Position numbers and translations under genes: made by a program. Of a DNA stretch of 64,000 nt, positions 1-64,000 are shown piece by piece. Origin of the DNA: Arcobacter suis CECT 7833 (GTDB taxonomy: Bacteria; Campylobacterota; Campylobacteria; Campylobacterales; Arcobacteraceae); NCBI RefSeq assembly GCF_003544815.1, contig NZ_CP032100.1, forward strand, positions 558,001-622,000, read 5' to 3'. The notes below the pieces were generated by a model, which saw only the letters and a list, made by a program, of their open reading frames with translations, had not been told where the DNA came from and searched no databases. How positions within the stretch are numbered: position 1 is the stretch's first letter; the number at the start of each line of letters is the position of its first letter.

Positions 1-91
1 TGCAGACAAAAAATTATCATATATGTTTATTGCAGTTGCAACTAATATAGGATTGATTATAGGTTTATTAATAGGTAAATATCTTTTATAA
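1..91 (+). CDS. C-terminal end of an unidentified membrane protein (partial)
   Basis: An open frame enters from the left edge and ends at the TAA at 89-91. The last 29 residues contain one hydrophobic segment (VATNIGLIIGLLIGKYLL), so the protein ends in or just after a membrane helix. It lies 25 bases upstream of ubiE on the same strand and may share its transcript. A small two-helix protein such as an AtpI/AtpZ-like subunit is possible, but too little is visible to assign a family. Confidence 0.5.
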   Translation, partial: ADKKLSYMFIAVATNIGLIIGLLIGKYLL

Positions 92-116
92 AAATAAGAA
101 AATAGGATAAATATAG

Positions 117-827
117 ATGGAAAAACAAGAAAAAATTGTATCAATGTTCAATGATATTGCAGGAACTTATGATGTAGCAAATAGGGTTTTATCAATGGGA
201 ATTGATAAGTCTTGGAGAAATAAGGCTTGTAATTTAGCATTTAATCTTTATGGTAAAAAAGCTATTGAAAAAATTGTAGATGTAGCTTGTGGAACTGGAG
301 ATATGATTTTATTTTGGAAAAAAGTTGCAAATGAAAATTCAATAAATTTACAAAATATTGTAGGAGTAGATCCTAGTGTTGGAATGATGGAAGTGGGAAA
401 AAAGAAACTTCCTGAAGTTGAGTTTATTGAAGCTGGAGCTGCATCTATGCCTCTTGAAAATGATAGTGCTGATATTATTTCTATTTCATATGGAATTAGA
501 AACGTAGTTCAAAGACAAGAAGCTTTTGATGAGTTTGCAAGGGTTCTGAAAAAAGATGGTCTAGTTGTAATTAATGAATTTACAAAAAATAAAAAAGAAA
601 AATTACTTGATCATTTAACTGATTTTTATATGAATAAAATATTACCAGTTTTAGGTGGATTAATTTCAAAAAATAAAGAAGCATATACATATTTACCAAA
701 CTCAATTGATGAATTTTTAACAACTGAAAATTTATGTAAAGAGTTAAAACTTTCTGGTCTTGAGCCAATTCATGTGAAAGCATTTTCTATGAATATTTCT
801 ACTTTAATAATCGCTAGAAAAATATAA
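117..827 (+). CDS. ubiE: Demethylmenaquinone methyltransferase UbiE/MenG
   Basis: A 236-residue class I SAM-dependent methyltransferase of the UbiE family. The early motif FNDIAGTYDVANRVLSMGID and the SAM-binding VDVACGTGDM (about residues 53-62) are typical. A later ISYGIRNVVQRQEAFDEFARVLK matches the family motif with the NV/D switch. The enzyme methylates demethylmenaquinone in the last step of menaquinone synthesis; Campylobacterota use menaquinone made by the futalosine route, so the Ubi function is unlikely. AGGAT lies about 9 bases before the ATG. xseA follows after 17 bases, so the two are probably co-transcribed. Confidence 0.93.
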   Translation: MEKQEKIVSMFNDIAGTYDVANRVLSMGIDKSWRNKACNLAFNLYGKKAIEKIVDVACGTGDMILFWKKVANENSINLQNIVGVDPSVGMMEVGKKKLPEVEFIEAGAASMPLENDSADIISISYGIRNVVQRQEAFDEFARVLKKDGLVVINEFTKNKKEKLLDHLTDFYMNKILPVLGGLISKNKEAYTYLPNSIDEFLTTENLCKELKLSGLEPIHVKAFSMNISTLIIARKI

Positions 828-836
828 TTTTCTAGC
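813..836 (+). other. Hairpin overlapping the ubiE stop codon
   Basis: Perfect 9-bp arms GCTAGAAAA and TTTTCTAGC enclose a 6-base loop that contains the end of ubiE. No T-run follows, so this is more likely an mRNA processing or stability structure between ubiE and xseA than a terminator. xseA has no visible Shine-Dalgarno, which fits reinitiation near this structure. Confidence 0.4.
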
Positions 837-844
837 ATTAAAAT

Positions 845-2098
845 ATGAATAAAGCAATCTCAGTATCAACTTTAAATGTTCAAATAAAATCACTTTTAGA
901 AACTACTTTTATCCAAATTTATGTGGAAGGAGAAATTTCAAATATTACCCATCATAGTTCAGGACATATCTACTTTTCAATAAAAGATGAGAGTTCAACA
1001 CTTTCATGTGTTATGTTCAAAGGTAATACAAAATACTTGAAATTTCAACTTGAAAATGGTCAAAAAGTAGTAATCAATGGAAATATTACAGTTTATGCTC
1101 CAAGGGGGAATTATCAACTTTTATGCAATAAAATTGAACCCTCAGGACAAGGAGCTTTAGCATTTGCTTTTGAACAATTAAAAAATAAACTTGAAGCAAA
1201 AGGTTATTTTGATGGAAATTATAAGCAACCACTTCCAAAATATCCAAAAAAAATAGCAATAGTTACTTCACCAACTGGTGCAGCAATTGAAGATATGAAA
1301 AAAGTAGCAACTCATAGATGGCCATTGGTAGAATTTATTTTAGTTCCAACTTTGGTTCAAGGCGAAGGTTCTGCTTTTGATATAGCAAACTCTATAAAAT
1401 ATGCTGATAAATTACACTGTGATATTATGATTGTAGGTCGAGGTGGTGGAAGTATTGAAGATTTATGGGCATTTAATGAGGAAATTGTAGCAAATGCTAT
1501 TTATGAAGCAAAAACTCCAATTATTTCAGCTGTTGGACATGAAGTTGATTATCTGATTTCTGATTTTGTGGCTGATATTCGAGCTGCAACTCCTTCAAAT
1601 GCAATTGAAATTGCATTACCTGATATAAATGAACATAGAATTTATTTAGATTCTCTTGAAAATGAATACAATAATAGATTGAAAAATATATTATTTAACA
1701 AACAACAAGAGTTATCAAATATGAAAAGATTGTTTGAACAAAACTCTATTGAAACAAAATTTAACTATATTCAAACAGAGATAAATCTTTTAAAATCTTC
1801 ATTTAAAACTGATTTATCACAGAAAATATTAAGTTCTTCAAATGAACTAAATTTATTAAAGAATAGTTTTAAAAATAGTTTTTCAGCAGTTTTATTGAAA
1901 ACTCAAAATCAAATAGATTTATTAAAATCAAATTTTGAATTAAATCATCCCGATAAAAAAGATAAAAATGGTTTTGTACAAATTTCTAAGGATAATAAAA
2001 TAATTTCTTTAGAAGATTTAAAAATAGGGGATAAAATTCAACTACAAACACCTAAATATATTGCGAACTGTATTTTAAATGAAATTAGAAAACAATAA
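845..2098 (+). CDS. xseA: Exodeoxyribonuclease VII large subunit
   Basis: A 417-residue XseA. An N-terminal OB-fold (about residues 5-100, with GEISNITHHSSGHIYFSIKDE) is followed by the catalytic region with PKKIAIVTSPTGAAIEDM and the signature GRGGGSIEDLWAFNEE (about 199-214). A long coiled-coil region (about 270-370) precedes a C-terminal strand region. With XseB it degrades single-stranded DNA to oligonucleotides in repair and recombination. The length is slightly below the E. coli protein. No xseB is visible next to it. The ATG lacks a clear ribosome binding site. Confidence 0.95.
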   Translation: MNKAISVSTLNVQIKSLLETTFIQIYVEGEISNITHHSSGHIYFSIKDESSTLSCVMFKGNTKYLKFQLENGQKVVINGNITVYAPRGNYQLLCNKIEPSGQGALAFAFEQLKNKLEAKGYFDGNYKQPLPKYPKKIAIVTSPTGAAIEDMKKVATHRWPLVEFILVPTLVQGEGSAFDIANSIKYADKLHCDIMIVGRGGGSIEDLWAFNEEIVANAIYEAKTPIISAVGHEVDYLISDFVADIRAATPSNAIEIALPDINEHRIYLDSLENEYNNRLKNILFNKQQELSNMKRLFEQNSIETKFNYIQTEINLLKSSFKTDLSQKILSSSNELNLLKNSFKNSFSAVLLKTQNQIDLLKSNFELNHPDKKDKNGFVQISKDNKIISLEDLKIGDKIQLQTPKYIANCILNEIRKQ

Positions 2099-2170
2099 AA
2101 TTTAAGTTTACAGTAGGTAGAATAATAAAAAACAAGTAAAAACTCGAGAAGTAATTAAAAGGAATGTACT

Positions 2171-2650
2171 ATGGAAGATAATGAAAGAAAAGTTATAGAT
2201 TATGCAAATACTAGTGAGTTTATGACATTTGAGCTGGGTGCAATGAAGTATGCTATTGAATTACCAAAAATTAGAGAGATTCTAACTTATCCAGATAATA
2301 TTACTCCTTTACCAAATACTTCAAAATGGGTAAAAGGTTTGATTAGTTTAAGAGGGGAAGTTGTTCCAATTTTAGATGTTAGACTTAAATTTAACACAGG
2401 TCCTGGAACTTATGATGAAAATACATCAGTAATCGCTGTTATCACTGAAGATAAAAGAATTATAGGAATTGTTGTAGATTTAGTTGATGATGTACAAAGA
2501 CTTGATACAAGTATGTTAGCAGCTGTTTCTGAAATGGGTTCTGCAATACCTTCAAAATATTTAAAAGGTTATATAAGACTTGCAAATAACCAAATGCTTG
2601 TTGTTATGGATATTGAAAGAGTTGTTGCAAAAGACGAATTAAGAGATTAA
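2171..2650 (+). CDS. cheW: Chemotaxis coupling protein CheW
   Basis: A 159-residue single-domain CheW, with FELGAMKYAIELPKIREIL, the receptor-contact stretch TSKWVKGLISLRGEVVPILDVRLKF (about 55-79) and GIVVDLVDDVQRL. CheW bridges methyl-accepting receptors and the kinase CheA at the inner membrane. A good AAAAGGA site precedes the ATG by 7 bases. The next gene, a response regulator with PAS, starts 21 bases downstream, so the two probably share an operon. No cheA, cheV or receptor gene is in the window. Confidence 0.93.
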   Translation: MEDNERKVIDYANTSEFMTFELGAMKYAIELPKIREILTYPDNITPLPNTSKWVKGLISLRGEVVPILDVRLKFNTGPGTYDENTSVIAVITEDKRIIGIVVDLVDDVQRLDTSMLAAVSEMGSAIPSKYLKGYIRLANNQMLVVMDIERVVAKDELRD

Positions 2651-2671
2651 AAATAAATAATAAGTGATTTT

Positions 2672-4024
2672 ATGAGTATAGATAAAAGTTTGTTAAAGAA
2701 ATTTACCCTTTTGTATGTTGAAGATGATGATGTAATTAGAGTTGAACTATCACAGTTATTAGCAAATTTCTTTTCTATGGTTCATGTGGCGAAAAATGGT
2801 AAAGAAGGATTACGAACTTTTTTAGAAAATCAAGATGAAATAGATTTGATTTTGACTGATCTTAATATGCCAGAATTAAGTGGTATTGAGATGATAAAAA
2901 AGATTCGTACTCTTGATAATAAAATACCAATTATTTTTGCAACGGCACATTCTGATAGTGAATTTTTAGCAGAAGCTATAAAACTAAGAGTTCAAGAATA
3001 TATAGTAAAACCAATTGATGTTAGATATTTATTATCTTTATGTAATGACATAGTTAGTAATTTATACCAAGAATCTTTATTAAAACAACAACGAGAAGAG
3101 TTAGAAAAATATAAAGAAATAATTAACTCAAATAATATAGTTATAAAAACAGATACCCATTTAAATATTACTTATGTCAACGAATTATTTTGTCAAATTT
3201 CAGGATTTGAAAGTGATGATTTAATAGGTAAAGAGCTAAAGTATTTAAAGTACCAAGATATGGCAAGTGATATTTATACAAATTTATATGCAAATATTTT
3301 AAATAACAAACCTTGGCAAGGGAAACTTAAAAATATAAAAAAAGATGGAACAGCTTTTACTACAGATGCTTTTGTTATTCCAAATCTTGATGAAACAGGC
3401 GAAATGACTGGTGCAATTTCAATTCAAAGAGATATTACTGAAGAATTAAATAAAAAAAGAGAAATTGTATTAGCGTTAATGAAAGAAAAAAGTGATATTT
3501 TTATACGAAGCAAAGAGGGAAATTTAGAACAAAATCAGATAATTAATGACCTTAAACATAAGTTAGAAAAAACTCAATTTGAACTAGAACAATCTTTAAA
3601 AAATATAGATAAGTATATATATAGTAATGAAAAATTCAGATTAGAAAATAAAAATTTTAAAACAGAATTAGGTTTATATAAAAAAAATACAAATTCAAAT
3701 GTAGCATTTAAGTTTTCAAAAGAAAATAGTGATTTAAGATTAGAAAATAAAAAAATAAAAGATAAATTGGCTCAACTTGAATTGGATAGCGAAAAACTAA
3801 TTTCTCAACAAAGAGTAAATTATGAGACTAGAATTGGTGAATTAGAAGATAAAATAAATGACTTAACTGAAAAAATAGATTCTATTCAAACCGATGAAAT
3901 TTTATTACAAAAATTAGAATATTGGAAAGAAAAAGCAAAACAAGAAACAGTTAAAATTGAAAATCTTGAAAAACAAATAATTGCACATGGAGATAAAAAT
4001 TTTATGAGTAAAATATTTGGTTAA
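2672..4024 (+). CDS. Response regulator with PAS domain and long coiled coil
   Basis: A 450-residue protein with a receiver domain first (about 8-130): acidic pocket YVEDDD, phospho-acceptor in LILTDLNMPELSG, and conserved lysine in VKPID. A PAS domain follows (about 145-265, with YVNELFCQISGFESDDLIGKE and the PAC-like ISIQRDIT). Residues about 290-440 are almost entirely heptad-like coiled coil rich in E, K, L and N. There is no GGDEF, EAL, HD-GYP, kinase or DNA-binding output, so it probably acts by protein contact. Linkage to cheW suggests a role in taxis or polar assembly, which is inference. Confidence 0.8.
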   Translation: MSIDKSLLKKFTLLYVEDDDVIRVELSQLLANFFSMVHVAKNGKEGLRTFLENQDEIDLILTDLNMPELSGIEMIKKIRTLDNKIPIIFATAHSDSEFLAEAIKLRVQEYIVKPIDVRYLLSLCNDIVSNLYQESLLKQQREELEKYKEIINSNNIVIKTDTHLNITYVNELFCQISGFESDDLIGKELKYLKYQDMASDIYTNLYANILNNKPWQGKLKNIKKDGTAFTTDAFVIPNLDETGEMTGAISIQRDITEELNKKREIVLALMKEKSDIFIRSKEGNLEQNQIINDLKHKLEKTQFELEQSLKNIDKYIYSNEKFRLENKNFKTELGLYKKNTNSNVAFKFSKENSDLRLENKKIKDKLAQLELDSEKLISQQRVNYETRIGELEDKINDLTEKIDSIQTDEILLQKLEYWKEKAKQETVKIENLEKQIIAHGDKNFMSKIFG

Positions 4025-4032
4025 CTAAAGTA

Positions 4033-4059
4033 AATAAATCAAGAAAATCTTGATTTATT
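4033..4059. terminator. Bidirectional hairpin between convergent genes
   Basis: Perfect 12-bp arms AATAAATCAAGA and TCTTGATTTATT with loop AAA sit between the convergent ends of the PAS regulator and the cyclophilin and overlap the cyclophilin stop codon. T-rich sequence follows on the plus strand. Confidence 0.65.
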
Positions 4060-4588
4060 CTTCTATTTTTATAGATATAATTTTTACATCTTCTAAAGGT
4101 TTATTTCCTTCATATTTTCCATTTGTGTCTACATTTTCAATTTTTTTAACAACATCAAAACCTTCTTTAACGTAACCAAAAATAGTATGTCTTCCATTTA
4201 ACCAGTAAGTAGCAACCGTTGTAATAAAAAATTGACTAGCATTTGTATTTGGACCTGAATTTGCCATAGCTAAAATTCCTGCTTTATCAAATACTGCATT
4301 TGGAGCAAACTCATCTTTAAATTTTCCACCCCAAATAGACTCACCACCCGCACCAGTTCCTGTTGGATCTCCACCTTGAATCATAAAATCTTTGATAACT
4401 CTGTGAAAAATAAGTCCATTATAATAACCATTTTTTGAATGCGTTACAAAGTTTTCTACAGCCTTTGGAGCTAAATCAGCTCTTAACTCAATTTTGATAT
4501 TTCCTTTTGAAGTTTCTAGTGTAGCAATTGGATTTGCTGCTTCTAAAAGTAAAACAAATGAAAAAAGAGTAAACAATATTTTTTTCAT
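4055..4588 (-). CDS. Exported cyclophilin-type peptidyl-prolyl cis-trans isomerase
   Basis: A 177-residue protein with an N-terminal signal peptide (MKKILFTLFSFVLLLEAANP) and one cyclophilin domain. Catalytic motifs are FHRVIKDFMIQGGDPTGTG, SQFFIT and the conserved Trp region YWLNGRHTIFG. It should catalyse proline isomerisation during protein folding in the periplasm. AGAGGG lies 8 bases before the ATG. It is the only gene on its strand here, divergent from the ferredoxin gene. Confidence 0.93.
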   Translation of the reverse strand: MKKILFTLFSFVLLLEAANPIATLETSKGNIKIELRADLAPKAVENFVTHSKNGYYNGLIFHRVIKDFMIQGGDPTGTGAGGESIWGGKFKDEFAPNAVFDKAGILAMANSGPNTNASQFFITTVATYWLNGRHTIFGYVKEGFDVVKKIENVDTNGKYEGNKPLEDVKIISIKIEE

Positions 4589-4733
4589 AAATAACCCTCT
4601 ATGTAGTAAATTTGGGAAATAGTATATTATTTTAGATTTAAAAAAAGATAAAGAAGAGTTTTTTAGTAGAATTTAAAAAAAAAGTGTTAAAATTCAAAAA
4701 AGTGTTATAGCCTGCTCTAAAAAAGGAAAATTT

Positions 4734-5096
4734 ATGGAAATGCCAAGTATCCCACAGCCAACATTTTATATATTTAAATGTGAACAATCATCACCTCCTG
4801 GAATGCCAAAACCATCATGTGTAAATGAAAATACAAGAGATTTATTTAATCACACAGCTCAAAGTTTAATGAAAACAGGTGTAATGGGACCTGTTCAAAT
4901 TATAAGAACTTCATGTTTAGGAAGATGTCAAATGGGACCACTAATGTTAGTAGAACCAGGACACTTTATGTATTCTTCTTTGTCTAAGGAAAAAATAGAT
5001 AAAATAATAGATGAACATATATTAGGTGGAAACCCAGTTGAAGAGTATTTAATACCTTCTCAGTTTTGGGGCGAAGCTATTAATTTAGTAAAATAA
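4734..5096 (+). CDS. Thioredoxin-like [2Fe-2S] ferredoxin
   Basis: A 120-residue protein with cysteines at 16, 29, 61 and 65. This Cx12C...Cx3C spacing is that of thioredoxin-fold [2Fe-2S] ferredoxins, and the flanking [19 protein letters not shown] is the family signature. It is a soluble electron carrier whose partner cannot be read from the sequence. GGAAAA precedes the ATG. The gene leads a run with panD, ybaB and ispA, with 14 bases to panD. Confidence 0.85.
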
Positions 5097-5110
5097 AAAG
5101 GGATTTATAT

Positions 5111-5494
5111 ATGACATTTGATATGCTATATAGCAAAATTCATAGGGCAACTGTAACTGATGCAAACTTGAATTATGTTGGTTCTATCACTATTGATGCA
5201 GATTTAATGAAAGCATCAAATTTAAGAGTTGGACAAAAAGTTGATATTGTAAACATTAATAATGGTGAAAGATTCCAAACTTATGTTATAAAAGGAAAAG
5301 CTGGTTCAAAAGATATGTGTCTTAATGGAGCAGCTGCTAGGAAAGTAGAAATTGGTGATAAAATTATTGTTATTTCTTACGCTTCTTACAATGAATCTGA
5401 ACTTGAAAATTATAAACCAACAGTAGTTTTAGTTGATGAAAAAAATAATATAGAACTAATAACTCATGAACTAGTAGGAAGCGACCATGTTTGA
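5111..5494 (+). CDS. panD: Aspartate 1-decarboxylase proenzyme
   Basis: A 127-residue Pan[26 protein letters not shown] contains the Gly24-Ser25 self-cleavage site that yields the pyruvoyl cofactor, and Lys9 and Tyr22 are in place. [20 protein letters not shown] is the conserved C-terminal core. It makes beta-alanine from aspartate for pantothenate and CoA. Its last 8 bases overlap the start of ybaB, indicating translational coupling. Confidence 0.96.
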
Positions 5495-5807
5495 TGGAAT
5501 GGATTTAAAAAACTTAAATTTAGGTGATATGTTAAATCAGTTTCAAAATATGGCACAAAATGCTAAAGAAGAAAATGCTTCAAGAATTTTCACATCAAAA
5601 GCTGGTGGTGGAATGATTGAAATTTCTATAAATGGAAATTCTGAAGTAATTGATTTAAAAATTGATGATTCACTTCTTGAAGATAAAGATTCATTACAAA
5701 TTTTATTAATTTCATGCATGAATGATGTAATCAAACAAAGTGATGAAAATAAAAAAATGATGGCTATGAATATGATGGGTGGATTAGGGTCTTTTGGACA
5801 AAAATAA
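5487..5807 (+). CDS. YbaB/EbfC family nucleoid-associated protein
   Basis: A 106-residue homologue of the YbaB/EbfC family: an N-terminal helix rich in Q, N and M ([15 protein letters not shown]), then [40 protein letters not shown]-type core strands and a final helical segment. These are small dimeric proteins reported to bind DNA as nucleoid factors. The start overlaps panD by 8 bases. An ATG at 5499 is an alternative start. Confidence 0.88.
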
Positions 5808-5811
5808 TATT

Positions 5812-6672
5812 ATGGAAAAACTACTATCTTTATTTGAAGATTATTTAATAAATAATCTTCCTACTTCAAAAACTTTCCATCCATATTTCGAAGATGCCCT
5901 TGCCGATATGTTAAAAGCTGGTGGGAAGAGATTTCGACCAATGCTTTTATTGAGTGTTGTAAAATCTAACAAAAGTCTTTTGATTCCAAACTCTTTACCT
6001 GTTGCTTTAGGTTTAGAGTTTTTACATACTTATTCACTTGTTCATGATGATTTACCAGCTATGGATAATGCTGATTTAAGAAGAGGATTTCAAACTTTAC
6101 ACAAAAAGTATGATGAAGTTACTGCTATTTTAGTTGGTGATGCTTTAAATACTGAAGCTTTTTCTTTAATTTCAAATGCATCTTTATCAAATGATATAAA
6201 AGTTGAGTTAATTAAGTGTTTAAGCTTCAATGGTGGAATTAATGGTATGATAATTGGTCAAGCAATTGATTGTTATTTTGAAAATCAAAAATTAGAATTA
6301 AATCAATTGGAGTTTTTACATATTCATAAAACTGCAAGATTAATAGCTGCAAGTCTAAAAATGGGTGCAATTATTTGTGAATATGATTTATTAACTCAAG
6401 AAAAACTTTACAATTTTGGAATTGATTTAGGGCTATTATTTCAAATTCAAGATGATATTATTGATGAAACTTGTACTTCTTTGGAAGCTGGAAAAACTAC
6501 AAAAAATGATGGAAGTAAAAACTCTTTTGTAAATTTATTAGGATTAGCTGGTGCAATTAAAAGTGCAGATGAATTAGCTTTAAAATGTATCAATACACTT
6601 AATATTTTTGATTCAAATTTAAAAGAGTCTTTAGAAGAACTTCTTTTGAAATATATAAATAGACATAAATAA
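5812..6672 (+). CDS. ispA: Polyprenyl (farnesyl/geranylgeranyl-type) diphosphate synthase
   Basis: A 286-residue trans-prenyltransferase. The first aspartate-rich motif is in LVHDDLPAMDNADLRRG and the second in FQIQDDIIDET. GGKRFRPMLLLS and GQAIDCYF are further family motifs. It condenses IPP with allylic diphosphates to supply isoprenoid precursors for quinones and peptidoglycan carrier lipid; chain length cannot be fixed by eye. I chose the ATG at 5812; an in-frame TTG at 5794 lies inside ybaB and has no better ribosome binding site. Confidence 0.9.
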   Translation: MEKLLSLFEDYLINNLPTSKTFHPYFEDALADMLKAGGKRFRPMLLLSVVKSNKSLLIPNSLPVALGLEFLHTYSLVHDDLPAMDNADLRRGFQTLHKKYDEVTAILVGDALNTEAFSLISNASLSNDIKVELIKCLSFNGGINGMIIGQAIDCYFENQKLELNQLEFLHIHKTARLIAASLKMGAIICEYDLLTQEKLYNFGIDLGLLFQIQDDIIDETCTSLEAGKTTKNDGSKNSFVNLLGLAGAIKSADELALKCINTLNIFDSNLKESLEELLLKYINRHK

Positions 6673-6707
6673 AAATTTTAACTCTTAGTCAAATAAACTC
6701 AAACCTC

Positions 6708-6736
6708 TTGACAAATTTTAGAAAATTTAATAGAAT
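6708..6736 (+). promoter_or_regulatory. groESL promoter (sigma-70 type)
   Basis: A -35 TTGACA (6708-6713), a 17-base spacer and a -10 TAGAAT (6731-6736) form a near-consensus housekeeping promoter. The expected start site lies inside the CIRCE element that begins at the next base. Confidence 0.85.
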
Positions 6737-6763
6737 TTAGCACTTAGAAATTTAGAGTGCTAA
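6737..6763. promoter_or_regulatory. CIRCE operator (HrcA binding site)
   Basis: Arms TTAGCACTT and GAGTGCTAA separated by 9 bases match the CIRCE consensus (TTAGCACTC-N9-GAGTGCTAA) with one mismatch in the left arm. It abuts the -10 box of the groESL promoter, so bound HrcA repressor would block initiation; heat would relieve this. hrcA is not in the window. Confidence 0.93.
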
Positions 6764-6810
6764 ATGTCTAAGTTTTAATAGAAAATATAATTATAATAAA
6801 AGGAAATAGT

Positions 6811-8702
<1,892 letters not shown>

Positions 8703-8720
8703 TTTTTTAACTATATTTAG

Positions 8721-8757
8721 AAAAAAGGATAAAGCTTTTGCTTTATCCTTTTTTTTT
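8721..8757 (+). terminator. Intrinsic terminator of groESL
   Basis: A stem of about 15 bp (AAAAAAGGATAAAGC with GCTTTATCCTTTTTT) and a TTTT loop run straight into a long T tract. It sits 19 bases after groEL. Confidence 0.93.
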
Positions 8758-8794
8758 ATCTTATAAATTAATTTTGATTATAAATAATTTTTTG

Positions 8795-8800
8795 TATAAT
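8795..8800 (+). promoter_or_regulatory. Candidate -10 box for the HD-GYP gene
   Basis: TATAAT about 30 bases before the start codon, with T-rich sequence and a poor -35 (TTTTGA at 8772) upstream, the usual look of promoters in this lineage. Confidence 0.5.
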
Positions 8801-8829
8801 GATATCAATTTTCAAAAAGGATTTTATTT

Positions 8830-10044
8830 ATGACTTTAAGCCTAAATAAATTTTTGTTTTCTATATCCTTTGCATTAGATTTAGCGGAGAATGAAATAAA
8901 ATGTACTTCTTCAAAACATAGTAAAAGAGTAGCTTATATTTGTGTTAAAATAGCTGATATTATGGGATTAAGTGACGAGGAAAAGTTTGATTTGTGTTCA
9001 TACTCTTTATTACATGATAATGGATTAATAGAGAGTTATTGTAACTTTAATAATCAGTATGAAAATAGTGGATCAGAAGATTATTTTAATATGATAAATT
9101 TCTCTGATCACTGTGTAATTGGAGAAAATAATATTAAAGATTTTCATTTTCTAACTTTTCAAAAGAATGTAATTTTATATCATCATGAAAATTTTGATGG
9201 TTCAGGTCTTTTTGGGAAAAAAGCAGATGAAATTCCTCTTTTTTCACAGCTAATATCCTTTGCTGATATTTTGGATACGGATTTTGATTTAACTAATATT
9301 TGTTATGAAAAAAAAGAGCAAATAACAGATTTTGTAATAAAAAATGAAGGAAAACTTTTTTCAAGTAATATTGTAAATGCATACAAAAAATTATCTGATT
9401 CTTTCTTATTTTGGGGAGACTTAGAATATTTTGATGAAGTAAATCCATTAGAAAGAATATTACCAGATTTTAGTATTGAAATTTCATTTGAAAATTTTCT
9501 ATTAATTACAAAGATTTTTTCAAAAATAATAGATGGAAAATCAAAATTTACAGCAAAACATTCTGTGGATTTAGAACAAAAATCTTTAAAAGTAGTAGAA
9601 TATTTTGGTTTAGATGAAGAAACAAAATTAAAAATCCAAATAGCTTCAAATTTACATGATATTGGAAAACTAGGAACGCCAAATTCTATTTTAGATAAAG
9701 AAGATAGTTTAACAAAAAACGAATTATTTGAAATAAAAAAACATGCTTATTTAACTCACACAATTTTGAGTAAAATTGATAATTTTAGTGATATAACAAA
9801 ATGGGCATCTTCTCACCATGAAAGATTAGATGGAACAGGATATCCTTTTGGTTTGACTAAAAATGAATTAGGATTAGAAGAAAGAATCGTATCTTGCTTG
9901 GACTTTTATCAGGCTTTAGTTGAAGATAGACCTTATAGAAAATCTATGTCCCATTGCGAAGCAATAACTTTATTAAGAAAGAACCTGAGTAATTTTGATA
10001 TAGATGCTGAAATAATAGACGTAATAGATATTGTATTTAGATGA
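8830..10044 (+). CDS. Tandem HD-GYP domain protein
   Basis: A 404-residue soluble protein with two HD-type halves. The C-terminal one (about 240-400) is a complete HD-GYP: HSVDLEQ, LHDIGKLGTP, HHERLDGTGYPFGL and a late YQALVEDRPYRKS. It should hydrolyse cyclic di-GMP or a related dinucleotide. The N-terminal half (about 20-160) keeps HSKRVAY, LLHDNG and YHHENFDGSGLFG, but HDIG has become HDNG and GYP has become GSGL, so it may bind rather than cleave. There is no receiver or membrane segment. AAAAAGGA lies 8 bases before the ATG. Confidence 0.85.
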   Translation: MTLSLNKFLFSISFALDLAENEIKCTSSKHSKRVAYICVKIADIMGLSDEEKFDLCSYSLLHDNGLIESYCNFNNQYENSGSEDYFNMINFSDHCVIGENNIKDFHFLTFQKNVILYHHENFDGSGLFGKKADEIPLFSQLISFADILDTDFDLTNICYEKKEQITDFVIKNEGKLFSSNIVNAYKKLSDSFLFWGDLEYFDEVNPLERILPDFSIEISFENFLLITKIFSKIIDGKSKFTAKHSVDLEQKSLKVVEYFGLDEETKLKIQIASNLHDIGKLGTPNSILDKEDSLTKNELFEIKKHAYLTHTILSKIDNFSDITKWASSHHERLDGTGYPFGLTKNELGLEERIVSCLDFYQALVEDRPYRKSMSHCEAITLLRKNLSNFDIDAEIIDVIDIVFR

Positions 10045-10062
10045 TTATTTATAGAAAATAAA

Positions 10063-10088
10063 GGTTCTAGAAACTTTTTTCTAGAACC
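10063..10088. terminator. Hairpin between convergent transcripts
   Basis: Perfect 11-bp arms GGTTCTAGAAA and TTTCTAGAACC with loop CTTT, 18 bases after the HD-GYP stop. U-rich sequence follows better on the minus strand (CTTTATTTTC), so it may end transcripts from both sides. Confidence 0.55.
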
Positions 10089-10129
10089 CCATTAAATATT
10101 ATTTTTTAGTAAATAAACCTTTGTTTACC

Positions 10130-10153
10130 AAAGTCTAATTGAAAATAGACTTT
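10130..10153 (-). other. Hairpin after the 12-codon ORF
   Basis: Perfect 8-bp arms AAAGTCTA and TAGACTTT with an 8-base loop, directly downstream (minus strand) of the small ORF at 10162-10200. A weaker 5-bp hairpin (TAAAC/GTTTA) follows at 10114-10127 with U-rich sequence beyond. It could end a short transcript. Confidence 0.5.
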
Positions 10154-10161
10154 TAATTGAA

Positions 10162-10200
10162 TTAATGTTTAACAACCACAAAAAGTGAAAAGTTCGCCAT
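10162..10200 (-). CDS. 12-residue ORF with very strong ribosome binding site
   Basis: A minus-strand ORF encodes MANFSLFVVVKH and a stop. It is preceded by GGAGG five bases before the ATG, the strongest Shine-Dalgarno noticed in the window, and by its own promoter at 10231-10258. It is followed by hairpins rather than by a gene, so it looks like a stand-alone small peptide or a regulatory RNA with a translated segment. A 5-bp pairing of GTGAA (overlapping the start) with TTCAC downstream could mask the start codon. I do not recognise the peptide. Confidence 0.5.
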   Translation of the reverse strand: MANFSLFVVVKH

Positions 10201-10230
10201 TCACACCTCCAAATTGTTTTAGATAATGTA

Positions 10231-10258
10231 ATTATAACATCTTTTTAGATTAAAACAA
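10231..10258 (-). promoter_or_regulatory. Promoter of the small minus-strand unit
   Basis: Read on the minus strand: TTGTTT, 16 bases, then TATAAT with an upstream TG (extended -10). The predicted start is near 10224, about 24 bases before the 12-codon ORF. The spacer holds the small palindrome ATCT-AAAA-AGAT. It lies just past the histidine kinase stop codon, so the unit can be transcribed independently of that operon. Confidence 0.6.
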
Positions 10259-10274
10259 ACTGAATTTATAAAAA

Positions 10275-11651
10275 TTATTTTTTATAAAAAGATAAGATAA
10301 TAGTTGTACCAATATTTTCTTTACTTGTGATTTTTATTATACCTTTGTGAATATCAATTATCTTTTTTAAGATAGACATTCCAAGCCCTGTTCCACCAGA
10401 ATTTTTATTTCTACTTTTATCTGTTCTATAAAACTTTTCAAATATCTTTTCTTGTTCATTTAGTGGAATTCCTATTCCAAAATCTTGAACTGAAATATTG
10501 AAAGTATCGTCATTTTTATAGCTTTTTACTATAATTTGTGAATTTTTATGACTAAATTGGATAGCATTTTTTAAAGCATTTTTTAAAGCTATTTTTAAAA
10601 GATTTGGGAAACCTTTAAATTCTATACTATCTTCTAAAATAAAATTAATTTCAACTTGATGTAATTTTGCAAAACTTTTGATTTCATTTATTGATTCATC
10701 AATTAATTCATCAAAATAAAAATTTTCTTGTTTATCTACTATTAAATCTTTTTCATTTTTTGCTAAAAATAGTAAATCATTAATTGTTTGTTCAATTAAT
10801 GTAAGCTCATTTAGAGAGTTATTTAGTGCATTTTTATATTCATCAGTTGTTCTTTCTTTTCTTAGCGTAACTTCAATTTCACCTCTTATGATTGTAAGTG
10901 GTGTTTTTAATTCATGGGAAGCATCAGAACTAAATTGAGAAATTCTTTCAAAAGAAGATTCTAATCTACCAAGTAAATTGTTTACTTCATTGATTAATTG
11001 ATTTATTTCATCTTCATTTTTTCTTGTTTTTAGTCTTGCAGATAAATCATTTGCATTTATTTGTTTTAATTCAAAGAGTATATTTTCTATTGGTGAGAAT
11101 GATTTATAAATCAAAAAATTACCAGCAATAATTGCTAATATTAGGATAATTGGTAGAATAAAACTTAAAATATACAAAATATTTTCTAAAGTTGATGTAA
11201 GTATTTCTTTTGTTGTTACTATTTCAATTATTACATTTTTTTCACCATGAAAATCTATTTTTATTCTACTTACTAAAAAGTCATTTTGTTCTTCAAATGT
11301 AATGATACTTGGTTTTAATTTATTTAAATAGTTATCATCATGTTTGATATTAGATGGAAAGTTTGGTGTTTCAATTATCATTTCATGGCTAATATCATCT
11401 AATATTCTTATGTATAAAGGTTCAAAGTTATACTCTTTTTCTTCATCTAATATAGCATTTGTAATTTTATCTTTTTCTAATAAATCATCTGTAATATCTA
11501 ATATTATTACTTTTAGAGTTGCTTGAAGTTTATCTAAAGTTGATATTTCAAGTGCTTTGTATAATGAAACAGAAAAAATAGTAAGAATTATTGCTTGTAT
11601 TAAAAAACTATAAATTAGAAGTTTTTTCTTTATTGATAGATTATTTATCAC
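10275..11651 (-). CDS. Sensor histidine kinase (last gene of nine-gene operon)
   Basis: A 458-residue transmembrane kinase. Membrane helices lie at about 10-30 and 160-185 around a periplasmic region of about 130 residues without recognisable fold. Then come HAMP (about 185-235), HisKA with FSSDASHELKTPLTIIRGEIEVTL, and HATPase with NALKNAIQFS (N box), DFGIGIP (G1), FEKFYRTDKS (F box) and GGTGLGMSI (G2). It overlaps the response regulator by 11 bases. The ligand cannot be read; linkage suggests it monitors the envelope or redox function encoded by the same operon. Confidence 0.93.
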   Translation of the reverse strand: MINNLSIKKKLLIYSFLIQAIILTIFSVSLYKALEISTLDKLQATLKVIILDITDDLLEKDKITNAILDEEKEYNFEPLYIRILDDISHEMIIETPNFPSNIKHDDNYLNKLKPSIITFEEQNDFLVSRIKIDFHGEKNVIIEIVTTKEILTSTLENILYILSFILPIILILAIIAGNFLIYKSFSPIENILFELKQINANDLSARLKTRKNEDEINQLINEVNNLLGRLESSFERISQFSSDASHELKTPLTIIRGEIEVTLRKERTTDEYKNALNNSLNELTLIEQTINDLLFLAKNEKDLIVDKQENFYFDELIDESINEIKSFAKLHQVEINFILEDSIEFKGFPNLLKIALKNALKNAIQFSHKNSQIIVKSYKNDDTFNISVQDFGIGIPLNEQEKIFEKFYRTDKSRNKNSGGTGLGMSILKKIIDIHKGIIKITSKENIGTTIILSFYKK

Positions 11652-12309
11652 TTATTTTAAATCCTATTCCTCGAACTGTTTTAATCAGTTTATTATCAAA
11701 ATTCTTATCTATTTTATTTCTTAATCTATAAATATAAACATTTACAATATTACTAATATTTGAATCTTCAAATGAAGATAAAGCTGAATTTATAGTAGTT
11801 TCACTCAAAACTCTATCTTTGTTTTTTATTAGATATTCAAGTAGGGCAAACTCTTTTGCTGTTAAAGTTATATTTTCATTTGCTCTAACTGCTGTTTTAT
11901 TTAATAAATCTAGTTCCAAATCAGCTATTGAAATTTTTGTTTGGCTTGAATTTGTGGTTCGTAGTTGTACTCTAATTCTTGCAAGTAATTCTGCAAAAGA
12001 AAAAGGTTTAGCCAAATAATCATTTGCTCCAATATCCAAACCTTTAATTTTATCTTCAATGGAATCTTTGGCTGTTAACATGATAATTGGAGTTTGATTT
12101 TTCGAGGCTCTTAGGGCTTTACAAACTTCGATTCCATCTTTAATTGGAAGCATAACATCGAGTAAAATTAAATCATACTCATTTACACTAGCAAGGTATA
12201 AACCTTCATCACCATTTGTTGAAGAATCAACTATATAACATTCTTCAACTAATCCTTTTTTTAAAAAGTTAATTATTTTTGTGTCGTCTTCTATTATTAA
12301 AATTTTCAT
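11641..12309 (-). CDS. OmpR-family response regulator
   Basis: A 222-residue two-domain regulator. The receiver has IIEDDTKI, the phospho-acceptor in LILLDVMLPIKDG, and the lysine in LAKPFSFAEL. The winged-helix DNA-binding domain has LTAKEFALLEYLI and VYIYRLRNKIDKN...VRGIGFKI. It is encoded just before its kinase (11-base overlap) and 3 bases after the metallophosphoesterase gene. It probably controls this operon or other envelope genes. Confidence 0.95.
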   Translation of the reverse strand: MKILIIEDDTKIINFLKKGLVEECYIVDSSTNGDEGLYLASVNEYDLILLDVMLPIKDGIEVCKALRASKNQTPIIMLTAKDSIEDKIKGLDIGANDYLAKPFSFAELLARIRVQLRTTNSSQTKISIADLELDLLNKTAVRANENITLTAKEFALLEYLIKNKDRVLSETTINSALSSFEDSNISNIVNVYIYRLRNKIDKNFDNKLIKTVRGIGFKISDK

Positions 12310-12312
12310 AAA

Positions 12313-13041
12313 TTATTCTACACTTTTTGAGATTAATTTAACTATTGTTATTTCTGCATTTGCTTTATATCTAAGTTTTAAACCCCAAGTTCCTAAGCCT
12401 TTATTTACATAAATAGCTGTATTTTTTTTATAAAATATTCCTGCAAGAAATGGTTGAACAAGCCTTACTAAATAATGAAAAGGATAAATCTGACCGCCAT
12501 GTGTATGTCCACATAAAAAAAGGTTTGTATTTCCATCAAGTGCGATTTTATAATCTTTTGGTTGGTGAGAGATAAAAATAGAGGGTTCATTTAAAAGATA
12601 GTTTTTTATTTTTTGTTCTTCTCTTTTTATACCAAAAAATTTTGAAAATCTATCAGGAAGACCAGCTATGAATACAGTTTCATTTTTATAAACAAATTCT
12701 TTGCAAGAATTATCCATAAAAATAAAATTAGAAAGTTCTTTTTTTAAATCTTCTAAACCATAAAATAAATCATGATTTCCACTTATGTAATAAACTTTAA
12801 ATTTTAAAGTATTTAAAATTTGAAGTTGTTCTTTTATAAATTTTACTTTTGTATCAATTATATCACCAGTTATAACACAAAAATCAAAAACTAAATCATT
12901 ACACAAATTTACAAGTTTTTGTACGTTTTCAAGGTTTGTTTTTTTATTTATGTGCAAATCACTTAAATGCAAAATTTTTAAATCATTTAGTTTTGCACTA
13001 TTTACAAATACATCAACTGTTTGAATATTAGAAAGGATCAT
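12313..13041 (-). CDS. Calcineurin-like metallophosphoesterase
   Basis: A 242-residue phosphoesterase with all dimetal motifs: LHLSDLHINK, VITGDIID, YISGNHDLFYG, FISHQPKDY and FLCGHTHGGQIYP. It resembles the YkuE-type branch, often linked to envelope phosphate esters, but there is no signal peptide and the N-terminus is mostly catalytic. The substrate is unknown. It overlaps the upstream gene by 4 bases within the nine-gene operon. Confidence 0.85.
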   Translation of the reverse strand: MILSNIQTVDVFVNSAKLNDLKILHLSDLHINKKTNLENVQKLVNLCNDLVFDFCVITGDIIDTKVKFIKEQLQILNTLKFKVYYISGNHDLFYGLEDLKKELSNFIFMDNSCKEFVYKNETVFIAGLPDRFSKFFGIKREEQKIKNYLLNEPSIFISHQPKDYKIALDGNTNLFLCGHTHGGQIYPFHYLVRLVQPFLAGIFYKKNTAIYVNKGLGTWGLKLRYKANAEITIVKLISKSVE

Positions 13042-13493
13042 TTAAAAAATCCTTCTAATTCATATATAGATGATATAAATTTAATATCTTTTATATAACC
13101 ATTTTGTATAAAATAAACAGTAATTTTGTTTTCTTCTTCGATGAATTTTTTATTGTTTTCATTGTAAATTAACAAAATATCATATTTATAATCTCTCATT
13201 TTTGGAATAGTAAACATTTTTACAACAATAGATGGAATAGATGAAATGTTATTTATAAAAATAGTGTTGTTTCTATCTAAAAAATCACTATTTTTTGATG
13301 ATAAAAAATCATTTACAAGATTTGTAGTTTCTTTTTGGAAAGTTACTATAATCATTGAAATTTCACTAGTAATAGTATGAATTTTATCAAACTGATTTAC
13401 TAGTGAAAAAGTACTTATTTTATCATCTATTTTTAATGTACCTGCATTTGCATAAATGCAAACCATCATTGATAAAATAAGTTTTTGTAACAT
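13038..13493 (-). CDS. Secreted thioredoxin-fold-like protein without active cysteines
   Basis: A 151-residue protein with a signal peptide (MLQKLILSMMVCIYANAG). KIDDKISTFSLVNQFDKIHTI looks like the entry of an AhpC/TSA or SCO-like thioredoxin fold. However, the only cysteine is in the signal peptide, so the mature protein cannot do CxxC chemistry. It may be a degenerate redox-fold binding protein. The family is not certain. It starts one base after YceI ends and overlaps the phosphoesterase by 4 bases. Confidence 0.6.
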   Translation of the reverse strand: MLQKLILSMMVCIYANAGTLKIDDKISTFSLVNQFDKIHTITSEISMIIVTFQKETTNLVNDFLSSKNSDFLDRNNTIFINNISSIPSIVVKMFTIPKMRDYKYDILLIYNENNKKFIEEENKITVYFIQNGYIKDIKFISSIYELEGFFK

Positions 13494-14021
13494 CTATTTT
13501 ACTTCATTTAATGAAATATTATAAGAGATATCTATTTGATTTCTAACAGTTAAAAAAAGCATTGTTGGTGGCTCTAAATTGAAATCTGTAAGATTAAATG
13601 AAAAACCTCCATTTAATAAAATCTCATTATTTTGTTGATTGATAATAATTTTTGCTTTAATATTTTTTGTAACGCCATTTAATGTTAAAGCACCTTTTAT
13701 TTCATAATCAGTTTCATTTTTTGTAATACTTTTAATATCAAAAGAGATTGTTTTGAATTTTTCTACATTCAATAACTTATACATATTTGTATCTCTGTCT
13801 TTTTTTTCACTTATTAGTGTTAAGGTATCAAAATAAATTTTACCTTTGATTGATTCAATACCATTTTCAATTGTTAAATCAGATTTTACATTTTTTGTAG
13901 TTGGATTTATTTCACTATCTCCAAAAACATTTGTGTGAGCTTTTATCTCACCATTTTGAACTGTTAAGTTATTTGCATTTGCAAATAGAGCTAAACTTAA
14001 TATTACTAATAATTTAAACAT
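13494..14021 (-). CDS. YceI-family periplasmic lipocalin-like protein
   Basis: A 175-residue protein with a signal peptide (MFKLLVILSLALFANA). The YceI features are GDSEINPTTKNVKSDLTIENG, INGALTL-type GALTLNGVTKNIKAKIII, and a beta-rich layout. Members bind amphiphilic isoprenoid-like molecules and often neighbour cytochrome b genes, which fits the oxidase-like gene two positions upstream. AAGGAAA precedes the ATG. It overlaps the membrane protein gene by 8 bases. Confidence 0.82.
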   Translation of the reverse strand: MFKLLVILSLALFANANNLTVQNGEIKAHTNVFGDSEINPTTKNVKSDLTIENGIESIKGKIYFDTLTLISEKKDRDTNMYKLLNVEKFKTISFDIKSITKNETDYEIKGALTLNGVTKNIKAKIIINQQNNEILLNGGFSFNLTDFNLEPPTMLFLTVRNQIDISYNISLNEVK

Positions 14022-14982
14022 ATTTTATTTCCTTGTTATTTGGTTTATATTCACTCAACATTATTTTAAATATTGCCAATAATAAAATAATTGGAACAAA
14101 TAAAATTAAATTTGACAAAGCTACAAAAAGCCCTGCACCAGAAGCCATCCAACCAATAAAAATCATATAAAACGTAATGGTTTTAAAATCTTTTTTTGCG
14201 ATAGTTTGTAAAATCACAACATTGTAATAAGATATTACAAATGGATAAACTATTGATAAAATAAATCCCTCCCTTAAAAAATAAAATAGATATGAAGCTG
14301 CAAATAAAGTCAAAATAAGTAAACTTTTTTGATTTTTCTCAATTTTGAAAAATAAAGCACAAAAAACTCCAATTACATGAAATAGTGCAATTTGAAAGGT
14401 AAAACCATCCCTCCAAATAGAAATTGTAATATCCCTTGAAAGCGCTTCAAAAAGAGCAGAATCTAAAAATACCCATAAAACCATCATTAATAAAGCAAAC
14501 TCTTGATTTGATTTTTTTATAGGTTCATTTGTTGGTAGAAATCTTGAAGCAAGTAATGTAATTGTTGTTAATGTAATTGCAATAATTCCCCTTGCTTCAA
14601 CTTCATAGTTAAATAATAAAGTTCCTGTAACATAAGAAACACTAAGTGCAAGACCAAGTTCTAGTAGAGATGTTTTTTTGATTTCATTTATAATAAGAGG
14701 AGCTAAACTTCCAACGGCAAATCCTAAAATAAACAAAGTTAACATATTGAAATTTGGATATAAAAAACTCATAATTAATTGAATAGTTAAAAATAGAGAG
14801 ATTTTATTTTTAAAATCAATTTTTATATATGAAACCAGTAACGAGCCAATAATTCCTCCTATTGGAAGAGGCGCTATTAAAAACAAATTTGAAGAAAAGT
14901 ATTCAACAACTCCTGTTTGAGCAATTAGTAAGTAATAACAAAGTTCACTTGCTATAAAAAAAATTAAAATTAATCTTTGCAT
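14014..14982 (-). CDS. Polytopic membrane protein, possibly MFS-like
   Basis: A 322-residue very hydrophobic protein with about ten predicted membrane segments and Gly-rich helix contacts (PLPIGGIIGSLL, LGFAVGSLAPLI, GWMASGAGLFVAL). The look is that of a short major-facilitator transporter, but I see no signature loop and give no substrate. It lies between the YceI gene and the oxidase-like gene, overlapping them by 8 and 13 bases, so its product probably works with theirs. Confidence 0.6.
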   Translation of the reverse strand: MQRLILIFFIASELCYYLLIAQTGVVEYFSSNLFLIAPLPIGGIIGSLLVSYIKIDFKNKISLFLTIQLIMSFLYPNFNMLTLFILGFAVGSLAPLIINEIKKTSLLELGLALSVSYVTGTLLFNYEVEARGIIAITLTTITLLASRFLPTNEPIKKSNQEFALLMMVLWVFLDSALFEALSRDITISIWRDGFTFQIALFHVIGVFCALFFKIEKNQKSLLILTLFAASYLFYFLREGFILSIVYPFVISYYNVVILQTIAKKDFKTITFYMIFIGWMASGAGLFVALSNLILFVPIILLLAIFKIMLSEYKPNNKEIKYV

Positions 14983-16550
14983 AAAAACTCCTTTTGATAA
15001 AAATAAATTAAATAAACGAATACAAAACTCAAGTCAAATAAACAAATGGCTAAAGCTTCATATCCCAACTTTCCACTGGCATATAAAGCGAAAAAAACTG
15101 AACTTGCAAATACTCTAATAATCACTGTTAAGTTCATTAAAACCACTTGGCTTGATGGATTTTTTAAAGCCATATAATGAATAATTCCAGTCATACTTAC
15201 AAAAGCAAAAACCACATATTCATAAACTCCACTAAAACTAAATCCAATTAAAGGATAAATAAAACTAGCAAGTAAAATCAAAAATACTCCTCCTAATCCA
15301 TCACTTAAAATTCCAGCGATGTTATAAAGTTCTATTTTTGAATAAGTTTTTGTTTTAATACCTATTTGTATAAATGCAGATATAAAAATAAAAGTAAAAC
15401 ATCCAAAAATAGTTCTTAAAATCCAAAGATTTTGACTTGGAATATTTAAAAGTCCTGCTTCTGTAAAACCTGAAATTGATAAAACTATAAATATTCCTAA
15501 AAGTGCAAACAAATAGCTATTTAAATAGATAGATTTTTGAAGTTCTTTTATACTGTTTATAAACATTGAAATAACCATAAAAAACACAGATATTCCCATT
15601 GCAACATGAGCATGAGCAATAACTAAATCATTTCTGTGAAATAACCATCTGATTTCCGGAATAAAAATAATATTTCCTTCAATATCCACAAACAAAAAAG
15701 CTAATATTGAAATTAATAAAGCTTTTTTTGCATATGGTTGAATATTGCTATCTTTAAACCATCTATATAAAAGTGGAACATATAAAAGTGTTAGATATTG
15801 AGCAACCCACTCTTGATTGTAAGTTAGTGGTTCAAAAAAGATTCTATATAGAACTGTTCCAAAATAAAAAATAGTTGGGATAATCCATAAAATATTCCAT
15901 CTAGCTTTAAATTCACCAATATTTAATAGTTTGATAATTAGATAATAAATTGGAAGTAAAGCCAAACTCATTCCTAAAGTGTTATCTCCATGGGGACCTG
16001 TAACTGTACTTTCAACTTGACCGATAATTGGATTCATTAAAATTAAAAGTGTTACAGGAGCTATTATTACAACCCTTAAACACACTTTTATCCATAAAGG
16101 AAGAGTTTTATAAAGTCTAATAAATTTGTATAAGGCTATGATATAAAAAACACCAGCTAAGGCTAATAAAAAGTTTAATTCATAAGCAAAATCATAAAAA
16201 GCCAAACCTCTATTTTTTCCTAAAAGCAAACTTACAACCATAAAAACCAAAAAGATATACCAAAAAATAGTATAAAGATTTAAGTATCTAAGACCCTCTT
16301 TATCAAAACCAACTTCCTTATTTATAAGTAAAAAAGGTAAATACGAAAGCATTAATGGAATAAATCCATAAAGCATTAATGAAATATGAATTGCTCTCAT
16401 ATTTACTGGATTTAAAGTTTCAGAGTTTAAACTAAAACCTAAAAGATTTATTGAATAAACAATCCCGAAAAACAATCCTAATGCAAAAAATGTAATAGAT
16501 ATTTTGAAATTTTTATCTATAAAATTACTAAAATTATTCAATTTTTCCAT
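14970..16550 (-). CDS. Heme-copper oxidase subunit I-like protein lacking metal-B ligands
   Basis: A 526-residue protein with about 12-14 membrane helices. NPVNMRAIHISLMLYGF (His55) matches the low-spin heme helix of cbb3 oxidases and NO reductases. IAHAHVAMG (His313, His315) matches their His-x-His helix. The invariant His-His pair of the CuB/FeB site is absent: the protein has no HH at all. The helix-VI histidine region reads GPHGDNTLG, where Asp189 or His187 would have to substitute. It therefore probably binds heme but lacks the normal binuclear centre. An in-frame TTG (codon 4) has better Shine-Dalgarno spacing than the ATG at 16550. Confidence 0.75.
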   Translation of the reverse strand: MEKLNNFSNFIDKNFKISITFFALGLFFGIVYSINLLGFSLNSETLNPVNMRAIHISLMLYGFIPLMLSYLPFLLINKEVGFDKEGLRYLNLYTIFWYIFLVFMVVSLLLGKNRGLAFYDFAYELNFLLALAGVFYIIALYKFIRLYKTLPLWIKVCLRVVIIAPVTLLILMNPIIGQVESTVTGPHGDNTLGMSLALLPIYYLIIKLLNIGEFKARWNILWIIPTIFYFGTVLYRIFFEPLTYNQEWVAQYLTLLYVPLLYRWFKDSNIQPYAKKALLISILAFLFVDIEGNIIFIPEIRWLFHRNDLVIAHAHVAMGISVFFMVISMFINSIKELQKSIYLNSYLFALLGIFIVLSISGFTEAGLLNIPSQNLWILRTIFGCFTFIFISAFIQIGIKTKTYSKIELYNIAGILSDGLGGVFLILLASFIYPLIGFSFSGVYEYVVFAFVSMTGIIHYMALKNPSSQVVLMNLTVIIRVFASSVFFALYASGKLGYEALAICLFDLSFVFVYLIYFYQKEFLCKD

Positions 16551-17157
16551 CCTTTACTTCATAAATTTTATTTGCTAACGCAGCTAAACTTTTATCGTGA
16601 GTTGCTACGATAATTGTTGTTCCTTTATTTGCAAATGTTTTAAATAACTCAAATACATTTAAAGAGTTTTTTGAATCCAAATTTCCAGTTGGTTCATCTG
16701 CAAAAATGATTTTTGGATTATTTATCAAAGCTCTTGCAATGGCAACTCTTTGTCTCTGACCTCCAGAAATTTCATTTGGGTATTTGTCTATTAAATTTTC
16801 AATTCCTAAAAGTGTTAATAAATCAAAAATCTCTTCTTTTGAAGCCTTTTCATTTGCAAGATTTATATTTTCTTTTACACTTAAATAATTGATTAAATAG
16901 TGGAATTGGAAAATAAAACCTATATTGTTTTTTCTAAAATCATCTATATTTTTTATATCTTTATAGTTTATATTTTCATAAACAATATCTCCACTTGTTG
17001 GTTTTAAAAGCGTTGATAAAATAGATAAAAGCGTAGATTTTCCACTTCCACTTTCTCCAATTATTGCTATAAATTCGCCACTTTTTATCTCTAGGTTTAT
17101 GTTTTCTAATGCTAAATCTTTATTATAATAGTGTGTTAAATTTGTTACTTTTATCAT
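16534..17157 (-). CDS. ABC transporter ATP-binding protein (LolD/MacB type)
   Basis: A 207-residue ATPase with Walker A GESGSGKST, Q-loop FIFQFHYLI, signature ISGGQRQRVAIARAL, Walker B IIFADEPTGNLD and the H-loop VATHDKSLA. The EPTGNLDS variant is typical of the LolD/MacB/FtsE branch that pairs with FtsX-like permeases. It overlaps that permease by 4 bases and the oxidase-like gene by 17. A mechanotransmission or envelope export role is likely; the substrate is unknown. Confidence 0.93.
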   Translation of the reverse strand: MIKVTNLTHYYNKDLALENINLEIKSGEFIAIIGESGSGKSTLLSILSTLLKPTSGDIVYENINYKDIKNIDDFRKNNIGFIFQFHYLINYLSVKENINLANEKASKEEIFDLLTLLGIENLIDKYPNEISGGQRQRVAIARALINNPKIIFADEPTGNLDSKNSLNVFELFKTFANKGTTIIVATHDKSLAALANKIYEVKDGKIE

Positions 17158-18236
17158 ATTTTATTTCCTTGAATTAACTCAACTGGATCTGTTTTTGCTG
17201 CATTTAAAGCAGGAATTATCGAGCCAAAAATAGCCATAAAAATTGAAGTTATAAAAATATAAAAAGCTAATTCATTTGAAATTTCACCATTTACATAACC
17301 TTGTAAACTTGAAATATTTTTTATAGAAAACAAAACAATATGTGAAATGACAAAAGCACTTATAAAACTAGTAAGTCCCAAAATAAAACTCTCACTCATA
17401 ATTGAATAAACAATTTTCGAAGTACTTATTCCTAAGGCTCTTTTGATTCCAAATTCGCTTTTTCTTTGATTTATTGTGATACTCATTAAACTTACGATTC
17501 CTAATAATCCCATAGAAAAGGCGATAAACGAAATAACATTTGATGAGGTTTTTATGATTTTAAATTGATTATAGTTATCCACAAAATTTTGAGTTGATTT
17601 AGCATCAATCTGGTCACTTATAATTTTTATATCATTGATAATATTTTCAACATTAAAGTTTAGTTCAGTGTTTACCATAATCATAGAAGCTGATTTATTG
17701 AAAATTTGCCCAGCATCACTAATAGTTAAAACAACTCCACCATTTTCAAAACCAATTTCACTTTTAAAAATCCCAGAGATTTTAAAAGTTTTATTAGCAA
17801 TTTGAATTTCATTTTTATTTACCAATTGGTCATATATAGATTTTCCAACAATTACTTCATCTTTTAATGGATAGTTTCCAGCAATCAATTCATAGTTTTT
17901 AAATCGATTAAAACTTGCTCCATAAACAGCAACAATTGGAAGTTTTTCAACTGGACTTGCTCCAACAATTAAAGCAGTTGATTCAAGTACTCCTTTTATT
18001 TTATTTATTTGTTCTATTAAATTTATATCTACATTTGAAAAAAATGTATCAGAAATTTTTGCTTGAGTAATGATAATATCACCGTCACTTTTAAGCATAG
18101 AAGAGTACATTGTAATTATTCCATTTGAAATAGAACTAATTAAAAAAATAGAAACAATTGAAAAAATTAGACTTAAATAGATAAGAGTAGTTTTTAGTTT
18201 ATTTGCCATCAAGGCTTTTAAAGCATTAGAAATCAA
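17154..18236 (-). CDS. ABC transporter permease, FtsX/MacB family
   Basis: A 360-residue permease: one N-terminal membrane helix (about 15-35), a large periplasmic MacB-type domain (about 36-235), then three helices in the FtsX core with SLMSITINQRKSEFGIKRALG and a C-terminal PALNAAKTDPVELIQG. It starts with TTG at 18236, six bases after AAGGAAA. It is the first gene of the nine-gene minus-strand operon, whose promoter must lie in 18237-18352. Confidence 0.9.
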   Translation of the reverse strand: MISNALKALMANKLKTTLIYLSLIFSIVSIFLISSISNGIITMYSSMLKSDGDIIITQAKISDTFFSNVDINLIEQINKIKGVLESTALIVGASPVEKLPIVAVYGASFNRFKNYELIAGNYPLKDEVIVGKSIYDQLVNKNEIQIANKTFKISGIFKSEIGFENGGVVLTISDAGQIFNKSASMIMVNTELNFNVENIINDIKIISDQIDAKSTQNFVDNYNQFKIIKTSSNVISFIAFSMGLLGIVSLMSITINQRKSEFGIKRALGISTSKIVYSIMSESFILGLTSFISAFVISHIVLFSIKNISSLQGYVNGEISNELAFYIFITSIFMAIFGSIIPALNAAKTDPVELIQGNKI

Positions 18237-18352
18237 TAGTTTTCCTTTATTATTTTGAAGAATTTTAGGCTTTGAATATGAACTAGTAATGAATAAAATA
18301 TTAACTTTTGTTCATAATTGGATAAAATACAAAAAACAAGAAAGAGTAAGTA

Positions 18353-19126
18353 ATGAAAAAAGATTTAATAAAAATAATAAAAAAAGCTGGGAATATATTA
18401 AAAGAGGGATTTTATACGGATAAAAATATCACTTTTAAAGCAAAAAAAGATTTAGTAACTCAGTTTGATGTGGCAGTTGAAAAATATTTAAAAAAGAAAT
18501 TCTCTAAAAGATTTAAAGAGTTTAATATTATTGCTGAAGAATCGGACAATTCAAATATAGAGTTTAATAACTCAATCATAATTGATCCAATAGATGGAAC
18601 AACAAACTTTGTAAATGGAGTTCCCCACACTGCAATTTCTGTTGGAGTTTATAAAAATAAAAAACCATATTTAGCGATAGTTTATAATCCAATTTTAGAT
18701 GAATTATACACAGCAAAAATAGGCAAGGGTGCATTTTTAAATGGTAAAAAACTAAAAGTTAGCCACGAAGATAATTTCCAAAAAGCACTGTTAGCAACAG
18801 GATTTCCATACACAAGTGGAACAGATGAAAATGATTTAAATGATGTTGTAAAAAAGATAAAAGATGTATTGCCACTTTGTCAAGATTTAAGAAGATTAGG
18901 TTCTGCATCACTTGATTTATGTTATGTGGCAAAGGGAACATATGAAGGATATTATGAAATGAATCTAAAACCTTGGGATGTAAGTGCTGGAGTTTTAATT
19001 CTTACAGAAGCAGGAGGAATTGTATCAAATATAAGTGGTGGTGAATATAATTTATTTGAAGATAAATATTTAGTTGCCTCAAATGGTAAAATTCACAATG
19101 AATTTATAAAAAATTTAAATTTATAA
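18353..19126 (+). CDS. suhB: Inositol monophosphatase family protein
   Basis: A 257-residue IMPase-fold phosphatase. Metal and substrate motifs are AEESD (about 62-66), IIDPIDGTTNFVNGVPHTAIS and LKPWDVSAGVLILTEAGG. It hydrolyses inositol-1-phosphate or similar sugar phosphates; SuhB homologues can also affect transcription, which the sequence cannot show. It is divergent from the nine-gene operon and 82 bases upstream of glmS. Confidence 0.88.
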   Translation: MKKDLIKIIKKAGNILKEGFYTDKNITFKAKKDLVTQFDVAVEKYLKKKFSKRFKEFNIIAEESDNSNIEFNNSIIIDPIDGTTNFVNGVPHTAISVGVYKNKKPYLAIVYNPILDELYTAKIGKGAFLNGKKLKVSHEDNFQKALLATGFPYTSGTDENDLNDVVKKIKDVLPLCQDLRRLGSASLDLCYVAKGTYEGYYEMNLKPWDVSAGVLILTEAGGIVSNISGGEYNLFEDKYLVASNGKIHNEFIKNLNL

Positions 19127-19171
19127 AATAACAAAAAAAGTGCGAAAAGCACATATTTAGTAACTATTAAA

Positions 19172-19177
19172 TATAAT
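19172..19177 (+). promoter_or_regulatory. Candidate -10 box for glmS
   Basis: TATAAT 35 bases before the glmS start, with AT-rich sequence upstream and no good -35. The predicted leader is about 30 bases, too short for a glmS ribozyme. Confidence 0.45.
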
Positions 19178-19211
19178 AATTACAATTAAAATTTGAAAAA
19201 AGGTTTTTTTG

Positions 19212-21014
19212 ATGTGTGGAATAGTTGGATATATTGGTAAAAAAGAGACAACAAAAATTTTATTAGATGGTTTAAAAGAGTTAGAGTACAGAGGTTATGA
19301 TAGTGCTGGAATTGCTGTTTTAAAAAATGATAGAATTGATGTTTTTAAGGCTTTAGGAAAACTCGTAAATCTTGAAGAAAAAGTAAATGCAACAGCTTCA
19401 AGTGATTATGAATTAGGAATTGGTCATACAAGATGGGCAACACACGGAAAACCAACAGAATTAAATGCCCATCCACATTTAGGAGAATACTCTTATGTTG
19501 TTCATAATGGAATTATTGAAAACTATAAAGAATTAAAAGAAGAGTTAACAGCCAAAGGTCATAAATTCGTATCTCAAACAGATACAGAAGTTATAGTTCA
19601 CCTATTTGAAAATTTTTATAACCAACTAAACGACACAAAAAAAGCTTTTCAAAATACTATTTTAAGACTTGAAGGTGCTTTTTCGATTCTTTTAATTACA
19701 AAAGCAGATCCAAAAAAAATATTTTTCTTTAAACACGGAAGCCCTTTAATCGTAGCAAAGGGAAATGAAAAAGAGGAAGTTTTATTTTCTTCTTCTGATG
19801 CTCCTTTAATTGGATTAGCTTCAAGTGTTGTTTATTTAGAAGATGGAGTTGGTGGAATTGCTAGTGCTGAATCAATAGAGTTTTTTAATGATAATTACTC
19901 TTGGTCAATCTTACCAACTTCAAAACAATTTGCTCAAAAAGATGGATATAGATTTTTTATGGAAAAAGAGATTTATGAGCAAAGTTCAGTGGTTAGTGAT
20001 TGTATGCTTGGAAGAATAAAAGATAATGAAATTTTATTTGATGAAATTGAAAAATCAATAATAGATGGAATCAATGAGATTAAAATCTGCGCTTGTGGGA
20101 CTTCATATCACGCAGGATTAACAGCTTCATATCTTTTTGAAAGGTTATCAAAAGTTAAATGTAATGTAGAAATTGCAAGTGAGTTTAGATACAAAGAGCC
20201 ACTTTTAACAAAAGATACTTTATTTATCGTAATTTCTCAAAGTGGAGAAACAGCTGATACTTTAGAAGCTTTAAAAATGGCAAAAAATGCAGGTCTTAAA
20301 ACACTTGTTGTTTGTAATGTTGATAACTCTTCAATGACAAGAGTAGCTGATGCAACTATTCTTACACGTGCAGGAATTGAAAAAGGAGTAGCTTCAACAA
20401 AAGCATTTTCAACTCAAACAGTTGTTTTATGGATGATGGCTTTATTTTTTGCAAAAGCGAAAAATGTAATTTCAAATGAAACTATGCAACAAGAGTTACA
20501 TACTTTAAGAGAAGTTCCAAAAACTCTTTGTATTAGTGATAAAATCCATGAAAAAATGAAAAGATTATCAAAAAGATATTTACATGGACATGGATTTTTC
20601 TTTATCGGTAGAGATGTATTTTATCCACTAGCCCTTGAAGGTGCTTTAAAATTAAAAGAGATTTCATATTTACATGCTGAGGGTTATCCAGCAGGTGAAA
20701 TGAAACATGGACCAATTGCTTTAGCTGATCCAGAACTTTTTACAATTGCACTTATGCCACAAAATTTACTTTATGACAAAATCAAATCAAATGTAGAAGA
20801 GTTAAGCGCACGAGATAGTACTATTTGTGCAATATCTCCACTTGATTTTGATTTAGCAGATGATTTTGTAAAAATAAATAAAACAGACCATTATATGTTA
20901 GAATTTTTTGAAATGCTAGTTGTTTTACAACTATTTTCAATGGAAATTTCAATAAGACTTGGAAATGATGTAGATATGCCAAGAAATCTTGCTAAATCTG
21001 TAACAGTAGAATAA
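19212..21014 (+). CDS. glmS: Glutamine-fructose-6-phosphate aminotransferase GlmS
   Basis: A 600-residue GlmS. The ATG at 19212 is right because the mature enzyme needs Cys as its first residue (MCGIVGYIG); an in-frame TTG just before it would add a residue. Glutaminase motifs are HTRWATHGKP and DTEVIVHLFENFY. The two SIS domains hold CGTSYHAGL, SQSGETADT and KEISYLHAEGYPAGEMKHGPIAL. It makes glucosamine-6-phosphate for peptidoglycan and LPS. It abuts the Na/Pi transporter gene (TAATG overlap). Confidence 0.97.
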   Translation: MCGIVGYIGKKETTKILLDGLKELEYRGYDSAGIAVLKNDRIDVFKALGKLVNLEEKVNATASSDYELGIGHTRWATHGKPTELNAHPHLGEYSYVVHNGIIENYKELKEELTAKGHKFVSQTDTEVIVHLFENFYNQLNDTKKAFQNTILRLEGAFSILLITKADPKKIFFFKHGSPLIVAKGNEKEEVLFSSSDAPLIGLASSVVYLEDGVGGIASAESIEFFNDNYSWSILPTSKQFAQKDGYRFFMEKEIYEQSSVVSDCMLGRIKDNEILFDEIEKSIIDGINEIKICACGTSYHAGLTASYLFERLSKVKCNVEIASEFRYKEPLLTKDTLFIVISQSGETADTLEALKMAKNAGLKTLVVCNVDNSSMTRVADATILTRAGIEKGVASTKAFSTQTVVLWMMALFFAKAKNVISNETMQQELHTLREVPKTLCISDKIHEKMKRLSKRYLHGHGFFFIGRDVFYPLALEGALKLKEISYLHAEGYPAGEMKHGPIALADPELFTIALMPQNLLYDKIKSNVEELSARDSTICAISPLDFDLADDFVKINKTDHYMLEFFEMLVVLQLFSMEISIRLGNDVDMPRNLAKSVTVE

Positions 21015-22786
21015 TGAAAAAATATTTATCATATATATTATTAGCATTTTTATGTTATTTGCTTTATATAAATGAAGATTCGAAATATATAGTTGCAGGA
21101 GTTGGGATTTTTATCATTGGTATGTACTTTATGGAAGATGGATTTAAGCTTTTTAGTGGTGGAATTCTCGAAAGATTAGTTGCAAAAAGTACAAGTACTG
21201 TTTCGAAATCGGTATTTTTAGGAATCACTGCAACAGCAATTCTTCAAAGTTCGTCATTAATAGCAATTATTGTAATCTCTTTTTTATCAGCAAAAATAAT
21301 TTCGCTAGCAGGTGCGTTAGGTGTTGTTTTTGGATCAGCTGTTGGAACAACTACGACAACTTGGATAGTTTCAACTTTAGGTTTAAAAATTGATATTGCA
21401 GCTTTTGCACTTCCTCTGATTATTTTTGGAGTAATTTTTAGATTTTATAAAAATAAAAATATTCAAGGATTAGGAAATATACTTTTAGGTTTAGGATTTA
21501 TTTTTTTAGGTATTGGATATATGAAAGATGGATTTGAAGATTTAAAAGAGGGAATAGATTTAGCACAATTTTCAGTAAATGGATATATGGGAATTATTAT
21601 TTATGCATTTATTGGAATGGTTGCAACAATAATAGTTCAATCAAGTACAGCAACTCTAGCTCTAACAATTACAGCTTTATCAACGGGGCAAATAATGTAT
21701 ACAAATGCTATGGCAATTGCCGTTGGTGCAAATATTGGAACAGCAACAACAGCAGCTTTGGGAGCTATGGTATCAAATGCAAATAGTAAAAGAATGGCCG
21801 TTGGATTATTTATTTTTAAAGGTGTTACCGCTATTGTAACCTTGTGTCTTTTATATTTTTTAGTAGATTTGATTGATTATTTAGCTGAAATTCTTGGTAT
21901 CGCACCCGATGATTGGGCTATGAAATTGGCACTTTTTCATACTTTTTTTAATTTAGCTGGTCTTATTGTATTTTCATTTTTTATTCCACGATTAGTAATA
22001 TTTTTGAAAAAACTTTTTGTGGAAGATGTTGGCTCATATATACAAAAAACAAAATATTTAGATATGGAAGTAATAGCTGTTCCTTTTGCTGCATTAAAAG
22101 CTACAAGAAAAGAGACTATTCATTTGTATGAAAATGCAAGTGAAGTTTTAAGTCATGCTATTATGTTACATAGACATAGATATTTGGAAAAAAATGATAT
22201 ATCGAGTGTTGTAAAAGAATCAACAGATATAATCGAGTTAAATATAGATGATTTTTATCAAACTAGAATTAAATCTTTATATAGTGATATAATTTATTAT
22301 TCAACTTATTTTATAAATAATTTAGAAAATGAAAAAAAAGGCTATTTGTATGATTTAAGAACTGCTTGTAGGGATATAGCTGAAGCTGTAAAAAATACAA
22401 AAGAGTTACAACAAAATATAAGTAAATATCTTTCAAGTAATAATGATTACATAAAAGATGAATATAATTACCTAAGAGAAGCTATTGCTAAAACCATAAA
22501 CACGATAAATGAGATTAAAAATAGTAAAGATGAACTAGATGTTCTTTCAAAATCTGAATTATTAAAAGAGTATTTAAAAAGTTTAGATGTAATATCAACG
22601 GGAAGAATAGATGTTTTAATTAGGGAAAAAAGAATTGATAAAAAAATGGCAACTACTTTATTAAATGATAGTGCTCATGCTTATACTATAATTAACAAAC
22701 TAATAAATGTAGCTAAAGTATTGTGGATAGAAGATTCAACTATAAAACAATTAGGAGAAGATTATGAAGCTGGAAAAAATTTATGA
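21014..22786 (+). CDS. Na+/phosphate cotransporter family protein with PhoU-like tail
   Basis: A 590-residue protein with an N-terminal half of about 8-10 membrane helices. It carries the duplicated QSS motif of Na/Pi cotransporters (ATAILQSSSLIAIIVI and ATIIVQSSTATLALTITAL). The C-terminal 230 residues are helical and PhoU-like. It probably imports phosphate with sodium and regulates it through the cytoplasmic tail. The start overlaps the glmS stop by one base. Confidence 0.9.
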   Translation: MKKYLSYILLAFLCYLLYINEDSKYIVAGVGIFIIGMYFMEDGFKLFSGGILERLVAKSTSTVSKSVFLGITATAILQSSSLIAIIVISFLSAKIISLAGALGVVFGSAVGTTTTTWIVSTLGLKIDIAAFALPLIIFGVIFRFYKNKNIQGLGNILLGLGFIFLGIGYMKDGFEDLKEGIDLAQFSVNGYMGIIIYAFIGMVATIIVQSSTATLALTITALSTGQIMYTNAMAIAVGANIGTATTAALGAMVSNANSKRMAVGLFIFKGVTAIVTLCLLYFLVDLIDYLAEILGIAPDDWAMKLALFHTFFNLAGLIVFSFFIPRLVIFLKKLFVEDVGSYIQKTKYLDMEVIAVPFAALKATRKETIHLYENASEVLSHAIMLHRHRYLEKNDISSVVKESTDIIELNIDDFYQTRIKSLYSDIIYYSTYFINNLENEKKGYLYDLRTACRDIAEAVKNTKELQQNISKYLSSNNDYIKDEYNYLREAIAKTINTINEIKNSKDELDVLSKSELLKEYLKSLDVISTGRIDVLIREKRIDKKMATTLLNDSAHAYTIINKLINVAKVLWIEDSTIKQLGEDYEAGKNL

Positions 22787-22994
22787 AAAAGCTAAAAAGT
22801 ACTTATTATTAATTGAAGAAAAAGAAGATGTTGAAAAAAAGAAGATAGAAAAACTTCAAAATAAGATTGAAGACAAAATATCAAAATTAGAAAAAAAAAT
22901 TAGAGATACAAAAAATCAAGAAGAGAAGATTAAACTAAAAGAAGAGAAAGAGCTACTTAAAAAATTTAGAAAACAATTAAAAGAAAAAAAGTAA
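22764..22994 (+). CDS. Small charged coiled-coil protein
   Basis: A 76-residue protein, more than half Lys and Glu, predicted to be one continuous coiled coil with no membrane or signal segment. It overlaps the end of the transporter gene by 23 bases in another frame and has its own TTAGGAGA ribosome binding site, so it is probably real and coupled. Function unknown; a partner for the PhoU-like tail would be a guess from position. Confidence 0.6.
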   Translation: MKLEKIYEKAKKYLLLIEEKEDVEKKKIEKLQNKIEDKISKLEKKIRDTKNQEEKIKLKEEKELLKKFRKQLKEKK

Positions 22995-23100
22995 ATAACA
23001 GCTTTTTTTAGTTAATATTAGAAACTTTTTGTCTTTATGGCAAATTGAATTCTTTAAATTTTTATTTTAAATTTCTTAACAAATATAGAAAACAAAAAAA

Positions 23101-23164
23101 TGGAAAACAAAAGATGGAAAACAACTCAAGATTTTTCTTGTGGAAAACAAAGGATGGAAAACAA
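23101..23164 (+). repeat. 24-bp direct repeat flanking a small hairpin upstream of metK
   Basis: Two 24-bp copies (23101-23124 and 23141-23164) differ at one base. Each contains TGGAAAACAA twice. The 16-base spacer holds the hairpin CAAGA-TTTT-TCTTG (23127-23140). The right copy carries the probable ribosome binding site of metK. This looks like a local duplication in the leader. Confidence 0.75.
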
Positions 23165-23166
23165 AA

Positions 23167-24378
23167 ATGCAAAACAAAAAACAATACTTATTTACAAGTG
23201 AAGTTGTAAGCCCTGGACACCCAGATAAATGCGCAGATATAATAGCTGACTCTATAGTAGACAAATTAATTATTGCAGACAAAGATAGTAGAGTAGCTTC
23301 AGAGGTTTTTGTTGCAGGGAAACATGTTGTAATTGGTGGAGAAGTAAAATCATCTGCACAATTATCAAATAAAGATTATGAAAAAATAGTTTTAGACGCA
23401 CTAGCAAAAATCGGATATGATGGAAAATCAGCTTTTACAAAAGAGCAATGTTTACATCCAGATGATGTACAAGTTCAAGTTTTATTAAATCAACAAAGTC
23501 CTGATATTAATCAAGGTGTAGATCAAGTTGATGGAGAAATAGGAGCAGGAGATCAAGGAATTATGTTTGGTTTCGCTTCAAGTGAAACGGCTGATTATAT
23601 GCCAGCTGCTATTACATACGCAAGAATGTTATGTGATAAAGTATATAACTATGCTTTAAAACATAATCAAAAATTAGGTGTTGATATTAAAACACAAGTT
23701 ACAGTTGATTATGGGACAAAAGCTAATTTTGAAAATTGTAATCCACAAAAAATTCATACAATAGTTGTAAGTGCACCTTCAGTTGAGGGAATGCCAATTG
23801 AAGAAGTAAGAGAATTAATCCAAGGATTAATTGATGATTCAGGACTTCCATCAAATATGTATGATAAAAAATCTACAATTATTCATATTAATCCAACTGG
23901 AAGATACGTAAATCACTCTTCTTTACATGATAGTGGATTAACAGGAAGAAAATTAATTGTAGATTCATTTGGAGGATATGCACCAATTGGTGGAGGAGCT
24001 CAAAGTTCTAAAGATTATACAAAAGTTGATAGATCTGGACTTTATGCAGCAAGATGGATTGCAAAACATATAGTTGCATCTGGCTTAGCAAAAAAAGCAA
24101 TTGTACAAATCTCTTATGCAATTGGAGTTGCTCGACCAACGTCAGTTTCTGTTGATACAATGGGTTCTTATACAAAATTTGATGATGATAAATTATCACA
24201 ATTTGTAATGGACACTTTTCCCTTAACTCCAAGATGGATTACACAAAAATTTGCTTTGGATAAACCAAGTGAAAAAACATTTCTTTATGCAGATGTTGCA
24301 GCACGTGGACAAGTTGGTCAAAGTGATTACCCTTGGGAAAAACTTGACGAATTAGAAAAATTTGAAAATATTCAGTAA
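23167..24378 (+). CDS. metK: S-adenosylmethionine synthetase
   Basis: A 403-residue MetK with FTSEVVSPGHPDKCADIIADSIVD, GGAGDQGIMFG-type GEIGAGDQGIMFGFA and the nucleotide loop GGGAQSSKDYTKVDRSGLYAARWIAK. It makes S-adenosylmethionine from methionine and ATP. I chose the ATG at 23167 (MQNKKQYLF). An upstream in-frame GTG at 23140 would add residues encoded by the repeat and is unlikely. No SAM riboswitch is recognisable upstream. Confidence 0.96.
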   Translation: MQNKKQYLFTSEVVSPGHPDKCADIIADSIVDKLIIADKDSRVASEVFVAGKHVVIGGEVKSSAQLSNKDYEKIVLDALAKIGYDGKSAFTKEQCLHPDDVQVQVLLNQQSPDINQGVDQVDGEIGAGDQGIMFGFASSETADYMPAAITYARMLCDKVYNYALKHNQKLGVDIKTQVTVDYGTKANFENCNPQKIHTIVVSAPSVEGMPIEEVRELIQGLIDDSGLPSNMYDKKSTIIHINPTGRYVNHSSLHDSGLTGRKLIVDSFGGYAPIGGGAQSSKDYTKVDRSGLYAARWIAKHIVASGLAKKAIVQISYAIGVARPTSVSVDTMGSYTKFDDDKLSQFVMDTFPLTPRWITQKFALDKPSEKTFLYADVAARGQVGQSDYPWEKLDELEKFENIQ

Positions 24379-24396
24379 ATTGATTAAAGGATTATT

Positions 24397-25263
24397 ATGG
24401 ATTTAAGAAACTTATTTAGCAAAATTTCTTTTGATAGTAAATCAAAAGAACAGCCAACAAAAAAGGATGCCCCAAGTCATTGGATTAAATGTCCTGAGTG
24501 TAGTGCCTTAATGTTTTTTAAAGAGGTAGAAGCTCAAAATAATATTTGTCCAAAATGTAATTTTCACATGAGAATTGGGGCAAAAAGAAGAATTGAAATT
24601 TTAACTGATAAAGATAGTTTTGTTGAATATGATATTGAATTAAAACCAAATGACCCTTTAAAATTTGTTGATAAAACTTCTTATAAAAAAAGAGTAGAAG
24701 AAGCACTAAAAAACACTGGACGTACATCTTCAGTAGTTAGTGGTGAAGCAAAAATAAATGAAATTCCAGTTCAGTTAGTAGTTTTTGATTTTGCTTATAT
24801 GGGTGGAAGTTTAGGTTCAGTTGAAGGTGAAAAAATTGTACGAGCAGTTAATCGAGCAATATCAAAAGAGCAAGGACTTATTATAATTTCTGCTTCTGGA
24901 GGTGCAAGAATGCAAGAATCAACATTTGCTTTAATGCAAATGGCAAAAACTTCAGCAGCATTAAAAAAACTTGACCATGCGAAACTTCCATATATTTCTA
25001 TTTTAACAGACCCTACAATGGGCGGAGTTTCTGCTTCATTTGCATTTTTAGGTGATATTATTATGGCAGAACCAGGTGCATTAATTGGATTTGCAGGACA
25101 AAGGGTAATTAAACAAACGATTGGAGCTGATTTACCAGCAGGATTCCAACGAGCTGAGTTTTTACTTGAAAAAGGTTCAATCGATATGGTTGTTAGTAGA
25201 TCTAACATGAAACAAACTTTAACACATTTATTAAGTATGTTTCAAAAAGAAAAGATTAGTTAA
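24397..25263 (+). CDS. accD: Acetyl-CoA carboxylase carboxyltransferase beta subunit
   Basis: A 288-residue AccD. The N-terminal zinc ribbon is KCPECSALMF...NNICPKCNFHM (Cys pairs about 29/32 and 48/51). The carboxyltransferase core holds YMGGSLGSVEGEKIVRA, ISASGGARMQESTFALMQM and TDPTMGGVSASFA. With AccA it transfers the carboxyl group to acetyl-CoA in fatty-acid synthesis. It lies 18 bases after metK behind AAAGGA. Confidence 0.97.
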   Translation: MDLRNLFSKISFDSKSKEQPTKKDAPSHWIKCPECSALMFFKEVEAQNNICPKCNFHMRIGAKRRIEILTDKDSFVEYDIELKPNDPLKFVDKTSYKKRVEEALKNTGRTSSVVSGEAKINEIPVQLVVFDFAYMGGSLGSVEGEKIVRAVNRAISKEQGLIIISASGGARMQESTFALMQMAKTSAALKKLDHAKLPYISILTDPTMGGVSASFAFLGDIIMAEPGALIGFAGQRVIKQTIGADLPAGFQRAEFLLEKGSIDMVVSRSNMKQTLTHLLSMFQKEKIS

Positions 25264-25269
25264 TAATTA

Positions 25270-25878
25270 ATGTTATTAAATCTTGAAAAAGCTTTGGGTT
25301 TTAAACTCAAAGCTTTTAATCTTTTGTATGTTTTATGTGATTATGAAACACTACTTAAAAAAAATATCTCATTAGAAAAATTTGTTGATTTATGTAAAAA
25401 AAAAGATGTAAAAATAGTTCAATACAGGGATAAAATCTCATCTTTACAAGAGCAAAAAACAAATCTTTTATATTTAAAATCACAACTAAATATTCCAATA
25501 ATAATAAACGACAAAATAGAATTGATAGAATTTGCTGATGGTTTACATTTAGGGCAAGAAGATTTAGACAAAATTCATAAAGATAAAAAATTAGCAGTAA
25601 AACTTGTTAGATTAAAAATAAAAGATAAACTTTTAGGACTTTCAACCCACAATGAAATAGAAATTTTAGAGGCTAATGAATTAGCTTTAGACATGATTGG
25701 ACTTGGTGCTTATAAAAATACAAGTACAAAAGATGTAAATACAATTTTAGGCTCTAAAATTTCATATTTAGCAAAAATATCAAAATATCCAGTTTGTGCA
25801 ATTGGTGGAGTTAAAATAGAAGATATTATAGAAAATATTAGATTTAATGTTGTAGGAAGTGGATTTTATGAAGATTAA
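25270..25878 (+). CDS. thiE: Thiamine-phosphate synthase-like protein
   Basis: A 202-residue TIM-barrel of the ThiE/TenI family. KIVQYRDK, IIINDKIELIEFADGLHLGQEDL, LGLSTHN and GLGAYKNTSTK correspond to the pyrimidine and phosphate-binding motifs. The C-terminal AIGGVKIEDI fits the second phosphate loop. ThiE joins HMP-PP and thiazole phosphate; whether this copy is ThiE or the related TenI cannot be settled by eye. Its 3' end overlaps rlmH by 11 bases. Confidence 0.75.
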   Translation: MLLNLEKALGFKLKAFNLLYVLCDYETLLKKNISLEKFVDLCKKKDVKIVQYRDKISSLQEQKTNLLYLKSQLNIPIIINDKIELIEFADGLHLGQEDLDKIHKDKKLAVKLVRLKIKDKLLGLSTHNEIEILEANELALDMIGLGAYKNTSTKDVNTILGSKISYLAKISKYPVCAIGGVKIEDIIENIRFNVVGSGFYED

Positions 25879-26323
25879 TATTTATTCAATAATTAAACCA
25901 TCAAAAGATGAATTTGATTCAATTATTCAAGAGTTTATAAAAATGTCTTCAAAATATGCAAAAGTGGAAGTATTTTATATTTTTAATAAAAATATAGCAA
26001 AAGCGCAAACTATTGGTGAAAAAGAGGCTCAACAATCTTATAGTGAAACTTATGAACCTTTATTAAAGGGTTTTAATATAGCTTTAGATGTTTTAGGAAA
26101 AAAAGTTGATACTTATGCTTTTTCATCATTAATTGAAGACAAAAATGAAGTCAATTTTTTTATTGGTGGGGCATATGGTTTTCAAAGGGATTTTTTAACA
26201 AAATGTGATACAACAATATCTTTAAGCGATTTAACAATGGCACATAAAGTTGCAAATGTTGTTTTAACAGAGCAGATATTTAGAGCTTTAAGTATTCAAA
26301 ATAATCATCCATATCATAAGTAA
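25868..26323 (+). CDS. rlmH: 23S rRNA pseudouridine-1915 N3-methyltransferase RlmH
   Basis: A 151-residue SPOUT methyltransferase. The C-terminal half has the SAM knot motifs FFIGGAYGFQRDFL and ISLSDLTMAHKVANVVLTEQIFRALSI...HPYHK. It methylates helix 69 of 23S rRNA. The ATG at 25868, 10 bases after AGGA, gives MKINIYSIIKPSK and matches the family length; an in-frame GTG at 25859 is less likely. It overlaps thiE. Confidence 0.93.
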   Translation: MKINIYSIIKPSKDEFDSIIQEFIKMSSKYAKVEVFYIFNKNIAKAQTIGEKEAQQSYSETYEPLLKGFNIALDVLGKKVDTYAFSSLIEDKNEVNFFIGGAYGFQRDFLTKCDTTISLSDLTMAHKVANVVLTEQIFRALSIQNNHPYHK

Positions 26324-26339
26324 TTTATAAACATTTTTG

Positions 26340-26345
26340 TATAAT
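26340..26345 (+). promoter_or_regulatory. Candidate -10 box
   Basis: TATAAT about 40 bases upstream of the membrane protein gene at 26387, after a T-rich stretch. No clear -35. Confidence 0.4.
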
Positions 26346-26386
26346 GAAAAAATAATAAGAGTTCGTATAATAAAAAAGGATAGAAA

Positions 26387-27400
26387 ATGGGTTTTAAGAA
26401 ATATTTTATTTTCTCAATAATGTTAATAGTTGCCATATTTGGTTACGCGTATAGTTTAGAGTTAGGTGAGTATAATGTTTCATTTTTTGGTTATTCACTT
26501 ACATTACCAGTTGCGGCATGGCTAATAGTTCCAATATCATTCCTTGCACTTGCAACTTTTTTACATATATTGTGGTATGCAATGCTTAATTACTTTAAAC
26601 ATAGAGCTGTAATTAAAGACCATGAAACGATGATTAAAATGATTAAATCAAGTTTACTTGAAAAAAATGAAATTTTTAAATTCAAAACTCTAGAGTTTAA
26701 AAATCTTTCTTCTATTCTTTCGCAACTAAAAATTGATGTTAAAGAAAACAGATTTTCATGTCTTGATGAAGAATTAAATAAAATAGTTGCAAATGTTCAA
26801 GATGTAAAAGATGGGAAATATGTAAGTGATAAAACATTTAAAGTAAATGAAACGACTTCATTAGCAAACTTAAATATGTTAAATAAAGTAAATGAACAAA
26901 TAGATTTTGCAGTTGATGTTCTTAAAAAACCAGAAAGTTTTTCTTCAAATGTAGTAATTCAATCTTTTGAAAATGTATTAGAAGAAAAAAGTATGACAAC
27001 TATTAAAAAACTTTATAAAAATATCAAATTAGATAAAGAAATGGCTAAAAAACTTTTTGAAAAAGATGTTGCAAATAATGAATTTGGTTTTACAAGTGAA
27101 GAGTTACTTAAAATTGTAAAAGATTTAAATTACGATAAAAATGATTATTTAGCATTAGCAAAAAATTATGAAACAATATTAAAACCTGATCAAATAATTG
27201 CACTATTTGAGAAATTATCTTTAGAACTTGAAGAGGCTATTCCTGCGTATTTACATGTATTATTTGAATATGAAATGATTGATAAAGCAAGAGAAGTTCT
27301 TGCAAATACAAAAGACAATGAATATTCTGCATTTAAAGCTCTTTTAGATTTAAAAGAAGTTGGAAAACACTACAATTTAGAAGCGATATCTTACAAATAA
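26387..27400 (+). CDS. Uncharacterised protein with two N-terminal membrane helices
   Basis: A 337-residue protein with helices at about 6-24 and 40-67, followed by about 270 cytoplasmic residues that are mostly helical with repeated Asn/Lys/Glu-rich segments. I do not recognise a domain. AAAAAGGA precedes the ATG. It ends in a TAATG overlap with the dihydrouridine synthase gene, so the two are co-translated, but this does not reveal its job. Confidence 0.7.
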   Translation: MGFKKYFIFSIMLIVAIFGYAYSLELGEYNVSFFGYSLTLPVAAWLIVPISFLALATFLHILWYAMLNYFKHRAVIKDHETMIKMIKSSLLEKNEIFKFKTLEFKNLSSILSQLKIDVKENRFSCLDEELNKIVANVQDVKDGKYVSDKTFKVNETTSLANLNMLNKVNEQIDFAVDVLKKPESFSSNVVIQSFENVLEEKSMTTIKKLYKNIKLDKEMAKKLFEKDVANNEFGFTSEELLKIVKDLNYDKNDYLALAKNYETILKPDQIIALFEKLSLELEEAIPAYLHVLFEYEMIDKAREVLANTKDNEYSAFKALLDLKEVGKHYNLEAISYK

Positions 27401-28332
27401 TGAATAAAAAACTTGACTTTAGCCGACCCCTTGTGGTGTTGGCACCACTTGCTGGTTATACTGATTTACCCTTTCGTTCTGTTGTTAAAAAATTTGGAGC
27501 AGATTTGACAATTTCAGAGATGATTTCATCAAATGCTTTGGTTTATAAATCTGCACGAACTTTAAAAATGATAGAAAAATCTCCAACTGAAGACCCATAT
27601 TTTGTTCAAATTGCTGGAAATAGTGTTGAATTAGTACGTGATGCGGTTTTAATTTTAAATGAAGTTGAAGGGATTGATGGAATTGATTTAAACTGTGGCT
27701 GTCCAGCTCCAAAAGTGTTTAATCATGGAAGTGGCTCAAATCTTTTAGGTGATTTAAAAAAACTTGAAGAGATCCTTTCAACTGTAAAAAAATATTCTAA
27801 AAAACAATATACCTCTGCAAAAGTTAGAATTGGTGTAAATGATAAAATTCCAGTAGAAATTGGAAAAGCTGTTGAAGCTTGTGGAGTTGATTTCGTTTCT
27901 GTTCATGGAAGAACAAGAGCTGGAAAATATAAAGCTCCTGTTGATTATGATGCAATAAAACAGATGAAAGAAGCTATTTCAATACCAGTTATTGCAAATG
28001 GTGATATAAAAGATTATGATAAAGCTAAAGAAGTTTTAGAATATACAAAAGCTGATGGTGTAATGATAGGTCGAGGTGCTATTGGAAAACCTTGGGTATT
28101 TTATCAATTAAAACATGGAATTGAAGATATTTCAAATGAAATGAAAAAAGAGATTATTCTTGAGCACTTTGACGCAATGCTAGAATTTCACGGTCCTCAT
28201 GGGGCTATTATGTTTAGAAAATTATTACACTCTTATTCAAAAGGGTATACTGGTGCCAATGAATTTAGAGATATAATAAATAAAATCTCTGATATTTCTG
28301 TGATGAGAGATATGATAGAAAACTTCTTTTAA
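27400..28332 (+). CDS. dusB: tRNA-dihydrouridine synthase
   Basis: A 310-residue FMN-dependent Dus. Motifs are LAPLAGYTDLPFRSV, the FMN/tRNA region PYFVQIAGNS, the catalytic-cysteine DLNCGCPAPKV, VSVHGRTRAGKY and VIANGDIKDYDKA...GVMIGRGAIGKPWVF. It reduces uridines in the D-loop or neighbouring positions of tRNA. The DusB subfamily label is likely but not proven by eye. The start overlaps the previous stop (TAATG). Confidence 0.9.
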   Translation: MNKKLDFSRPLVVLAPLAGYTDLPFRSVVKKFGADLTISEMISSNALVYKSARTLKMIEKSPTEDPYFVQIAGNSVELVRDAVLILNEVEGIDGIDLNCGCPAPKVFNHGSGSNLLGDLKKLEEILSTVKKYSKKQYTSAKVRIGVNDKIPVEIGKAVEACGVDFVSVHGRTRAGKYKAPVDYDAIKQMKEAISIPVIANGDIKDYDKAKEVLEYTKADGVMIGRGAIGKPWVFYQLKHGIEDISNEMKKEIILEHFDAMLEFHGPHGAIMFRKLLHSYSKGYTGANEFRDIINKISDISVMRDMIENFF

Positions 28333-28341
28333 TCTATTTAA

Positions 28342-28368
28342 TATAATTCAAAAGTTATTTGGATAAAA
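28342..28368 (+). promoter_or_regulatory. Candidate promoter region for prmA-ftsH
   Basis: Two possible -10 boxes, TATAAT (28342-28347) and TAAAAT (28363-28368), in the 90-base gap before prmA. No good -35 is seen for either. Confidence 0.35.
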
Positions 28369-28422
28369 TATTACACTTTATAAAATAAAGAAAATTATAT
28401 ACACTTTTAATAAAGGAAATAT

Positions 28423-29244
28423 TTGTCTAAATACTATTTTGAATTAACACTAAAACCTGATACTAACTACGACCTTTTTTTGGATTTATTAAATTCAATT
28501 ACAACAGATGCAATTGAAGAATTAGATGAAACTTTGATAATAAGAAGTGAAGAAGAACTAGATGAGTTGATATTTGGTATTGAAGAATTTACAAAAGCTT
28601 TAAATACAAAATGTGAAATAAATTATGAAAAAAAAGAAAATATAGATTGGATAAAAGAGTATCAAAAATCTGTAAAAGCAGTTGAAGTAGGAAATTTCTT
28701 TATAAGACCATCTTGGGAAGAAAAAAAAGATGGAAAAATTGATATTATAATTAATCCAGCTTTATCTTTTGGTTCAGGACACCATGAAACAACATCTTCT
28801 TGTATTGAAGCTATTGATGAATTTGTAAATTCTAATCAAACTGTTTTAGATGTGGGAACTGGAAGTGGAATTTTAGCAATTGCAGCTGCGAAAAAAGGTT
28901 GTATTGTTGATATTTGCGATACGGACGAAGTTTGTGTTGTAGATACAAAATCAAACTTTGATTTAAATGGAGTGACATTTAATGATTCATGGGTTGGTTC
29001 AACAAATAAAACAACAAAAAAATATGATGTAGTAATTGCAAACATTGTTGCAGATGTTTTAGTAATGATTGCAAGTGATTTAAAAAATTGTCTAAATGAA
29101 AATGGTATGTTGATAATCTCGGGAATTTTAGATAAACATATTAATCGAGTTTTGAGCAAATTTAATGATTTAGAACAAATCAAACTTATTCATAAAAATG
29201 AGTGGATAAGTGTTGTATTTAAAAATAAGAAGGAGTTTAGTTAA
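28423..29244 (+). CDS. prmA: Ribosomal protein L11 methyltransferase
   Basis: A 273-residue PrmA. The N-terminal half is the L11-binding region (YYFELTLKPDTNYD...EELDETLIIRSEEE). The SAM-binding half has NPALSFGSGHHETTSSCIEAID, VLDVGTGSGILAIAAAKKG and VIANIVADVLVMIA. It trimethylates L11. The start is a TTG six bases after AAAGGA; no ATG is available near it. The stop overlaps the ftsH ATG by one base. Confidence 0.93.
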   Translation: MSKYYFELTLKPDTNYDLFLDLLNSITTDAIEELDETLIIRSEEELDELIFGIEEFTKALNTKCEINYEKKENIDWIKEYQKSVKAVEVGNFFIRPSWEEKKDGKIDIIINPALSFGSGHHETTSSCIEAIDEFVNSNQTVLDVGTGSGILAIAAAKKGCIVDICDTDEVCVVDTKSNFDLNGVTFNDSWVGSTNKTTKKYDVVIANIVADVLVMIASDLKNCLNENGMLIISGILDKHINRVLSKFNDLEQIKLIHKNEWISVVFKNKKEFS

Positions 29245-31301
29245 TGGCTAAAAAACAACAAAATAATAATAATTTTAATAATAACAATAATAGTAATAAC
29301 AACGGTAACAATAATGGAAATGGGAATAATTTTTTTAATAATAATCCATTATTGATTTTTGTAATTTTTTCAATAGTTACAATATTTGCTTTTAAAGCAA
29401 TTTTTCCTGAAGATCAAATGGGAGCAGATGCAACAAATTCAAATATTCAAGCATTTGGACAAACTTCAAATAAAACTGTTGCATATTCAGATTTAAAAGG
29501 TTTAATTAGTACTGGAAAAATCGAGTATGTAGGTATTGGAAATACACAAATAAAAGCTGTTTCTAAAATGGGAACAGGTCAAGTTACAACATTTACAGCA
29601 AGAAGAGTTGTTCCTGATGAAACTTTAATTCCTGAATTAGAAAAAAATGGAATTGCTTATGGTGGAATAAATGAAGAAAATATTTTAGCTGATATTTTAT
29701 TTGGATGGGTTTTACCTATTTTTATTTTCTTTGCTATATGGATGTTTATTGCTAAAAAAATGCAAAAATCTATGGGTGGAGGTTCAGGCGGAATTCTTGG
29801 AATTGGTTCTTCAAAAAAAATGATTAATTCTGAAAAACCAAATGTAACTTTTGATGATATGGCTGGAAATAAAGAGGCAAAAGAAGAAGTTCAAGAAATA
29901 GTTGACTTCTTAAAATCACCAGATAGATATGTAAGACTTGGTGCTCAAATTCCAAAAGGTGTTTTACTTGTAGGTCCTCCAGGTACAGGGAAAACTCTTT
30001 TAGCAAAAGCAGTTGCTGGTGAAGCAAATGTTGAATTTTTATCAGTTTCAGGTTCTGCATTTATTGAAATGTTTGTGGGAGTTGGAGCTAGTAGAGTTAG
30101 AGATTTATTTGAACAAGCAAAAAAAGTTGCTCCTGCAATTATTTTTATTGACGAAATAGATGCTATTGGTAAAAGTAGGGCTAGTGGTGGTCCAATGGGT
30201 GGAAATGATGAAAGAGAACAAACTTTAAATCAGTTATTAGCTGAAATGGATGGTTTCTCGACTGAATATGCACCGGTTATTGTATTAGCGGCAACTAATA
30301 GACCAGAGGTTTTAGATCCAGCACTTTTAAGACCAGGAAGATTTGATAGACAAGTTTTAGTTGATAAACCTGATTATGAGGGTAGAGTTGAAATTTTAAA
30401 TGTACATATCAAAGGTGTAAAACTTGGTAAAAATGTAGATTTAAAAGAGATTGCAAAAATGACAGCTGGACTTGCAGGTGCTGATTTAGCAAATATTATA
30501 AATGAAGCTGCATTACTTGCAGGGCGAGCATCAAAAGATCAAGTTGATCCAAGTGATTTTAAAGAAGCAGTTGAGCGACAAATAGCTGGTTTAGAGAAAA
30601 AATCAAAAAGAATTTCTCCAAAAGAGAGAAAAATTGTAGCATATCACGAATCAGGACATGCGTTAATTGCTGAGATTACAAAAGGTGCAAATAAAGTAAA
30701 CAAAGTATCTATTGTTCCAAGAGGTTTAGCTGCACTTGGATATACACTTAATACTCCTGAAGAAAATAAATATTTAATGCAAAAACATGAACTTATTGCA
30801 GAAGTAGATGTTCTTTTAGGAGGACGAGCTGCTGAAGAAGTGTTTATTGGTGAAATTTCTACTGGTGCTGGAAATGATTTAGAACGAGCAACTGGTATTG
30901 TAAAATCAATGGCTACTATTTATGGAATGAGTGATATTGCTGGATTAATGGTTCTTGAAAAAAGATCTAATCAATTTTTAGGTGGACAAACACAAAAAGA
31001 TTTTTCAGATGCAATGGCTAAAGATTTAGATGATCATGTTAAAAAACTACTTAATGAAAGATATGAAATTGTATTACAATCATTAAGAGATAATAGTATT
31101 TCTATTGAACAAATGACAGCTGAATTACTAGAAATAGAAGTACTTTCAGGTGAAAGAGTAAGAGAAATTATTACACAAAATGGAGGAAAAGTTTTTGTTG
31201 ATGAAGATTTACATTCAGATGCAATTATTGATTCTCATCCTAAAGAGGCTGTTATTGAAGAGACTTCAAATAACAGTGATGAAACTACTGAAAATAAATA
31301 A
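29244..31301 (+). CDS. ftsH: ATP-dependent zinc metalloprotease FtsH
   Basis: A 685-residue FtsH. Two membrane helices (about 34-52 and 148-167) flank a periplasmic domain. The AAA+ module has Walker A GPPGTGKT (244-251), Walker B IFIDEIDAIG and the second region of homology with RPGRFDRQV. The protease zinc site is HESGH (468-472). It degrades membrane and some soluble proteins. The cytoplasmic N-terminus is an unusual Asn-rich tract (about residues 6-33). The gene is coupled to prmA and followed by a hairpin. Confidence 0.97.
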   Translation: MAKKQQNNNNFNNNNNSNNNGNNNGNGNNFFNNNPLLIFVIFSIVTIFAFKAIFPEDQMGADATNSNIQAFGQTSNKTVAYSDLKGLISTGKIEYVGIGNTQIKAVSKMGTGQVTTFTARRVVPDETLIPELEKNGIAYGGINEENILADILFGWVLPIFIFFAIWMFIAKKMQKSMGGGSGGILGIGSSKKMINSEKPNVTFDDMAGNKEAKEEVQEIVDFLKSPDRYVRLGAQIPKGVLLVGPPGTGKTLLAKAVAGEANVEFLSVSGSAFIEMFVGVGASRVRDLFEQAKKVAPAIIFIDEIDAIGKSRASGGPMGGNDEREQTLNQLLAEMDGFSTEYAPVIVLAATNRPEVLDPALLRPGRFDRQVLVDKPDYEGRVEILNVHIKGVKLGKNVDLKEIAKMTAGLAGADLANIINEAALLAGRASKDQVDPSDFKEAVERQIAGLEKKSKRISPKERKIVAYHESGHALIAEITKGANKVNKVSIVPRGLAALGYTLNTPEENKYLMQKHELIAEVDVLLGGRAAEEVFIGEISTGAGNDLERATGIVKSMATIYGMSDIAGLMVLEKRSNQFLGGQTQKDFSDAMAKDLDDHVKKLLNERYEIVLQSLRDNSISIEQMTAELLEIEVLSGERVREIITQNGGKVFVDEDLHSDAIIDSHPKEAVIEETSNNSDETTENK

Positions 31302-31319
31302 ATTTACAATTTACTTTTT

Positions 31320-31347
31320 GGGTAAAAAACTTTTATGTTTTTTACCC
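31320..31347 (+). terminator. Hairpin after ftsH
   Basis: Perfect 11-bp arms GGGTAAAAAAC and GTTTTTTACCC with a 6-base loop, 18 bases after ftsH. There is no T-run beyond it, so termination efficiency is uncertain. Confidence 0.6.
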
Positions 31348-31392
31348 ACCCTTTAAACTTTTCAATCAAACATTATTTTTTATATATTTAGT

Positions 31393-31398
31393 TATAAT
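31393..31398 (+). promoter_or_regulatory. Candidate -10 box for the signalling operon
   Basis: TATAAT about 30 bases upstream of the 18-codon ORF and 90 bases upstream of the kinase gene, after T-rich sequence. No convincing -35. Confidence 0.45.
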
Positions 31399-31427
31399 TG
31401 AATAAAAATCATAAATATAGGAACACA

Positions 31428-31484
31428 ATGAACAAACTCGTTTTTATTTTATCTATACATAAGTCTGTAATGAGGTATTTATAA
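31428..31484 (+). CDS. 18-codon ORF coupled to the following kinase
   Basis: The ATG, five bases after AGGA, encodes MNKLVFILSIHKSVMRYL, and the stop overlaps the kinase start as TAATG. The kinase also has its own GAGG site inside this ORF. The N-terminal half is hydrophobic. It could be a leader controlling kinase translation or a tiny membrane peptide. I do not recognise it. Confidence 0.45.
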   Translation: MNKLVFILSIHKSVMRYL

Positions 31485-32572
31485 TGTCAAAAATATTTAG
31501 ACGAATTTTTATTCTGAATTTTTTAATTTTACTTATTGCCTTATTGTTATATTCTCAATTAGCAATTGGTTATTCACAAGATGAATTTTTTTATTTAGCT
31601 CTTATTTTATTTATTAGTTTATTTATTACAAGTTTTTTACTCACTAAACTTATTGTTTTACCAATAAGTTTAAATTTAGAAAATACACAAGAAGAGTTCA
31701 AAAAATTCAATGATGATATGAAAAATATCAATCACCAAAAAACTTTTGAATTAGAGTTAGTAAACACTGCATTACAAGAAAAATTCAAAGAACAAAAAGA
31801 ATTAGCTGAAACTTTACAAGAAAAATTAACAGTAGAAACAATAGAAAAAGAAAAAAAAGAACTTTTGTTAATTCATCAATCAAAATTAGCAGGAATTGGA
31901 AAAGTTTCAATAAATATGCTCAATGAATGTGAAGAGTCAATATCAAGTTTAAATTTTATTTTACAAAATATAAATACAATTCATAAACAAATTGGTTTTA
32001 AAAATGAGTTAGTAAATAAATCAATGGAACAACTTGATAAAATCATCAGTGAAATGCAAATTAAAAATGAAGAGTTAAAGAACTTTATAAAACCAAATGA
32101 AGTAAAGAAAGAGTTTTTTTTAGATGAAATTGTAATGGAATCTTTACAAATGGTTGAAGAAAATTTTATGAATCATAATATAAAAATTGATTATAATTTT
32201 AGTAAATCAATCAATTTGTATGGTTTTCCAACAGAAATTGCACAAGTAATTTTTAATATTCTTCAAAATGCAAAAGAGGCTTTAATTGAGAAAAATGTGG
32301 CTCCTAAAAAAGTATTTGTAAGTATTAAAAAAGATAAAGATTTTGCGTATATAAATATTGTGGACAATGCAGGTGGAATTCCTCAACATATTATTGAAAG
32401 TATATTTGAACCTTATTTCACTACAAAAAAACATAAAAAAGCTTCTGGTTTAGGCTTGTTTATTTCTAAAATTATTATTGAAGAAAATATGCAAGGAAAA
32501 TTAGAATTTGAAAATGCCAGCGAAGGAGCTAAGTTTATTATTACAATACCCATTTTAGAGGAAAGTAAATGA
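31484..32572 (+). CDS. Membrane histidine-kinase homologue lacking the phosphoacceptor His
   Basis: A 362-residue protein with two membrane helices (about 8-24 and 35-60), a coiled coil (65-130), a dimerisation region and a C-terminal HATPase. The ATPase motifs are intact: NILQNAKEAL (N), DNAGGIP (G1), FEPYFTTKK (F) and SGLGLFISKI (G2). In the H-box, the sister kinase at 34386 reads MGEMIGNIAHQW; here it is IGKVSINMLNEC, with Asn147 in place of His. It may bind ATP but should not autophosphorylate in the usual way. It overlaps the next gene by 4 bases. Confidence 0.85.
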   Translation: MSKIFRRIFILNFLILLIALLLYSQLAIGYSQDEFFYLALILFISLFITSFLLTKLIVLPISLNLENTQEEFKKFNDDMKNINHQKTFELELVNTALQEKFKEQKELAETLQEKLTVETIEKEKKELLLIHQSKLAGIGKVSINMLNECEESISSLNFILQNINTIHKQIGFKNELVNKSMEQLDKIISEMQIKNEELKNFIKPNEVKKEFFLDEIVMESLQMVEENFMNHNIKIDYNFSKSINLYGFPTEIAQVIFNILQNAKEALIEKNVAPKKVFVSIKKDKDFAYINIVDNAGGIPQHIIESIFEPYFTTKKHKKASGLGLFISKIIIEENMQGKLEFENASEGAKFIITIPILEESK

Positions 32573-34386
32573 GTGAAGATAAAGACTTTTTTAGATATTT
32601 AAAGAAATTATCACTTTTGTATGTTGAAGATGATGAAAATACAAGAGAAGAGTTGGAATATTTTTTAAAAAATAAAGTAAAAAAACTCTATGTTGCAAAA
32701 AATGGGCAAGAAGGTTTTGATTTTTTTGAGAAATATCAACCAGATTTAATTATAACTGATATTCAAATGCCTGTAATGACTGGCACTAAAATGATTAAGT
32801 TAATCAAAGAAAAAAATAAAACTATTCCCATTGTAATAATTACAGCATTTAATGATACAGATTATTTATTTGAAGCTATAAAATTAAATGTTACAAATTA
32901 TCTAACAAAACCTTTAAATCTTTTTGCTCTTAGTGAAGTTTTGGCAAATATAGCAAAAAATATAACTCTTGAAAATGAAAATAAAGAGATTTATAACTCT
33001 TTAAAACAATACAAAGATATTGTTGATGAAAGATCAATTATTTCAAAAGCAGATATTAATGGAATAATAACTTATATAAATGAACCTTTTGAAAAAATCT
33101 CAGGTTATAAAAAAGAAGAACTTCTTGGAAAACCTCATAGTATAATCACTCATCCAGCTATAAATAAAAATATTTTTAAAAAAATGTGGAAAAAAATCAA
33201 TATTGAAAAAAAATCTTGGCAAGGAAGATTAAAAAATATTTCAAAAGAAGGTAATGAATATTTTGTAGATATTATTATTAAACCAATTTTAGATTTAGAT
33301 GGAAATATTATTGAATTTATTTCTTTATCAAATGATATAACTGATTTGGAAACTACTAAAGAGTATTTTAAAACTCAAACTCAAAAAAGTGCTTTTAATC
33401 TAACAGAATCAATAAGAATTGTAAATGCTTATAAAGAAGCAATAAATGAAAGTAATATTATTTTAAGAATAGATTTAAATAAAAATATTGTTTATGCAAA
33501 TGAGGCATTTTATAAAATTAGTGCTTATACCAAAGAAGATTTAATAGGAAAACCATACTCTTTTTTAAAGCATTATAATCTAACACAAGAAGAACAAATA
33601 AAAAAAATAGATTCTATTTTTAATGGAAATATTTGGAAAGGGAAAATTTCAAATTTTAAAAAAAATGGACAAGTTTTTCATTGTGATGTAACGATGTATC
33701 CTTTAAAAAATAAAGATGAAGAAGTTATTGAATATATGGGAATTCACCATGATATAACAGATATTGAAAGATTACATGATGAACTTGAAGATGCACAAAG
33801 AGAAATAATTTATAAACTAGGTGAAATCGGTGAATGCAGAAGCTCAGAAACTGGGCAACATGTAAAAAGAGTTGCTGAGTATTCAAAATTACTTGCTATT
33901 AAAATTGGACTTGATCCAAAAGATGTGAATAAATTATTTATGGCTTCACCTATGCATGATATTGGGAAAGTTGGAATTCCTGATTCTATTTTAAATAAAA
34001 ATGGAAAATTAGATTCTGCTGAGTGGGAAGTTATGAAAACCCACGCAAAAATTGGATATGAGATTTTACGAACTTCAAAAAGAGAAATTTTACGATCAGC
34101 AGCTATTGTTTCATACTCACACCATGAAAGATGGGATGGTTCAGGTTATCCTCTTGGCTTAAAAGGTGAAGATATTCATATTTTTGGAAGAATTACAGCA
34201 ATAGCTGATGTTTTCGATGCTTTAAGTAGTGCAAGAGTTTATAAAAAATCTTGGGCTTTAGAAGATGTTTTAAAACTATTTAATGAAGAAAAAGGAAAAC
34301 ATTTTGATCCAAATTTGATAGATGTTTTTATGGATAATTTAGATGAGATTTTACAAATAAAAGAGAATTTTAAGGATATTAATTGA
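32569..34386 (+). CDS. Response regulator with two PAS domains and HD-GYP output
   Basis: A 605-residue protein. The receiver (about 12-130) has YVEDDENT, phospho-acceptor in LIITDIQMPVMTG and lysine in LTKPLN. PAS domains follow at about 145-260 and 285-400 (YINEPFEKISGY and YANEAFYKISAY), then an HD-GYP domain (about 420-600) with MHDIGKVGIPDSIL, HHERWDGSGYPLGL and ADVFDALSSARVYKK. It probably hydrolyses cyclic di-GMP in response to phosphorylation or PAS signals. It is coupled at both ends to kinase genes. Confidence 0.93.
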   Translation: MSEDKDFFRYLKKLSLLYVEDDENTREELEYFLKNKVKKLYVAKNGQEGFDFFEKYQPDLIITDIQMPVMTGTKMIKLIKEKNKTIPIVIITAFNDTDYLFEAIKLNVTNYLTKPLNLFALSEVLANIAKNITLENENKEIYNSLKQYKDIVDERSIISKADINGIITYINEPFEKISGYKKEELLGKPHSIITHPAINKNIFKKMWKKINIEKKSWQGRLKNISKEGNEYFVDIIIKPILDLDGNIIEFISLSNDITDLETTKEYFKTQTQKSAFNLTESIRIVNAYKEAINESNIILRIDLNKNIVYANEAFYKISAYTKEDLIGKPYSFLKHYNLTQEEQIKKIDSIFNGNIWKGKISNFKKNGQVFHCDVTMYPLKNKDEEVIEYMGIHHDITDIERLHDELEDAQREIIYKLGEIGECRSSETGQHVKRVAEYSKLLAIKIGLDPKDVNKLFMASPMHDIGKVGIPDSILNKNGKLDSAEWEVMKTHAKIGYEILRTSKREILRSAAIVSYSHHERWDGSGYPLGLKGEDIHIFGRITAIADVFDALSSARVYKKSWALEDVLKLFNEEKGKHFDPNLIDVFMDNLDEILQIKENFKDIN

Positions 34387-36968
34387 TGAAAAATTTGAGT
34401 ATAAGAATTAAGTTAATTATAATTTTTATTTTAATAAAAATACTTCCTTTGCTACTAATAGCTTATATTGCCTATGAAGGAGTGTTAAAATTAGATAGTT
34501 ATTTAACAAAAAGTACAAACTTTTTGTTTAATCAAAGTAAAGAAATAATTATAAATACTGCAAATGCTTCAATAGAAGATAGTATAAAAAATCTTGATAA
34601 TAAATCTCAAGAATCTTTAGAAAAAGTATCCTATGAAATTGCAAATCAAGTGGCAAATTTTTTATATGAAAGAGACAAAGATATTTTATTTTTATCAAAA
34701 ATAGATATTAATCAAGATGTTTTGAAATCTTTTAATGATTCTAAAAAAAGGTTAGTTCTTTTACATGGAAATTATTATTATGATGAAACAACTAATAATT
34801 ATAAAACCAATGAAGAGTTAAAAGTAGAAGAAAGAGATAAAAAAACTGCAAATTTGATTGATAATGAAAAAGAATTTAATTACATTGATCCTATTAATTT
34901 TTCAAAAAAAGAGATACCAATTTATAAAGAGTTAACATTTTTTGATTTAACTGGAAATGAAAAATATAAAGTATCTTCAATAAATGAAGAGAAATTAAAT
35001 ATTTCTAATAAAAAAAATACTTATGTTAGTTCGGAAACTTATTTTGATGAAATATCAAAATTAGAAAAAGGTGAAATCTATGTTTCTGATGTAATTGGTG
35101 AATATGTTGGCACAAAAGTAATTGGAACTTTTACAAAAGAAAAAGCCTTAAAAGCTGGAATTGAGTTTGAACCACAAAAATATGGTTATGCAGGCCTTGA
35201 AAATCCTCTAGGAAAGAGATTTGAAGGAATTATTAGATTTGTAACACCTGTTTTTAAAAATGATCAAAAAATTGGTTATATTTCAATAGCATTAGATCAT
35301 AAACATATTCGAGAATTTACAGATACAGCAAATCCAACAGGAACAAATACAAAACAAAATATATCAGATGCAACTTTTGGAAATTATGCATTTATTTGGG
35401 ATTATGAAGGTAAAAGTATAGTTCATCCAAGGGATTATTCAATAGTAGGTTATGATAAAAATACAGGTAAACGAGTTATGCCTTGGTTGAGTGCTGATAT
35501 TGCAGAAAAATATTATACTTCAAATCAAGAAATCAATGAATTTTTAGAAAATTATCCAAAATTTGAAGAACAAAGTTTAAATAAAAAACCAAATCTAAAA
35601 CAGTTAAAAGAAGATGGAAATGTAGGTTTAGATTGTAGATATTTAAACTTTGCACCTCAATGTGAAGGTTGGATGCAAGTTACTCAAAATGGTGGTTATG
35701 GTTCATTTATTATAAATTGGAGCGGAGTATGGAAACTAACAACAGCTGCAGCTATTCCTTATTATACTGGTAAATATGCAAATAGTAAAAGAGGTTTTGG
35801 TTTTGTAACTATTGGAGCTAGTGTAGAAGATTTCCATGCTGCTGCAAATGAAACGAAGAAAAATGTATCTGAAATATTAAAAAATCAAACTAATAATATG
35901 GAAGAAATTGTAAATGAAAACCAATTTGAAATAGAAAAATTTATACAAGCTTTGATAAACGAATTAACAATAGTGACTTTTGCTATGGTAATTTTAATTA
36001 TAGTTGTAGCTTTATTAATGTCTGGATATTTAAGTAGAAAAATTGAGAAAATTCTAATTGGTACAAAAAGATTTTCAAACAATGAACTAGATTATAGAAT
36101 AAGAGTTAGTTCAAAAGATGAAATAGGGCAGTTGGAAAATTCATTTAATGAAATGGCTTCTAAAATTGAAGAATTAATCAAAGAAGAAAAAGAGATAAAT
36201 GAGCGTTTAGAAAAAAAAGTAGATGAAGAACAATCAAAACAAAAAGAACAAGAACAACTTTTAATTCAACAAACAAGACTAGCTGCAATGGGTGAAATGA
36301 TAGGAAATATTGCTCATCAATGGAGACAACCTTTAAATGCACTAGGATTAGTTTTCCAAAATCTTAAATTTTCATACGAAATAGGCGAATTAAATGATGA
36401 AGTTATGGATAGAACTGTATCAAAAGCTGATATGCTTACTAAAAATATGTCAAAAACAATAGATGATTTTAGAAACTTTTTTAGACCAAATAAAGCAAAA
36501 GAGTATTTTGATATAAATAAAAGTGTATTAGATGCAATAGATTTAGTTAGTTCAACATTTGAACACCATGATATAAAACTTGAAAAAGATTTTAAAGAAC
36601 AAAAAATTGAAATTTTAGGTTTCCCAAATGAATTCTCTCAAGTAGTTTTAAATATCATCTCAAATGCTAAAGATGCTTTGATAGAAAATAAAATAGAAAA
36701 TCCAATAGTAAAAATTGAAACAAAAATCGAAGATGATTATGTGTATATCTCAATAAAAGATAATGCTTTAGGTATAAAAGAAGAGATTATAAATAAAATT
36801 TTTGAACCATATTTTACAACAAAAGATGAAGTTCAAGGAACAGGTATTGGACTTTATATGTCAAAAATTATCATAGAAAAAAATATGAATGGTAAAATTT
36901 ATGTTGAAAATACCAATGAAGGTGCTAATTTTATAATCAAACTTTCTATGAAAGATGAAGAAAAATAG
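34386..36968 (+). CDS. Sensor histidine kinase with large periplasmic Cache-type domain
   Basis: An 860-residue kinase from the ATG at 34386, which overlaps the previous stop as TGATG. A first helix (about 12-30) and a second (about 525-550) bracket a periplasmic region of nearly 500 residues. It contains FIWDYEGKSIVHPRDYSIVGYDK, typical of dCache sensors. HAMP, a coiled coil, HisKA with MGEMIGNIAHQWRQPLNALG (His644) and HATPase with NIISNAKDAL, DNALGI, FEPYFTTKD and GTGIGLYMSK follow. It is the probable active kinase of this three-gene system. Confidence 0.93.
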   Translation: MKNLSIRIKLIIIFILIKILPLLLIAYIAYEGVLKLDSYLTKSTNFLFNQSKEIIINTANASIEDSIKNLDNKSQESLEKVSYEIANQVANFLYERDKDILFLSKIDINQDVLKSFNDSKKRLVLLHGNYYYDETTNNYKTNEELKVEERDKKTANLIDNEKEFNYIDPINFSKKEIPIYKELTFFDLTGNEKYKVSSINEEKLNISNKKNTYVSSETYFDEISKLEKGEIYVSDVIGEYVGTKVIGTFTKEKALKAGIEFEPQKYGYAGLENPLGKRFEGIIRFVTPVFKNDQKIGYISIALDHKHIREFTDTANPTGTNTKQNISDATFGNYAFIWDYEGKSIVHPRDYSIVGYDKNTGKRVMPWLSADIAEKYYTSNQEINEFLENYPKFEEQSLNKKPNLKQLKEDGNVGLDCRYLNFAPQCEGWMQVTQNGGYGSFIINWSGVWKLTTAAAIPYYTGKYANSKRGFGFVTIGASVEDFHAAANETKKNVSEILKNQTNNMEEIVNENQFEIEKFIQALINELTIVTFAMVILIIVVALLMSGYLSRKIEKILIGTKRFSNNELDYRIRVSSKDEIGQLENSFNEMASKIEELIKEEKEINERLEKKVDEEQSKQKEQEQLLIQQTRLAAMGEMIGNIAHQWRQPLNALGLVFQNLKFSYEIGELNDEVMDRTVSKADMLTKNMSKTIDDFRNFFRPNKAKEYFDINKSVLDAIDLVSSTFEHHDIKLEKDFKEQKIEILGFPNEFSQVVLNIISNAKDALIENKIENPIVKIETKIEDDYVYISIKDNALGIKEEIINKIFEPYFTTKDEVQGTGIGLYMSKIIIEKNMNGKIYVENTNEGANFIIKLSMKDEEK

Positions 36969-36990
36969 AGTTTTTTTGTAAAACTCTATT
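36964..36990 (+). terminator. Terminator hairpin after the kinase operon
   Basis: Perfect 11-bp arms AATAGAGTTTT and AAAACTCTATT with loop TTTGT overlap the kinase stop codon. The leuA promoter begins 8 bases later. Confidence 0.6.
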
Positions 36991-36997
36991 TGAAGTA

Positions 36998-37026
36998 TTG
37001 ACAAATAAAAATTTATTAATTATACT
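36998..37026 (+). promoter_or_regulatory. leuA operon promoter
   Basis: -35 TTGACA (36998-37003), 17-base spacer, -10 TATACT (37021-37026). The predicted start is near 37033, giving a leader of about 210 bases that contains the leucine-rich peptide. Confidence 0.8.
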
Positions 37027-37057
37027 TAAACACTTAAAACAAAACAAGGAGAGATAT

Positions 37058-37135
37058 ATGAAAATATTTGATTTTTATAAAAACCATTTCATCAAAAGTG
37101 TAAACTCTCTTCTGCTTCTTTCTTTTTCTCTCTAA
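37058..37135 (+). CDS. Leucine-rich leader peptide of leuA
   Basis: A 25-codon ORF, MKIFDFYKNHFIKSVNSLLLLSFSL, starts 5-6 bases after AAGGAGAG. It ends with Leu codons CTT CTG CTT CTT, then Ser-Phe-Ser and CTC. None of the five is TTA, although TTA is the main Leu codon in this genome. The arrangement matches a classic leucine attenuation leader: ribosomes would stall there when charged tRNA-Leu is scarce and so change the structure of the downstream RNA. No homology was checked. Confidence 0.8.
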   Translation: MKIFDFYKNHFIKSVNSLLLLSFSL

Positions 37136-37212
37136 TTATAAATTTTTATAATTACACAATTTACAATAAACATACTCAAAACACGGTTTTTCTTTTTTTA
37201 TTTAAAAAAAGA
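37134..37212 (+). promoter_or_regulatory. Hairpins of the leuA leader (attenuator region)
   Basis: Right after the leader stop, AATTATAAA pairs with TTTATAATT (37134-37153). Next, AAAAC/GTTTT (37178-37190) is followed by the T-rich TCTTTTTTT, which in turn can pair with AAAAAAAGA (37191-37212). The stems are weak in GC, so which one acts as terminator or antiterminator is unclear. A TATAAT at 37213-37218 could be a second, leader-free promoter. Confidence 0.5.
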
Positions 37213-37241
37213 TATAATAAATAACATTTTAAAAGGTTAAT

Positions 37242-38798
37242 ATGATGGATAAAAATAAAATTATAGTATTTGATACAACATTAAGAGATGGAGAACAAAG
37301 TCCTGGTTGTTCTATGAACACAGAAGAAAAAATAAAAGTGGCTTTACAATTAGAAAAATTAGGCGTTGATGTAATAGAAGCAGGATTTGCAGCTGCAAGT
37401 CCAGGAGATTTTGATGCGGTTAGTAGAATTGCTCAAATTGTTAAAAATTCAAGTATCTGCTCATTAGCAAGAGCGATTGATAATGATATTAAACAAGCTG
37501 GATTAGCTGTAGGAAAAGCGCCAAAACACAGAATTCATACATTTATTGCGACTTCTCCTATTCACATGAAATATAAATTAAAAATGAGTGAAGACGAAGT
37601 TATAAAAAGAGCAATTCATGCGGTTCAATATGCAAAAACATTTGTTGATGATGTTGAATTTTCTTTAGAAGATGCAGGAAGAAGTGAAATTTCATTTATG
37701 AAAGAAGTAATGGATGCTGTAATTGGAGCAGGTGCTAGAACTATAAATTTACCCGATACAGTTGGATATAGATTACCGACTGAATTAGGTGCAATGGTAA
37801 AAGAATTATCAGCTTATGCAGGAGATAGAGCTATTATTTCTGTTCATAATCACAACGATTTAGGATTAGCAACAGCAAATACTTTAGCAGCTGTTTTAAA
37901 TGGTGCTAGACAAATAGAAGTTACAATCAATGGTTTAGGGGAAAGAGCTGGAAATTCAGCTTTAGAAGAGGCTGTTATGGCTATAAAAACGCGAAAAGAT
38001 GCTTTTGGAGATTTATATACAACAATTAATACTCCTGAAATTTACGCAACTTCAAGATTAGTAGCAACCATTACAGGTGTTGAGCCACAACAAAATAAAG
38101 CGATTGTTGGTAAAAATGCATTTTCACATGAAAGTGGAATTCACCAAGATGGTGTTTTAAAACATCAAGAAACTTATGAAATTATGAAACCTGAGGATGT
38201 TGGAGTATTTAAAGATTCTACTTTAATTTTAGGAAAACATTCAGGTCGAGCAGCATTTAGAGATAAAATAGCTCACATGGGATTTGATAAAGTAAGTGAT
38301 GAAGAATTAAATGCAGCATTTGAAAGATTTAAAAACTTAGCAGATAAGAAAAAAGATGTTACAGATGATGATATTAGAATGTTAATTACGGATGAGTCAT
38401 TAAATCAAGATAAAACTTATGAGTTAGTTGGTTTACAAATATCTGACTGTACAGCAGGTGTTCCAACAGCTGCTGTTGCAATTAAATATAAAAATGAAAT
38501 AATTAAAGATGCAGCTATTGGTGATGGAACTATGGATGCAATTTTTAAAACAATTGATCGATTAACAGGTTACAATGGGGAATTAAAAGATTATAAAGTA
38601 ATTTCTGTAACAGAAGGAAAAGATGCCTTAGCAAAAGTAACGACAAGAGTATCTTTTGATGAAACAAGTCCCGCTTTTGTTGGGCATGGATTGAGTATTG
38701 ATACAATGCTTGCAACTGCAAAAGCATATTTGGGAGCTTTAAATTCATATCTTTCTCAAAAAGAGAGACTTTCTAAAAATAGCCAACACCAAATATAA
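37242..38798 (+). CDS. leuA: 2-isopropylmalate synthase
   Basis: A 518-residue LeuA. The catalytic barrel has [37 protein letters not shown] and [16 protein letters not shown]. The C-terminal leucine-binding regulatory domain spans about 390-500. It condenses acetyl-CoA with 2-oxoisovalerate, the first committed step to leucine, and is feedback-inhibited by leucine. Starts at 37242 and 37245 (ATGATG) are equivalent. The leader upstream suggests transcriptional control by leucine. Confidence 0.97.
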
Positions 38799-38801
38799 AA
38801 A

Positions 38802-39131
38802 ATGAAACAAATAGAAAAATTAGAAGAACTTCAAAATAGAATTAATACAGGAAATCCTGTATTAGTCTATTTTTCAGGTGAAAATTGTTCTGTTTGTAAA
38901 GTCTTAAAACCAAAAATAGAAGAAGAAGTAAAAAAAGCTTTTCCTAAATTTGAACTTTTTGAAGTAAAAACTGATTTTGACAAAGAAGTAACCGCTCATT
39001 TTATGATATTTTCAATTCCTGCAACTTTGATTTTTTTTGATAAAAAAGAGTTTAAAAGATATGGAAGAAATATGAGTGTTCCACTTTTTATTGAAGAGAT
39101 AAAAAGACCTTATGATTTGATGTGTGAGTAA
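38802..39131 (+). CDS. Thioredoxin-family protein
   Basis: A 109-residue cytoplasmic thioredoxin-fold protein with active site ENCSVCKVLKP (CSVC in place of CGPC) and the cis-Pro region FSIPATLIFF. It probably acts as a disulfide reductase or redox partner. It begins 3 bases after leuA with no clear ribosome binding site of its own, and the heme-binding gene follows 3 bases later. Confidence 0.85.
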   Translation: MKQIEKLEELQNRINTGNPVLVYFSGENCSVCKVLKPKIEEEVKKAFPKFELFEVKTDFDKEVTAHFMIFSIPATLIFFDKKEFKRYGRNMSVPLFIEEIKRPYDLMCE

Positions 39132-39134
39132 AAA

Positions 39135-39557
39135 ATGAAAAGAGCCTTATTAATATTTTTAATTATATTTGTTGTTATGCAGTTTATTCGTCCAAATAAA
39201 GAAAATAGTGCTGTTGATAAAAATCTTGAGATAAAAGCACCTTTAGAAGTAATGAATATATTAAAAACTTCTTGTTTTGATTGCCACTCAAACGAAGTTG
39301 TTTATCCTTGGTATTCATCTATTGCTCCATTTTCTTGGGTTATTTCAACCCATGTAAATAATGGAAAAAAAGCTTTAAATTTTTCTACTTGGGGAAATTA
39401 TTCACCTGAATTAAAAGATGAAAAAATCAAAGCTATTTATAGAACTGCATATGCTTCTATGCCGCTTCCCAGTTATATGCTTTTACATGAAAATGCAAAT
39501 TTAACAAAAGAGCAAAGAAGTATGATACGAGATTGGACGGGAGTTCGACCTAAGTGA
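39135..39557 (+). CDS. Exported heme-binding domain protein
   Basis: A 140-residue protein with an N-terminal hydrophobic anchor or signal (MKRALLIFLIIFVVMQFIRP). The single c-type heme motif CFDCH is followed by SNEVVYPWYSSIAPFSWVISTHVNNGKKALNFSTW, the hallmark of the Haem_bd family. It is probably a periplasmic electron carrier or sensor attached to the inner membrane. It overlaps mutS by 4 bases (GTGA), though the functions seem unrelated. Confidence 0.85.
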   Translation: MKRALLIFLIIFVVMQFIRPNKENSAVDKNLEIKAPLEVMNILKTSCFDCHSNEVVYPWYSSIAPFSWVISTHVNNGKKALNFSTWGNYSPELKDEKIKAIYRTAYASMPLPSYMLLHENANLTKEQRSMIRDWTGVRPK

Positions 39558-42508
39558 GAGAGCAAGTAGCAGAACTTTTAGCCAATAAAAAAGATTTATT
39601 AACAGTTACCTATTTTAAACTTCAAAAATTATTTGAAAAAAAGTATGGAGTAAACACAGTAGTTCTTATGGAAATAGGAACTTTTTTTGAAGTTTACGAA
39701 GTAAATAATGATGAAGAAAAAATTGGAAAAGCAAAAGAAATAGCAGAACTTTTAAATATTCAGCTAACAAGAAAAAATAAAGCTATTTTAGAAAACTCAA
39801 AAGAAAATCCAATAATGGCTGGAGTTCCAGCAATTTCACTTGAAAAACATCTTGCAAGAATTATTGCTGAGCAAAAATACACAGTTGTTTTAATCAAACA
39901 AAAGGGAATTCCACCCAATGTTACAAGATATTTGGACACGGTTGTAAGTCCTGGAACAAATTTTGATTTTGTACTTGACCAAGATGAAAACAATATCACT
40001 TCACTTTTGATTGACCAAATAAGAGGAATTTATTTAGTTGGTTATAGTGCTATTGATGTTACAACTGGAAAGTGTTATTACAACGAAGTTCATGGAACAA
40101 GCGAAGATAAGTTTTTTGCACTTGATGAAGTTTTTAATTATATGAATATGCACAAAACAAATGAGATAATTGTTAGTTTTGCAGATAAAAATATAAATCA
40201 AAAAGAAGTTATTGATTATTTAGAACTATCTTTAAAAACCTTTCATATTGGGCATTTTAGACCAAAAATTTCTTATCAAAACGAACTATTTAAAAATGTA
40301 TTTAACATAGAATCTCTTTTAACTTCAATTGAGCATCTTGATATGGAAAGGGTGCCATTAAGCACTGAATCACTTGCAGTTTTAATTGATTTTGTAATAG
40401 GGCATGATTCAAATATCATTCAAAAACTTTCACATCCACAAAAACTTGATGTTAGCAGATATATCTATCTTGGAAATAATGCACTTGAACAATTAAATGT
40501 AATAGAAACAACCCACAATCCAAGTTTAATAAAACTAATAAATAATACTTCAACAGCAATGGGAAAAAGACTTTTAAAAGAGAGACTCACTCATCCTGTA
40601 AAAGATAGTAAAGAGATTTTACGAAGACTTGCCCTTTCTAAAGAGTTATACGATTATCATGCTCCAATAGAAAATGAGTTAGCAAATATTTATGATATTG
40701 AAAGACTTACTCGAAGAATAAAACTAAATAGACTTCATCCTTTTGAGTTGAATTACTTATATGATTCGCTTTTGAGTATAAAAGAAGTTGTTACTTTTAT
40801 GGAAAATTATAAGTTTATTACACCACCTTGTTCAAGTGCTGATTTGGCTTTATTTATTCAATCTATTGATTCAACTTTTGATTTAAGTATAAGTGGAAAA
40901 TATATGCTAAAAGATGTTGAAGTAAATATGATTAGTGAGGGAATAAATACTCAAATTGATGAATTAAATATTCAAAATGATATTTTATATTCAAAATTAG
41001 AGATTTTACAAAAGCATATTTTATCTTACATAAAATCTGATGATTCAAATTTTGTGGGAATCAATAGACTTGATAAAGAGGGATTTTTTATCACTTTAAC
41101 AAAAAATAGATTTAATTCAATCAAAGAAGAATTGATGAATTCCCACTTGATAGTTGATGATGAATTATATTTATTTAAAGATTTTGCAGTTCGAGTTCAA
41201 ACAAACTCTGTAAAAATATTTTGTAAATTAACAGAAGATATTTCAGATAAATATGTACATAATTTACGAAAAATAATAGAGTTAAATAAACTTGTATTTA
41301 AAGAAAAAATCCTTGAATTTGAGAAAAAATTTGCCGTTTTACTTGAAGAGTTGGTGCAGTTTATAGCAGAAGTTGATTTAACAGTTTCAAATATAAAAAC
41401 AGCAAAAAAATACAATTACTCTTGTCCAAAAATAGTAAAAACAAAAGACAATGAAAACTTTATTGAATTAATTGATTTAAGACATCCAATTATCGAAGCA
41501 AATGAAGAACAAGGCATTTATGTACCAAACGATATTATTTTGGGAGAATTATCACTTGCTTCAAAAGAGTATAAAGATAATGTGATTATCAAAAATTCAA
41601 ATCCAATAAATATTTATGACAATAAAATGCACGGAATTTTACTTTATGGAATTAACTCTTCAGGTAAATCTTCACTTATGAAAGCAATTGGAATTTCAGT
41701 TATTATGGCACAAGCTGGCTTTTATGTACCATGTCGTTCTATGAGATTTTCAATATTTGATGCAGTTTATACTAGAATTTCAGGAGCTGATAATATTGCA
41801 AAAGGATTATCTTCATTTGCTGTTGAGATGTTGGAGCTAAAAAATATATTTAATAGAGCAAGTAAAAACTCACTTATTTTAGGTGATGAAATTTCACATA
41901 GCACGGAAACTATGAGTGGATTAAGTATAGTTGCAAGCTCTATTTTAAAGCTATCAAAATTAGAAGCTATTTTTGTATTTGCTACTCACTTACATCAGTT
42001 ACCTGAAATTGAAGAGATTCAAAAACTAAAAAATATAATCGCACTTCATTTATCTGTTATGTATAAAGATGACGAAGATAAACTTATTTTTGATAGAAAG
42101 TTAGCTTATGGAAGTGGATCATCAATGTATGGTTTAGAATATGCAAAATCACTTCACATGGATAAAGAGTTTTTATCTGTTGCAAATGAAATAAGAAAAA
42201 AATTAACAAATGATTACTCTTCAATTGAAAGATTATCTCAGCGAAAAACATCAAAATATAACAACAATGTTTTTGCATCAACTTGTGTAATTTGTGGAAA
42301 ATCTTGTGATGATGTTCATCATATAAAAGAACAAGCAAGGGCGAATAAAGATGGATTTATAGGACATATAAATGCAAATCATAAATATAATCTAATTCCT
42401 TTATGTAAAGAACACCACAAAATGGTACATGAGGGAACTATAAATGTAAATGGATTTGTTGCAACTTCAAAGGGTTTAGAGTTGCATTATACTATGCTTG
42501 AAAAGTAA
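39554..42508 (+). CDS. MutS-family protein with C-terminal HNH nuclease domain (MutS7 type)
   Basis: A 984-residue MutS homologue with GTG start. The N-terminal domain has VLMEIGTFFEVYEV, whose FFE replaces the mismatch-reading Phe-x-Glu of MutS1. Lever and clamp regions follow. The ATPase has Walker A GINSSGKSS (about 699-707), GDEISHSTE and FATHLHQLPE. Residues 911-965 form an HNH domain: C911VIC914, VHHIKEQ, IPLCKEHHKMVHEG. This architecture is that described for the MutS7 group in some Campylobacterota, giant viruses and octocoral mitochondria. It could recognise and nick mismatched DNA by itself. Confidence 0.88.
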   Translation: MREQVAELLANKKDLLTVTYFKLQKLFEKKYGVNTVVLMEIGTFFEVYEVNNDEEKIGKAKEIAELLNIQLTRKNKAILENSKENPIMAGVPAISLEKHLARIIAEQKYTVVLIKQKGIPPNVTRYLDTVVSPGTNFDFVLDQDENNITSLLIDQIRGIYLVGYSAIDVTTGKCYYNEVHGTSEDKFFALDEVFNYMNMHKTNEIIVSFADKNINQKEVIDYLELSLKTFHIGHFRPKISYQNELFKNVFNIESLLTSIEHLDMERVPLSTESLAVLIDFVIGHDSNIIQKLSHPQKLDVSRYIYLGNNALEQLNVIETTHNPSLIKLINNTSTAMGKRLLKERLTHPVKDSKEILRRLALSKELYDYHAPIENELANIYDIERLTRRIKLNRLHPFELNYLYDSLLSIKEVVTFMENYKFITPPCSSADLALFIQSIDSTFDLSISGKYMLKDVEVNMISEGINTQIDELNIQNDILYSKLEILQKHILSYIKSDDSNFVGINRLDKEGFFITLTKNRFNSIKEELMNSHLIVDDELYLFKDFAVRVQTNSVKIFCKLTEDISDKYVHNLRKIIELNKLVFKEKILEFEKKFAVLLEELVQFIAEVDLTVSNIKTAKKYNYSCPKIVKTKDNENFIELIDLRHPIIEANEEQGIYVPNDIILGELSLASKEYKDNVIIKNSNPINIYDNKMHGILLYGINSSGKSSLMKAIGISVIMAQAGFYVPCRSMRFSIFDAVYTRISGADNIAKGLSSFAVEMLELKNIFNRASKNSLILGDEISHSTETMSGLSIVASSILKLSKLEAIFVFATHLHQLPEIEEIQKLKNIIALHLSVMYKDDEDKLIFDRKLAYGSGSSMYGLEYAKSLHMDKEFLSVANEIRKKLTNDYSSIERLSQRKTSKYNNNVFASTCVICGKSCDDVHHIKEQARANKDGFIGHINANHKYNLIPLCKEHHKMVHEGTINVNGFVATSKGLELHYTMLEK

Positions 42509-42512
42509 AGAA

Positions 42513-43313
42513 TTAACAAAAAATATTACATTTATATTGAAGAAAATTTTCTGAATCATTTAAAAATATTTTTGGTGTTACCCCTGTAAAAAACTTAAAT
42601 TCTTTTATAAATGAAGATTGATCATAAAAGTTATTTTCAACTGCAATATTACCGTAATCAAGGCTTCCTTTATTCATTTTTATAGATCTTAAAGTGTTAT
42701 AAAACCTATTTATTCTTTGAATATCTTTTGGTGTTATTCCTGTGAATTCTTTAACTCTTCTTTGTACTTGTCTTATTGATAATCTATTTTGTTGGTAAAA
42801 ATTATCTAAATTATGATTTTTAGTTAGTTGATATATATTCATCAAAAAAGAGTCTTCATCAAAATTGTTAAAAATTTTAAAAAAGTAATTATTTAAATAA
42901 GTAACGGTGCTATTAATATTATCTTTTAAATTATATAAAGTTTCAAGAATAGACAAATCAAAATTTAAAGATAGTTCATTTATTTCATAAATTCTGTCTT
43001 CTAATTCAGAAACAGAAATACCAAATAGTTTATAAAATACTCCAGGATATAATGAAATATCAATGTAATATAAGTTGTCATCAAAGTTTAAAATTTGTCT
43101 ATTCATACTTGGTGGACAAATATATATTCCATTTTTTCTTAGGTTATTTGAGTTTGAAGTATTAATTGTAAATAACAAACATACATTATCATAAGGAATA
43201 ATAACTTTTTCTTGGATTTTATCAAGAGTTACTTTTTTATAGTCAACAATCCAATAAGATTTTATCCATTTTTGTAATTTGATATGTGGTTCAAATGTTT
43301 TGAAGTTAAACAA
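42513..43313 (-). CDS. qhpR: AraC-family regulator, probable QhpR
   Basis: A 266-residue regulator. The N-terminal sensor domain starts FEPHIKLQKWIKSYWIVDY. The C-terminal AraC DNA-binding domain has both helix-turn-helix units (LSIRQVQRRVKEFTGITPKDIQRINRFYNTLR and NIAVENNFYDQSSFIKEFKFFTGVTPKIF). It is divergent from qhpA, as is qhpR in Paracoccus, where it activates the amine dehydrogenase operon. The QhpR name therefore rests on position. It ends 4 bases from the convergent mutS gene. Confidence 0.82.
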   Translation of the reverse strand: MFNFKTFEPHIKLQKWIKSYWIVDYKKVTLDKIQEKVIIPYDNVCLLFTINTSNSNNLRKNGIYICPPSMNRQILNFDDNLYYIDISLYPGVFYKLFGISVSELEDRIYEINELSLNFDLSILETLYNLKDNINSTVTYLNNYFFKIFNNFDEDSFLMNIYQLTKNHNLDNFYQQNRLSIRQVQRRVKEFTGITPKDIQRINRFYNTLRSIKMNKGSLDYGNIAVENNFYDQSSFIKEFKFFTGVTPKIFLNDSENFLQYKCNIFC

Positions 43314-43397
43314 TATTTAATCCTTTTTATTTAATTGTATTTTATCATTTAATCTCTAATAAAAAAAATTAAAAATACAAAATTACTGTATAAAATA

Positions 43398-43450
43398 TAT
43401 ACAAATTTGTCGTTTTTTTACTATACAAATATACGATATGAATCTATAAT
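43398..43450 (+). promoter_or_regulatory. Candidate qhp promoter and AraC-type operator
   Basis: A -10 TATAAT lies at 43445-43450. The 9-mer TATACAAAT occurs twice, at 43398-43406 and 43422-43430, in direct orientation 24 bases apart. The second copy covers the place where a -35 would sit. Paired direct half-sites overlapping -35 are typical for activation by AraC-family dimers. Confidence 0.5.
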
Positions 43451-43508
43451 TCGGCAGACACTTGGAATTGAGAAATATAGTGTAGAAATTCTGTTTTAGG
43501 AGTAGAAA

Positions 43509-45110
43509 TTGAATTATAAAAAATTATCAAAAATTGGAATCGGAGCTTTATTATCTTCATTACCTTTATTTGCAATAGATGCACAAATAGGTAAAGATGT
43601 TATAAATAGCAAATGTACTGCCTGTCACGTAGGCAATTTGGATGCAGGGTTAAGTAGAATATCAGACCAAAGAAAAACGCCTGAGGGTTGGTATATGACT
43701 GTTAAAAGAATGCAAAGAGAACATGGTCTTTCTATTACAAGAGATGAGGAAAGTAATGTAATAAAATATCTTTCAGATTATCAAGGTTTAACACCAGATG
43801 AAATAAAACCTTACTCTTATGTATTAGATAAAACACCAAATGTTCAAGAAGAAGGTAAAGATGACCTTTTAACTGAAATGTGTGTTAGATGTCACTCTGA
43901 AGCTAGAATTGGACTTCAAAGAAGAACTGCAAATGAATGGAATAGTTTAGTAAATTACCATGTTGCACAATTCCCTTCTTTTGAGGTTCAAGCACAAGCA
44001 AGAGATAGAGATTGGTTTGGTGTAGCTCAAAATGAAGTAGTTCCATATTTAGAAGAAAATTTTGGAAAAGATAAAGCAAAATTTGACAAATACAAAAAAT
44101 CTGTAAAAAATTATGAATTACCTAAAAAATGGATTACATATGGACATACTCCAATACTTGGTGATTTTACAGCTGTTTTAACACTAATAAAAAGTACAGA
44201 TGAATCTTATGCAATGCTTATGGATTATAAATATGCTTCAGGGCAAGAGTATAAAGCAAGAGGAATTGCTGTTGTTTATGGAGAAAGTGAATTAAGAGCT
44301 TCTTTTACAGTAAATGGTGTTAAATATAGACAAATTTTACATTTAAATCCAAAAACAAATAGTTTTGAAGGAAGAATGTTTGAAGCACTTCATCCTGAAA
44401 ATGGTTCAACTTTAGTAGGAAAAGCAAAAGACTCAAAAGAGACAACTTTATTAGCAGTTTATCCAAAAGCTGTAAAAGCTGGAACAAAAGAGACTATCTC
44501 AATAGTTGGTACAAATTTATCTGGAAATGTTAAATTACCAAGTACTTTAAAAGTTTTAAGCACTATTAAACATACAGATAATGAAATTGTATTGGATGTT
44601 ATTGCAAATAAAAATGTAAAAACTTTTGATGGAAGTATTTCAATTGGAGCAAAAACATTTAAAAATAGTTTAGCTGTATATGATAAAGTTGATTATATAA
44701 AAGTTACTCCTGATTATGCAATTTCAAGAATTGGTGGAGATGAAGGTAAAGATAAAATTTTAAAAGAGTATGCAACTTTTGAAGCAATTGGATATTTAAA
44801 TGGAAAAGATGGGGAAAAAGGAACAGCTGATGATATTGAATTAGGTGTAATACCTGCAACTTGGCATTTAGAAGCCTTTGATGAACAAGCTGTTGAAGAT
44901 AAAGATTTAGATTATGTTGGTCAAATAGATGAAAAAACAGGGAAATTTACACCAAATATATCTGGACCAAATGAAAAAAGAAAATTGATGACAAATAATG
45001 CAGGAAATATAAGTGTGGTTGCAACATATAAAGATGGTAATGTTGAGTTAAGTGAAAAATCTCATATGATTGTAACAGTTCCTAAATTTGTGAATCCACC
45101 AATTAATTAA
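43509..45110 (+). CDS. qhpA: Quinohemoprotein amine dehydrogenase alpha subunit
   Basis: A 533-residue exported diheme subunit: signal peptide (about 1-23), then two c-type heme motifs, C36TACH and C125VRCH, in the N-terminal cytochrome domain. Three beta-rich domains follow, as in the known alpha subunit. It passes electrons from the tryptophylquinone gamma subunit to an external acceptor in the periplasm. It starts with TTG six bases after AGGAG and heads the qhpADCBFEG operon. Confidence 0.93.
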   Translation: MNYKKLSKIGIGALLSSLPLFAIDAQIGKDVINSKCTACHVGNLDAGLSRISDQRKTPEGWYMTVKRMQREHGLSITRDEESNVIKYLSDYQGLTPDEIKPYSYVLDKTPNVQEEGKDDLLTEMCVRCHSEARIGLQRRTANEWNSLVNYHVAQFPSFEVQAQARDRDWFGVAQNEVVPYLEENFGKDKAKFDKYKKSVKNYELPKKWITYGHTPILGDFTAVLTLIKSTDESYAMLMDYKYASGQEYKARGIAVVYGESELRASFTVNGVKYRQILHLNPKTNSFEGRMFEALHPENGSTLVGKAKDSKETTLLAVYPKAVKAGTKETISIVGTNLSGNVKLPSTLKVLSTIKHTDNEIVLDVIANKNVKTFDGSISIGAKTFKNSLAVYDKVDYIKVTPDYAISRIGGDEGKDKILKEYATFEAIGYLNGKDGEKGTADDIELGVIPATWHLEAFDEQAVEDKDLDYVGQIDEKTGKFTPNISGPNEKRKLMTNNAGNISVVATYKDGNVELSEKSHMIVTVPKFVNPPIN

Positions 45111-45119
45111 GAGTCTATT

Positions 45120-46493
45120 ATGAGTATCAATAATTATAGTTTAATAAAAACTAATTATCACATTTTAAATGTTGATTCAAAAGAATTTTTATTTCATATT
45201 CCAACTTCATCGGTATTTGAACTTTCACCTGAGAGTTCAGAACTGTTGAAACAAATAGAAAATAATGAAGAAATTTTTAAATATGATAAAGAAATAGTTG
45301 AAGAGTTTAAAGAGTTAAATATTTTAGGTGGAAAATTTTTTGCAAAAGTAGAAGATACAAAAATAGAACATTTTCCAGCAAAAGCTTTGATTTTAAATGT
45401 AACTTCTGGATGTAATCTTAGTTGTACATATTGTTATAAAGCAGATTTAACATCTTTGAAAAATGGTGGACAAATGACATTTGAAATAGCAAAAAGTGCT
45501 ATTGATATGTTTTATAAAGAATCACCACATTTAAAAGAGTATTCAATTACTTTTTTTGGGGGTGAACCAATTAGTAATTTGCCTTTAATCAAAGAGATTA
45601 TTGCTTATGCAAATGAGTTTTTTGAAAGTAAAGATTTAAAAATCGGTTATTCAATGACTACAAATGCGACACTGCTAACAGAAGAGATAATTCATTATCT
45701 TCATGATAGTAGAGTTGATTTAACAGTTAGTATTGATGGACCAGAGGCGTTACATAATAAAACAAGAGTTTATGAAAATGGAAAAGGAAGTTACGAAAAA
45801 GTTGTTAAAAATATAGCTAAATTACTCTCTATTTATAAAAATAGAACAGTTGGAGCAAGGGTAACTCTTACAAAAGGAGTAACAGATATTCCAACAATTT
45901 GGAATCATTTAAGACATGATTTAAATTTTAAAGAAGTAGGTTTTGCACCAGTTACTTCAGGAGATAGTGATTTTTACAATTTATCAGATAATGATTTATC
46001 AAAGGTATTTTCTGGATTTAAAGAACTTGGTGAAGATTATATAAAAGAGGCAATAAAAGGCAATTTTAATGGATTTTCAAATTTACATAGAACTGTAATT
46101 GATATTCACGAAGGAAGAAAGAAAAAACTACCTTGTGGAGCTGGAGTTGGATTACTTTCTGTTTCATACAAAGGTGATATTGATTTATGCCATAGATTTA
46201 CAGGTTCTGATTATCCATCTTTTGGAAATATTGAAAAAGGTCTTGATAAATTAGCTTTAGGTACTTTTTTAGAAAAAAGAGCAAATGAAAAAGATACAAA
46301 TTGCCAAACATGCAGAATTAGAAATTTATGTGCAGGTGGTTGTTATCATGAGAGTTATATAAAGTATGGAACACCAGAAAAATCAGTATTACACTATTGT
46401 GATGATATGAGAAACTGGATTGATTTTGCAGTTGAAGCATATATTAGAATTCAAGCACAAAATCCAGAATTCTTTACAAAATATTTTAAATAA
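45120..46493 (+). CDS. qhpD: Radical-SAM/SPASM maturase QhpD
   Basis: A 457-residue enzyme. A RiPP-recognition-like N-terminal region precedes the radical-SAM cluster CNLSCTYC (Cys about 100, 104, 107) and GGEP. SPASM cysteines lie near CGAG, CHRF and the CQTCRIRNLCAGGC segment. In the studied system QhpD makes the three Cys-to-Asp/Glu thioether crosslinks in QhpC. It starts 9 bases after qhpA, and its substrate is encoded by the next gene. Confidence 0.94.
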   Translation: MSINNYSLIKTNYHILNVDSKEFLFHIPTSSVFELSPESSELLKQIENNEEIFKYDKEIVEEFKELNILGGKFFAKVEDTKIEHFPAKALILNVTSGCNLSCTYCYKADLTSLKNGGQMTFEIAKSAIDMFYKESPHLKEYSITFFGGEPISNLPLIKEIIAYANEFFESKDLKIGYSMTTNATLLTEEIIHYLHDSRVDLTVSIDGPEALHNKTRVYENGKGSYEKVVKNIAKLLSIYKNRTVGARVTLTKGVTDIPTIWNHLRHDLNFKEVGFAPVTSGDSDFYNLSDNDLSKVFSGFKELGEDYIKEAIKGNFNGFSNLHRTVIDIHEGRKKKLPCGAGVGLLSVSYKGDIDLCHRFTGSDYPSFGNIEKGLDKLALGTFLEKRANEKDTNCQTCRIRNLCAGGCYHESYIKYGTPEKSVLHYCDDMRNWIDFAVEAYIRIQAQNPEFFTKYFK

Positions 46494-46503
46494 AGGAATA
46501 AAA

Positions 46504-46824
46504 ATGAAACATTTAAAACCAATAACACCAAAAGCAAAACTTTTTGATGATGCAATAAAAGAAGGAACAACTTCTGAAGTTGTCGCAATGTCAAGCGTTG
46601 TAGGTTGTGTAACTACATTTGACCCAGGATGGGAAATAGATAGCGATGGAGGAGTTGCAAGTTTATGTCAACCTTTAGAGGCGGATTTATATGGTTGTTC
46701 GGATCCTTGTTGGTGGCCAACACAAGTTCCTGATACATCTTCTAGTTATAAAAAATGGGCTGATAAAGCTCCCTCATCAAAAGATAGTTGGCGTGAACTA
46801 GATAATGTATATCCAAAAATATAA
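46504..46824 (+). CDS. qhpC: Quinohemoprotein amine dehydrogenase gamma subunit precursor
   Basis: A 106-residue precursor. I chose the ATG at 46504 behind AAAGGAATAAAA; longer in-frame starts run back into qhpD. With a 28-residue leader removed, the mature positions known to be modified all match: Cys7/Glu16 (C35/E44), Cys27/Asp33 (C55/D61) and Cys41/Asp49 (C69/D77) for the crosslinks, and Cys37/Trp43 (C65/W71) for the cysteine tryptophylquinone. It is the catalytic quinone subunit. The family is unusually Cys- and Trp-rich for its size. Confidence 0.95.
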   Translation: MKHLKPITPKAKLFDDAIKEGTTSEVVAMSSVVGCVTTFDPGWEIDSDGGVASLCQPLEADLYGCSDPCWWPTQVPDTSSSYKKWADKAPSSKDSWRELDNVYPKI

Positions 46825-46841
46825 GTAAAAAGGTTGATAAT

Positions 46842-47975
46842 ATGTTAAATAAAAAATTTATAAAAAGTGGTTTAGGATTATTAAGCTTTTCAATAATTTT
46901 ATCTTCAAGTTTAAGTACAAATCTTAATGCAGCAAATGTTGAATTAAAATCAAATCATAATTATTTGGTTACAGTTACAAGACCAAATAATATAGTTTTA
47001 GTAGATTTAGAAAAAAATGAAATGATAAATGAGTGTAAAATAGATGAAGCATTTTCTCCAGGAGCAATAGTATTATCTCCAAATAATAAAGTTGCATTTG
47101 TTTTAGGTGAATATGGTGAAGAAATTGGTGGATATGAAATAGAAACTTGTAAAAAAGTATTTCATACTTCTTTAACTCAAGGAAATATTAGAGCAAAATC
47201 TTTATTTGGTTTATCAGTTAATGAAGATGGAACAAAAGTTTATGCAATTTATAATAGAACAGAAATGCTAAATGATAGATATAAAGTTTTACCTCCATAT
47301 TTTTCAGTTTACAATGTAGCTGATGGAATTGGTGCAAAACCAGTTAAAAGTTTTGAGATGCCAAGACAAACAACAGTTGTTTCAACTGGAAAAGATGGAA
47401 CAGTTTATGTGGTTGGTTCTGATTTATATAAAGTAAATCCAAATAGTGGTGATATAAAAGTTGCGAAAAAAATAGTTAAATGGGGGAAAGAGGGGTTTAG
47501 TGATTTAGATTCTGCTGCAAACTATATAATAGGTCAACAAACAGGAGATTTAACAGCTTTATATGCAACCGTAAAATACGATGACCCAAAAAATCCATCT
47601 GATGAAGAAGGAACTACATATTGGGGAATTACAAGTGTTGATTTAAATACAGGAGAAATAATTCAACAAGAAATTTCAGAATATGAAACTTTGATGTTTA
47701 CAGCAATTAGAAGTCCAAAAGATCAAAATATTTTATATGGAGTTTTAAATGATTTAACAAAATTTGATTTAAAAGAGCAAAAAGTGTTAAAAAGAGTTGT
47801 TACAGACCATACATATTATAGTGTTGTTCCATCAATGGATGGAGAAAAATTATATCTTGGTGGTTGTTTAAATGATATTTCTGTTTATGATGCAAATACA
47901 TTGGAAAAACTAGGTAATATCAAATTAACAGGCGATATGGGTTCAGCTGCTCTTCAAGTGTTTAAAACTAAATAG
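46842..47975 (+). CDS. qhpB: Quinohemoprotein amine dehydrogenase beta subunit
   Basis: A 377-residue exported beta-propeller. The signal peptide is about 1-31 (LSFSIILSSSLSTNLNAANV), and the repeats follow the pattern NYLVTVTRPNNIVLVDLEK, SPNNKVAFVLGEYGEEIGGYEIET and PSMDGEKLYLGGCLNDISVYDANTLEKLG. It holds the gamma subunit and forms part of the amine active site. AAAAAGG precedes the ATG by 7 bases. Its stop overlaps the possible GTG start of the transporter gene. Confidence 0.93.
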   Translation: MLNKKFIKSGLGLLSFSIILSSSLSTNLNAANVELKSNHNYLVTVTRPNNIVLVDLEKNEMINECKIDEAFSPGAIVLSPNNKVAFVLGEYGEEIGGYEIETCKKVFHTSLTQGNIRAKSLFGLSVNEDGTKVYAIYNRTEMLNDRYKVLPPYFSVYNVADGIGAKPVKSFEMPRQTTVVSTGKDGTVYVVGSDLYKVNPNSGDIKVAKKIVKWGKEGFSDLDSAANYIIGQQTGDLTALYATVKYDDPKNPSDEEGTTYWGITSVDLNTGEIIQQEISEYETLMFTAIRSPKDQNILYGVLNDLTKFDLKEQKVLKRVVTDHTYYSVVPSMDGEKLYLGGCLNDISVYDANTLEKLGNIKLTGDMGSAALQVFKTK

Positions 47976-49627
47976 TGATTAAAAACAATATGTTTAAAAA
48001 TACAATTTATCCTCTCTTAAAAGAAAATAAGAGAGGATTTATTATCATCTTCTTTTTTTCGATTCTTGTATCTTTAGGTGCAGTTTTACAGCCATTTATT
48101 ATGCAACATATAATCGATGATGCAATATTAGCTTCAAATTTAAATCAATTAGTTATATTAGTAACAATTTCATTTTTTTTGACAATTTTTAGTATGCTTA
48201 TTAGTAGTGTAAATGAAATATATTACACTTCAAACTCTATGAATATTTTATTTAAATTTAGAAAAATAGTATTTAATAAACTATTTTTGCATAATAAAAG
48301 TTTTATGACAAAATACCATTCTGCGGATTTGATGTCTCGGGTTCAAGGTGATATTAGTGAACTTCAAAGATTTTATACTGATACTTTATTTGCTGTATTT
48401 TCAACTATCATTAGTCTTGTATTTATCTCATTTATTATCTCTTCATATAATATAAAACTAATGATACTTATTTTGATTTTTTTACCAATAGAATTTTTTT
48501 GCCTAAAACCTCTTTATCCATACATGCATGATAGTACAAAAAATATGAGAGAAAGTACTTCGAATATTGGTAAATTTTTTATAGAGAGTTTTAGATATAT
48601 TTTAGTTCTAAAAAACCTTGGTGCAAAAGAAATAACAATTTCAAAACTTGATAATATTCAAGAAGATTATAAAAAAGTAGTAATCAAAAATAAAAAATTA
48701 AATTTACTTTTTACACAAGTTCCAACATTTATTTCATTACTTGGAAAAACAATAATTCTTTCTTATGGTGGATATTTAGCAATTAATAATGAGCTAAAAA
48801 TAGGTGAATTAATAGCATTTTTGACTTATTTTGGAATGATTTTAGCCCCCGTTCACACCATTTTAGGAGTTATGAATAATCTTCCAAAAGTAAAAGTGAG
48901 CCTAAATAGAGTTCTAGAAATATTACCAAAAGATGAAAAAATAGAGATTTTAAAAACAACGAGTTATGATATTTTTATAAAAGATTTAACTTTTTCTTAT
49001 GGAAATAACATAATATTTGAAAAATTAAATTTAGAGATAAAACAAAATTCTAAAATTGCAATTATAGGTAAAAATGGAGCAGGAAAAAGTACTTTTGGAG
49101 ATTTACTTTGTGGATTACAAAGCGCCCAAAGTGGAACAATATTATTAGGAAATGAACAACTAGGGAAAAATGACTATTCAAATTTCTCAAACTATATTGT
49201 AAAACTAGAGCAAACTCCAATTATTTTTGATGATACTCTACGAGGAAATCTACTTTTAGCAAAAATAGATGCTTCTGATGAGGAACTTATATCTGCTCTA
49301 AAATTAACAGGAATGAAATCTTGGTTTGAAAATCTAAAAGATGGGCTAAATACAAATATTTATGAATCAGGGGATAATATTTCAGGTGGGCAAAAACAAA
49401 GAATTGCACTATCAAGAATTATTTTATTAAATCCAAAAGTGATAATACTTGATGAATTTACCTCTTCAATAGATGAAAAAGATACTATTTGGTTTTATGA
49501 AAATATCACAAAACTTTTCCCAAATTCAACGATTATTGCTATTACTCATCATCTTAATATATTAAACAATTTTGAAAAAGTTTATTTATTGGAAAATCAA
49601 AATCTAAAAGAGTATCAAAATGTCTAA
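47975..49627 (+). CDS. qhpF: ABC exporter QhpF
   Basis: A 550-residue half-transporter with six membrane helices (about 20-310) and a nucleotide-binding domain: Walker A GKNGAGKST, signature ISGGQKQRIALSRI, Walker B VIILDEFTSSID and AITHHLN. In the known operon QhpF is thought to export the crosslinked QhpC to the periplasm. The start is unsettled: GTG at 47975 overlaps the qhpB stop, and an ATG lies at 47990; neither has a strong ribosome binding site. It overlaps qhpE by 8 bases. Confidence 0.9.
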   Translation: MIKNNMFKNTIYPLLKENKRGFIIIFFFSILVSLGAVLQPFIMQHIIDDAILASNLNQLVILVTISFFLTIFSMLISSVNEIYYTSNSMNILFKFRKIVFNKLFLHNKSFMTKYHSADLMSRVQGDISELQRFYTDTLFAVFSTIISLVFISFIISSYNIKLMILILIFLPIEFFCLKPLYPYMHDSTKNMRESTSNIGKFFIESFRYILVLKNLGAKEITISKLDNIQEDYKKVVIKNKKLNLLFTQVPTFISLLGKTIILSYGGYLAINNELKIGELIAFLTYFGMILAPVHTILGVMNNLPKVKVSLNRVLEILPKDEKIEILKTTSYDIFIKDLTFSYGNNIIFEKLNLEIKQNSKIAIIGKNGAGKSTFGDLLCGLQSAQSGTILLGNEQLGKNDYSNFSNYIVKLEQTPIIFDDTLRGNLLLAKIDASDEELISALKLTGMKSWFENLKDGLNTNIYESGDNISGGQKQRIALSRIILLNPKVIILDEFTSSIDEKDTIWFYENITKLFPNSTIIAITHHLNILNNFEKVYLLENQNLKEYQNV

Positions 49628-50261
49628 AGATATTTTTGTAGCTTTAATTGATAGTGGTTGCACTTTTGAAACCTATGAAAAAATTGCAATAAAAGTTGAG
49701 AATAATAAAATTCTTACAACAACTCAAAATAAAATAAAATATAAACACGGAGATGTTATTGGAAAAATAATATCTTCTAATGAGAATATAAAACTATATG
49801 ATATTCAAGTGTTTGATGAAAATCTAAGAACAACACCTTCTCATATAATAGGAGCTTTGACTTATCTTTTGGATAAAAAAGTAGATGTAATAAATATGAG
49901 TTTAGGACTTAAAACAAACTATAAAGAGATTGAAGATTTATGTAAAAAACTAAGTTCAAATGGAGTTACAATAATCTCATCTTTTCCACGGAGTGGAGCT
50001 GATTTTGTATTTCCAGCTTCTTATGATGAGGTAATTAGTGTAACTTCTGATGGAAAATGTAAAGAAAATGAAATAAGTTGTATTGATATTTCAAAATCTC
50101 TTTTTGGAGCAAATCCTTTTTCAAAGGTTGAAGCAGTTGGAGGTTCGAGTGTTGCAGTTGCAAGATTTACGAAATATTTTTGTGAGAATTTACAAGAAGG
50201 TTATAGAAAAGAAGAAATTTTATTAAAAATAAAAGAAGGTTATTTACATGAATCAAAATAA
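49620..50261 (+). CDS. qhpE: Subtilisin-like leader peptidase QhpE
   Basis: A 213-residue cytoplasmic serine protease. The catalytic triad regions are visible: VALIDSG (Asp), KHGDVIGKII (His) and GGSSVAVARF (Ser). Its small size and lack of signal or propeptide match QhpE, which removes the 28-residue QhpC leader after crosslinking. It overlaps qhpF by 8 bases and qhpG by 14. Confidence 0.92.
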   Translation: MSKDIFVALIDSGCTFETYEKIAIKVENNKILTTTQNKIKYKHGDVIGKIISSNENIKLYDIQVFDENLRTTPSHIIGALTYLLDKKVDVINMSLGLKTNYKEIEDLCKKLSSNGVTIISSFPRSGADFVFPASYDEVISVTSDGKCKENEISCIDISKSLFGANPFSKVEAVGGSSVAVARFTKYFCENLQEGYRKEEILLKIKEGYLHESK

Positions 50262-51573
50262 AACAATATTTGTTTTAGGTGCTGGAATTGCAGGGGTTAC
50301 AACAGCTATTGGACTTAAAAAATTAGGATTTAATGTAACTATATTTTATAAAAAAAGACCATTTGTTGCCTATGAAGGATTTAGTGAAAAAACTAAAGAC
50401 GGATTGATTTCACAAGCTTGTATAAATGCTTCAAAACTTTTAGATAAACAATCTCTTCGTGATTCAAATTGGGCAGGAAATACAAATAAAATTAATTATG
50501 AATATGTTGTTTGTAGAGCTGATTTAGATGAAGCTTTACTTGAAGATGCAAGGGATAATGATATAAATTGTTTTAACATAACAGTTACTGGAAAAATTGA
50601 TGTTAGTGGAAAAAAACCTAAAATTTTTTATAAAATAGATGATTCAAAAATAGAGAAAGAAGCTGATTTTATAGTTGATGCTAGAGGAAGATTTACTCCA
50701 TTTAAAGATGAATATATTTGTGGACCAAAAAGCTTTTCACTTCTTCAAGAGTTGCAAATAAATAGTTTAGTTGAAAATAGAACTTCTATTAATTCAACAC
50801 AAGATGGTTGGATTTGGCAAGCTTATGTCGGAAATAATAAAGGTTATATTCAATTTACTTGTGATGAAGAATTAGCAGTAAAAATAGATGATTTTGAACA
50901 GTTATCAGAAATTTTAGGAAAACAGAATACTGATTTTTGGAGTTTACAAAATGCAAAACCTGTTGGAAAAATAGTAAAAAGAGACTCTTTTAGTAAAATT
51001 CACAAAGAAATAATAAACGAAAAAATGATACTGATAGGAGATAGCGCTTCAAGTATTGACCCACTTTCAGGAAATGGAACTTTTCAAGCTATGAGTATGT
51101 CAAGTATTGCTCCATTTGTAATAAATACAATTTTAAATAAAAGTAAAAAAGAGCAAAAAGTAGCAATAGATTTTTATAAAAATAGAGTTGAATTCATATT
51201 TAATAAATTTTCAAAAGTTGGAAAAGAGTTTTATTCTTTAGAAAAAAGATTTGATAGTAGTTTTTGGCAAAAAAGACAACTCTGGACAACTTCTGAAGTT
51301 AAAGATTTGAAAAAATTACCAAGAATAGAAGAAAAAGCTATTGTAAACGATTCTTATGTTTTTCCATGTGATGTTGTTGTTACAAAAGACAACCCAATGG
51401 GAGTTTGGTGTTATGGGAATATTGAAATAGTAGAATTATCTAAATATTGTATTGAAAATGAATTTGAGAAATCTTTAGAATATTTTGATATTTTTTGTAA
51501 AGAAAAAGGTATTTCAATGGAATTATATAACTCTTTAAAAAGATGGTTTATATATCAAGAAATTTTGATTTGA
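50248..51573 (+). CDS. qhpG: FAD-dependent monooxygenase QhpG
   Basis: A 441-residue flavoprotein. The FAD-binding GxGxxG is in FVLGAGIAGVTTAIGLKKLG, DARG is in FIVDARGRF, and the second FAD motif is MILIGDSASSIDPLSGNGTFQAM. It matches QhpG, which hydroxylates the QhpC tryptophan on the way to tryptophylquinone. AAGG precedes the ATG. It is the last gene of the operon, followed by a strong terminator. Confidence 0.92.
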   Translation: MNQNKTIFVLGAGIAGVTTAIGLKKLGFNVTIFYKKRPFVAYEGFSEKTKDGLISQACINASKLLDKQSLRDSNWAGNTNKINYEYVVCRADLDEALLEDARDNDINCFNITVTGKIDVSGKKPKIFYKIDDSKIEKEADFIVDARGRFTPFKDEYICGPKSFSLLQELQINSLVENRTSINSTQDGWIWQAYVGNNKGYIQFTCDEELAVKIDDFEQLSEILGKQNTDFWSLQNAKPVGKIVKRDSFSKIHKEIINEKMILIGDSASSIDPLSGNGTFQAMSMSSIAPFVINTILNKSKKEQKVAIDFYKNRVEFIFNKFSKVGKEFYSLEKRFDSSFWQKRQLWTTSEVKDLKKLPRIEEKAIVNDSYVFPCDVVVTKDNPMGVWCYGNIEIVELSKYCIENEFEKSLEYFDIFCKEKGISMELYNSLKRWFIYQEILI

Positions 51574-51581
51574 TTTAAAAA

Positions 51582-51610
51582 CTCTTGTATATTTTTGAAA
51601 TATACAAGAG
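51582..51610. terminator. Bidirectional terminator between qhpG and the diguanylate cyclase gene
   Basis: Perfect 13-bp arms CTCTTGTATATTT and AAATATACAAGAG with loop TTG, nine bases after qhpG and 12 bases before the 3' end of the convergent gene. On the minus strand it is followed by GTTTTT. Confidence 0.8.
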
Positions 51611-51622
51611 AGAAAAAAGATT

Positions 51623-53479
51623 TTAATATTTATCTTTATCTGCATTTTTAAGAAGTTCTTTTGTGAACTTAACAACTTTATTTCTTCCTGTTTCTTTGGC
51701 TTCATAAAGTGATAAATCAGCGAATTTAATACATTTCCAAATTTGGTCTGTATCACTTGGGAAGAAAGCATAACCAATACTAACTGTTTTGCTAAATGAA
51801 TCATTATTAAATGTAAACACAAGTTTCTCAAACTCTTGATTAATTCTTGTTGCTAATTCTTTCGCACTTTCAGGAGTTGGATTTTTCATTATAATCAAGA
51901 ACTCTTCTCCTCCAAATCTAATAATAAATTCTTTTTCAGTGATTGCACTTTTCATTGTACTTGATAGTTTTTGAAGTATTGCATCACCTGCATCATGTCC
52001 ATAAGTGTCATTTACCATTTTAAAGTAGTCAATATCTAAGAACATAACAGCATAAGTTGTTCCTGTTGCTAGTTCATGGTGCATTTTTTTATCTATAAAT
52101 TCATCTAAATATTTTCTATTATAAAGACCTGTTAATCCATCAACTAAGTTTCTTTCTCTTAAAACATCCATTAACATCCTACTTTCTAAAATAGGTTTTG
52201 TTTCTTCAAGATATTTTTTGATAATTCCAATTTGATATTTAATATGTTTTAAACACTCTTTATCTTGGCATAAAATATGTACAGTTACACTTTTTTGCTC
52301 ATTTATTAAAAATGGGATACAAATATAATCAGTACAATTTTTACAAGTTGCAACTCTACAAATTTCAGGGAAGTTTTCAGATAAAACTACCGTATCTGTT
52401 CTCTCCGCTCTACATTGTTCTTTTACATTTCTTAAAATACCACAACAAGGTTTTGCATCTTTTGTACTAAAAATAATACTTCTTTCATCTTTTACCAAGT
52501 CATTTTCAAAGATATAAAAAGATTTAATTAATAATCTATCTTTTAATACTTGAACTAATCGGTAATAAATATCATCTTTTGTTAAATCAGTTTCTATAGT
52601 TTTTTTATAGTTATAAATTTCTGAAATATCTTCTATTATCTCTTTTGCTGTTAATAATTTATCATTATTTACATTTGACACTCTATTATGTACAAAAGCA
52701 GTTAGATTTTTTTCAATTCCAGTTAATACAGTTTCAAGTTTTTCTATAATTTCATTTAACCATAAAGAGGCTTCTTTATCTTCTTTTAAAACACCTTCTT
52801 TTGCACGTACTGAATAATCACCATCGTGAACTTGTTTTAAAACTTCTGTAATTGCATCAAATGAACTTGTATATGGTTTGATTTTTTTACTAATATAAAT
52901 TAATATGAAAATTAAGAAAAGAGAAATAATTCCAATAACATTTAACAAAATAGCAATACTTGAAATTCTATCATCTTGAATATCAAATTTTAAAGAAATA
53001 GCACCTAAAACTTCACCTTCTTTTGCATTATGACAAGATAAACAATTTGGTTTATCAATTGAAGATGCTGTGTAAGGAATTGTAATTCTTAATGAAGCAT
53101 TTTTTAAAGATTCAGTAGTTATAACCTTTTCATTACCTGTTCTTAAAACTTCTTCATCAATGGCATCTCTTGGAATTTCATTTCCTAAGCTAGATTTCCC
53201 AAATTGTTCACTCACAGTCTTTGATCTAATAATCCATAAATCACTAACTTCTTTTAGCTGAGCCATACTATCTAAGAAAACATCCCTTTGCTGCATATTT
53301 CCATTAATCATATGGGAAGTAAGAGATTTTTTAACTATATCAGCTGTTAAATAGGCTCTTTTTTTAGCACTATCATAACCTGTTTGTCTAGATCCAAGAG
53401 CAACTAAAGCTACTATTACAATTGTTAATATTGTAACCATACTAAAAATTATAATAGTGATTTTTTTGTTAGAGTTCAT
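51623..53479 (-). CDS. Diguanylate cyclase with CxxCH periplasmic sensor domain
   Basis: A 618-residue membrane protein. Helices at about 7-29 and 176-197 flank a periplasmic domain of the DUF3365/Tll0287 type with a c-type heme motif, C146LSCH150. After a HAMP-like stretch comes a Cys-rich cytoplasmic region (CCGILRNVKEQC, CRVATCKNCTDYIC, CQDKEC), then GGDEF with DGLTGLYNRKYLDEF and active loop RFGGEEFLI. The residues before the loop do not form the RxxD inhibitory site. It should make cyclic di-GMP in response to heme-linked redox or gas signals. Confidence 0.88.
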   Translation of the reverse strand: MNSNKKITIIIFSMVTILTIVIVALVALGSRQTGYDSAKKRAYLTADIVKKSLTSHMINGNMQQRDVFLDSMAQLKEVSDLWIIRSKTVSEQFGKSSLGNEIPRDAIDEEVLRTGNEKVITTESLKNASLRITIPYTASSIDKPNCLSCHNAKEGEVLGAISLKFDIQDDRISSIAILLNVIGIISLFLIFILIYISKKIKPYTSSFDAITEVLKQVHDGDYSVRAKEGVLKEDKEASLWLNEIIEKLETVLTGIEKNLTAFVHNRVSNVNNDKLLTAKEIIEDISEIYNYKKTIETDLTKDDIYYRLVQVLKDRLLIKSFYIFENDLVKDERSIIFSTKDAKPCCGILRNVKEQCRAERTDTVVLSENFPEICRVATCKNCTDYICIPFLINEQKSVTVHILCQDKECLKHIKYQIGIIKKYLEETKPILESRMLMDVLRERNLVDGLTGLYNRKYLDEFIDKKMHHELATGTTYAVMFLDIDYFKMVNDTYGHDAGDAILQKLSSTMKSAITEKEFIIRFGGEEFLIIMKNPTPESAKELATRINQEFEKLVFTFNNDSFSKTVSIGYAFFPSDTDQIWKCIKFADLSLYEAKETGRNKVVKFTKELLKNADKDKY

Positions 53480-53686
53480 AAAATTAGCCTTAATAAATCA
53501 TTTTAATTATAATAACATAAAATTATTTTTAAGTACATATTTTTTATACAATTTTGTAAAATTTTAAAATAAACTACCATATTAATACTATTTAAGTAAA
53601 AATATTTTTTTAATAAATTAGATTATATTTTTTATCATTTAATTATTTTTTAATTTTAATTATTTTTCTTGCATTTATAAGGAATA

Positions 53687-54394
53687 TTAAAGTAATTTAA
53701 ATGCCTCTTCTAAATCAAGAGTTCCTTCATAAAATGCTTTTCCTACGATTACACCAGCAATATTTCCATTTGCTTTACAGTTAATGATGTCATTTATATC
53801 TTTTACACCACCAGATGCAATTGTATCAATGCCACTTGCAAGGGCAATTGATTCTGTGAATTCTACATTAACACCACAAAGCATTCCATCTTTACTTATA
53901 TCTGTACAAATAATTGCTTGAACACCTGCATTTGCAAACTCACGTGCTAAAGTTGTAGCTTCCATAGTTGAAACTTCTGCCCAACCCTCAACCGCAACCA
54001 TTCCATTCATAGCATCAATTCCAACAGCAATTGGATATTTTGAAGCCATATCTTTTACAAATTGTGGATTTTTAACAGCAATTGAACCAAGAATTAATCT
54101 ATCAACACCAAGTTCAATATACATTTTAATAGTCTCTTCATCTCTGATTCCACCACCAAGTTCGATTTTTAGATTACAGTTTTCTCTAATTTTTTTGATT
54201 TGTTCAAGGTTTGCTGGTTTTCCCTCAAATGCACCATTTAAGTCCACAATATGAACCCATTTTGAACCTAATTCTTCAAATCTTTTTGCAACTTGCCAAG
54301 GCTCATCTGAATAGATTTTTGCACTATCCATCAATCCTTTACTTAGTCTTACAGCTTTTCCGTCTTTTAAATCAATCGCTGGTAAAATATCCAT
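53687..54394 (-). CDS. hisA: ProFAR isomerase HisA
   Basis: A 235-residue TIM barrel. [49 protein letters not shown] and [13 protein letters not shown] are the phosphate-binding and catalytic motifs (Asp8 region and Asp127 region). It catalyses the fourth step of histidine synthesis. It is last in a minus-strand run hisH - epimerase - hisA, 13 bases after the epimerase gene. hisF is not nearby. Confidence 0.96.
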
Positions 54395-54407
54395 ATATTA
54401 ATCCTCG

Positions 54408-55259
54408 TTATTTACATAAATTTTCAATTGTTTCTTCAATAGTTTTAAATTTAAATTCAAAACCTAAATCTAATAATTTTTTTGGAATTGCACTTTGTCC
54501 ATCGGTTAAAACCCGTGCTCCCTCACTAAAAATAAGATTTAAAACAAATTCTGGAACTGGAAGTATAGTAGGTCTTTTTAGTGTTTTTCCTAAAGCAAGA
54601 GTTAAACCTTGGTTTGTTGTGGGAACTGGTGCTGTAAGATTAAATGTTTCTTCAAATTCATTTTCAATTACAAATTTATAAGCATTCATTAAATCATCTA
54701 TATGAATATATGAAAATGCTTGTTTCCCACTTCCAATAACTCCGCCAAGTCCTAGTTTAAATGGTGTAATCATTTTTTGTAAAGCTCCACCATCTTTTCC
54801 CATAACAATTCCAAATCTAAAAATAGATACTTTTGTAGTTTCATTTTTTGCTTTTAAAGCCTCTTTTTCCCAATTTTGACAAAGAGTTGAAAGAAAATCA
54901 TTTGAAAAAGAGCCATTTTCACTGTAAGTTGATTTATTGTCATAAATCCCAACAGCAGAAGTTGAAATAAGAAGTTTTGGTTTATTTTGAACACTATTTA
55001 TAGCATTTACAATTTTTGATGTTGTTTCTATTCGACTTGAATATAGAAGTTTTTTATAAGATTCACTCCATCTATTTATGATATTTGCACCAGCTAAATT
55101 AATTACAATATCTGTTTGATTTAAAGTCTCTTCTAGTTTTTTATTATTATTTAAAATATCTCTTGAAATAGGAATAATTTTATATCCTAATCCAGAAAAA
55201 TATTTTGTTAAACTTGTTCCTACAAAACCACTAGCACCTGTAATTGCAATAGTTTTCAT
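54408..55259 (-). CDS. TIGR01777-type NAD(P)-dependent epimerase
   Basis: A 283-residue extended SDR protein. The nucleotide-binding TGASGFVGTSLTKYF opens the protein, followed by DIVINLAGANI, RWSESYKKLLYSSRI, STSAVGIYD and FRFGIVMGKDGGALQKM. The C-terminal part is FNLTAPVPTTNQ...LPVPEFVLNLIFSEGARVLTDGQSAIPKKL. This family is widespread, but its substrate is unknown. Its place between hisH and hisA is probably only a shared transcript. Confidence 0.88.
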   Translation of the reverse strand: MKTIAITGASGFVGTSLTKYFSGLGYKIIPISRDILNNNKKLEETLNQTDIVINLAGANIINRWSESYKKLLYSSRIETTSKIVNAINSVQNKPKLLISTSAVGIYDNKSTYSENGSFSNDFLSTLCQNWEKEALKAKNETTKVSIFRFGIVMGKDGGALQKMITPFKLGLGGVIGSGKQAFSYIHIDDLMNAYKFVIENEFEETFNLTAPVPTTNQGLTLALGKTLKRPTILPVPEFVLNLIFSEGARVLTDGQSAIPKKLLDLGFEFKFKTIEETIENLCK

Positions 55260-55268
55260 AAATATCCT

Positions 55269-55877
55269 TTATTTAATATTAACAAAGTTCTTTAAAATTC
55301 TAAGTCCATTATCATGAGATTTTTCAGGATGAGGCTGAAATCCATAAATATTATCTTTATTTACAGCACTTGCGAATTCATAACCATAAGTTGTTTTTCC
55401 TATGATATTTTTTTCACTTGTTACTGCATGAAAAGAGTGTACAAAATATAAATATGGATTATGTAATCCCTCAAACAAAGGATGTTCTTTATTTACAATT
55501 GTATTCCATCCCATGTGAGGAATTTTGAAATCCTCATGCATTTTTGACTTGTCAAATTTAACAACTTTTCCATCAATTAAACCTAATCCGTCTGTATGTC
55601 CAAACTCTGTTGAGCTTTCAAATAAAAGTTGCATTCCAAGACAAATACCTATCATTGGTTTTCCACTTTTTGCGTACTCGTAAACAGCTTCTCTCATACC
55701 TGTTTGGATTAGATGCTCCATCGCATCTTTATATGCACCAACACCTGGCAATATTACTCTATTAAAATTTTTCAAATCATTTGGGTCTTTTACAATTGTT
55801 GCTTTTGCATCTATCAAAAGACAAGCGTTATAAACACTTGCTAAATTCCCCATGTTATAATCAATAATTCCAATCAC
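55269..55877 (-). CDS. hisH: Imidazole glycerol phosphate synthase glutaminase subunit HisH
   Basis: A 202-residue class I glutamine amidotransferase. IIDYNMGNLASVYNA opens it, the nucleophile elbow is GICLGMQLLFESS (Cys), and the catalytic His/Glu are in YGFQPHPEKS. With HisF it supplies ammonia for imidazole ring closure. It is the first gene of the hisH - epimerase - hisA run. Confidence 0.96.
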   Translation of the reverse strand: MIGIIDYNMGNLASVYNACLLIDAKATIVKDPNDLKNFNRVILPGVGAYKDAMEHLIQTGMREAVYEYAKSGKPMIGICLGMQLLFESSTEFGHTDGLGLIDGKVVKFDKSKMHEDFKIPHMGWNTIVNKEHPLFEGLHNPYLYFVHSFHAVTSEKNIIGKTTYGYEFASAVNKDNIYGFQPHPEKSHDNGLRILKNFVNIK

Positions 55878-55908
55878 TTTTCAACCCTTTTGTAAAAAAT
55901 AAATTATA

Positions 55909-56481
55909 CTAAAGTTTTGCATCAGCAAGGGTTAAAGAAAAGAGAACTTCATTATTTTTCTTTTCAAGAGCTTTTTTTGCTTGTTTAATTGTAGCACCAG
56001 TTGTGATTAAATCATCACATAAAATTGTCATTTGATTGCTTATATTTGTAAGCTTAAATTTTCGAGGATTTTTTTGCCTAAATTCCAAATCTTTTCCTGC
56101 ATATTTGACAATATTTGTAGCTTTTAGGCAGTTGTATTTTGGAGTTATAAATTGTGATTTTAGATGACGAGCAAGAATTGCCGTATGGGAAAAATCATGT
56201 CTTGTATGGTCATCAATTGGAATGGCAAAAACCTCTTTTTCAAAAACAAAGTTTTGAGCAAATTTTGCAAAAGAGAGTTTTGCTAATAGATTAAAAACTC
56301 TGTCTCCATGAAAATAGTATTTTGAAGAGATTAAATCTTCTAGTTCTGAAAGAGTATAAAAAGAGTAATTAAAAAATCCATCTTCTATCTCTCTTTTGTG
56401 GAAAGAAGGGATTAAAAGATTTGTTTGGCAATCTTTGCAGATAATTTGGAATGATAGGTTTTTACAGGTTATGCATAACAT
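55909..56481 (-). CDS. ComF-family phosphoribosyltransferase-like protein
   Basis: A 190-residue protein. I chose the ATG at 56481, which gives MLCITCKNLSFQIICKDC and the N-terminal Cys pairs typical of ComF; a longer frame adds a Lys-rich stretch from the repeat-rich spacer. The C-terminal PRPP-type motif is MTILCDDLITTGATIKQAKKAL. Homologues take part in DNA uptake. No other competence gene is in the window. Confidence 0.85.
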   Translation of the reverse strand: MLCITCKNLSFQIICKDCQTNLLIPSFHKREIEDGFFNYSFYTLSELEDLISSKYYFHGDRVFNLLAKLSFAKFAQNFVFEKEVFAIPIDDHTRHDFSHTAILARHLKSQFITPKYNCLKATNIVKYAGKDLEFRQKNPRKFKLTNISNQMTILCDDLITTGATIKQAKKALEKKNNEVLFSLTLADAKL

Positions 56482-56530
56482 GAAATAAATAATATCATAA
56501 ATTATGTATATTCTTTGCTTGTCGAGCTTT

Positions 56531-56559
56531 TTTCTTTTCTTTTTAGTAAAGAAAAGAAA
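56531..56559. repeat. 12-bp inverted repeat upstream of comF
   Basis: Perfect arms TTTCTTTTCTTT and AAAGAAAAGAAA with a 5-base loop, purine/pyrimidine biased. It forms the left part of the non-coding stretch 56482-56790. Confidence 0.6.
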
Positions 56560-56582
56560 CAAAAGAAAAGCGTTCGCAGGGA

Positions 56583-56705
56583 TTCAAAATAGCTAAAAAA
56601 TATATCTAAATTCTAAAATTTGAAAACTTGACTTCGTACCTCAGTCTTCAAACAGTTCAAATTTCTTTACGAATTTAGATAGATTTTTCTTTACGCTATT
56701 TTGAA
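56583..56705. repeat. Large imperfect palindrome (three nested stems)
   Basis: Nested arms pair across about 123 bases: TTCAAAATAGC (56583-56593) with GCTATTTTGAA (56695-56705), ATCTAAATTC (56604-56613) with GAATTTAGAT (56671-56680), and AAATTTGAA (56616-56624) with TTCAAATTT (56656-56664). The apex contains a more GC-rich stretch around CGTACC. There is no ORF. It has the look of a small mobile palindromic element or a structured RNA. This and the 12-bp repeat are the content of the 310-base gene-free stretch. Confidence 0.7.
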
Positions 56706-56781
56706 AATGCTCACATTTGCTAGTAGTTCTAATTTTTCTATTTTAAATGATTATTTTAATATAATTAAGTAGCTATATTAA

Positions 56782-57084
<303 letters not shown>

Positions 57085-57121
57085 ATGTAAAAAGTTTATA
57101 CTCAAAAAATAGTGCTGAAGA

Positions 57122-58909
57122 TTAAATCTTCAACACAGCCATAAATGCTTCTTGAGGTACATTTACCTTTCCAATTGCTTTCATTCTTTTTTTACCAGCT
57201 TTTTGTTTTTCTAGTAATTTTCTTTTTCTTGTAATATCTCCACCGTAACATTTTGCAGTTACATTTTTACCTGTTGATTTTACAGTTTCTCTTGCAATTA
57301 CATTGTTTCCGATACTTGCTTGAATTGCTACTTCAAAAAGTTGTCTTGGAATTAACTCTTTTAATGCTTTGATAAATTCTCTTCCTTTTGCAAGTGCTTT
57401 ATTTTCAGGAACGATAATAGAAAGTGCATCTACAACTTCACCTGCAACTTTAATATCAAGTCTTTGTAAAATTCCAGGTCTAAATCCAATAGGTTCATAA
57501 TCAAATGATGCGTAACCTTTTGTTGTTGATTTTAGCTTATCATAAAAGTCCATTACGATTTCATTCATTGGAATATCATAATCAAGTAAAACTCTTTTTC
57601 CAATATAATCCATTTTATTTTGAGAACCTCTTTTATCATTAAGAAGTTTGATAACATTTCCTAAAAATTCATCTGGAACTAAAATTGTTGCTTTTACATA
57701 AGGCTCAAAAATTGTATCTATGTAGTTTGGTGCTGGCATTTCACTTGGATTTTGAATTGAAATTCTTGTTCCATCTGTTTTTAAAATTTCATAAATAACC
57801 GTTGGCGCAGTTGCAATTAAATCTAAATCAAATTCTCTTTCAAGTCTTTCTTTAATTACTTCCATATGAAGCATTCCTAAGAATCCTGTTCTAAATCCAC
57901 TTCCAAGAGCTGCTGAACTTTCAGGCTCAAATGAGATTGAACTATCGTTTAATTGAAGTTTATTAAGTGCATCCCTTAAATCTTCAAATTTATCTGTTTC
58001 AATTGGATAAATTCCTGCAAATACAAATGGTTTTGCAGGTTCAAATCCATCGATTACTTCAGCTGTTGGATTTTTTGCATCAGTCATTGTATCACCCACT
58101 GCAATACTATTTACAGTTTTTAAACCTAAAACAACAATTCCAATTTCACCCGTTGCAATCTCTTTTGTTGGTGTTGGTTTTCTTGGATGAGGATACATTA
58201 AATTAAGAACTTGATGTTCTTCTTTTGTATTCATCATTCTAAGCATTTGACCTTTTTTGATACTTCCATCATAAACTCTAACAAGTGCTAAAGCTCCAAG
58301 ATAGTTATCAAACCATGAATCATAAATTAAAGCTTTTGTTGGAGCATCTGTATCTCCCACAGGTGATGGAACTCTGTCAACAATAGCATCAATTAATGCT
58401 TTTACACCTTGACCTGTTTTTGCACTAATTAAGTTACTTTCAGTACAATCAATTCCAATAGCTTCTTCAACTTCTTCTAAAACTCTATCTGGATCAGCAC
58501 TTGGTAAATCAATTTTATTTACAACTGGAAGAATTTCTAAATCATTATCCATTGCAATATAAACATTTGCAATTGTTTGTGCTTCAACACCTTGTGTTGC
58601 ATCAATAATTAATAATGCTCCATCAGAAGATGCAAGTGAACGGCTTACTTCATAAGAGAAGTCAACATGTCCTGGAGTGTCAATTAGATTTAAAATATAA
58701 GCTTGTCCATCTTTTACATAATTAAGTCTCACACTTTGAGCTTTAATTGTAATCCCTCTTTCTTGTTCTATATCCATTGTATCCATCATTTGAGCAGATA
58801 AATCTCTATCTGCTACAGCTCCACACTCTTGGATAATTCTATCTGCAAGTGTAGATTTTCCATGGTCAATATGAGCAATAATACTAAAGTTTCTAATATT
58901 TTTTTGCAA
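57122..58909 (-). CDS. lepA: Elongation factor 4 (LepA)
   Basis: A 595-residue translational GTPase. G motifs are [25 protein letters not shown] and [10 protein letters not shown]. The LepA-specific C-terminal domain includes [25 protein letters not shown]. It acts on stalled or mistranslocated ribosomes. The start is TTG at 58909, seven bases after AGGAAT. There is no lepB downstream. Confidence 0.97.
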
Positions 58910-58943
58910 GGGTTATTCCTATGATTTGTTTATTGTGTTATTT

Positions 58944-58949
58944 ATTATA
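58944..58949 (-). promoter_or_regulatory. Candidate -10 box for lepA
   Basis: TATAAT on the minus strand, about 35 bases before the TTG start. No clear -35. Confidence 0.4.
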
Positions 58950-59010
58950 TCGCGATTGTATCTAAAAGTTAGTAAGTTTATAGTTAAATAGAATTGTGAG
59001 GAATTAAAAA

Positions 59011-59041
59011 AAAAGGGGTTGAGATAAACTCAACCCCTTTT
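59011..59041 (-). terminator. Strong intrinsic terminator of the OmpA-family gene
   Basis: GGGGTTGAG pairs with CTCAACCCC around loop ATAAA, extended by A/T pairs. On the minus strand a run of nine T follows directly. Confidence 0.92.
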
Positions 59042-59059
59042 TATTCTAAAAAATTAGAA

Positions 59060-60079
59060 TTATTTGCTCATTACAGCTTCAACTCTTCTATTTTCAGCTT
59101 TACCTTCAGCAGTTGCATTTGTAGCAACTGGTCTAGTTTCACCATAACCAACAGCTTTAATTTTAGAAGTATCTACTTTAAGTGCTTTTAATGCTTCAAC
59201 AGTAGAAGCAGCTCTTCTTTCAGATAATTTTTGATTGTAAGCATCAGAACCAACAGAATCAGTATGTGCTTCAATTGTTGCTTTTAATTTTGGGTTTGCT
59301 TTTAACATATTTGCAAATTCAACAATTCTTGTATTATAAGAATCTTTGATATCAGATTTATTTGTATCAAAATTGATATTTAAGTTTACTAAAGTCATAC
59401 ATCCAACAGAGTCAACTTTTGCTTTTGCCATTGTATTTGGACATTCGTCTAATGAATCAATTACACCATCTGCATCTGCATCTTTTGGAGTTTCAACAGG
59501 AGCTGGAGCTACAACAACAGGAGCTGCTTTTTCAACAACAGGAGCTGCTTTTGCAACTTCTCCAAATGGAACAGCAAAACCTATGTTATATAATAAATTA
59601 TTATCTCCATGATCTGCTTCAATTAAATGTCTAACATCGAATTTTAAAGCAAATTGGTCAGCAATTTTATATTTAATTCCTGCACCATAGTTACCAAAAA
59701 GTCCATCTTCATTTCCATTAGCTTCGTTATCAAATATTTCAACACCAGCACCGATTAATGTGTATAAAGATACATCAGAAGTTAAACTATATTCTTTAAT
59801 AAAGTTAGTGAATACTCTTGTAATTCCAGTGTCAGCGTTAGTACCTTTGTAATTTATATCTTCAATAGATCTTAAAAAACCAAGTTCAACTTGATCAATA
59901 AAAGAATCAAATTGGTTAAATCCTAAACTTAATCCACCATTTGCATAATTTCTATCTAAACCTAAGTTACCTTCAGTGTAAACTCCACCAAATGTTGGTG
60001 TAATTTCATATTTGTAATCAGAGTTTGCAGCTAACATCATTGTTGCGCATGCAACAGTCGATAATAATATTTTTTTCAT
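59060..60079 (-). CDS. OmpA-family outer-membrane protein
   Basis: A 339-residue exported protein: signal peptide (MKKILLSTVACATMMLAANS), an N-terminal beta-barrel of about 160 residues, a Pro/Ala/Val linker (about 175-200), a calcium-type repeat DADADGVIDSLDECPNT, and the C-terminal OmpA peptidoglycan-binding domain with NINFDTNKSDIKDSYN, EAHTDSVGSDAYNQKLSERRA and GYGETRP. It links the outer membrane to the wall. It has AAAGGAAA before the ATG and a strong terminator, as expected for a highly expressed gene. Confidence 0.93.
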   Translation of the reverse strand: MKKILLSTVACATMMLAANSDYKYEITPTFGGVYTEGNLGLDRNYANGGLSLGFNQFDSFIDQVELGFLRSIEDINYKGTNADTGITRVFTNFIKEYSLTSDVSLYTLIGAGVEIFDNEANGNEDGLFGNYGAGIKYKIADQFALKFDVRHLIEADHGDNNLLYNIGFAVPFGEVAKAAPVVEKAAPVVVAPAPVETPKDADADGVIDSLDECPNTMAKAKVDSVGCMTLVNLNINFDTNKSDIKDSYNTRIVEFANMLKANPKLKATIEAHTDSVGSDAYNQKLSERRAASTVEALKALKVDTSKIKAVGYGETRPVATNATAEGKAENRRVEAVMSK

Positions 60080-60110
60080 TGTCTTTCCTTTTAATTAAAT
60101 AATCTTGCGA

Positions 60111-60116
60111 ATTATA
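60111..60116 (-). promoter_or_regulatory. Candidate -10 box for the OmpA-family gene
   Basis: TATAAT on the minus strand preceded by TGG (extended -10 look), about 32 bases before the start codon. It lies in the short gap after the prs stop codon. Confidence 0.55.
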
Positions 60117-60137
60117 CCAAAATTTTTTTATTTTGCA

Positions 60138-61070
60138 TCACGCAATAAAAATTGAATTAACAGATTCGTTATTATGAATCCTTCTAATGGCTTCTCCAAT
60201 CATAGTTGAAGCTGTTAAAACAGTTATTTTTTTAGCATTTTTTCGTGTAGGAATTGTGTCAGAAATAACTAATTCATCCAATTCACCTTTTTCAATTCTT
60301 TCATAAGCTGGACCACTAAGAACTCCATGCGTACAACATGCCATTACAGAATTTGCACCTTTTTTCTTCAAAACTTCAGCAGCTTTTACTAAAGTCCCAG
60401 CAGTATCAACCATGTCATCAACTAAGATTACATCTTTGCCTTTTACATCACCTATTATGTTCATAACTTCAGAAACATTTGCTTTTTCTCTTTTTTTATC
60501 AACAATAACTAAATCGTATCCTAATTTATCTGCATAAGACCTTGCTCGTGCTACTCCACCGATATCTGGACTTCCAATAATTGGGTTTGCTAAATTTTTT
60601 GATTTAATATAATTTTTAAATAAAATTGAACCGAATAAATTATCTGCAGGAATATTAAAAAAGCCTTGAATTTGTGCTGCGTGTAAATCAATAGTCACAA
60701 CCCTTGAAATACCGGCTGTCTCTAGAATATCAGCAACTAATTTTGCAGTAATTGGAACTCTTGGAGCTGCTTTTCTATCTTGTCTTGCATATCCATAATA
60801 TGGAATAACTGCTGAAATTGATTTTGCACTTGATCTTTTAAGTGCATCTACCATTATTAGTAGTTCCATTAAATTATCATTAGTTGGTGCACAAGTTGGC
60901 TGAATTATAAAAACATCTTGTCCTCTTACACTTTCAGTAATTTGAACTGAAATTTCTCCATCACTAAATTTATTAAGTGTGGCATTTGATACATTCATAC
61001 CTAAATACTCTGCTACTTTTGTTGCAAATTCAGGATTAGCTGAACCACTAAAAAGTTTAAATGTTGACAT
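60138..61070 (-). CDS. prs: Ribose-phosphate pyrophosphokinase
   Basis: A 310-residue PRPP synthase. FKLFSGSANPEFA, the flexible-loop IPYYGYARQDRKAAPR, the divalent-metal region VVTIDLHAAQIQGFF and the PRPP loop DVILVDDMVDTAGTL are present. I chose the ATG at 61070 behind AAGGA; an upstream ATG at 61085 overlaps that ribosome binding site. It supplies PRPP for nucleotides, histidine and tryptophan. Confidence 0.96.
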   Translation of the reverse strand: MSTFKLFSGSANPEFATKVAEYLGMNVSNATLNKFSDGEISVQITESVRGQDVFIIQPTCAPTNDNLMELLIMVDALKRSSAKSISAVIPYYGYARQDRKAAPRVPITAKLVADILETAGISRVVTIDLHAAQIQGFFNIPADNLFGSILFKNYIKSKNLANPIIGSPDIGGVARARSYADKLGYDLVIVDKKREKANVSEVMNIIGDVKGKDVILVDDMVDTAGTLVKAAEVLKKKGANSVMACCTHGVLSGPAYERIEKGELDELVISDTIPTRKNAKKITVLTASTMIGEAIRRIHNNESVNSIFIA

Positions 61071-61115
61071 AAAAATTCCTTGCATTTTATTAATTTCGAA
61101 TATTATCTAAAGTGT

Positions 61116-61147
61116 ACTTAATCAATATTAAGTTAATCATAGATTAA
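61116..61147. promoter_or_regulatory. Two adjacent TTAAT-type palindromes
   Basis: ACTTAAT-CAAT-ATTAAGT (61116-61133) is a perfect 7-bp inverted repeat. TTAATC-ATA-GATTAA (61133-61147) follows with perfect 6-bp arms. TTAAT-N4-ATTAA resembles sites of CRP/FNR-family regulators. They lie 46 bases upstream of the prs start and about 120 bases upstream of the predicted porin start site. Confidence 0.5.
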
Positions 61148-61165
61148 GAAAAAATCTAATAATAT

Positions 61166-61184
61166 AATAATGATTATCATAAAT
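61166..61184. promoter_or_regulatory. Fur-box-like sequence
   Basis: The 14-mer ATAATGATTATCAT (61167-61180) is identical to the centre of the 19-bp Fur consensus; overall about 15 of 19 positions match. It is in the prs/porin spacer, about 85 bases upstream of the porin -10. It could make either gene iron-responsive. Confidence 0.55.
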
Positions 61185-61255
61185 GAATACATCGTAAAAA
61201 ATGTTATGTATAAAAATTATACAATCAAGTTGTTTATTTTAATTTTAGTAGATGT

Positions 61256-61261
61256 TATAAT
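61256..61261 (+). promoter_or_regulatory. Extended -10 promoter of the porin gene
   Basis: TATAAT preceded by TGT (extended -10). A TTGTTT at 61230-61235 is rather far (20-base spacer). The predicted start, near 61268, is the first base of the leader hairpins. Confidence 0.6.
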
Positions 61262-61267
61262 TCTATT

Positions 61268-61311
61268 GTTCTTCTAAAATTAGAACTATGTAACGCGATT
61301 CATAGTTTTTT
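61268..61311 (+). promoter_or_regulatory. Mutually exclusive hairpins in the porin 5' leader
   Basis: GTTCT (61268-61272) can pair with AGAAC (61282-61286). AACTATG (61284-61290) can pair with CATAGTT (61301-61307), which is followed by T-rich sequence. The two stems share AAC at 61284-61286, so they cannot both form. This resembles a terminator/antiterminator pair, or a 5' stabilising structure. Confidence 0.4.
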
Positions 61312-61338
61312 AAAATATATAAATTACAAGGAAAGAAA

Positions 61339-62460
61339 ATGAAAAACCTTTTATCAGGTAAAAAAATAAGCTTAGTAGCTTGCGGATTAATATTAAGTTC
61401 TTCAATGGTATTTGGAGCTGAAACAATAGATTCAGCATTTAAAGAAGGAAAAGTTTCAGGAAGTTTAGGTATTTATGGTGAAAAATATGACCATAAAGGT
61501 GGAACTGAAGATACAGGATTTGGAAATGGACAAGCAACTGTAGCATTTGAAACAGCTTCATTTTATGGATTAAGTGCAAAAGCTGAATTTAAAGGAAACC
61601 TAGATTTAGGTGAAGTTTCAAATGGTGATAGAGAAACTGGTGCACCTTTTGAAAATAACTCTTTAATGACAGAAGCATATATTAAATATTCAATGGAAGG
61701 TCTTTCTATCTCTGCAGGTAGACAAGCAGTTGATTTAGAATGGCTAGGTGATTATCATGAAGCTGTAGTTGCCGCAATTACTGCTATCCCTGATACTACA
61801 GTAGTTTTAGGATATACTCAAAGAAAAGCTGAATCAGGAATTGATTTAAGTGAAGATTTCCATGAATTCAATGGTAATAAAGGTGCATACGTAATTGATG
61901 TTAAATATGCAGGTTTAGAAGGTGTAGAATTTAATCCTTATGCATATTCAGCTCCAGATGTTGCAGACTGGTATGGATTAAAAACAATATTTACTGCTGA
62001 TATGTTTGGTGCAGTTGCTCATTATGCTATTTCAAGTGAAGATACACAAGATGATGGATCTATTGGTCATCTTGAATTAAATACAACATTAGCAGGAGTT
62101 TCAGCAGCTGTTGGATATATTAAAACTGATAAAGATGTTGGTGCAGGAAGTATGTTAGCAGCAGAAGGTGATAATATTTCTCCATTTGAAGATGGTACTC
62201 AAGTATATGAAGCAGATGCTAGAACAGTATATGGTTCTTTAGGATATACAATCGCTGATTTAGAATTAGGTGCATTATATGGACAGACTACTTATGGTAC
62301 AACTGATGATAAAGAAAAAGAGTTAAATTTAACTGCTACTTATCCAATAACTGAATCTTTAGCTGCTTCAATTTTATATGGAGATGTAACTGCTGATTCT
62401 AATAATACTAATTATTCAGATTATAACAAAGTGTTAGCAAGCGTAGAATATACATTCTAA
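61339..62460 (+). CDS. Campylobacterota-type outer-membrane porin
   Basis: A 373-residue exported beta-barrel. The signal peptide (about 1-26) ends SSSMVFGAET, alternating amphipathic strands fill the rest, and the last residue is Phe (VLASVEYTF), the barrel-assembly signal. SAFKEGKVSGSLGIYGE and GLSISAGRQAVDLEWLGDYHEA resemble the Opr-like porin family of this phylum. It forms a general or semi-specific channel. AAGGAAAG precedes the ATG. The leader has hairpins and the promoter region a Fur-like box. Confidence 0.85.
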   Translation: MKNLLSGKKISLVACGLILSSSMVFGAETIDSAFKEGKVSGSLGIYGEKYDHKGGTEDTGFGNGQATVAFETASFYGLSAKAEFKGNLDLGEVSNGDRETGAPFENNSLMTEAYIKYSMEGLSISAGRQAVDLEWLGDYHEAVVAAITAIPDTTVVLGYTQRKAESGIDLSEDFHEFNGNKGAYVIDVKYAGLEGVEFNPYAYSAPDVADWYGLKTIFTADMFGAVAHYAISSEDTQDDGSIGHLELNTTLAGVSAAVGYIKTDKDVGAGSMLAAEGDNISPFEDGTQVYEADARTVYGSLGYTIADLELGALYGQTTYGTTDDKEKELNLTATYPITESLAASILYGDVTADSNNTNYSDYNKVLASVEYTF

Positions 62461-62466
62461 TATAAA

Positions 62467-62497
62467 TATAATTTAGGAGTTTAACTCCTAAATTATA
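62467..62497 (+). terminator. Terminator hairpin after the porin gene
   Basis: Perfect 13-bp arms TATAATTTAGGAG and CTCCTAAATTATA with loop TTTAA, 6 bases after the porin stop. Confidence 0.75.
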
Positions 62498-62500
62498 AAA

Positions 62501-62529
62501 CTAAATAAATCTTAAAAAGATTTATTTAG
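62501..62529 (-). terminator. Terminator hairpin of the mnmA genes
   Basis: Perfect 13-bp arms CTAAATAAATCTT and AAGATTTATTTAG with loop AAA overlap the mnmA stop. On the minus strand TTTTATAATTT follows. Confidence 0.7.
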
Positions 62530-63559
62530 TAGACTCAATCCAAGCACTTCCAATTACTTTTTGACCATCATAAAAAACAGCCAATTGCCCAGAAGCGACT
62601 CCAAAAGCAGGTTCTTCTAAAGTTATGTAAGCTTTTTGATTTTCAATTTTTACTTTACATGGAGTAGAAACAGAACGGTATCTTAGTTTTACACTACAAG
62701 AAAACTCAAGTTCATTAATAAACATATTTAGATTATTTCCAACAACTTCATTTACTTCTAAAGCTTCTTTTTTACCAACAACAATAGTGTTATTTTTTGG
62801 GTTTAGTTCTGTAACAAAGTGTGGTTCATGAGCTCCATGAACTGTAAATCCTCTTCTTTTTCCTATTGTATAGTGTGCATAACCTTTATGTTTTCCTACA
62901 ATATTTCCATTTTCATCTAAAACATCACCTTCTTGGTCAATATTTGAATGTCTTTTTACAACATCTGTATAAACAGTTTCAACAAAACAAATCTCTTGAG
63001 ATTCACTTTTTTCTGTGATTCTTTTGTATGCTGAATCTAATTCTGCTCCAAATTTTACAATATCTTCTTTTTTATAAGTGCTAAGTGGAAACATCATATA
63101 TTTTAATGCTTCTTTATCTACTTGTGATAAGAAATAACTTTGGTCTTTTGTTTTATCATCAGCTTCGTAAAAAAACTCACCATCAGTTTTTGCATAGTGT
63201 CCAGTTGCTAAGAAATTAGCACCATGTTCTTGTGCAAATTTTAACATTGCTCCAAATTTGATTTGTTTATTACATTTAACACATGGATTTGGAGTTGTTC
63301 CTTGTAAATATGAATCAACAAAATAGTCATAAATTTCAGCTGTAAATTTATCTGCTAAATCTAAAATGTGATATTTAATATTTAAGAATTTAGCTACATC
63401 TTCTATGTAACCCAAATTTCTTTCGTGATAACCGTCAGTTCTATTATGAAGTTTTAGATAAATTCCTTCAACTTCATATCCTTCATTTTGTAGCATATAA
63501 GCAGTAACTGATGAATCAATTCCACCACTCATACCTACCATTACTTTTTGTTTATTCAT
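62522..63559 (-). CDS. mnmA: tRNA 2-thiouridine synthase MnmA (first copy)
   Basis: A 345-residue MnmA. The PP-loop is VGMSGGIDSSVTAYML. The catalytic cysteines are in TPNPCVKCNKQIKFG and SQEICFVE. KGYAHYTIGKRRGFTVHGAHEPHFV is the form seen in Campylobacterota. It thiolates U34 of tRNA-Lys, -Glu and -Gln. It starts 11 bases after the stop of a second mnmA-like gene behind AGGCAAAAG, so the two are co-transcribed. Confidence 0.95.
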   Translation of the reverse strand: MNKQKVMVGMSGGIDSSVTAYMLQNEGYEVEGIYLKLHNRTDGYHERNLGYIEDVAKFLNIKYHILDLADKFTAEIYDYFVDSYLQGTTPNPCVKCNKQIKFGAMLKFAQEHGANFLATGHYAKTDGEFFYEADDKTKDQSYFLSQVDKEALKYMMFPLSTYKKEDIVKFGAELDSAYKRITEKSESQEICFVETVYTDVVKRHSNIDQEGDVLDENGNIVGKHKGYAHYTIGKRRGFTVHGAHEPHFVTELNPKNNTIVVGKKEALEVNEVVGNNLNMFINELEFSCSVKLRYRSVSTPCKVKIENQKAYITLEEPAFGVASGQLAVFYDGQKVIGSAWIESTK

Positions 63560-63570
63560 CTTTTGCCTAC

Positions 63571-64000
63571 TTATTTATAAAAACTTATAAATCCACCACC
63601 AAGACAATAATCACCAGAATATAAAACAAGACTTTGTCCTAGTGTTACAGCTCTTTGAGGATTATCAAATTCAACTACTACTTTTTCATCAGTAGCAACA
63701 ACAACTGTACAAGCTTGTTTTTGTTGTCTATATCTAACTTGTGCCATTAATTTATCACCAACTTTTGGTGCCTCTTCAAGTACCCAATGCATATGACTTG
63801 CTTCAACAGTTTTACTCATAAGCAGTGGATGATTTGTATCTTGAACAATAGTTAATGTATTATTTACTACATCTTTAAGAGCTACAAACCAAGGTTTGTG
63901 TGTATTGTTTTCACTTTCATTGCCTTTTATACCACCAAGACCAATACCTTTTCGTTGACCTAATGTATAACAAACTAGACCTTTGTGTTTTCCTATAACT
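63571..64000 (-). CDS. Second MnmA-like tRNA thiouridylase (partial, C-terminal part)
   Basis: The frame is open from the right edge to the stop at 63571, giving at least 143 residues; an internal ATG at 63819 is not the start. It begins VIGKHKGLVCYTLGQRKGIGLGGI and ends GQSLVLYSGDYCLGGGFISFYK. This is the MnmA C-terminal beta domain, but of the LGQRxGxGxGG type common in gamma- and betaproteobacteria, unlike its neighbour. The N-terminal PP-loop half lies outside the window. It may be a transferred paralogue. Confidence 0.85.
   Translation of the reverse strand, partial: VIGKHKGLVCYTLGQRKGIGLGGIKGNESENNTHKPWFVALKDVVNNTLTIVQDTNHPLLMSKTVEASHMHWVLEEAPKVGDKLMAQVRYRQQKQACTVVVATDEKVVVEFDNPQRAVTLGQSLVLYSGDYCLGGGFISFYK

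Follow-up and report, generated by a model that had tools for sequence, protein, structure and literature searches.

A conserved haem-copper oxidase-like protein of Campylobacterota lacking the three metal-B histidines and linked to ABC transporter, MFS-fold, and YceI genes

Haem-copper oxidases (HCOs) are textbook respiratory enzymes, and a set of six histidines has been called their signature (PMC3413370, in excerpt). What role can be played by an HCO relative that keeps the histidines of its haem helices and appears to have lost those of the metal-B site? Such a protein is encoded in the window, i.e., the whole stretch of 64,000 nucleotides of Arcobacter suis CECT 7833 analysed here. Its gene (14970..16550, minus strand) is an open reading frame with an ATG start, and the product is an HCO subunit I-like membrane protein of 526 residues, whose HCO core (about residues 1-403) is prolonged at the C-terminus by four additional predicted helices (405-517). 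Only six histidines are present, at positions 55, 187, 305, 313, 315, and 458, none of them adjacent. The motifs quoted in the earlier note, RAIHISLM (H55), GPHGDNTLG (H187), and IAHAHVAMG (H313 and H315), are all found as given, and its statement that the chain has no HH pair holds. Four stretches, all on the minus strand, delineate the putative active region. Helix II carries the low-spin haem ligand within R52-x-x-H55 (residues 50-63, 16362..16403). The invariant GPHGDNTLGM segment (residues 184-197, 15960..16001) contains D189, which falls on the helix-VI metal-B histidine depending on the alignment. Residues 233-249 (15804..15854) cover the position of the HH pair of helix VII (L234/Y235/R236) together with TYNQEW, and include the invariant R236, Y244, and E247. 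Finally, the HRNDLVIAHAHVA stretch (residues 304-317, 15600..15641) bears H313 and H315, for the high-spin and the low-spin haem, respectively.

Family models place the protein near the HCOs with scores below their thresholds. The only family matches of the window protein are Pfam COX1 (21.2 bits, under the cut-off of 34.8) and NCBIfam ccoN (17.3 bits for a cut-off of 583). Among 26 scanned members of the family, 25 match COX1 at E<=1, the best at 4.1e-9, and three match ccoN, the best at 6.6e-7. A PF00115 search of the Arcobacter suis genome returns two matches, both cbb3-like, and the HCO-like protein is not among the matches listed. Searched as a single sequence against solved structures, it has no match; searched as a profile, the family retrieves one cbb3 chain (E 0.0025), together with two Nta1p chains (E 1.9) that are taken as chance.

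The predicted fold is that of an HCO subunit I, with its 12-helix core, and its nearest relatives of known structure are cbb3 and cNOR. The AF2 model, built from 26 sequences, reaches a pLDDT of 83.6 and a pTM of 0.83, with lower values (pLDDT 52-60) in the stretch before and at the start of helix VI and in residues 301-310. Its best Foldseek match is cbb3 (3mk7, E 1.8e-5). The VIA comparison yields a Z of 26.0 with cNOR 3o0r (rmsd 3.9, 368 residues aligned), 25.8 with 4xyd (rmsd 4.2, 373 residues), and 25.4 with cbb3 3mk7 (rmsd 4.3, 369 residues); these three count as tied, and other families are covered in this comparison as far down as Foldseek ranked them. The structural matches span residues 1-403, so that helices 405-517 are barely tested by them, and the identity to cbb3 and cNOR in the structural alignments is 11-14%. 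At the profile level, hhalign probabilities are modest: 78 for cNOR, 53 for cbb3, 16 for gNOR-like proteins, and 2 for qNOR, the last two without a usable alignment.

With cbb3 CcoN and cNOR NorB, both HCOs of the C-family, the protein shares the core fold, the helix-II RxxH, the helix-X HxH, and an upstream histidine (H305); a Glu-Gly as in cbb3 is found in 48 of 57 family rows. All 12 alignments match H55, H313, and H315 to haem ligands. By alignment, two histidines for a low-spin haem (H55 and H315) and one for a high-spin haem (H313), as expected of an HCO, are present in all 57 rows; the protein probably binds two b-type haems. It differs from CcoN and NorB in that all three places of the metal-B histidines are changed, four C-terminal helices are added, and a CcoO or NorC partner is not recognised.

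The metal-B place was aligned in several ways, using 44 unique full-length sequences of the family. In the positions where an active HCO or NO reductase is expected to hold CuB or FeB with three histidines, D189 and a combination of Leu, Tyr, and Arg are found, and none of these alignments gives three histidines. D189 sits on the helix-VI histidine in seven of the eight alignments that include cbb3, the exception being a quick alignment with cbb3 and cNOR together; with cNOR only, it does so in 0 of 4. In a separate mixed alignment, it stands on the histidine of all cbb3 (8/8), cNOR (8/8), and qNOR (1/1) rows. Similarly, hhalign lays HGDNTLGM over the YGHNAVAF of cbb3, with D189 on the histidine, and does not bring D189 onto the helix-VI histidine of cNOR. 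For the HH pair, the register in the eight cbb3-containing alignments is L234-Y235 in five, a gap and Y235 in two, and Y235-R236 in one; it is a gap and Y235 in the four cNOR-only alignments, and Y235-R236 in the mixed one. The comparison of a predicted structure with cbb3 and NorB, proposed earlier as a check, bears out the HCO fold; the alignments place the haem ligands and put D189 at the helix-VI place with cbb3 (7/8) and not with cNOR alone (0/4). At the helix-VI place, the family has an invariant His followed two positions later by an invariant Asp, which indicates a replacement rather than a mere gap. D189 would occupy one of the metal-B positions and R236 would lie on or beside a second, which makes it plausible that opposite charges stand in for the metal; a D189-R236 ion pair may play this part. 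Alternatively, the invariant H187-x-D189 together with E247 could bind a different metal.

The changed ligand set is a property of a family and not of one gene. The family alignment comprises 57 rows, i.e., the window protein and the unique tblastn matches that cover ~400 or more residues of the query, some being near-duplicates. Residues R52, H55, H187, G188, D189, N190, Y229, R236, Y244, E247, and Q251, as well as N293, H305, N307, D308, H313, H315, D417, H458, R479, and D506, are identical in all 57. W248 is kept in 56 rows and E291 in 48. An HH pair occurs in three rows, elsewhere in the chain. All 44 full-length sequences have Leu, Ala, Ile, Val, or Phe at position 234, while position 235 is Tyr in 34 rows, His in 15 (locus L016, for example), and another residue in eight; a subset therefore retains one of the three metal-B histidines. 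The dN/dS of the window gene against seven relatives is 0.125-0.22. A frame error restoring the HH pair, envisaged in the earlier note, is ruled out by conservation: with H187, D189, R236, and E247 identical in 57/57 rows, a conserved family is at hand. The loss of the metal-B histidines is confirmed as a trait conserved among orthologues. It would entail the loss of O2 or NO chemistry. In a tree, the HCO-like family is a single clade (support 100/100), as is each of the three other groups; the tree serves only to establish separate clades, its branching order being left aside because of long branches.

Sibling enzymes in the same phylum serve as controls. In the cNOR-type proteins, chosen for a GHH motif, HLWVE, GHH, and HGH are kept in 10/10, and the cbb3-type proteins (selected by YGHNAV) keep GHVH in 25/25 and GGHH in 24/25. 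A third group of ~550-residue proteins, selected by VWSHHLL, displays WWG[LF]D in 8/8 in place of the WWxxH of cbb3 and cNOR, the reading of this Asp resting on the WW anchor because MAFFT placed it one column off; the HH pair, which is the selection criterion itself, is kept in 8/8. These proteins are termed gNOR-like here, a name derived from their length, their neighbours, and excerpts of PMC8756737 (Table A4, where the gNOR active-site residue is given as D) and PMC8906906, reference gNOR sequences being outside the comparison. The HCO-like protein shares with this norGH type the replacement of the helix-VI His by Asp, as judged by the WW anchor. It was considered as a gNOR itself, given its conserved Asp and its phylum, and this was rejected: the gNOR-like proteins keep an HH pair where the window protein has none, a gene of ~200 residues stands beside 7/8 of them, and they form a separate clade. 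The clades sNOR, gNOR, nNOR, and eNOR are related to B-family oxygen reductases (PMC11388526, in excerpt), whereas the best matches of the HCO-like protein belong to the C-family.

As a first alternative to a loss of catalysis, the protein could still be an enzyme: H187, D189, and E247, or nearby invariant residues, would hold a non-canonical metal opposite the high-spin haem in a rebuilt site, and the protein would reduce NO, O2, or peroxide, or act on a lipid. The invariance of these three residues in 57/57 rows speaks for it. Arg is not a usual metal ligand, and at the places of the helix-VII ligands only R236 is conserved, which counts against such a site; neither is an electron-donor subunit recognised among the linked genes. 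Ligand swaps with a proposed activity do exist, and the claim that every active HCO or NO reductase uses three histidines for CuB or FeB was overstated: besides the WWG[LF]D of the gNOR-like proteins (8/8, with a putative activity), putative NO dismutases (NOD), which are qNOR-like, carry Asn in place of one ligand His (PMC3413370, in excerpt). The HCO-like family resembles these NODs in being related to the HCOs and in having an altered set of metal-B ligands; according to the same excerpt, a single His is changed there, as against all three places here. Taken together, a rebuilt enzyme is considered unlikely, and a non-oxidase role in electron transfer fits best.

The surroundings of the gene point to the type of role. 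In the window, nine genes of the minus strand overlap or stand at most three bases apart. The HCO-like gene is preceded by those of an ABC permease (17154..18236) with MacB_PCD and FtsX domains, of the MacB/LolC type, and of an ABC ATPase (16534..17157), whose closest NCBIfam models are LolD and its relatives, under their cut-offs. It is followed by genes for an MFS-fold membrane protein of 322 residues without a Pfam match (14014..14982), a YceI-family lipocalin (13494..14021), and a 151-residue protein without a Pfam match (13038..13493), the sequences of the last two apparently beginning with a signal peptide. A calcineurin-like metallophosphoesterase (12313..13041), a response regulator with a Trans_reg_C output domain (11641..12309), and a histidine kinase with HAMP, HisKA, and HATPase domains (10275..11651) complete the cassette. 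With its MacB_PCD and FtsX permease and cognate ATPase, the transporter qualifies as MacB/LolC-type; the permease sequence matches nine solved structures, named MacB, LolF, LolE, YtrF, or plainly ABC permease. Among the eight linked window neighbours, Pfam finds no member of the c-type cytochrome, cupredoxin, or oxidase-subunit families, nor does it recognise LolA, TolC, or an adaptor among the linked window genes.

The core of this cassette is constant across genomes. Permease, ATPase, and MFS-fold genes lie on the same strand within 6.5 kb of the HCO-like gene in 34/34 genomes, Arcobacter suis included, and the permease and ATPase genes directly precede it in all of them. YceI is linked in 33/34, the exception (G003) having its sole YceI match on another contig. 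The association with YceI and an ABC transporter, already noticed in the window, is thereby extended to the family. The metallophosphoesterase is near in 27/34 genomes and the 151-residue protein in 20/34; a same-strand kinase is found within 6.5 kb in 24/34 and a same-strand response regulator in 14/34. On the opposite strand, a kinase is found in three genomes and a regulator in seven, some of these genomes having both; an MBL-fold hydrolase gene accompanies the HCO-like gene on the same strand in three genomes and on the opposite one in three. These counts come from iterated HMMs (E<=1e-4) and may include generic ABC, kinase, and phosphoesterase genes. In genomes G074, G234, and G264, the MFS and YceI genes flank the ABC genes from the opposite side, which indicates that the set stayed together through rearrangement.

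The strictest partner of the HCO-like gene is the MFS-fold protein, absent from the earlier note. Comparison of the two lists shows that, of 298 genomes, the 34 that have it are those with the HCO-like gene, and it is not found in the other 264, as searched with a profile built from linked copies. Its model (pLDDT 90.6) has 12 long helices, and the best 18 VIA rows place it in the MFS fold, with Z of 24.0-24.9, rmsd of 3.1-3.7, and 297-302 residues aligned. Pfam MFS families at E<=1 match 0 of 21 members.

The reading favoured here, though tentatively, is that of an HCO homologue from the cbb3/cNOR side that has lost its metal-B site and now carries electrons in the membrane as part of the ABC/MFS/YceI unit. 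The haem protein, the MacB/LolC-type transporter, the MFS-fold protein, and the periplasmic YceI lipocalin would then work as one unit: the haem protein would take electrons from the quinol pool and hand them to its cargo, a membrane lipid or isoprenoid (quinone), which the ABC/MFS pair would move onto the YceI carrier. A parallel for such loading exists in LolCDE, which loads LolA. With LolCDE and MacB the cassette shares the MacB_PCD and FtsX permease and a LolD-like ATPase; it differs from them in that LolA, TolC, and the adaptor go unrecognised among the linked window genes, YceI being the candidate carrier. Quinol is proposed as the donor because neither a c-type cytochrome nor a cupredoxin is recognised among the linked window genes. 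The cargo would be a lipid or isoprenoid because isoprenoids are found in most YceI structures (PMC9113575, in excerpt) and because the permease is of the MacB/LolC type; since YceI genes also occur outside the cassette, YceI alone leaves the cargo unfixed. A more specific version makes this HCO branch the redox subunit of envelope lipid or quinone transport, coupling electron transfer by haem to the passage of an isoprenoid, in its reduced form, out of the inner membrane and onto the periplasmic lipocalin via the ABC/MFS pair, with either an Asp-Arg pair or a rebuilt HxD...E metal site. It is possible, and rather on the unlikely side.

The nearest worked-out parallel is LcoA-BcnA, in which a YceI lipocalin and a cytochrome b561 form a pair detoxifying lipid peroxyl radicals; its authors suggest that LcoA reduces the lipocalin-bound quinone to quench these radicals (PMC9113575, in excerpt). 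In both, the gene for a YceI lipocalin is linked to that for a haem-b protein of the membrane, the haem being expected from the ligands in the present case and YceI being linked in 33/34 genomes. The differences are that an HCO relative takes the place of the cytochrome b561 and that ABC and MFS-fold genes are linked in 34/34.

Another function to consider is that of a sensor of gas or redox state, with the linked histidine kinase and response regulator receiving its signal. NO, CO, or O2 could bind at an open haem site, and the two-component genes lie on the same strand within 6.5 kb in 24/34 (kinase) and 14/34 (regulator) genomes; their presence is, however, less regular than that of the permease, ATPase, and MFS genes (34/34), and Pfam finds no signalling domain in the HCO-like protein. 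Sensing, considered distinctly improbable, is thus the part of the earlier inference that fares less well, while its description of an HCO relative with haem-helix histidines and without those of metal B stands, and electron transfer, which it had also proposed, fits best. The same two-component genes recall haem export by a MacB/FtsX-type transporter with a linked two-component system, as in HrtBA/HssRS. Following this precedent, the protein would act in haem or metal trafficking, for example in haem export by the MacB-like transporter, with an HCO fold that should bind haem serving as a haem store. None of the nine solved structures matching the permease is named a haem exporter, and the MFS and YceI partners are left unexplained, making this a faint prospect. 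That the protein is an ordinary, active oxidase or NO reductase, and that misalignment alone makes its metal site look lost, is scarcely credible: the predicted fold and haem ligands are as in cbb3 and cNOR, and the cNOR-only alignments fail to place D189, but the window protein has six histidines and no HH, of which H55, H305, H313, and H315 align with histidines of other roles and H458 lies in the extra C-terminal helices, leaving at most H187, and the sibling families in the phylum retain their HH pairs.

The electron-carrier reading suggests that an oxidase fold was reused for another job in the cell envelope. If true, the family shows reuse of the HCO fold outside terminal respiration, offers biophysics a natural HCO devoid of metal B, and may point to the way in which Campylobacterota handle periplasmic quinones or oxidised lipids. 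It also calls for caution in nitrogen-cycle surveys, in which such genes should not be named oxidases or NO reductases. The family is provisionally regarded as new: in the literature searched, consisting of excerpts and not including a primary account of NOR diversity, no description was found of such a protein or cassette, nor of any HCO relative with all three metal-B histidines changed.

As for its range, the single-protein query identifies relatives in 34/298 genomes of the phylum (14/58 genera), and the profile search finds the family in 60/397 genomes (18/68 genera); 30 of these 60 gave no locus in the profile search and contribute to the 57 rows only if fetched otherwise. The identity of the relatives to the window protein goes from 94% down to 41%. 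The closest named records are Aliarcobacter MAGs, and Halarcobacter, Malaciobacter, Arcobacter, and Sulfurospirillum arcachonense are also represented. A contig scan with the single protein, which finds close relatives only and says little on the range outside the phylum, yields 15 loci, 14 of them with campylobacterotal names. No match to the HCO-like protein is obtained by tblastn in plasmids, and among viral contigs, 21 stretches fit a pattern, none encoding a relative. A tight link to denitrification was considered and rejected, NosZ (PF18764) being present in 16/34 positive and 2/9 negative genomes and not in that of Arcobacter suis. In the latter genome, three further YceI matches are located outside the cassette. 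On the question whether the cassette takes the place of a b561-YceI pair in this genome, the listed coordinates show that its four matches to PF01292, which also includes hydrogenase cytochromes, each lie at least 100 kb from any of the four YceI matches.

The HCO-like protein (14970-16550, minus strand), a relative of heme-copper oxidase subunit I without the metal-B histidines, ends in a C-terminal extension (residues 405-526) of four helices seen in the predicted model. D417, H458, R479, and D506 are invariant within this extension in the family alignment, and no relative of it was identified. H458 could be a ligand of a further cofactor.

Motif and Pfam analysis of loci from other Campylobacterota genomes reveals gNOR-like two-gene units at L103:3874-6164, L105:3689-5928, and L108:3610-5894 (minus strand), and at L107:3194-5496 (plus strand). 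Their larger protein displays WWG[LF]D in helix VI and retains the helix-VII metal-B histidine pair (HH); the smaller one, tested in a single case (L103:5511-6164), has no Pfam match. Shorter proteins of 420-425 residues, at L112:3072-4334 and L113:2119-3396 (both minus strand), match the Pfam COX1 profile (PF00115) solely in its late part (positions 308-401), near their N-terminus, and contain neither HH nor the helix-X haem-ligand motif HxH. In genomes G248, G056, and G109, one such frame is matched twice by nearly the same profile part. In genome G182, listed as 99% complete, the PF00115 search returned the HCO-like family member, one weak match in a 429-residue frame, and nothing else; no canonical oxidase was found by this search.

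Broken copies also occur. Eight stops interrupt the HCO-like gene of genome G379 (C1:1208646-1210187, minus strand), and the MFS gene, a cassette partner, is split into two separated pieces in genome G056 (C1:1010056-1011928, minus strand).

In other families, a metallo-beta-lactamase-fold hydrolase (Lactamase_B_2) adjoins the cassette, at L050:10782-11690 and L059:10653-11564 (plus strand) and L058:11038-11952 (minus strand); a calcineurin-like phosphoesterase stands at that place in the window. Just past the end of the gene cluster, sequence reading identifies a 404-residue protein (8830-10044, plus strand) harboring the motifs LHDIGK and HHERLDGTGYP, which we take to be an HD-GYP-like signature.
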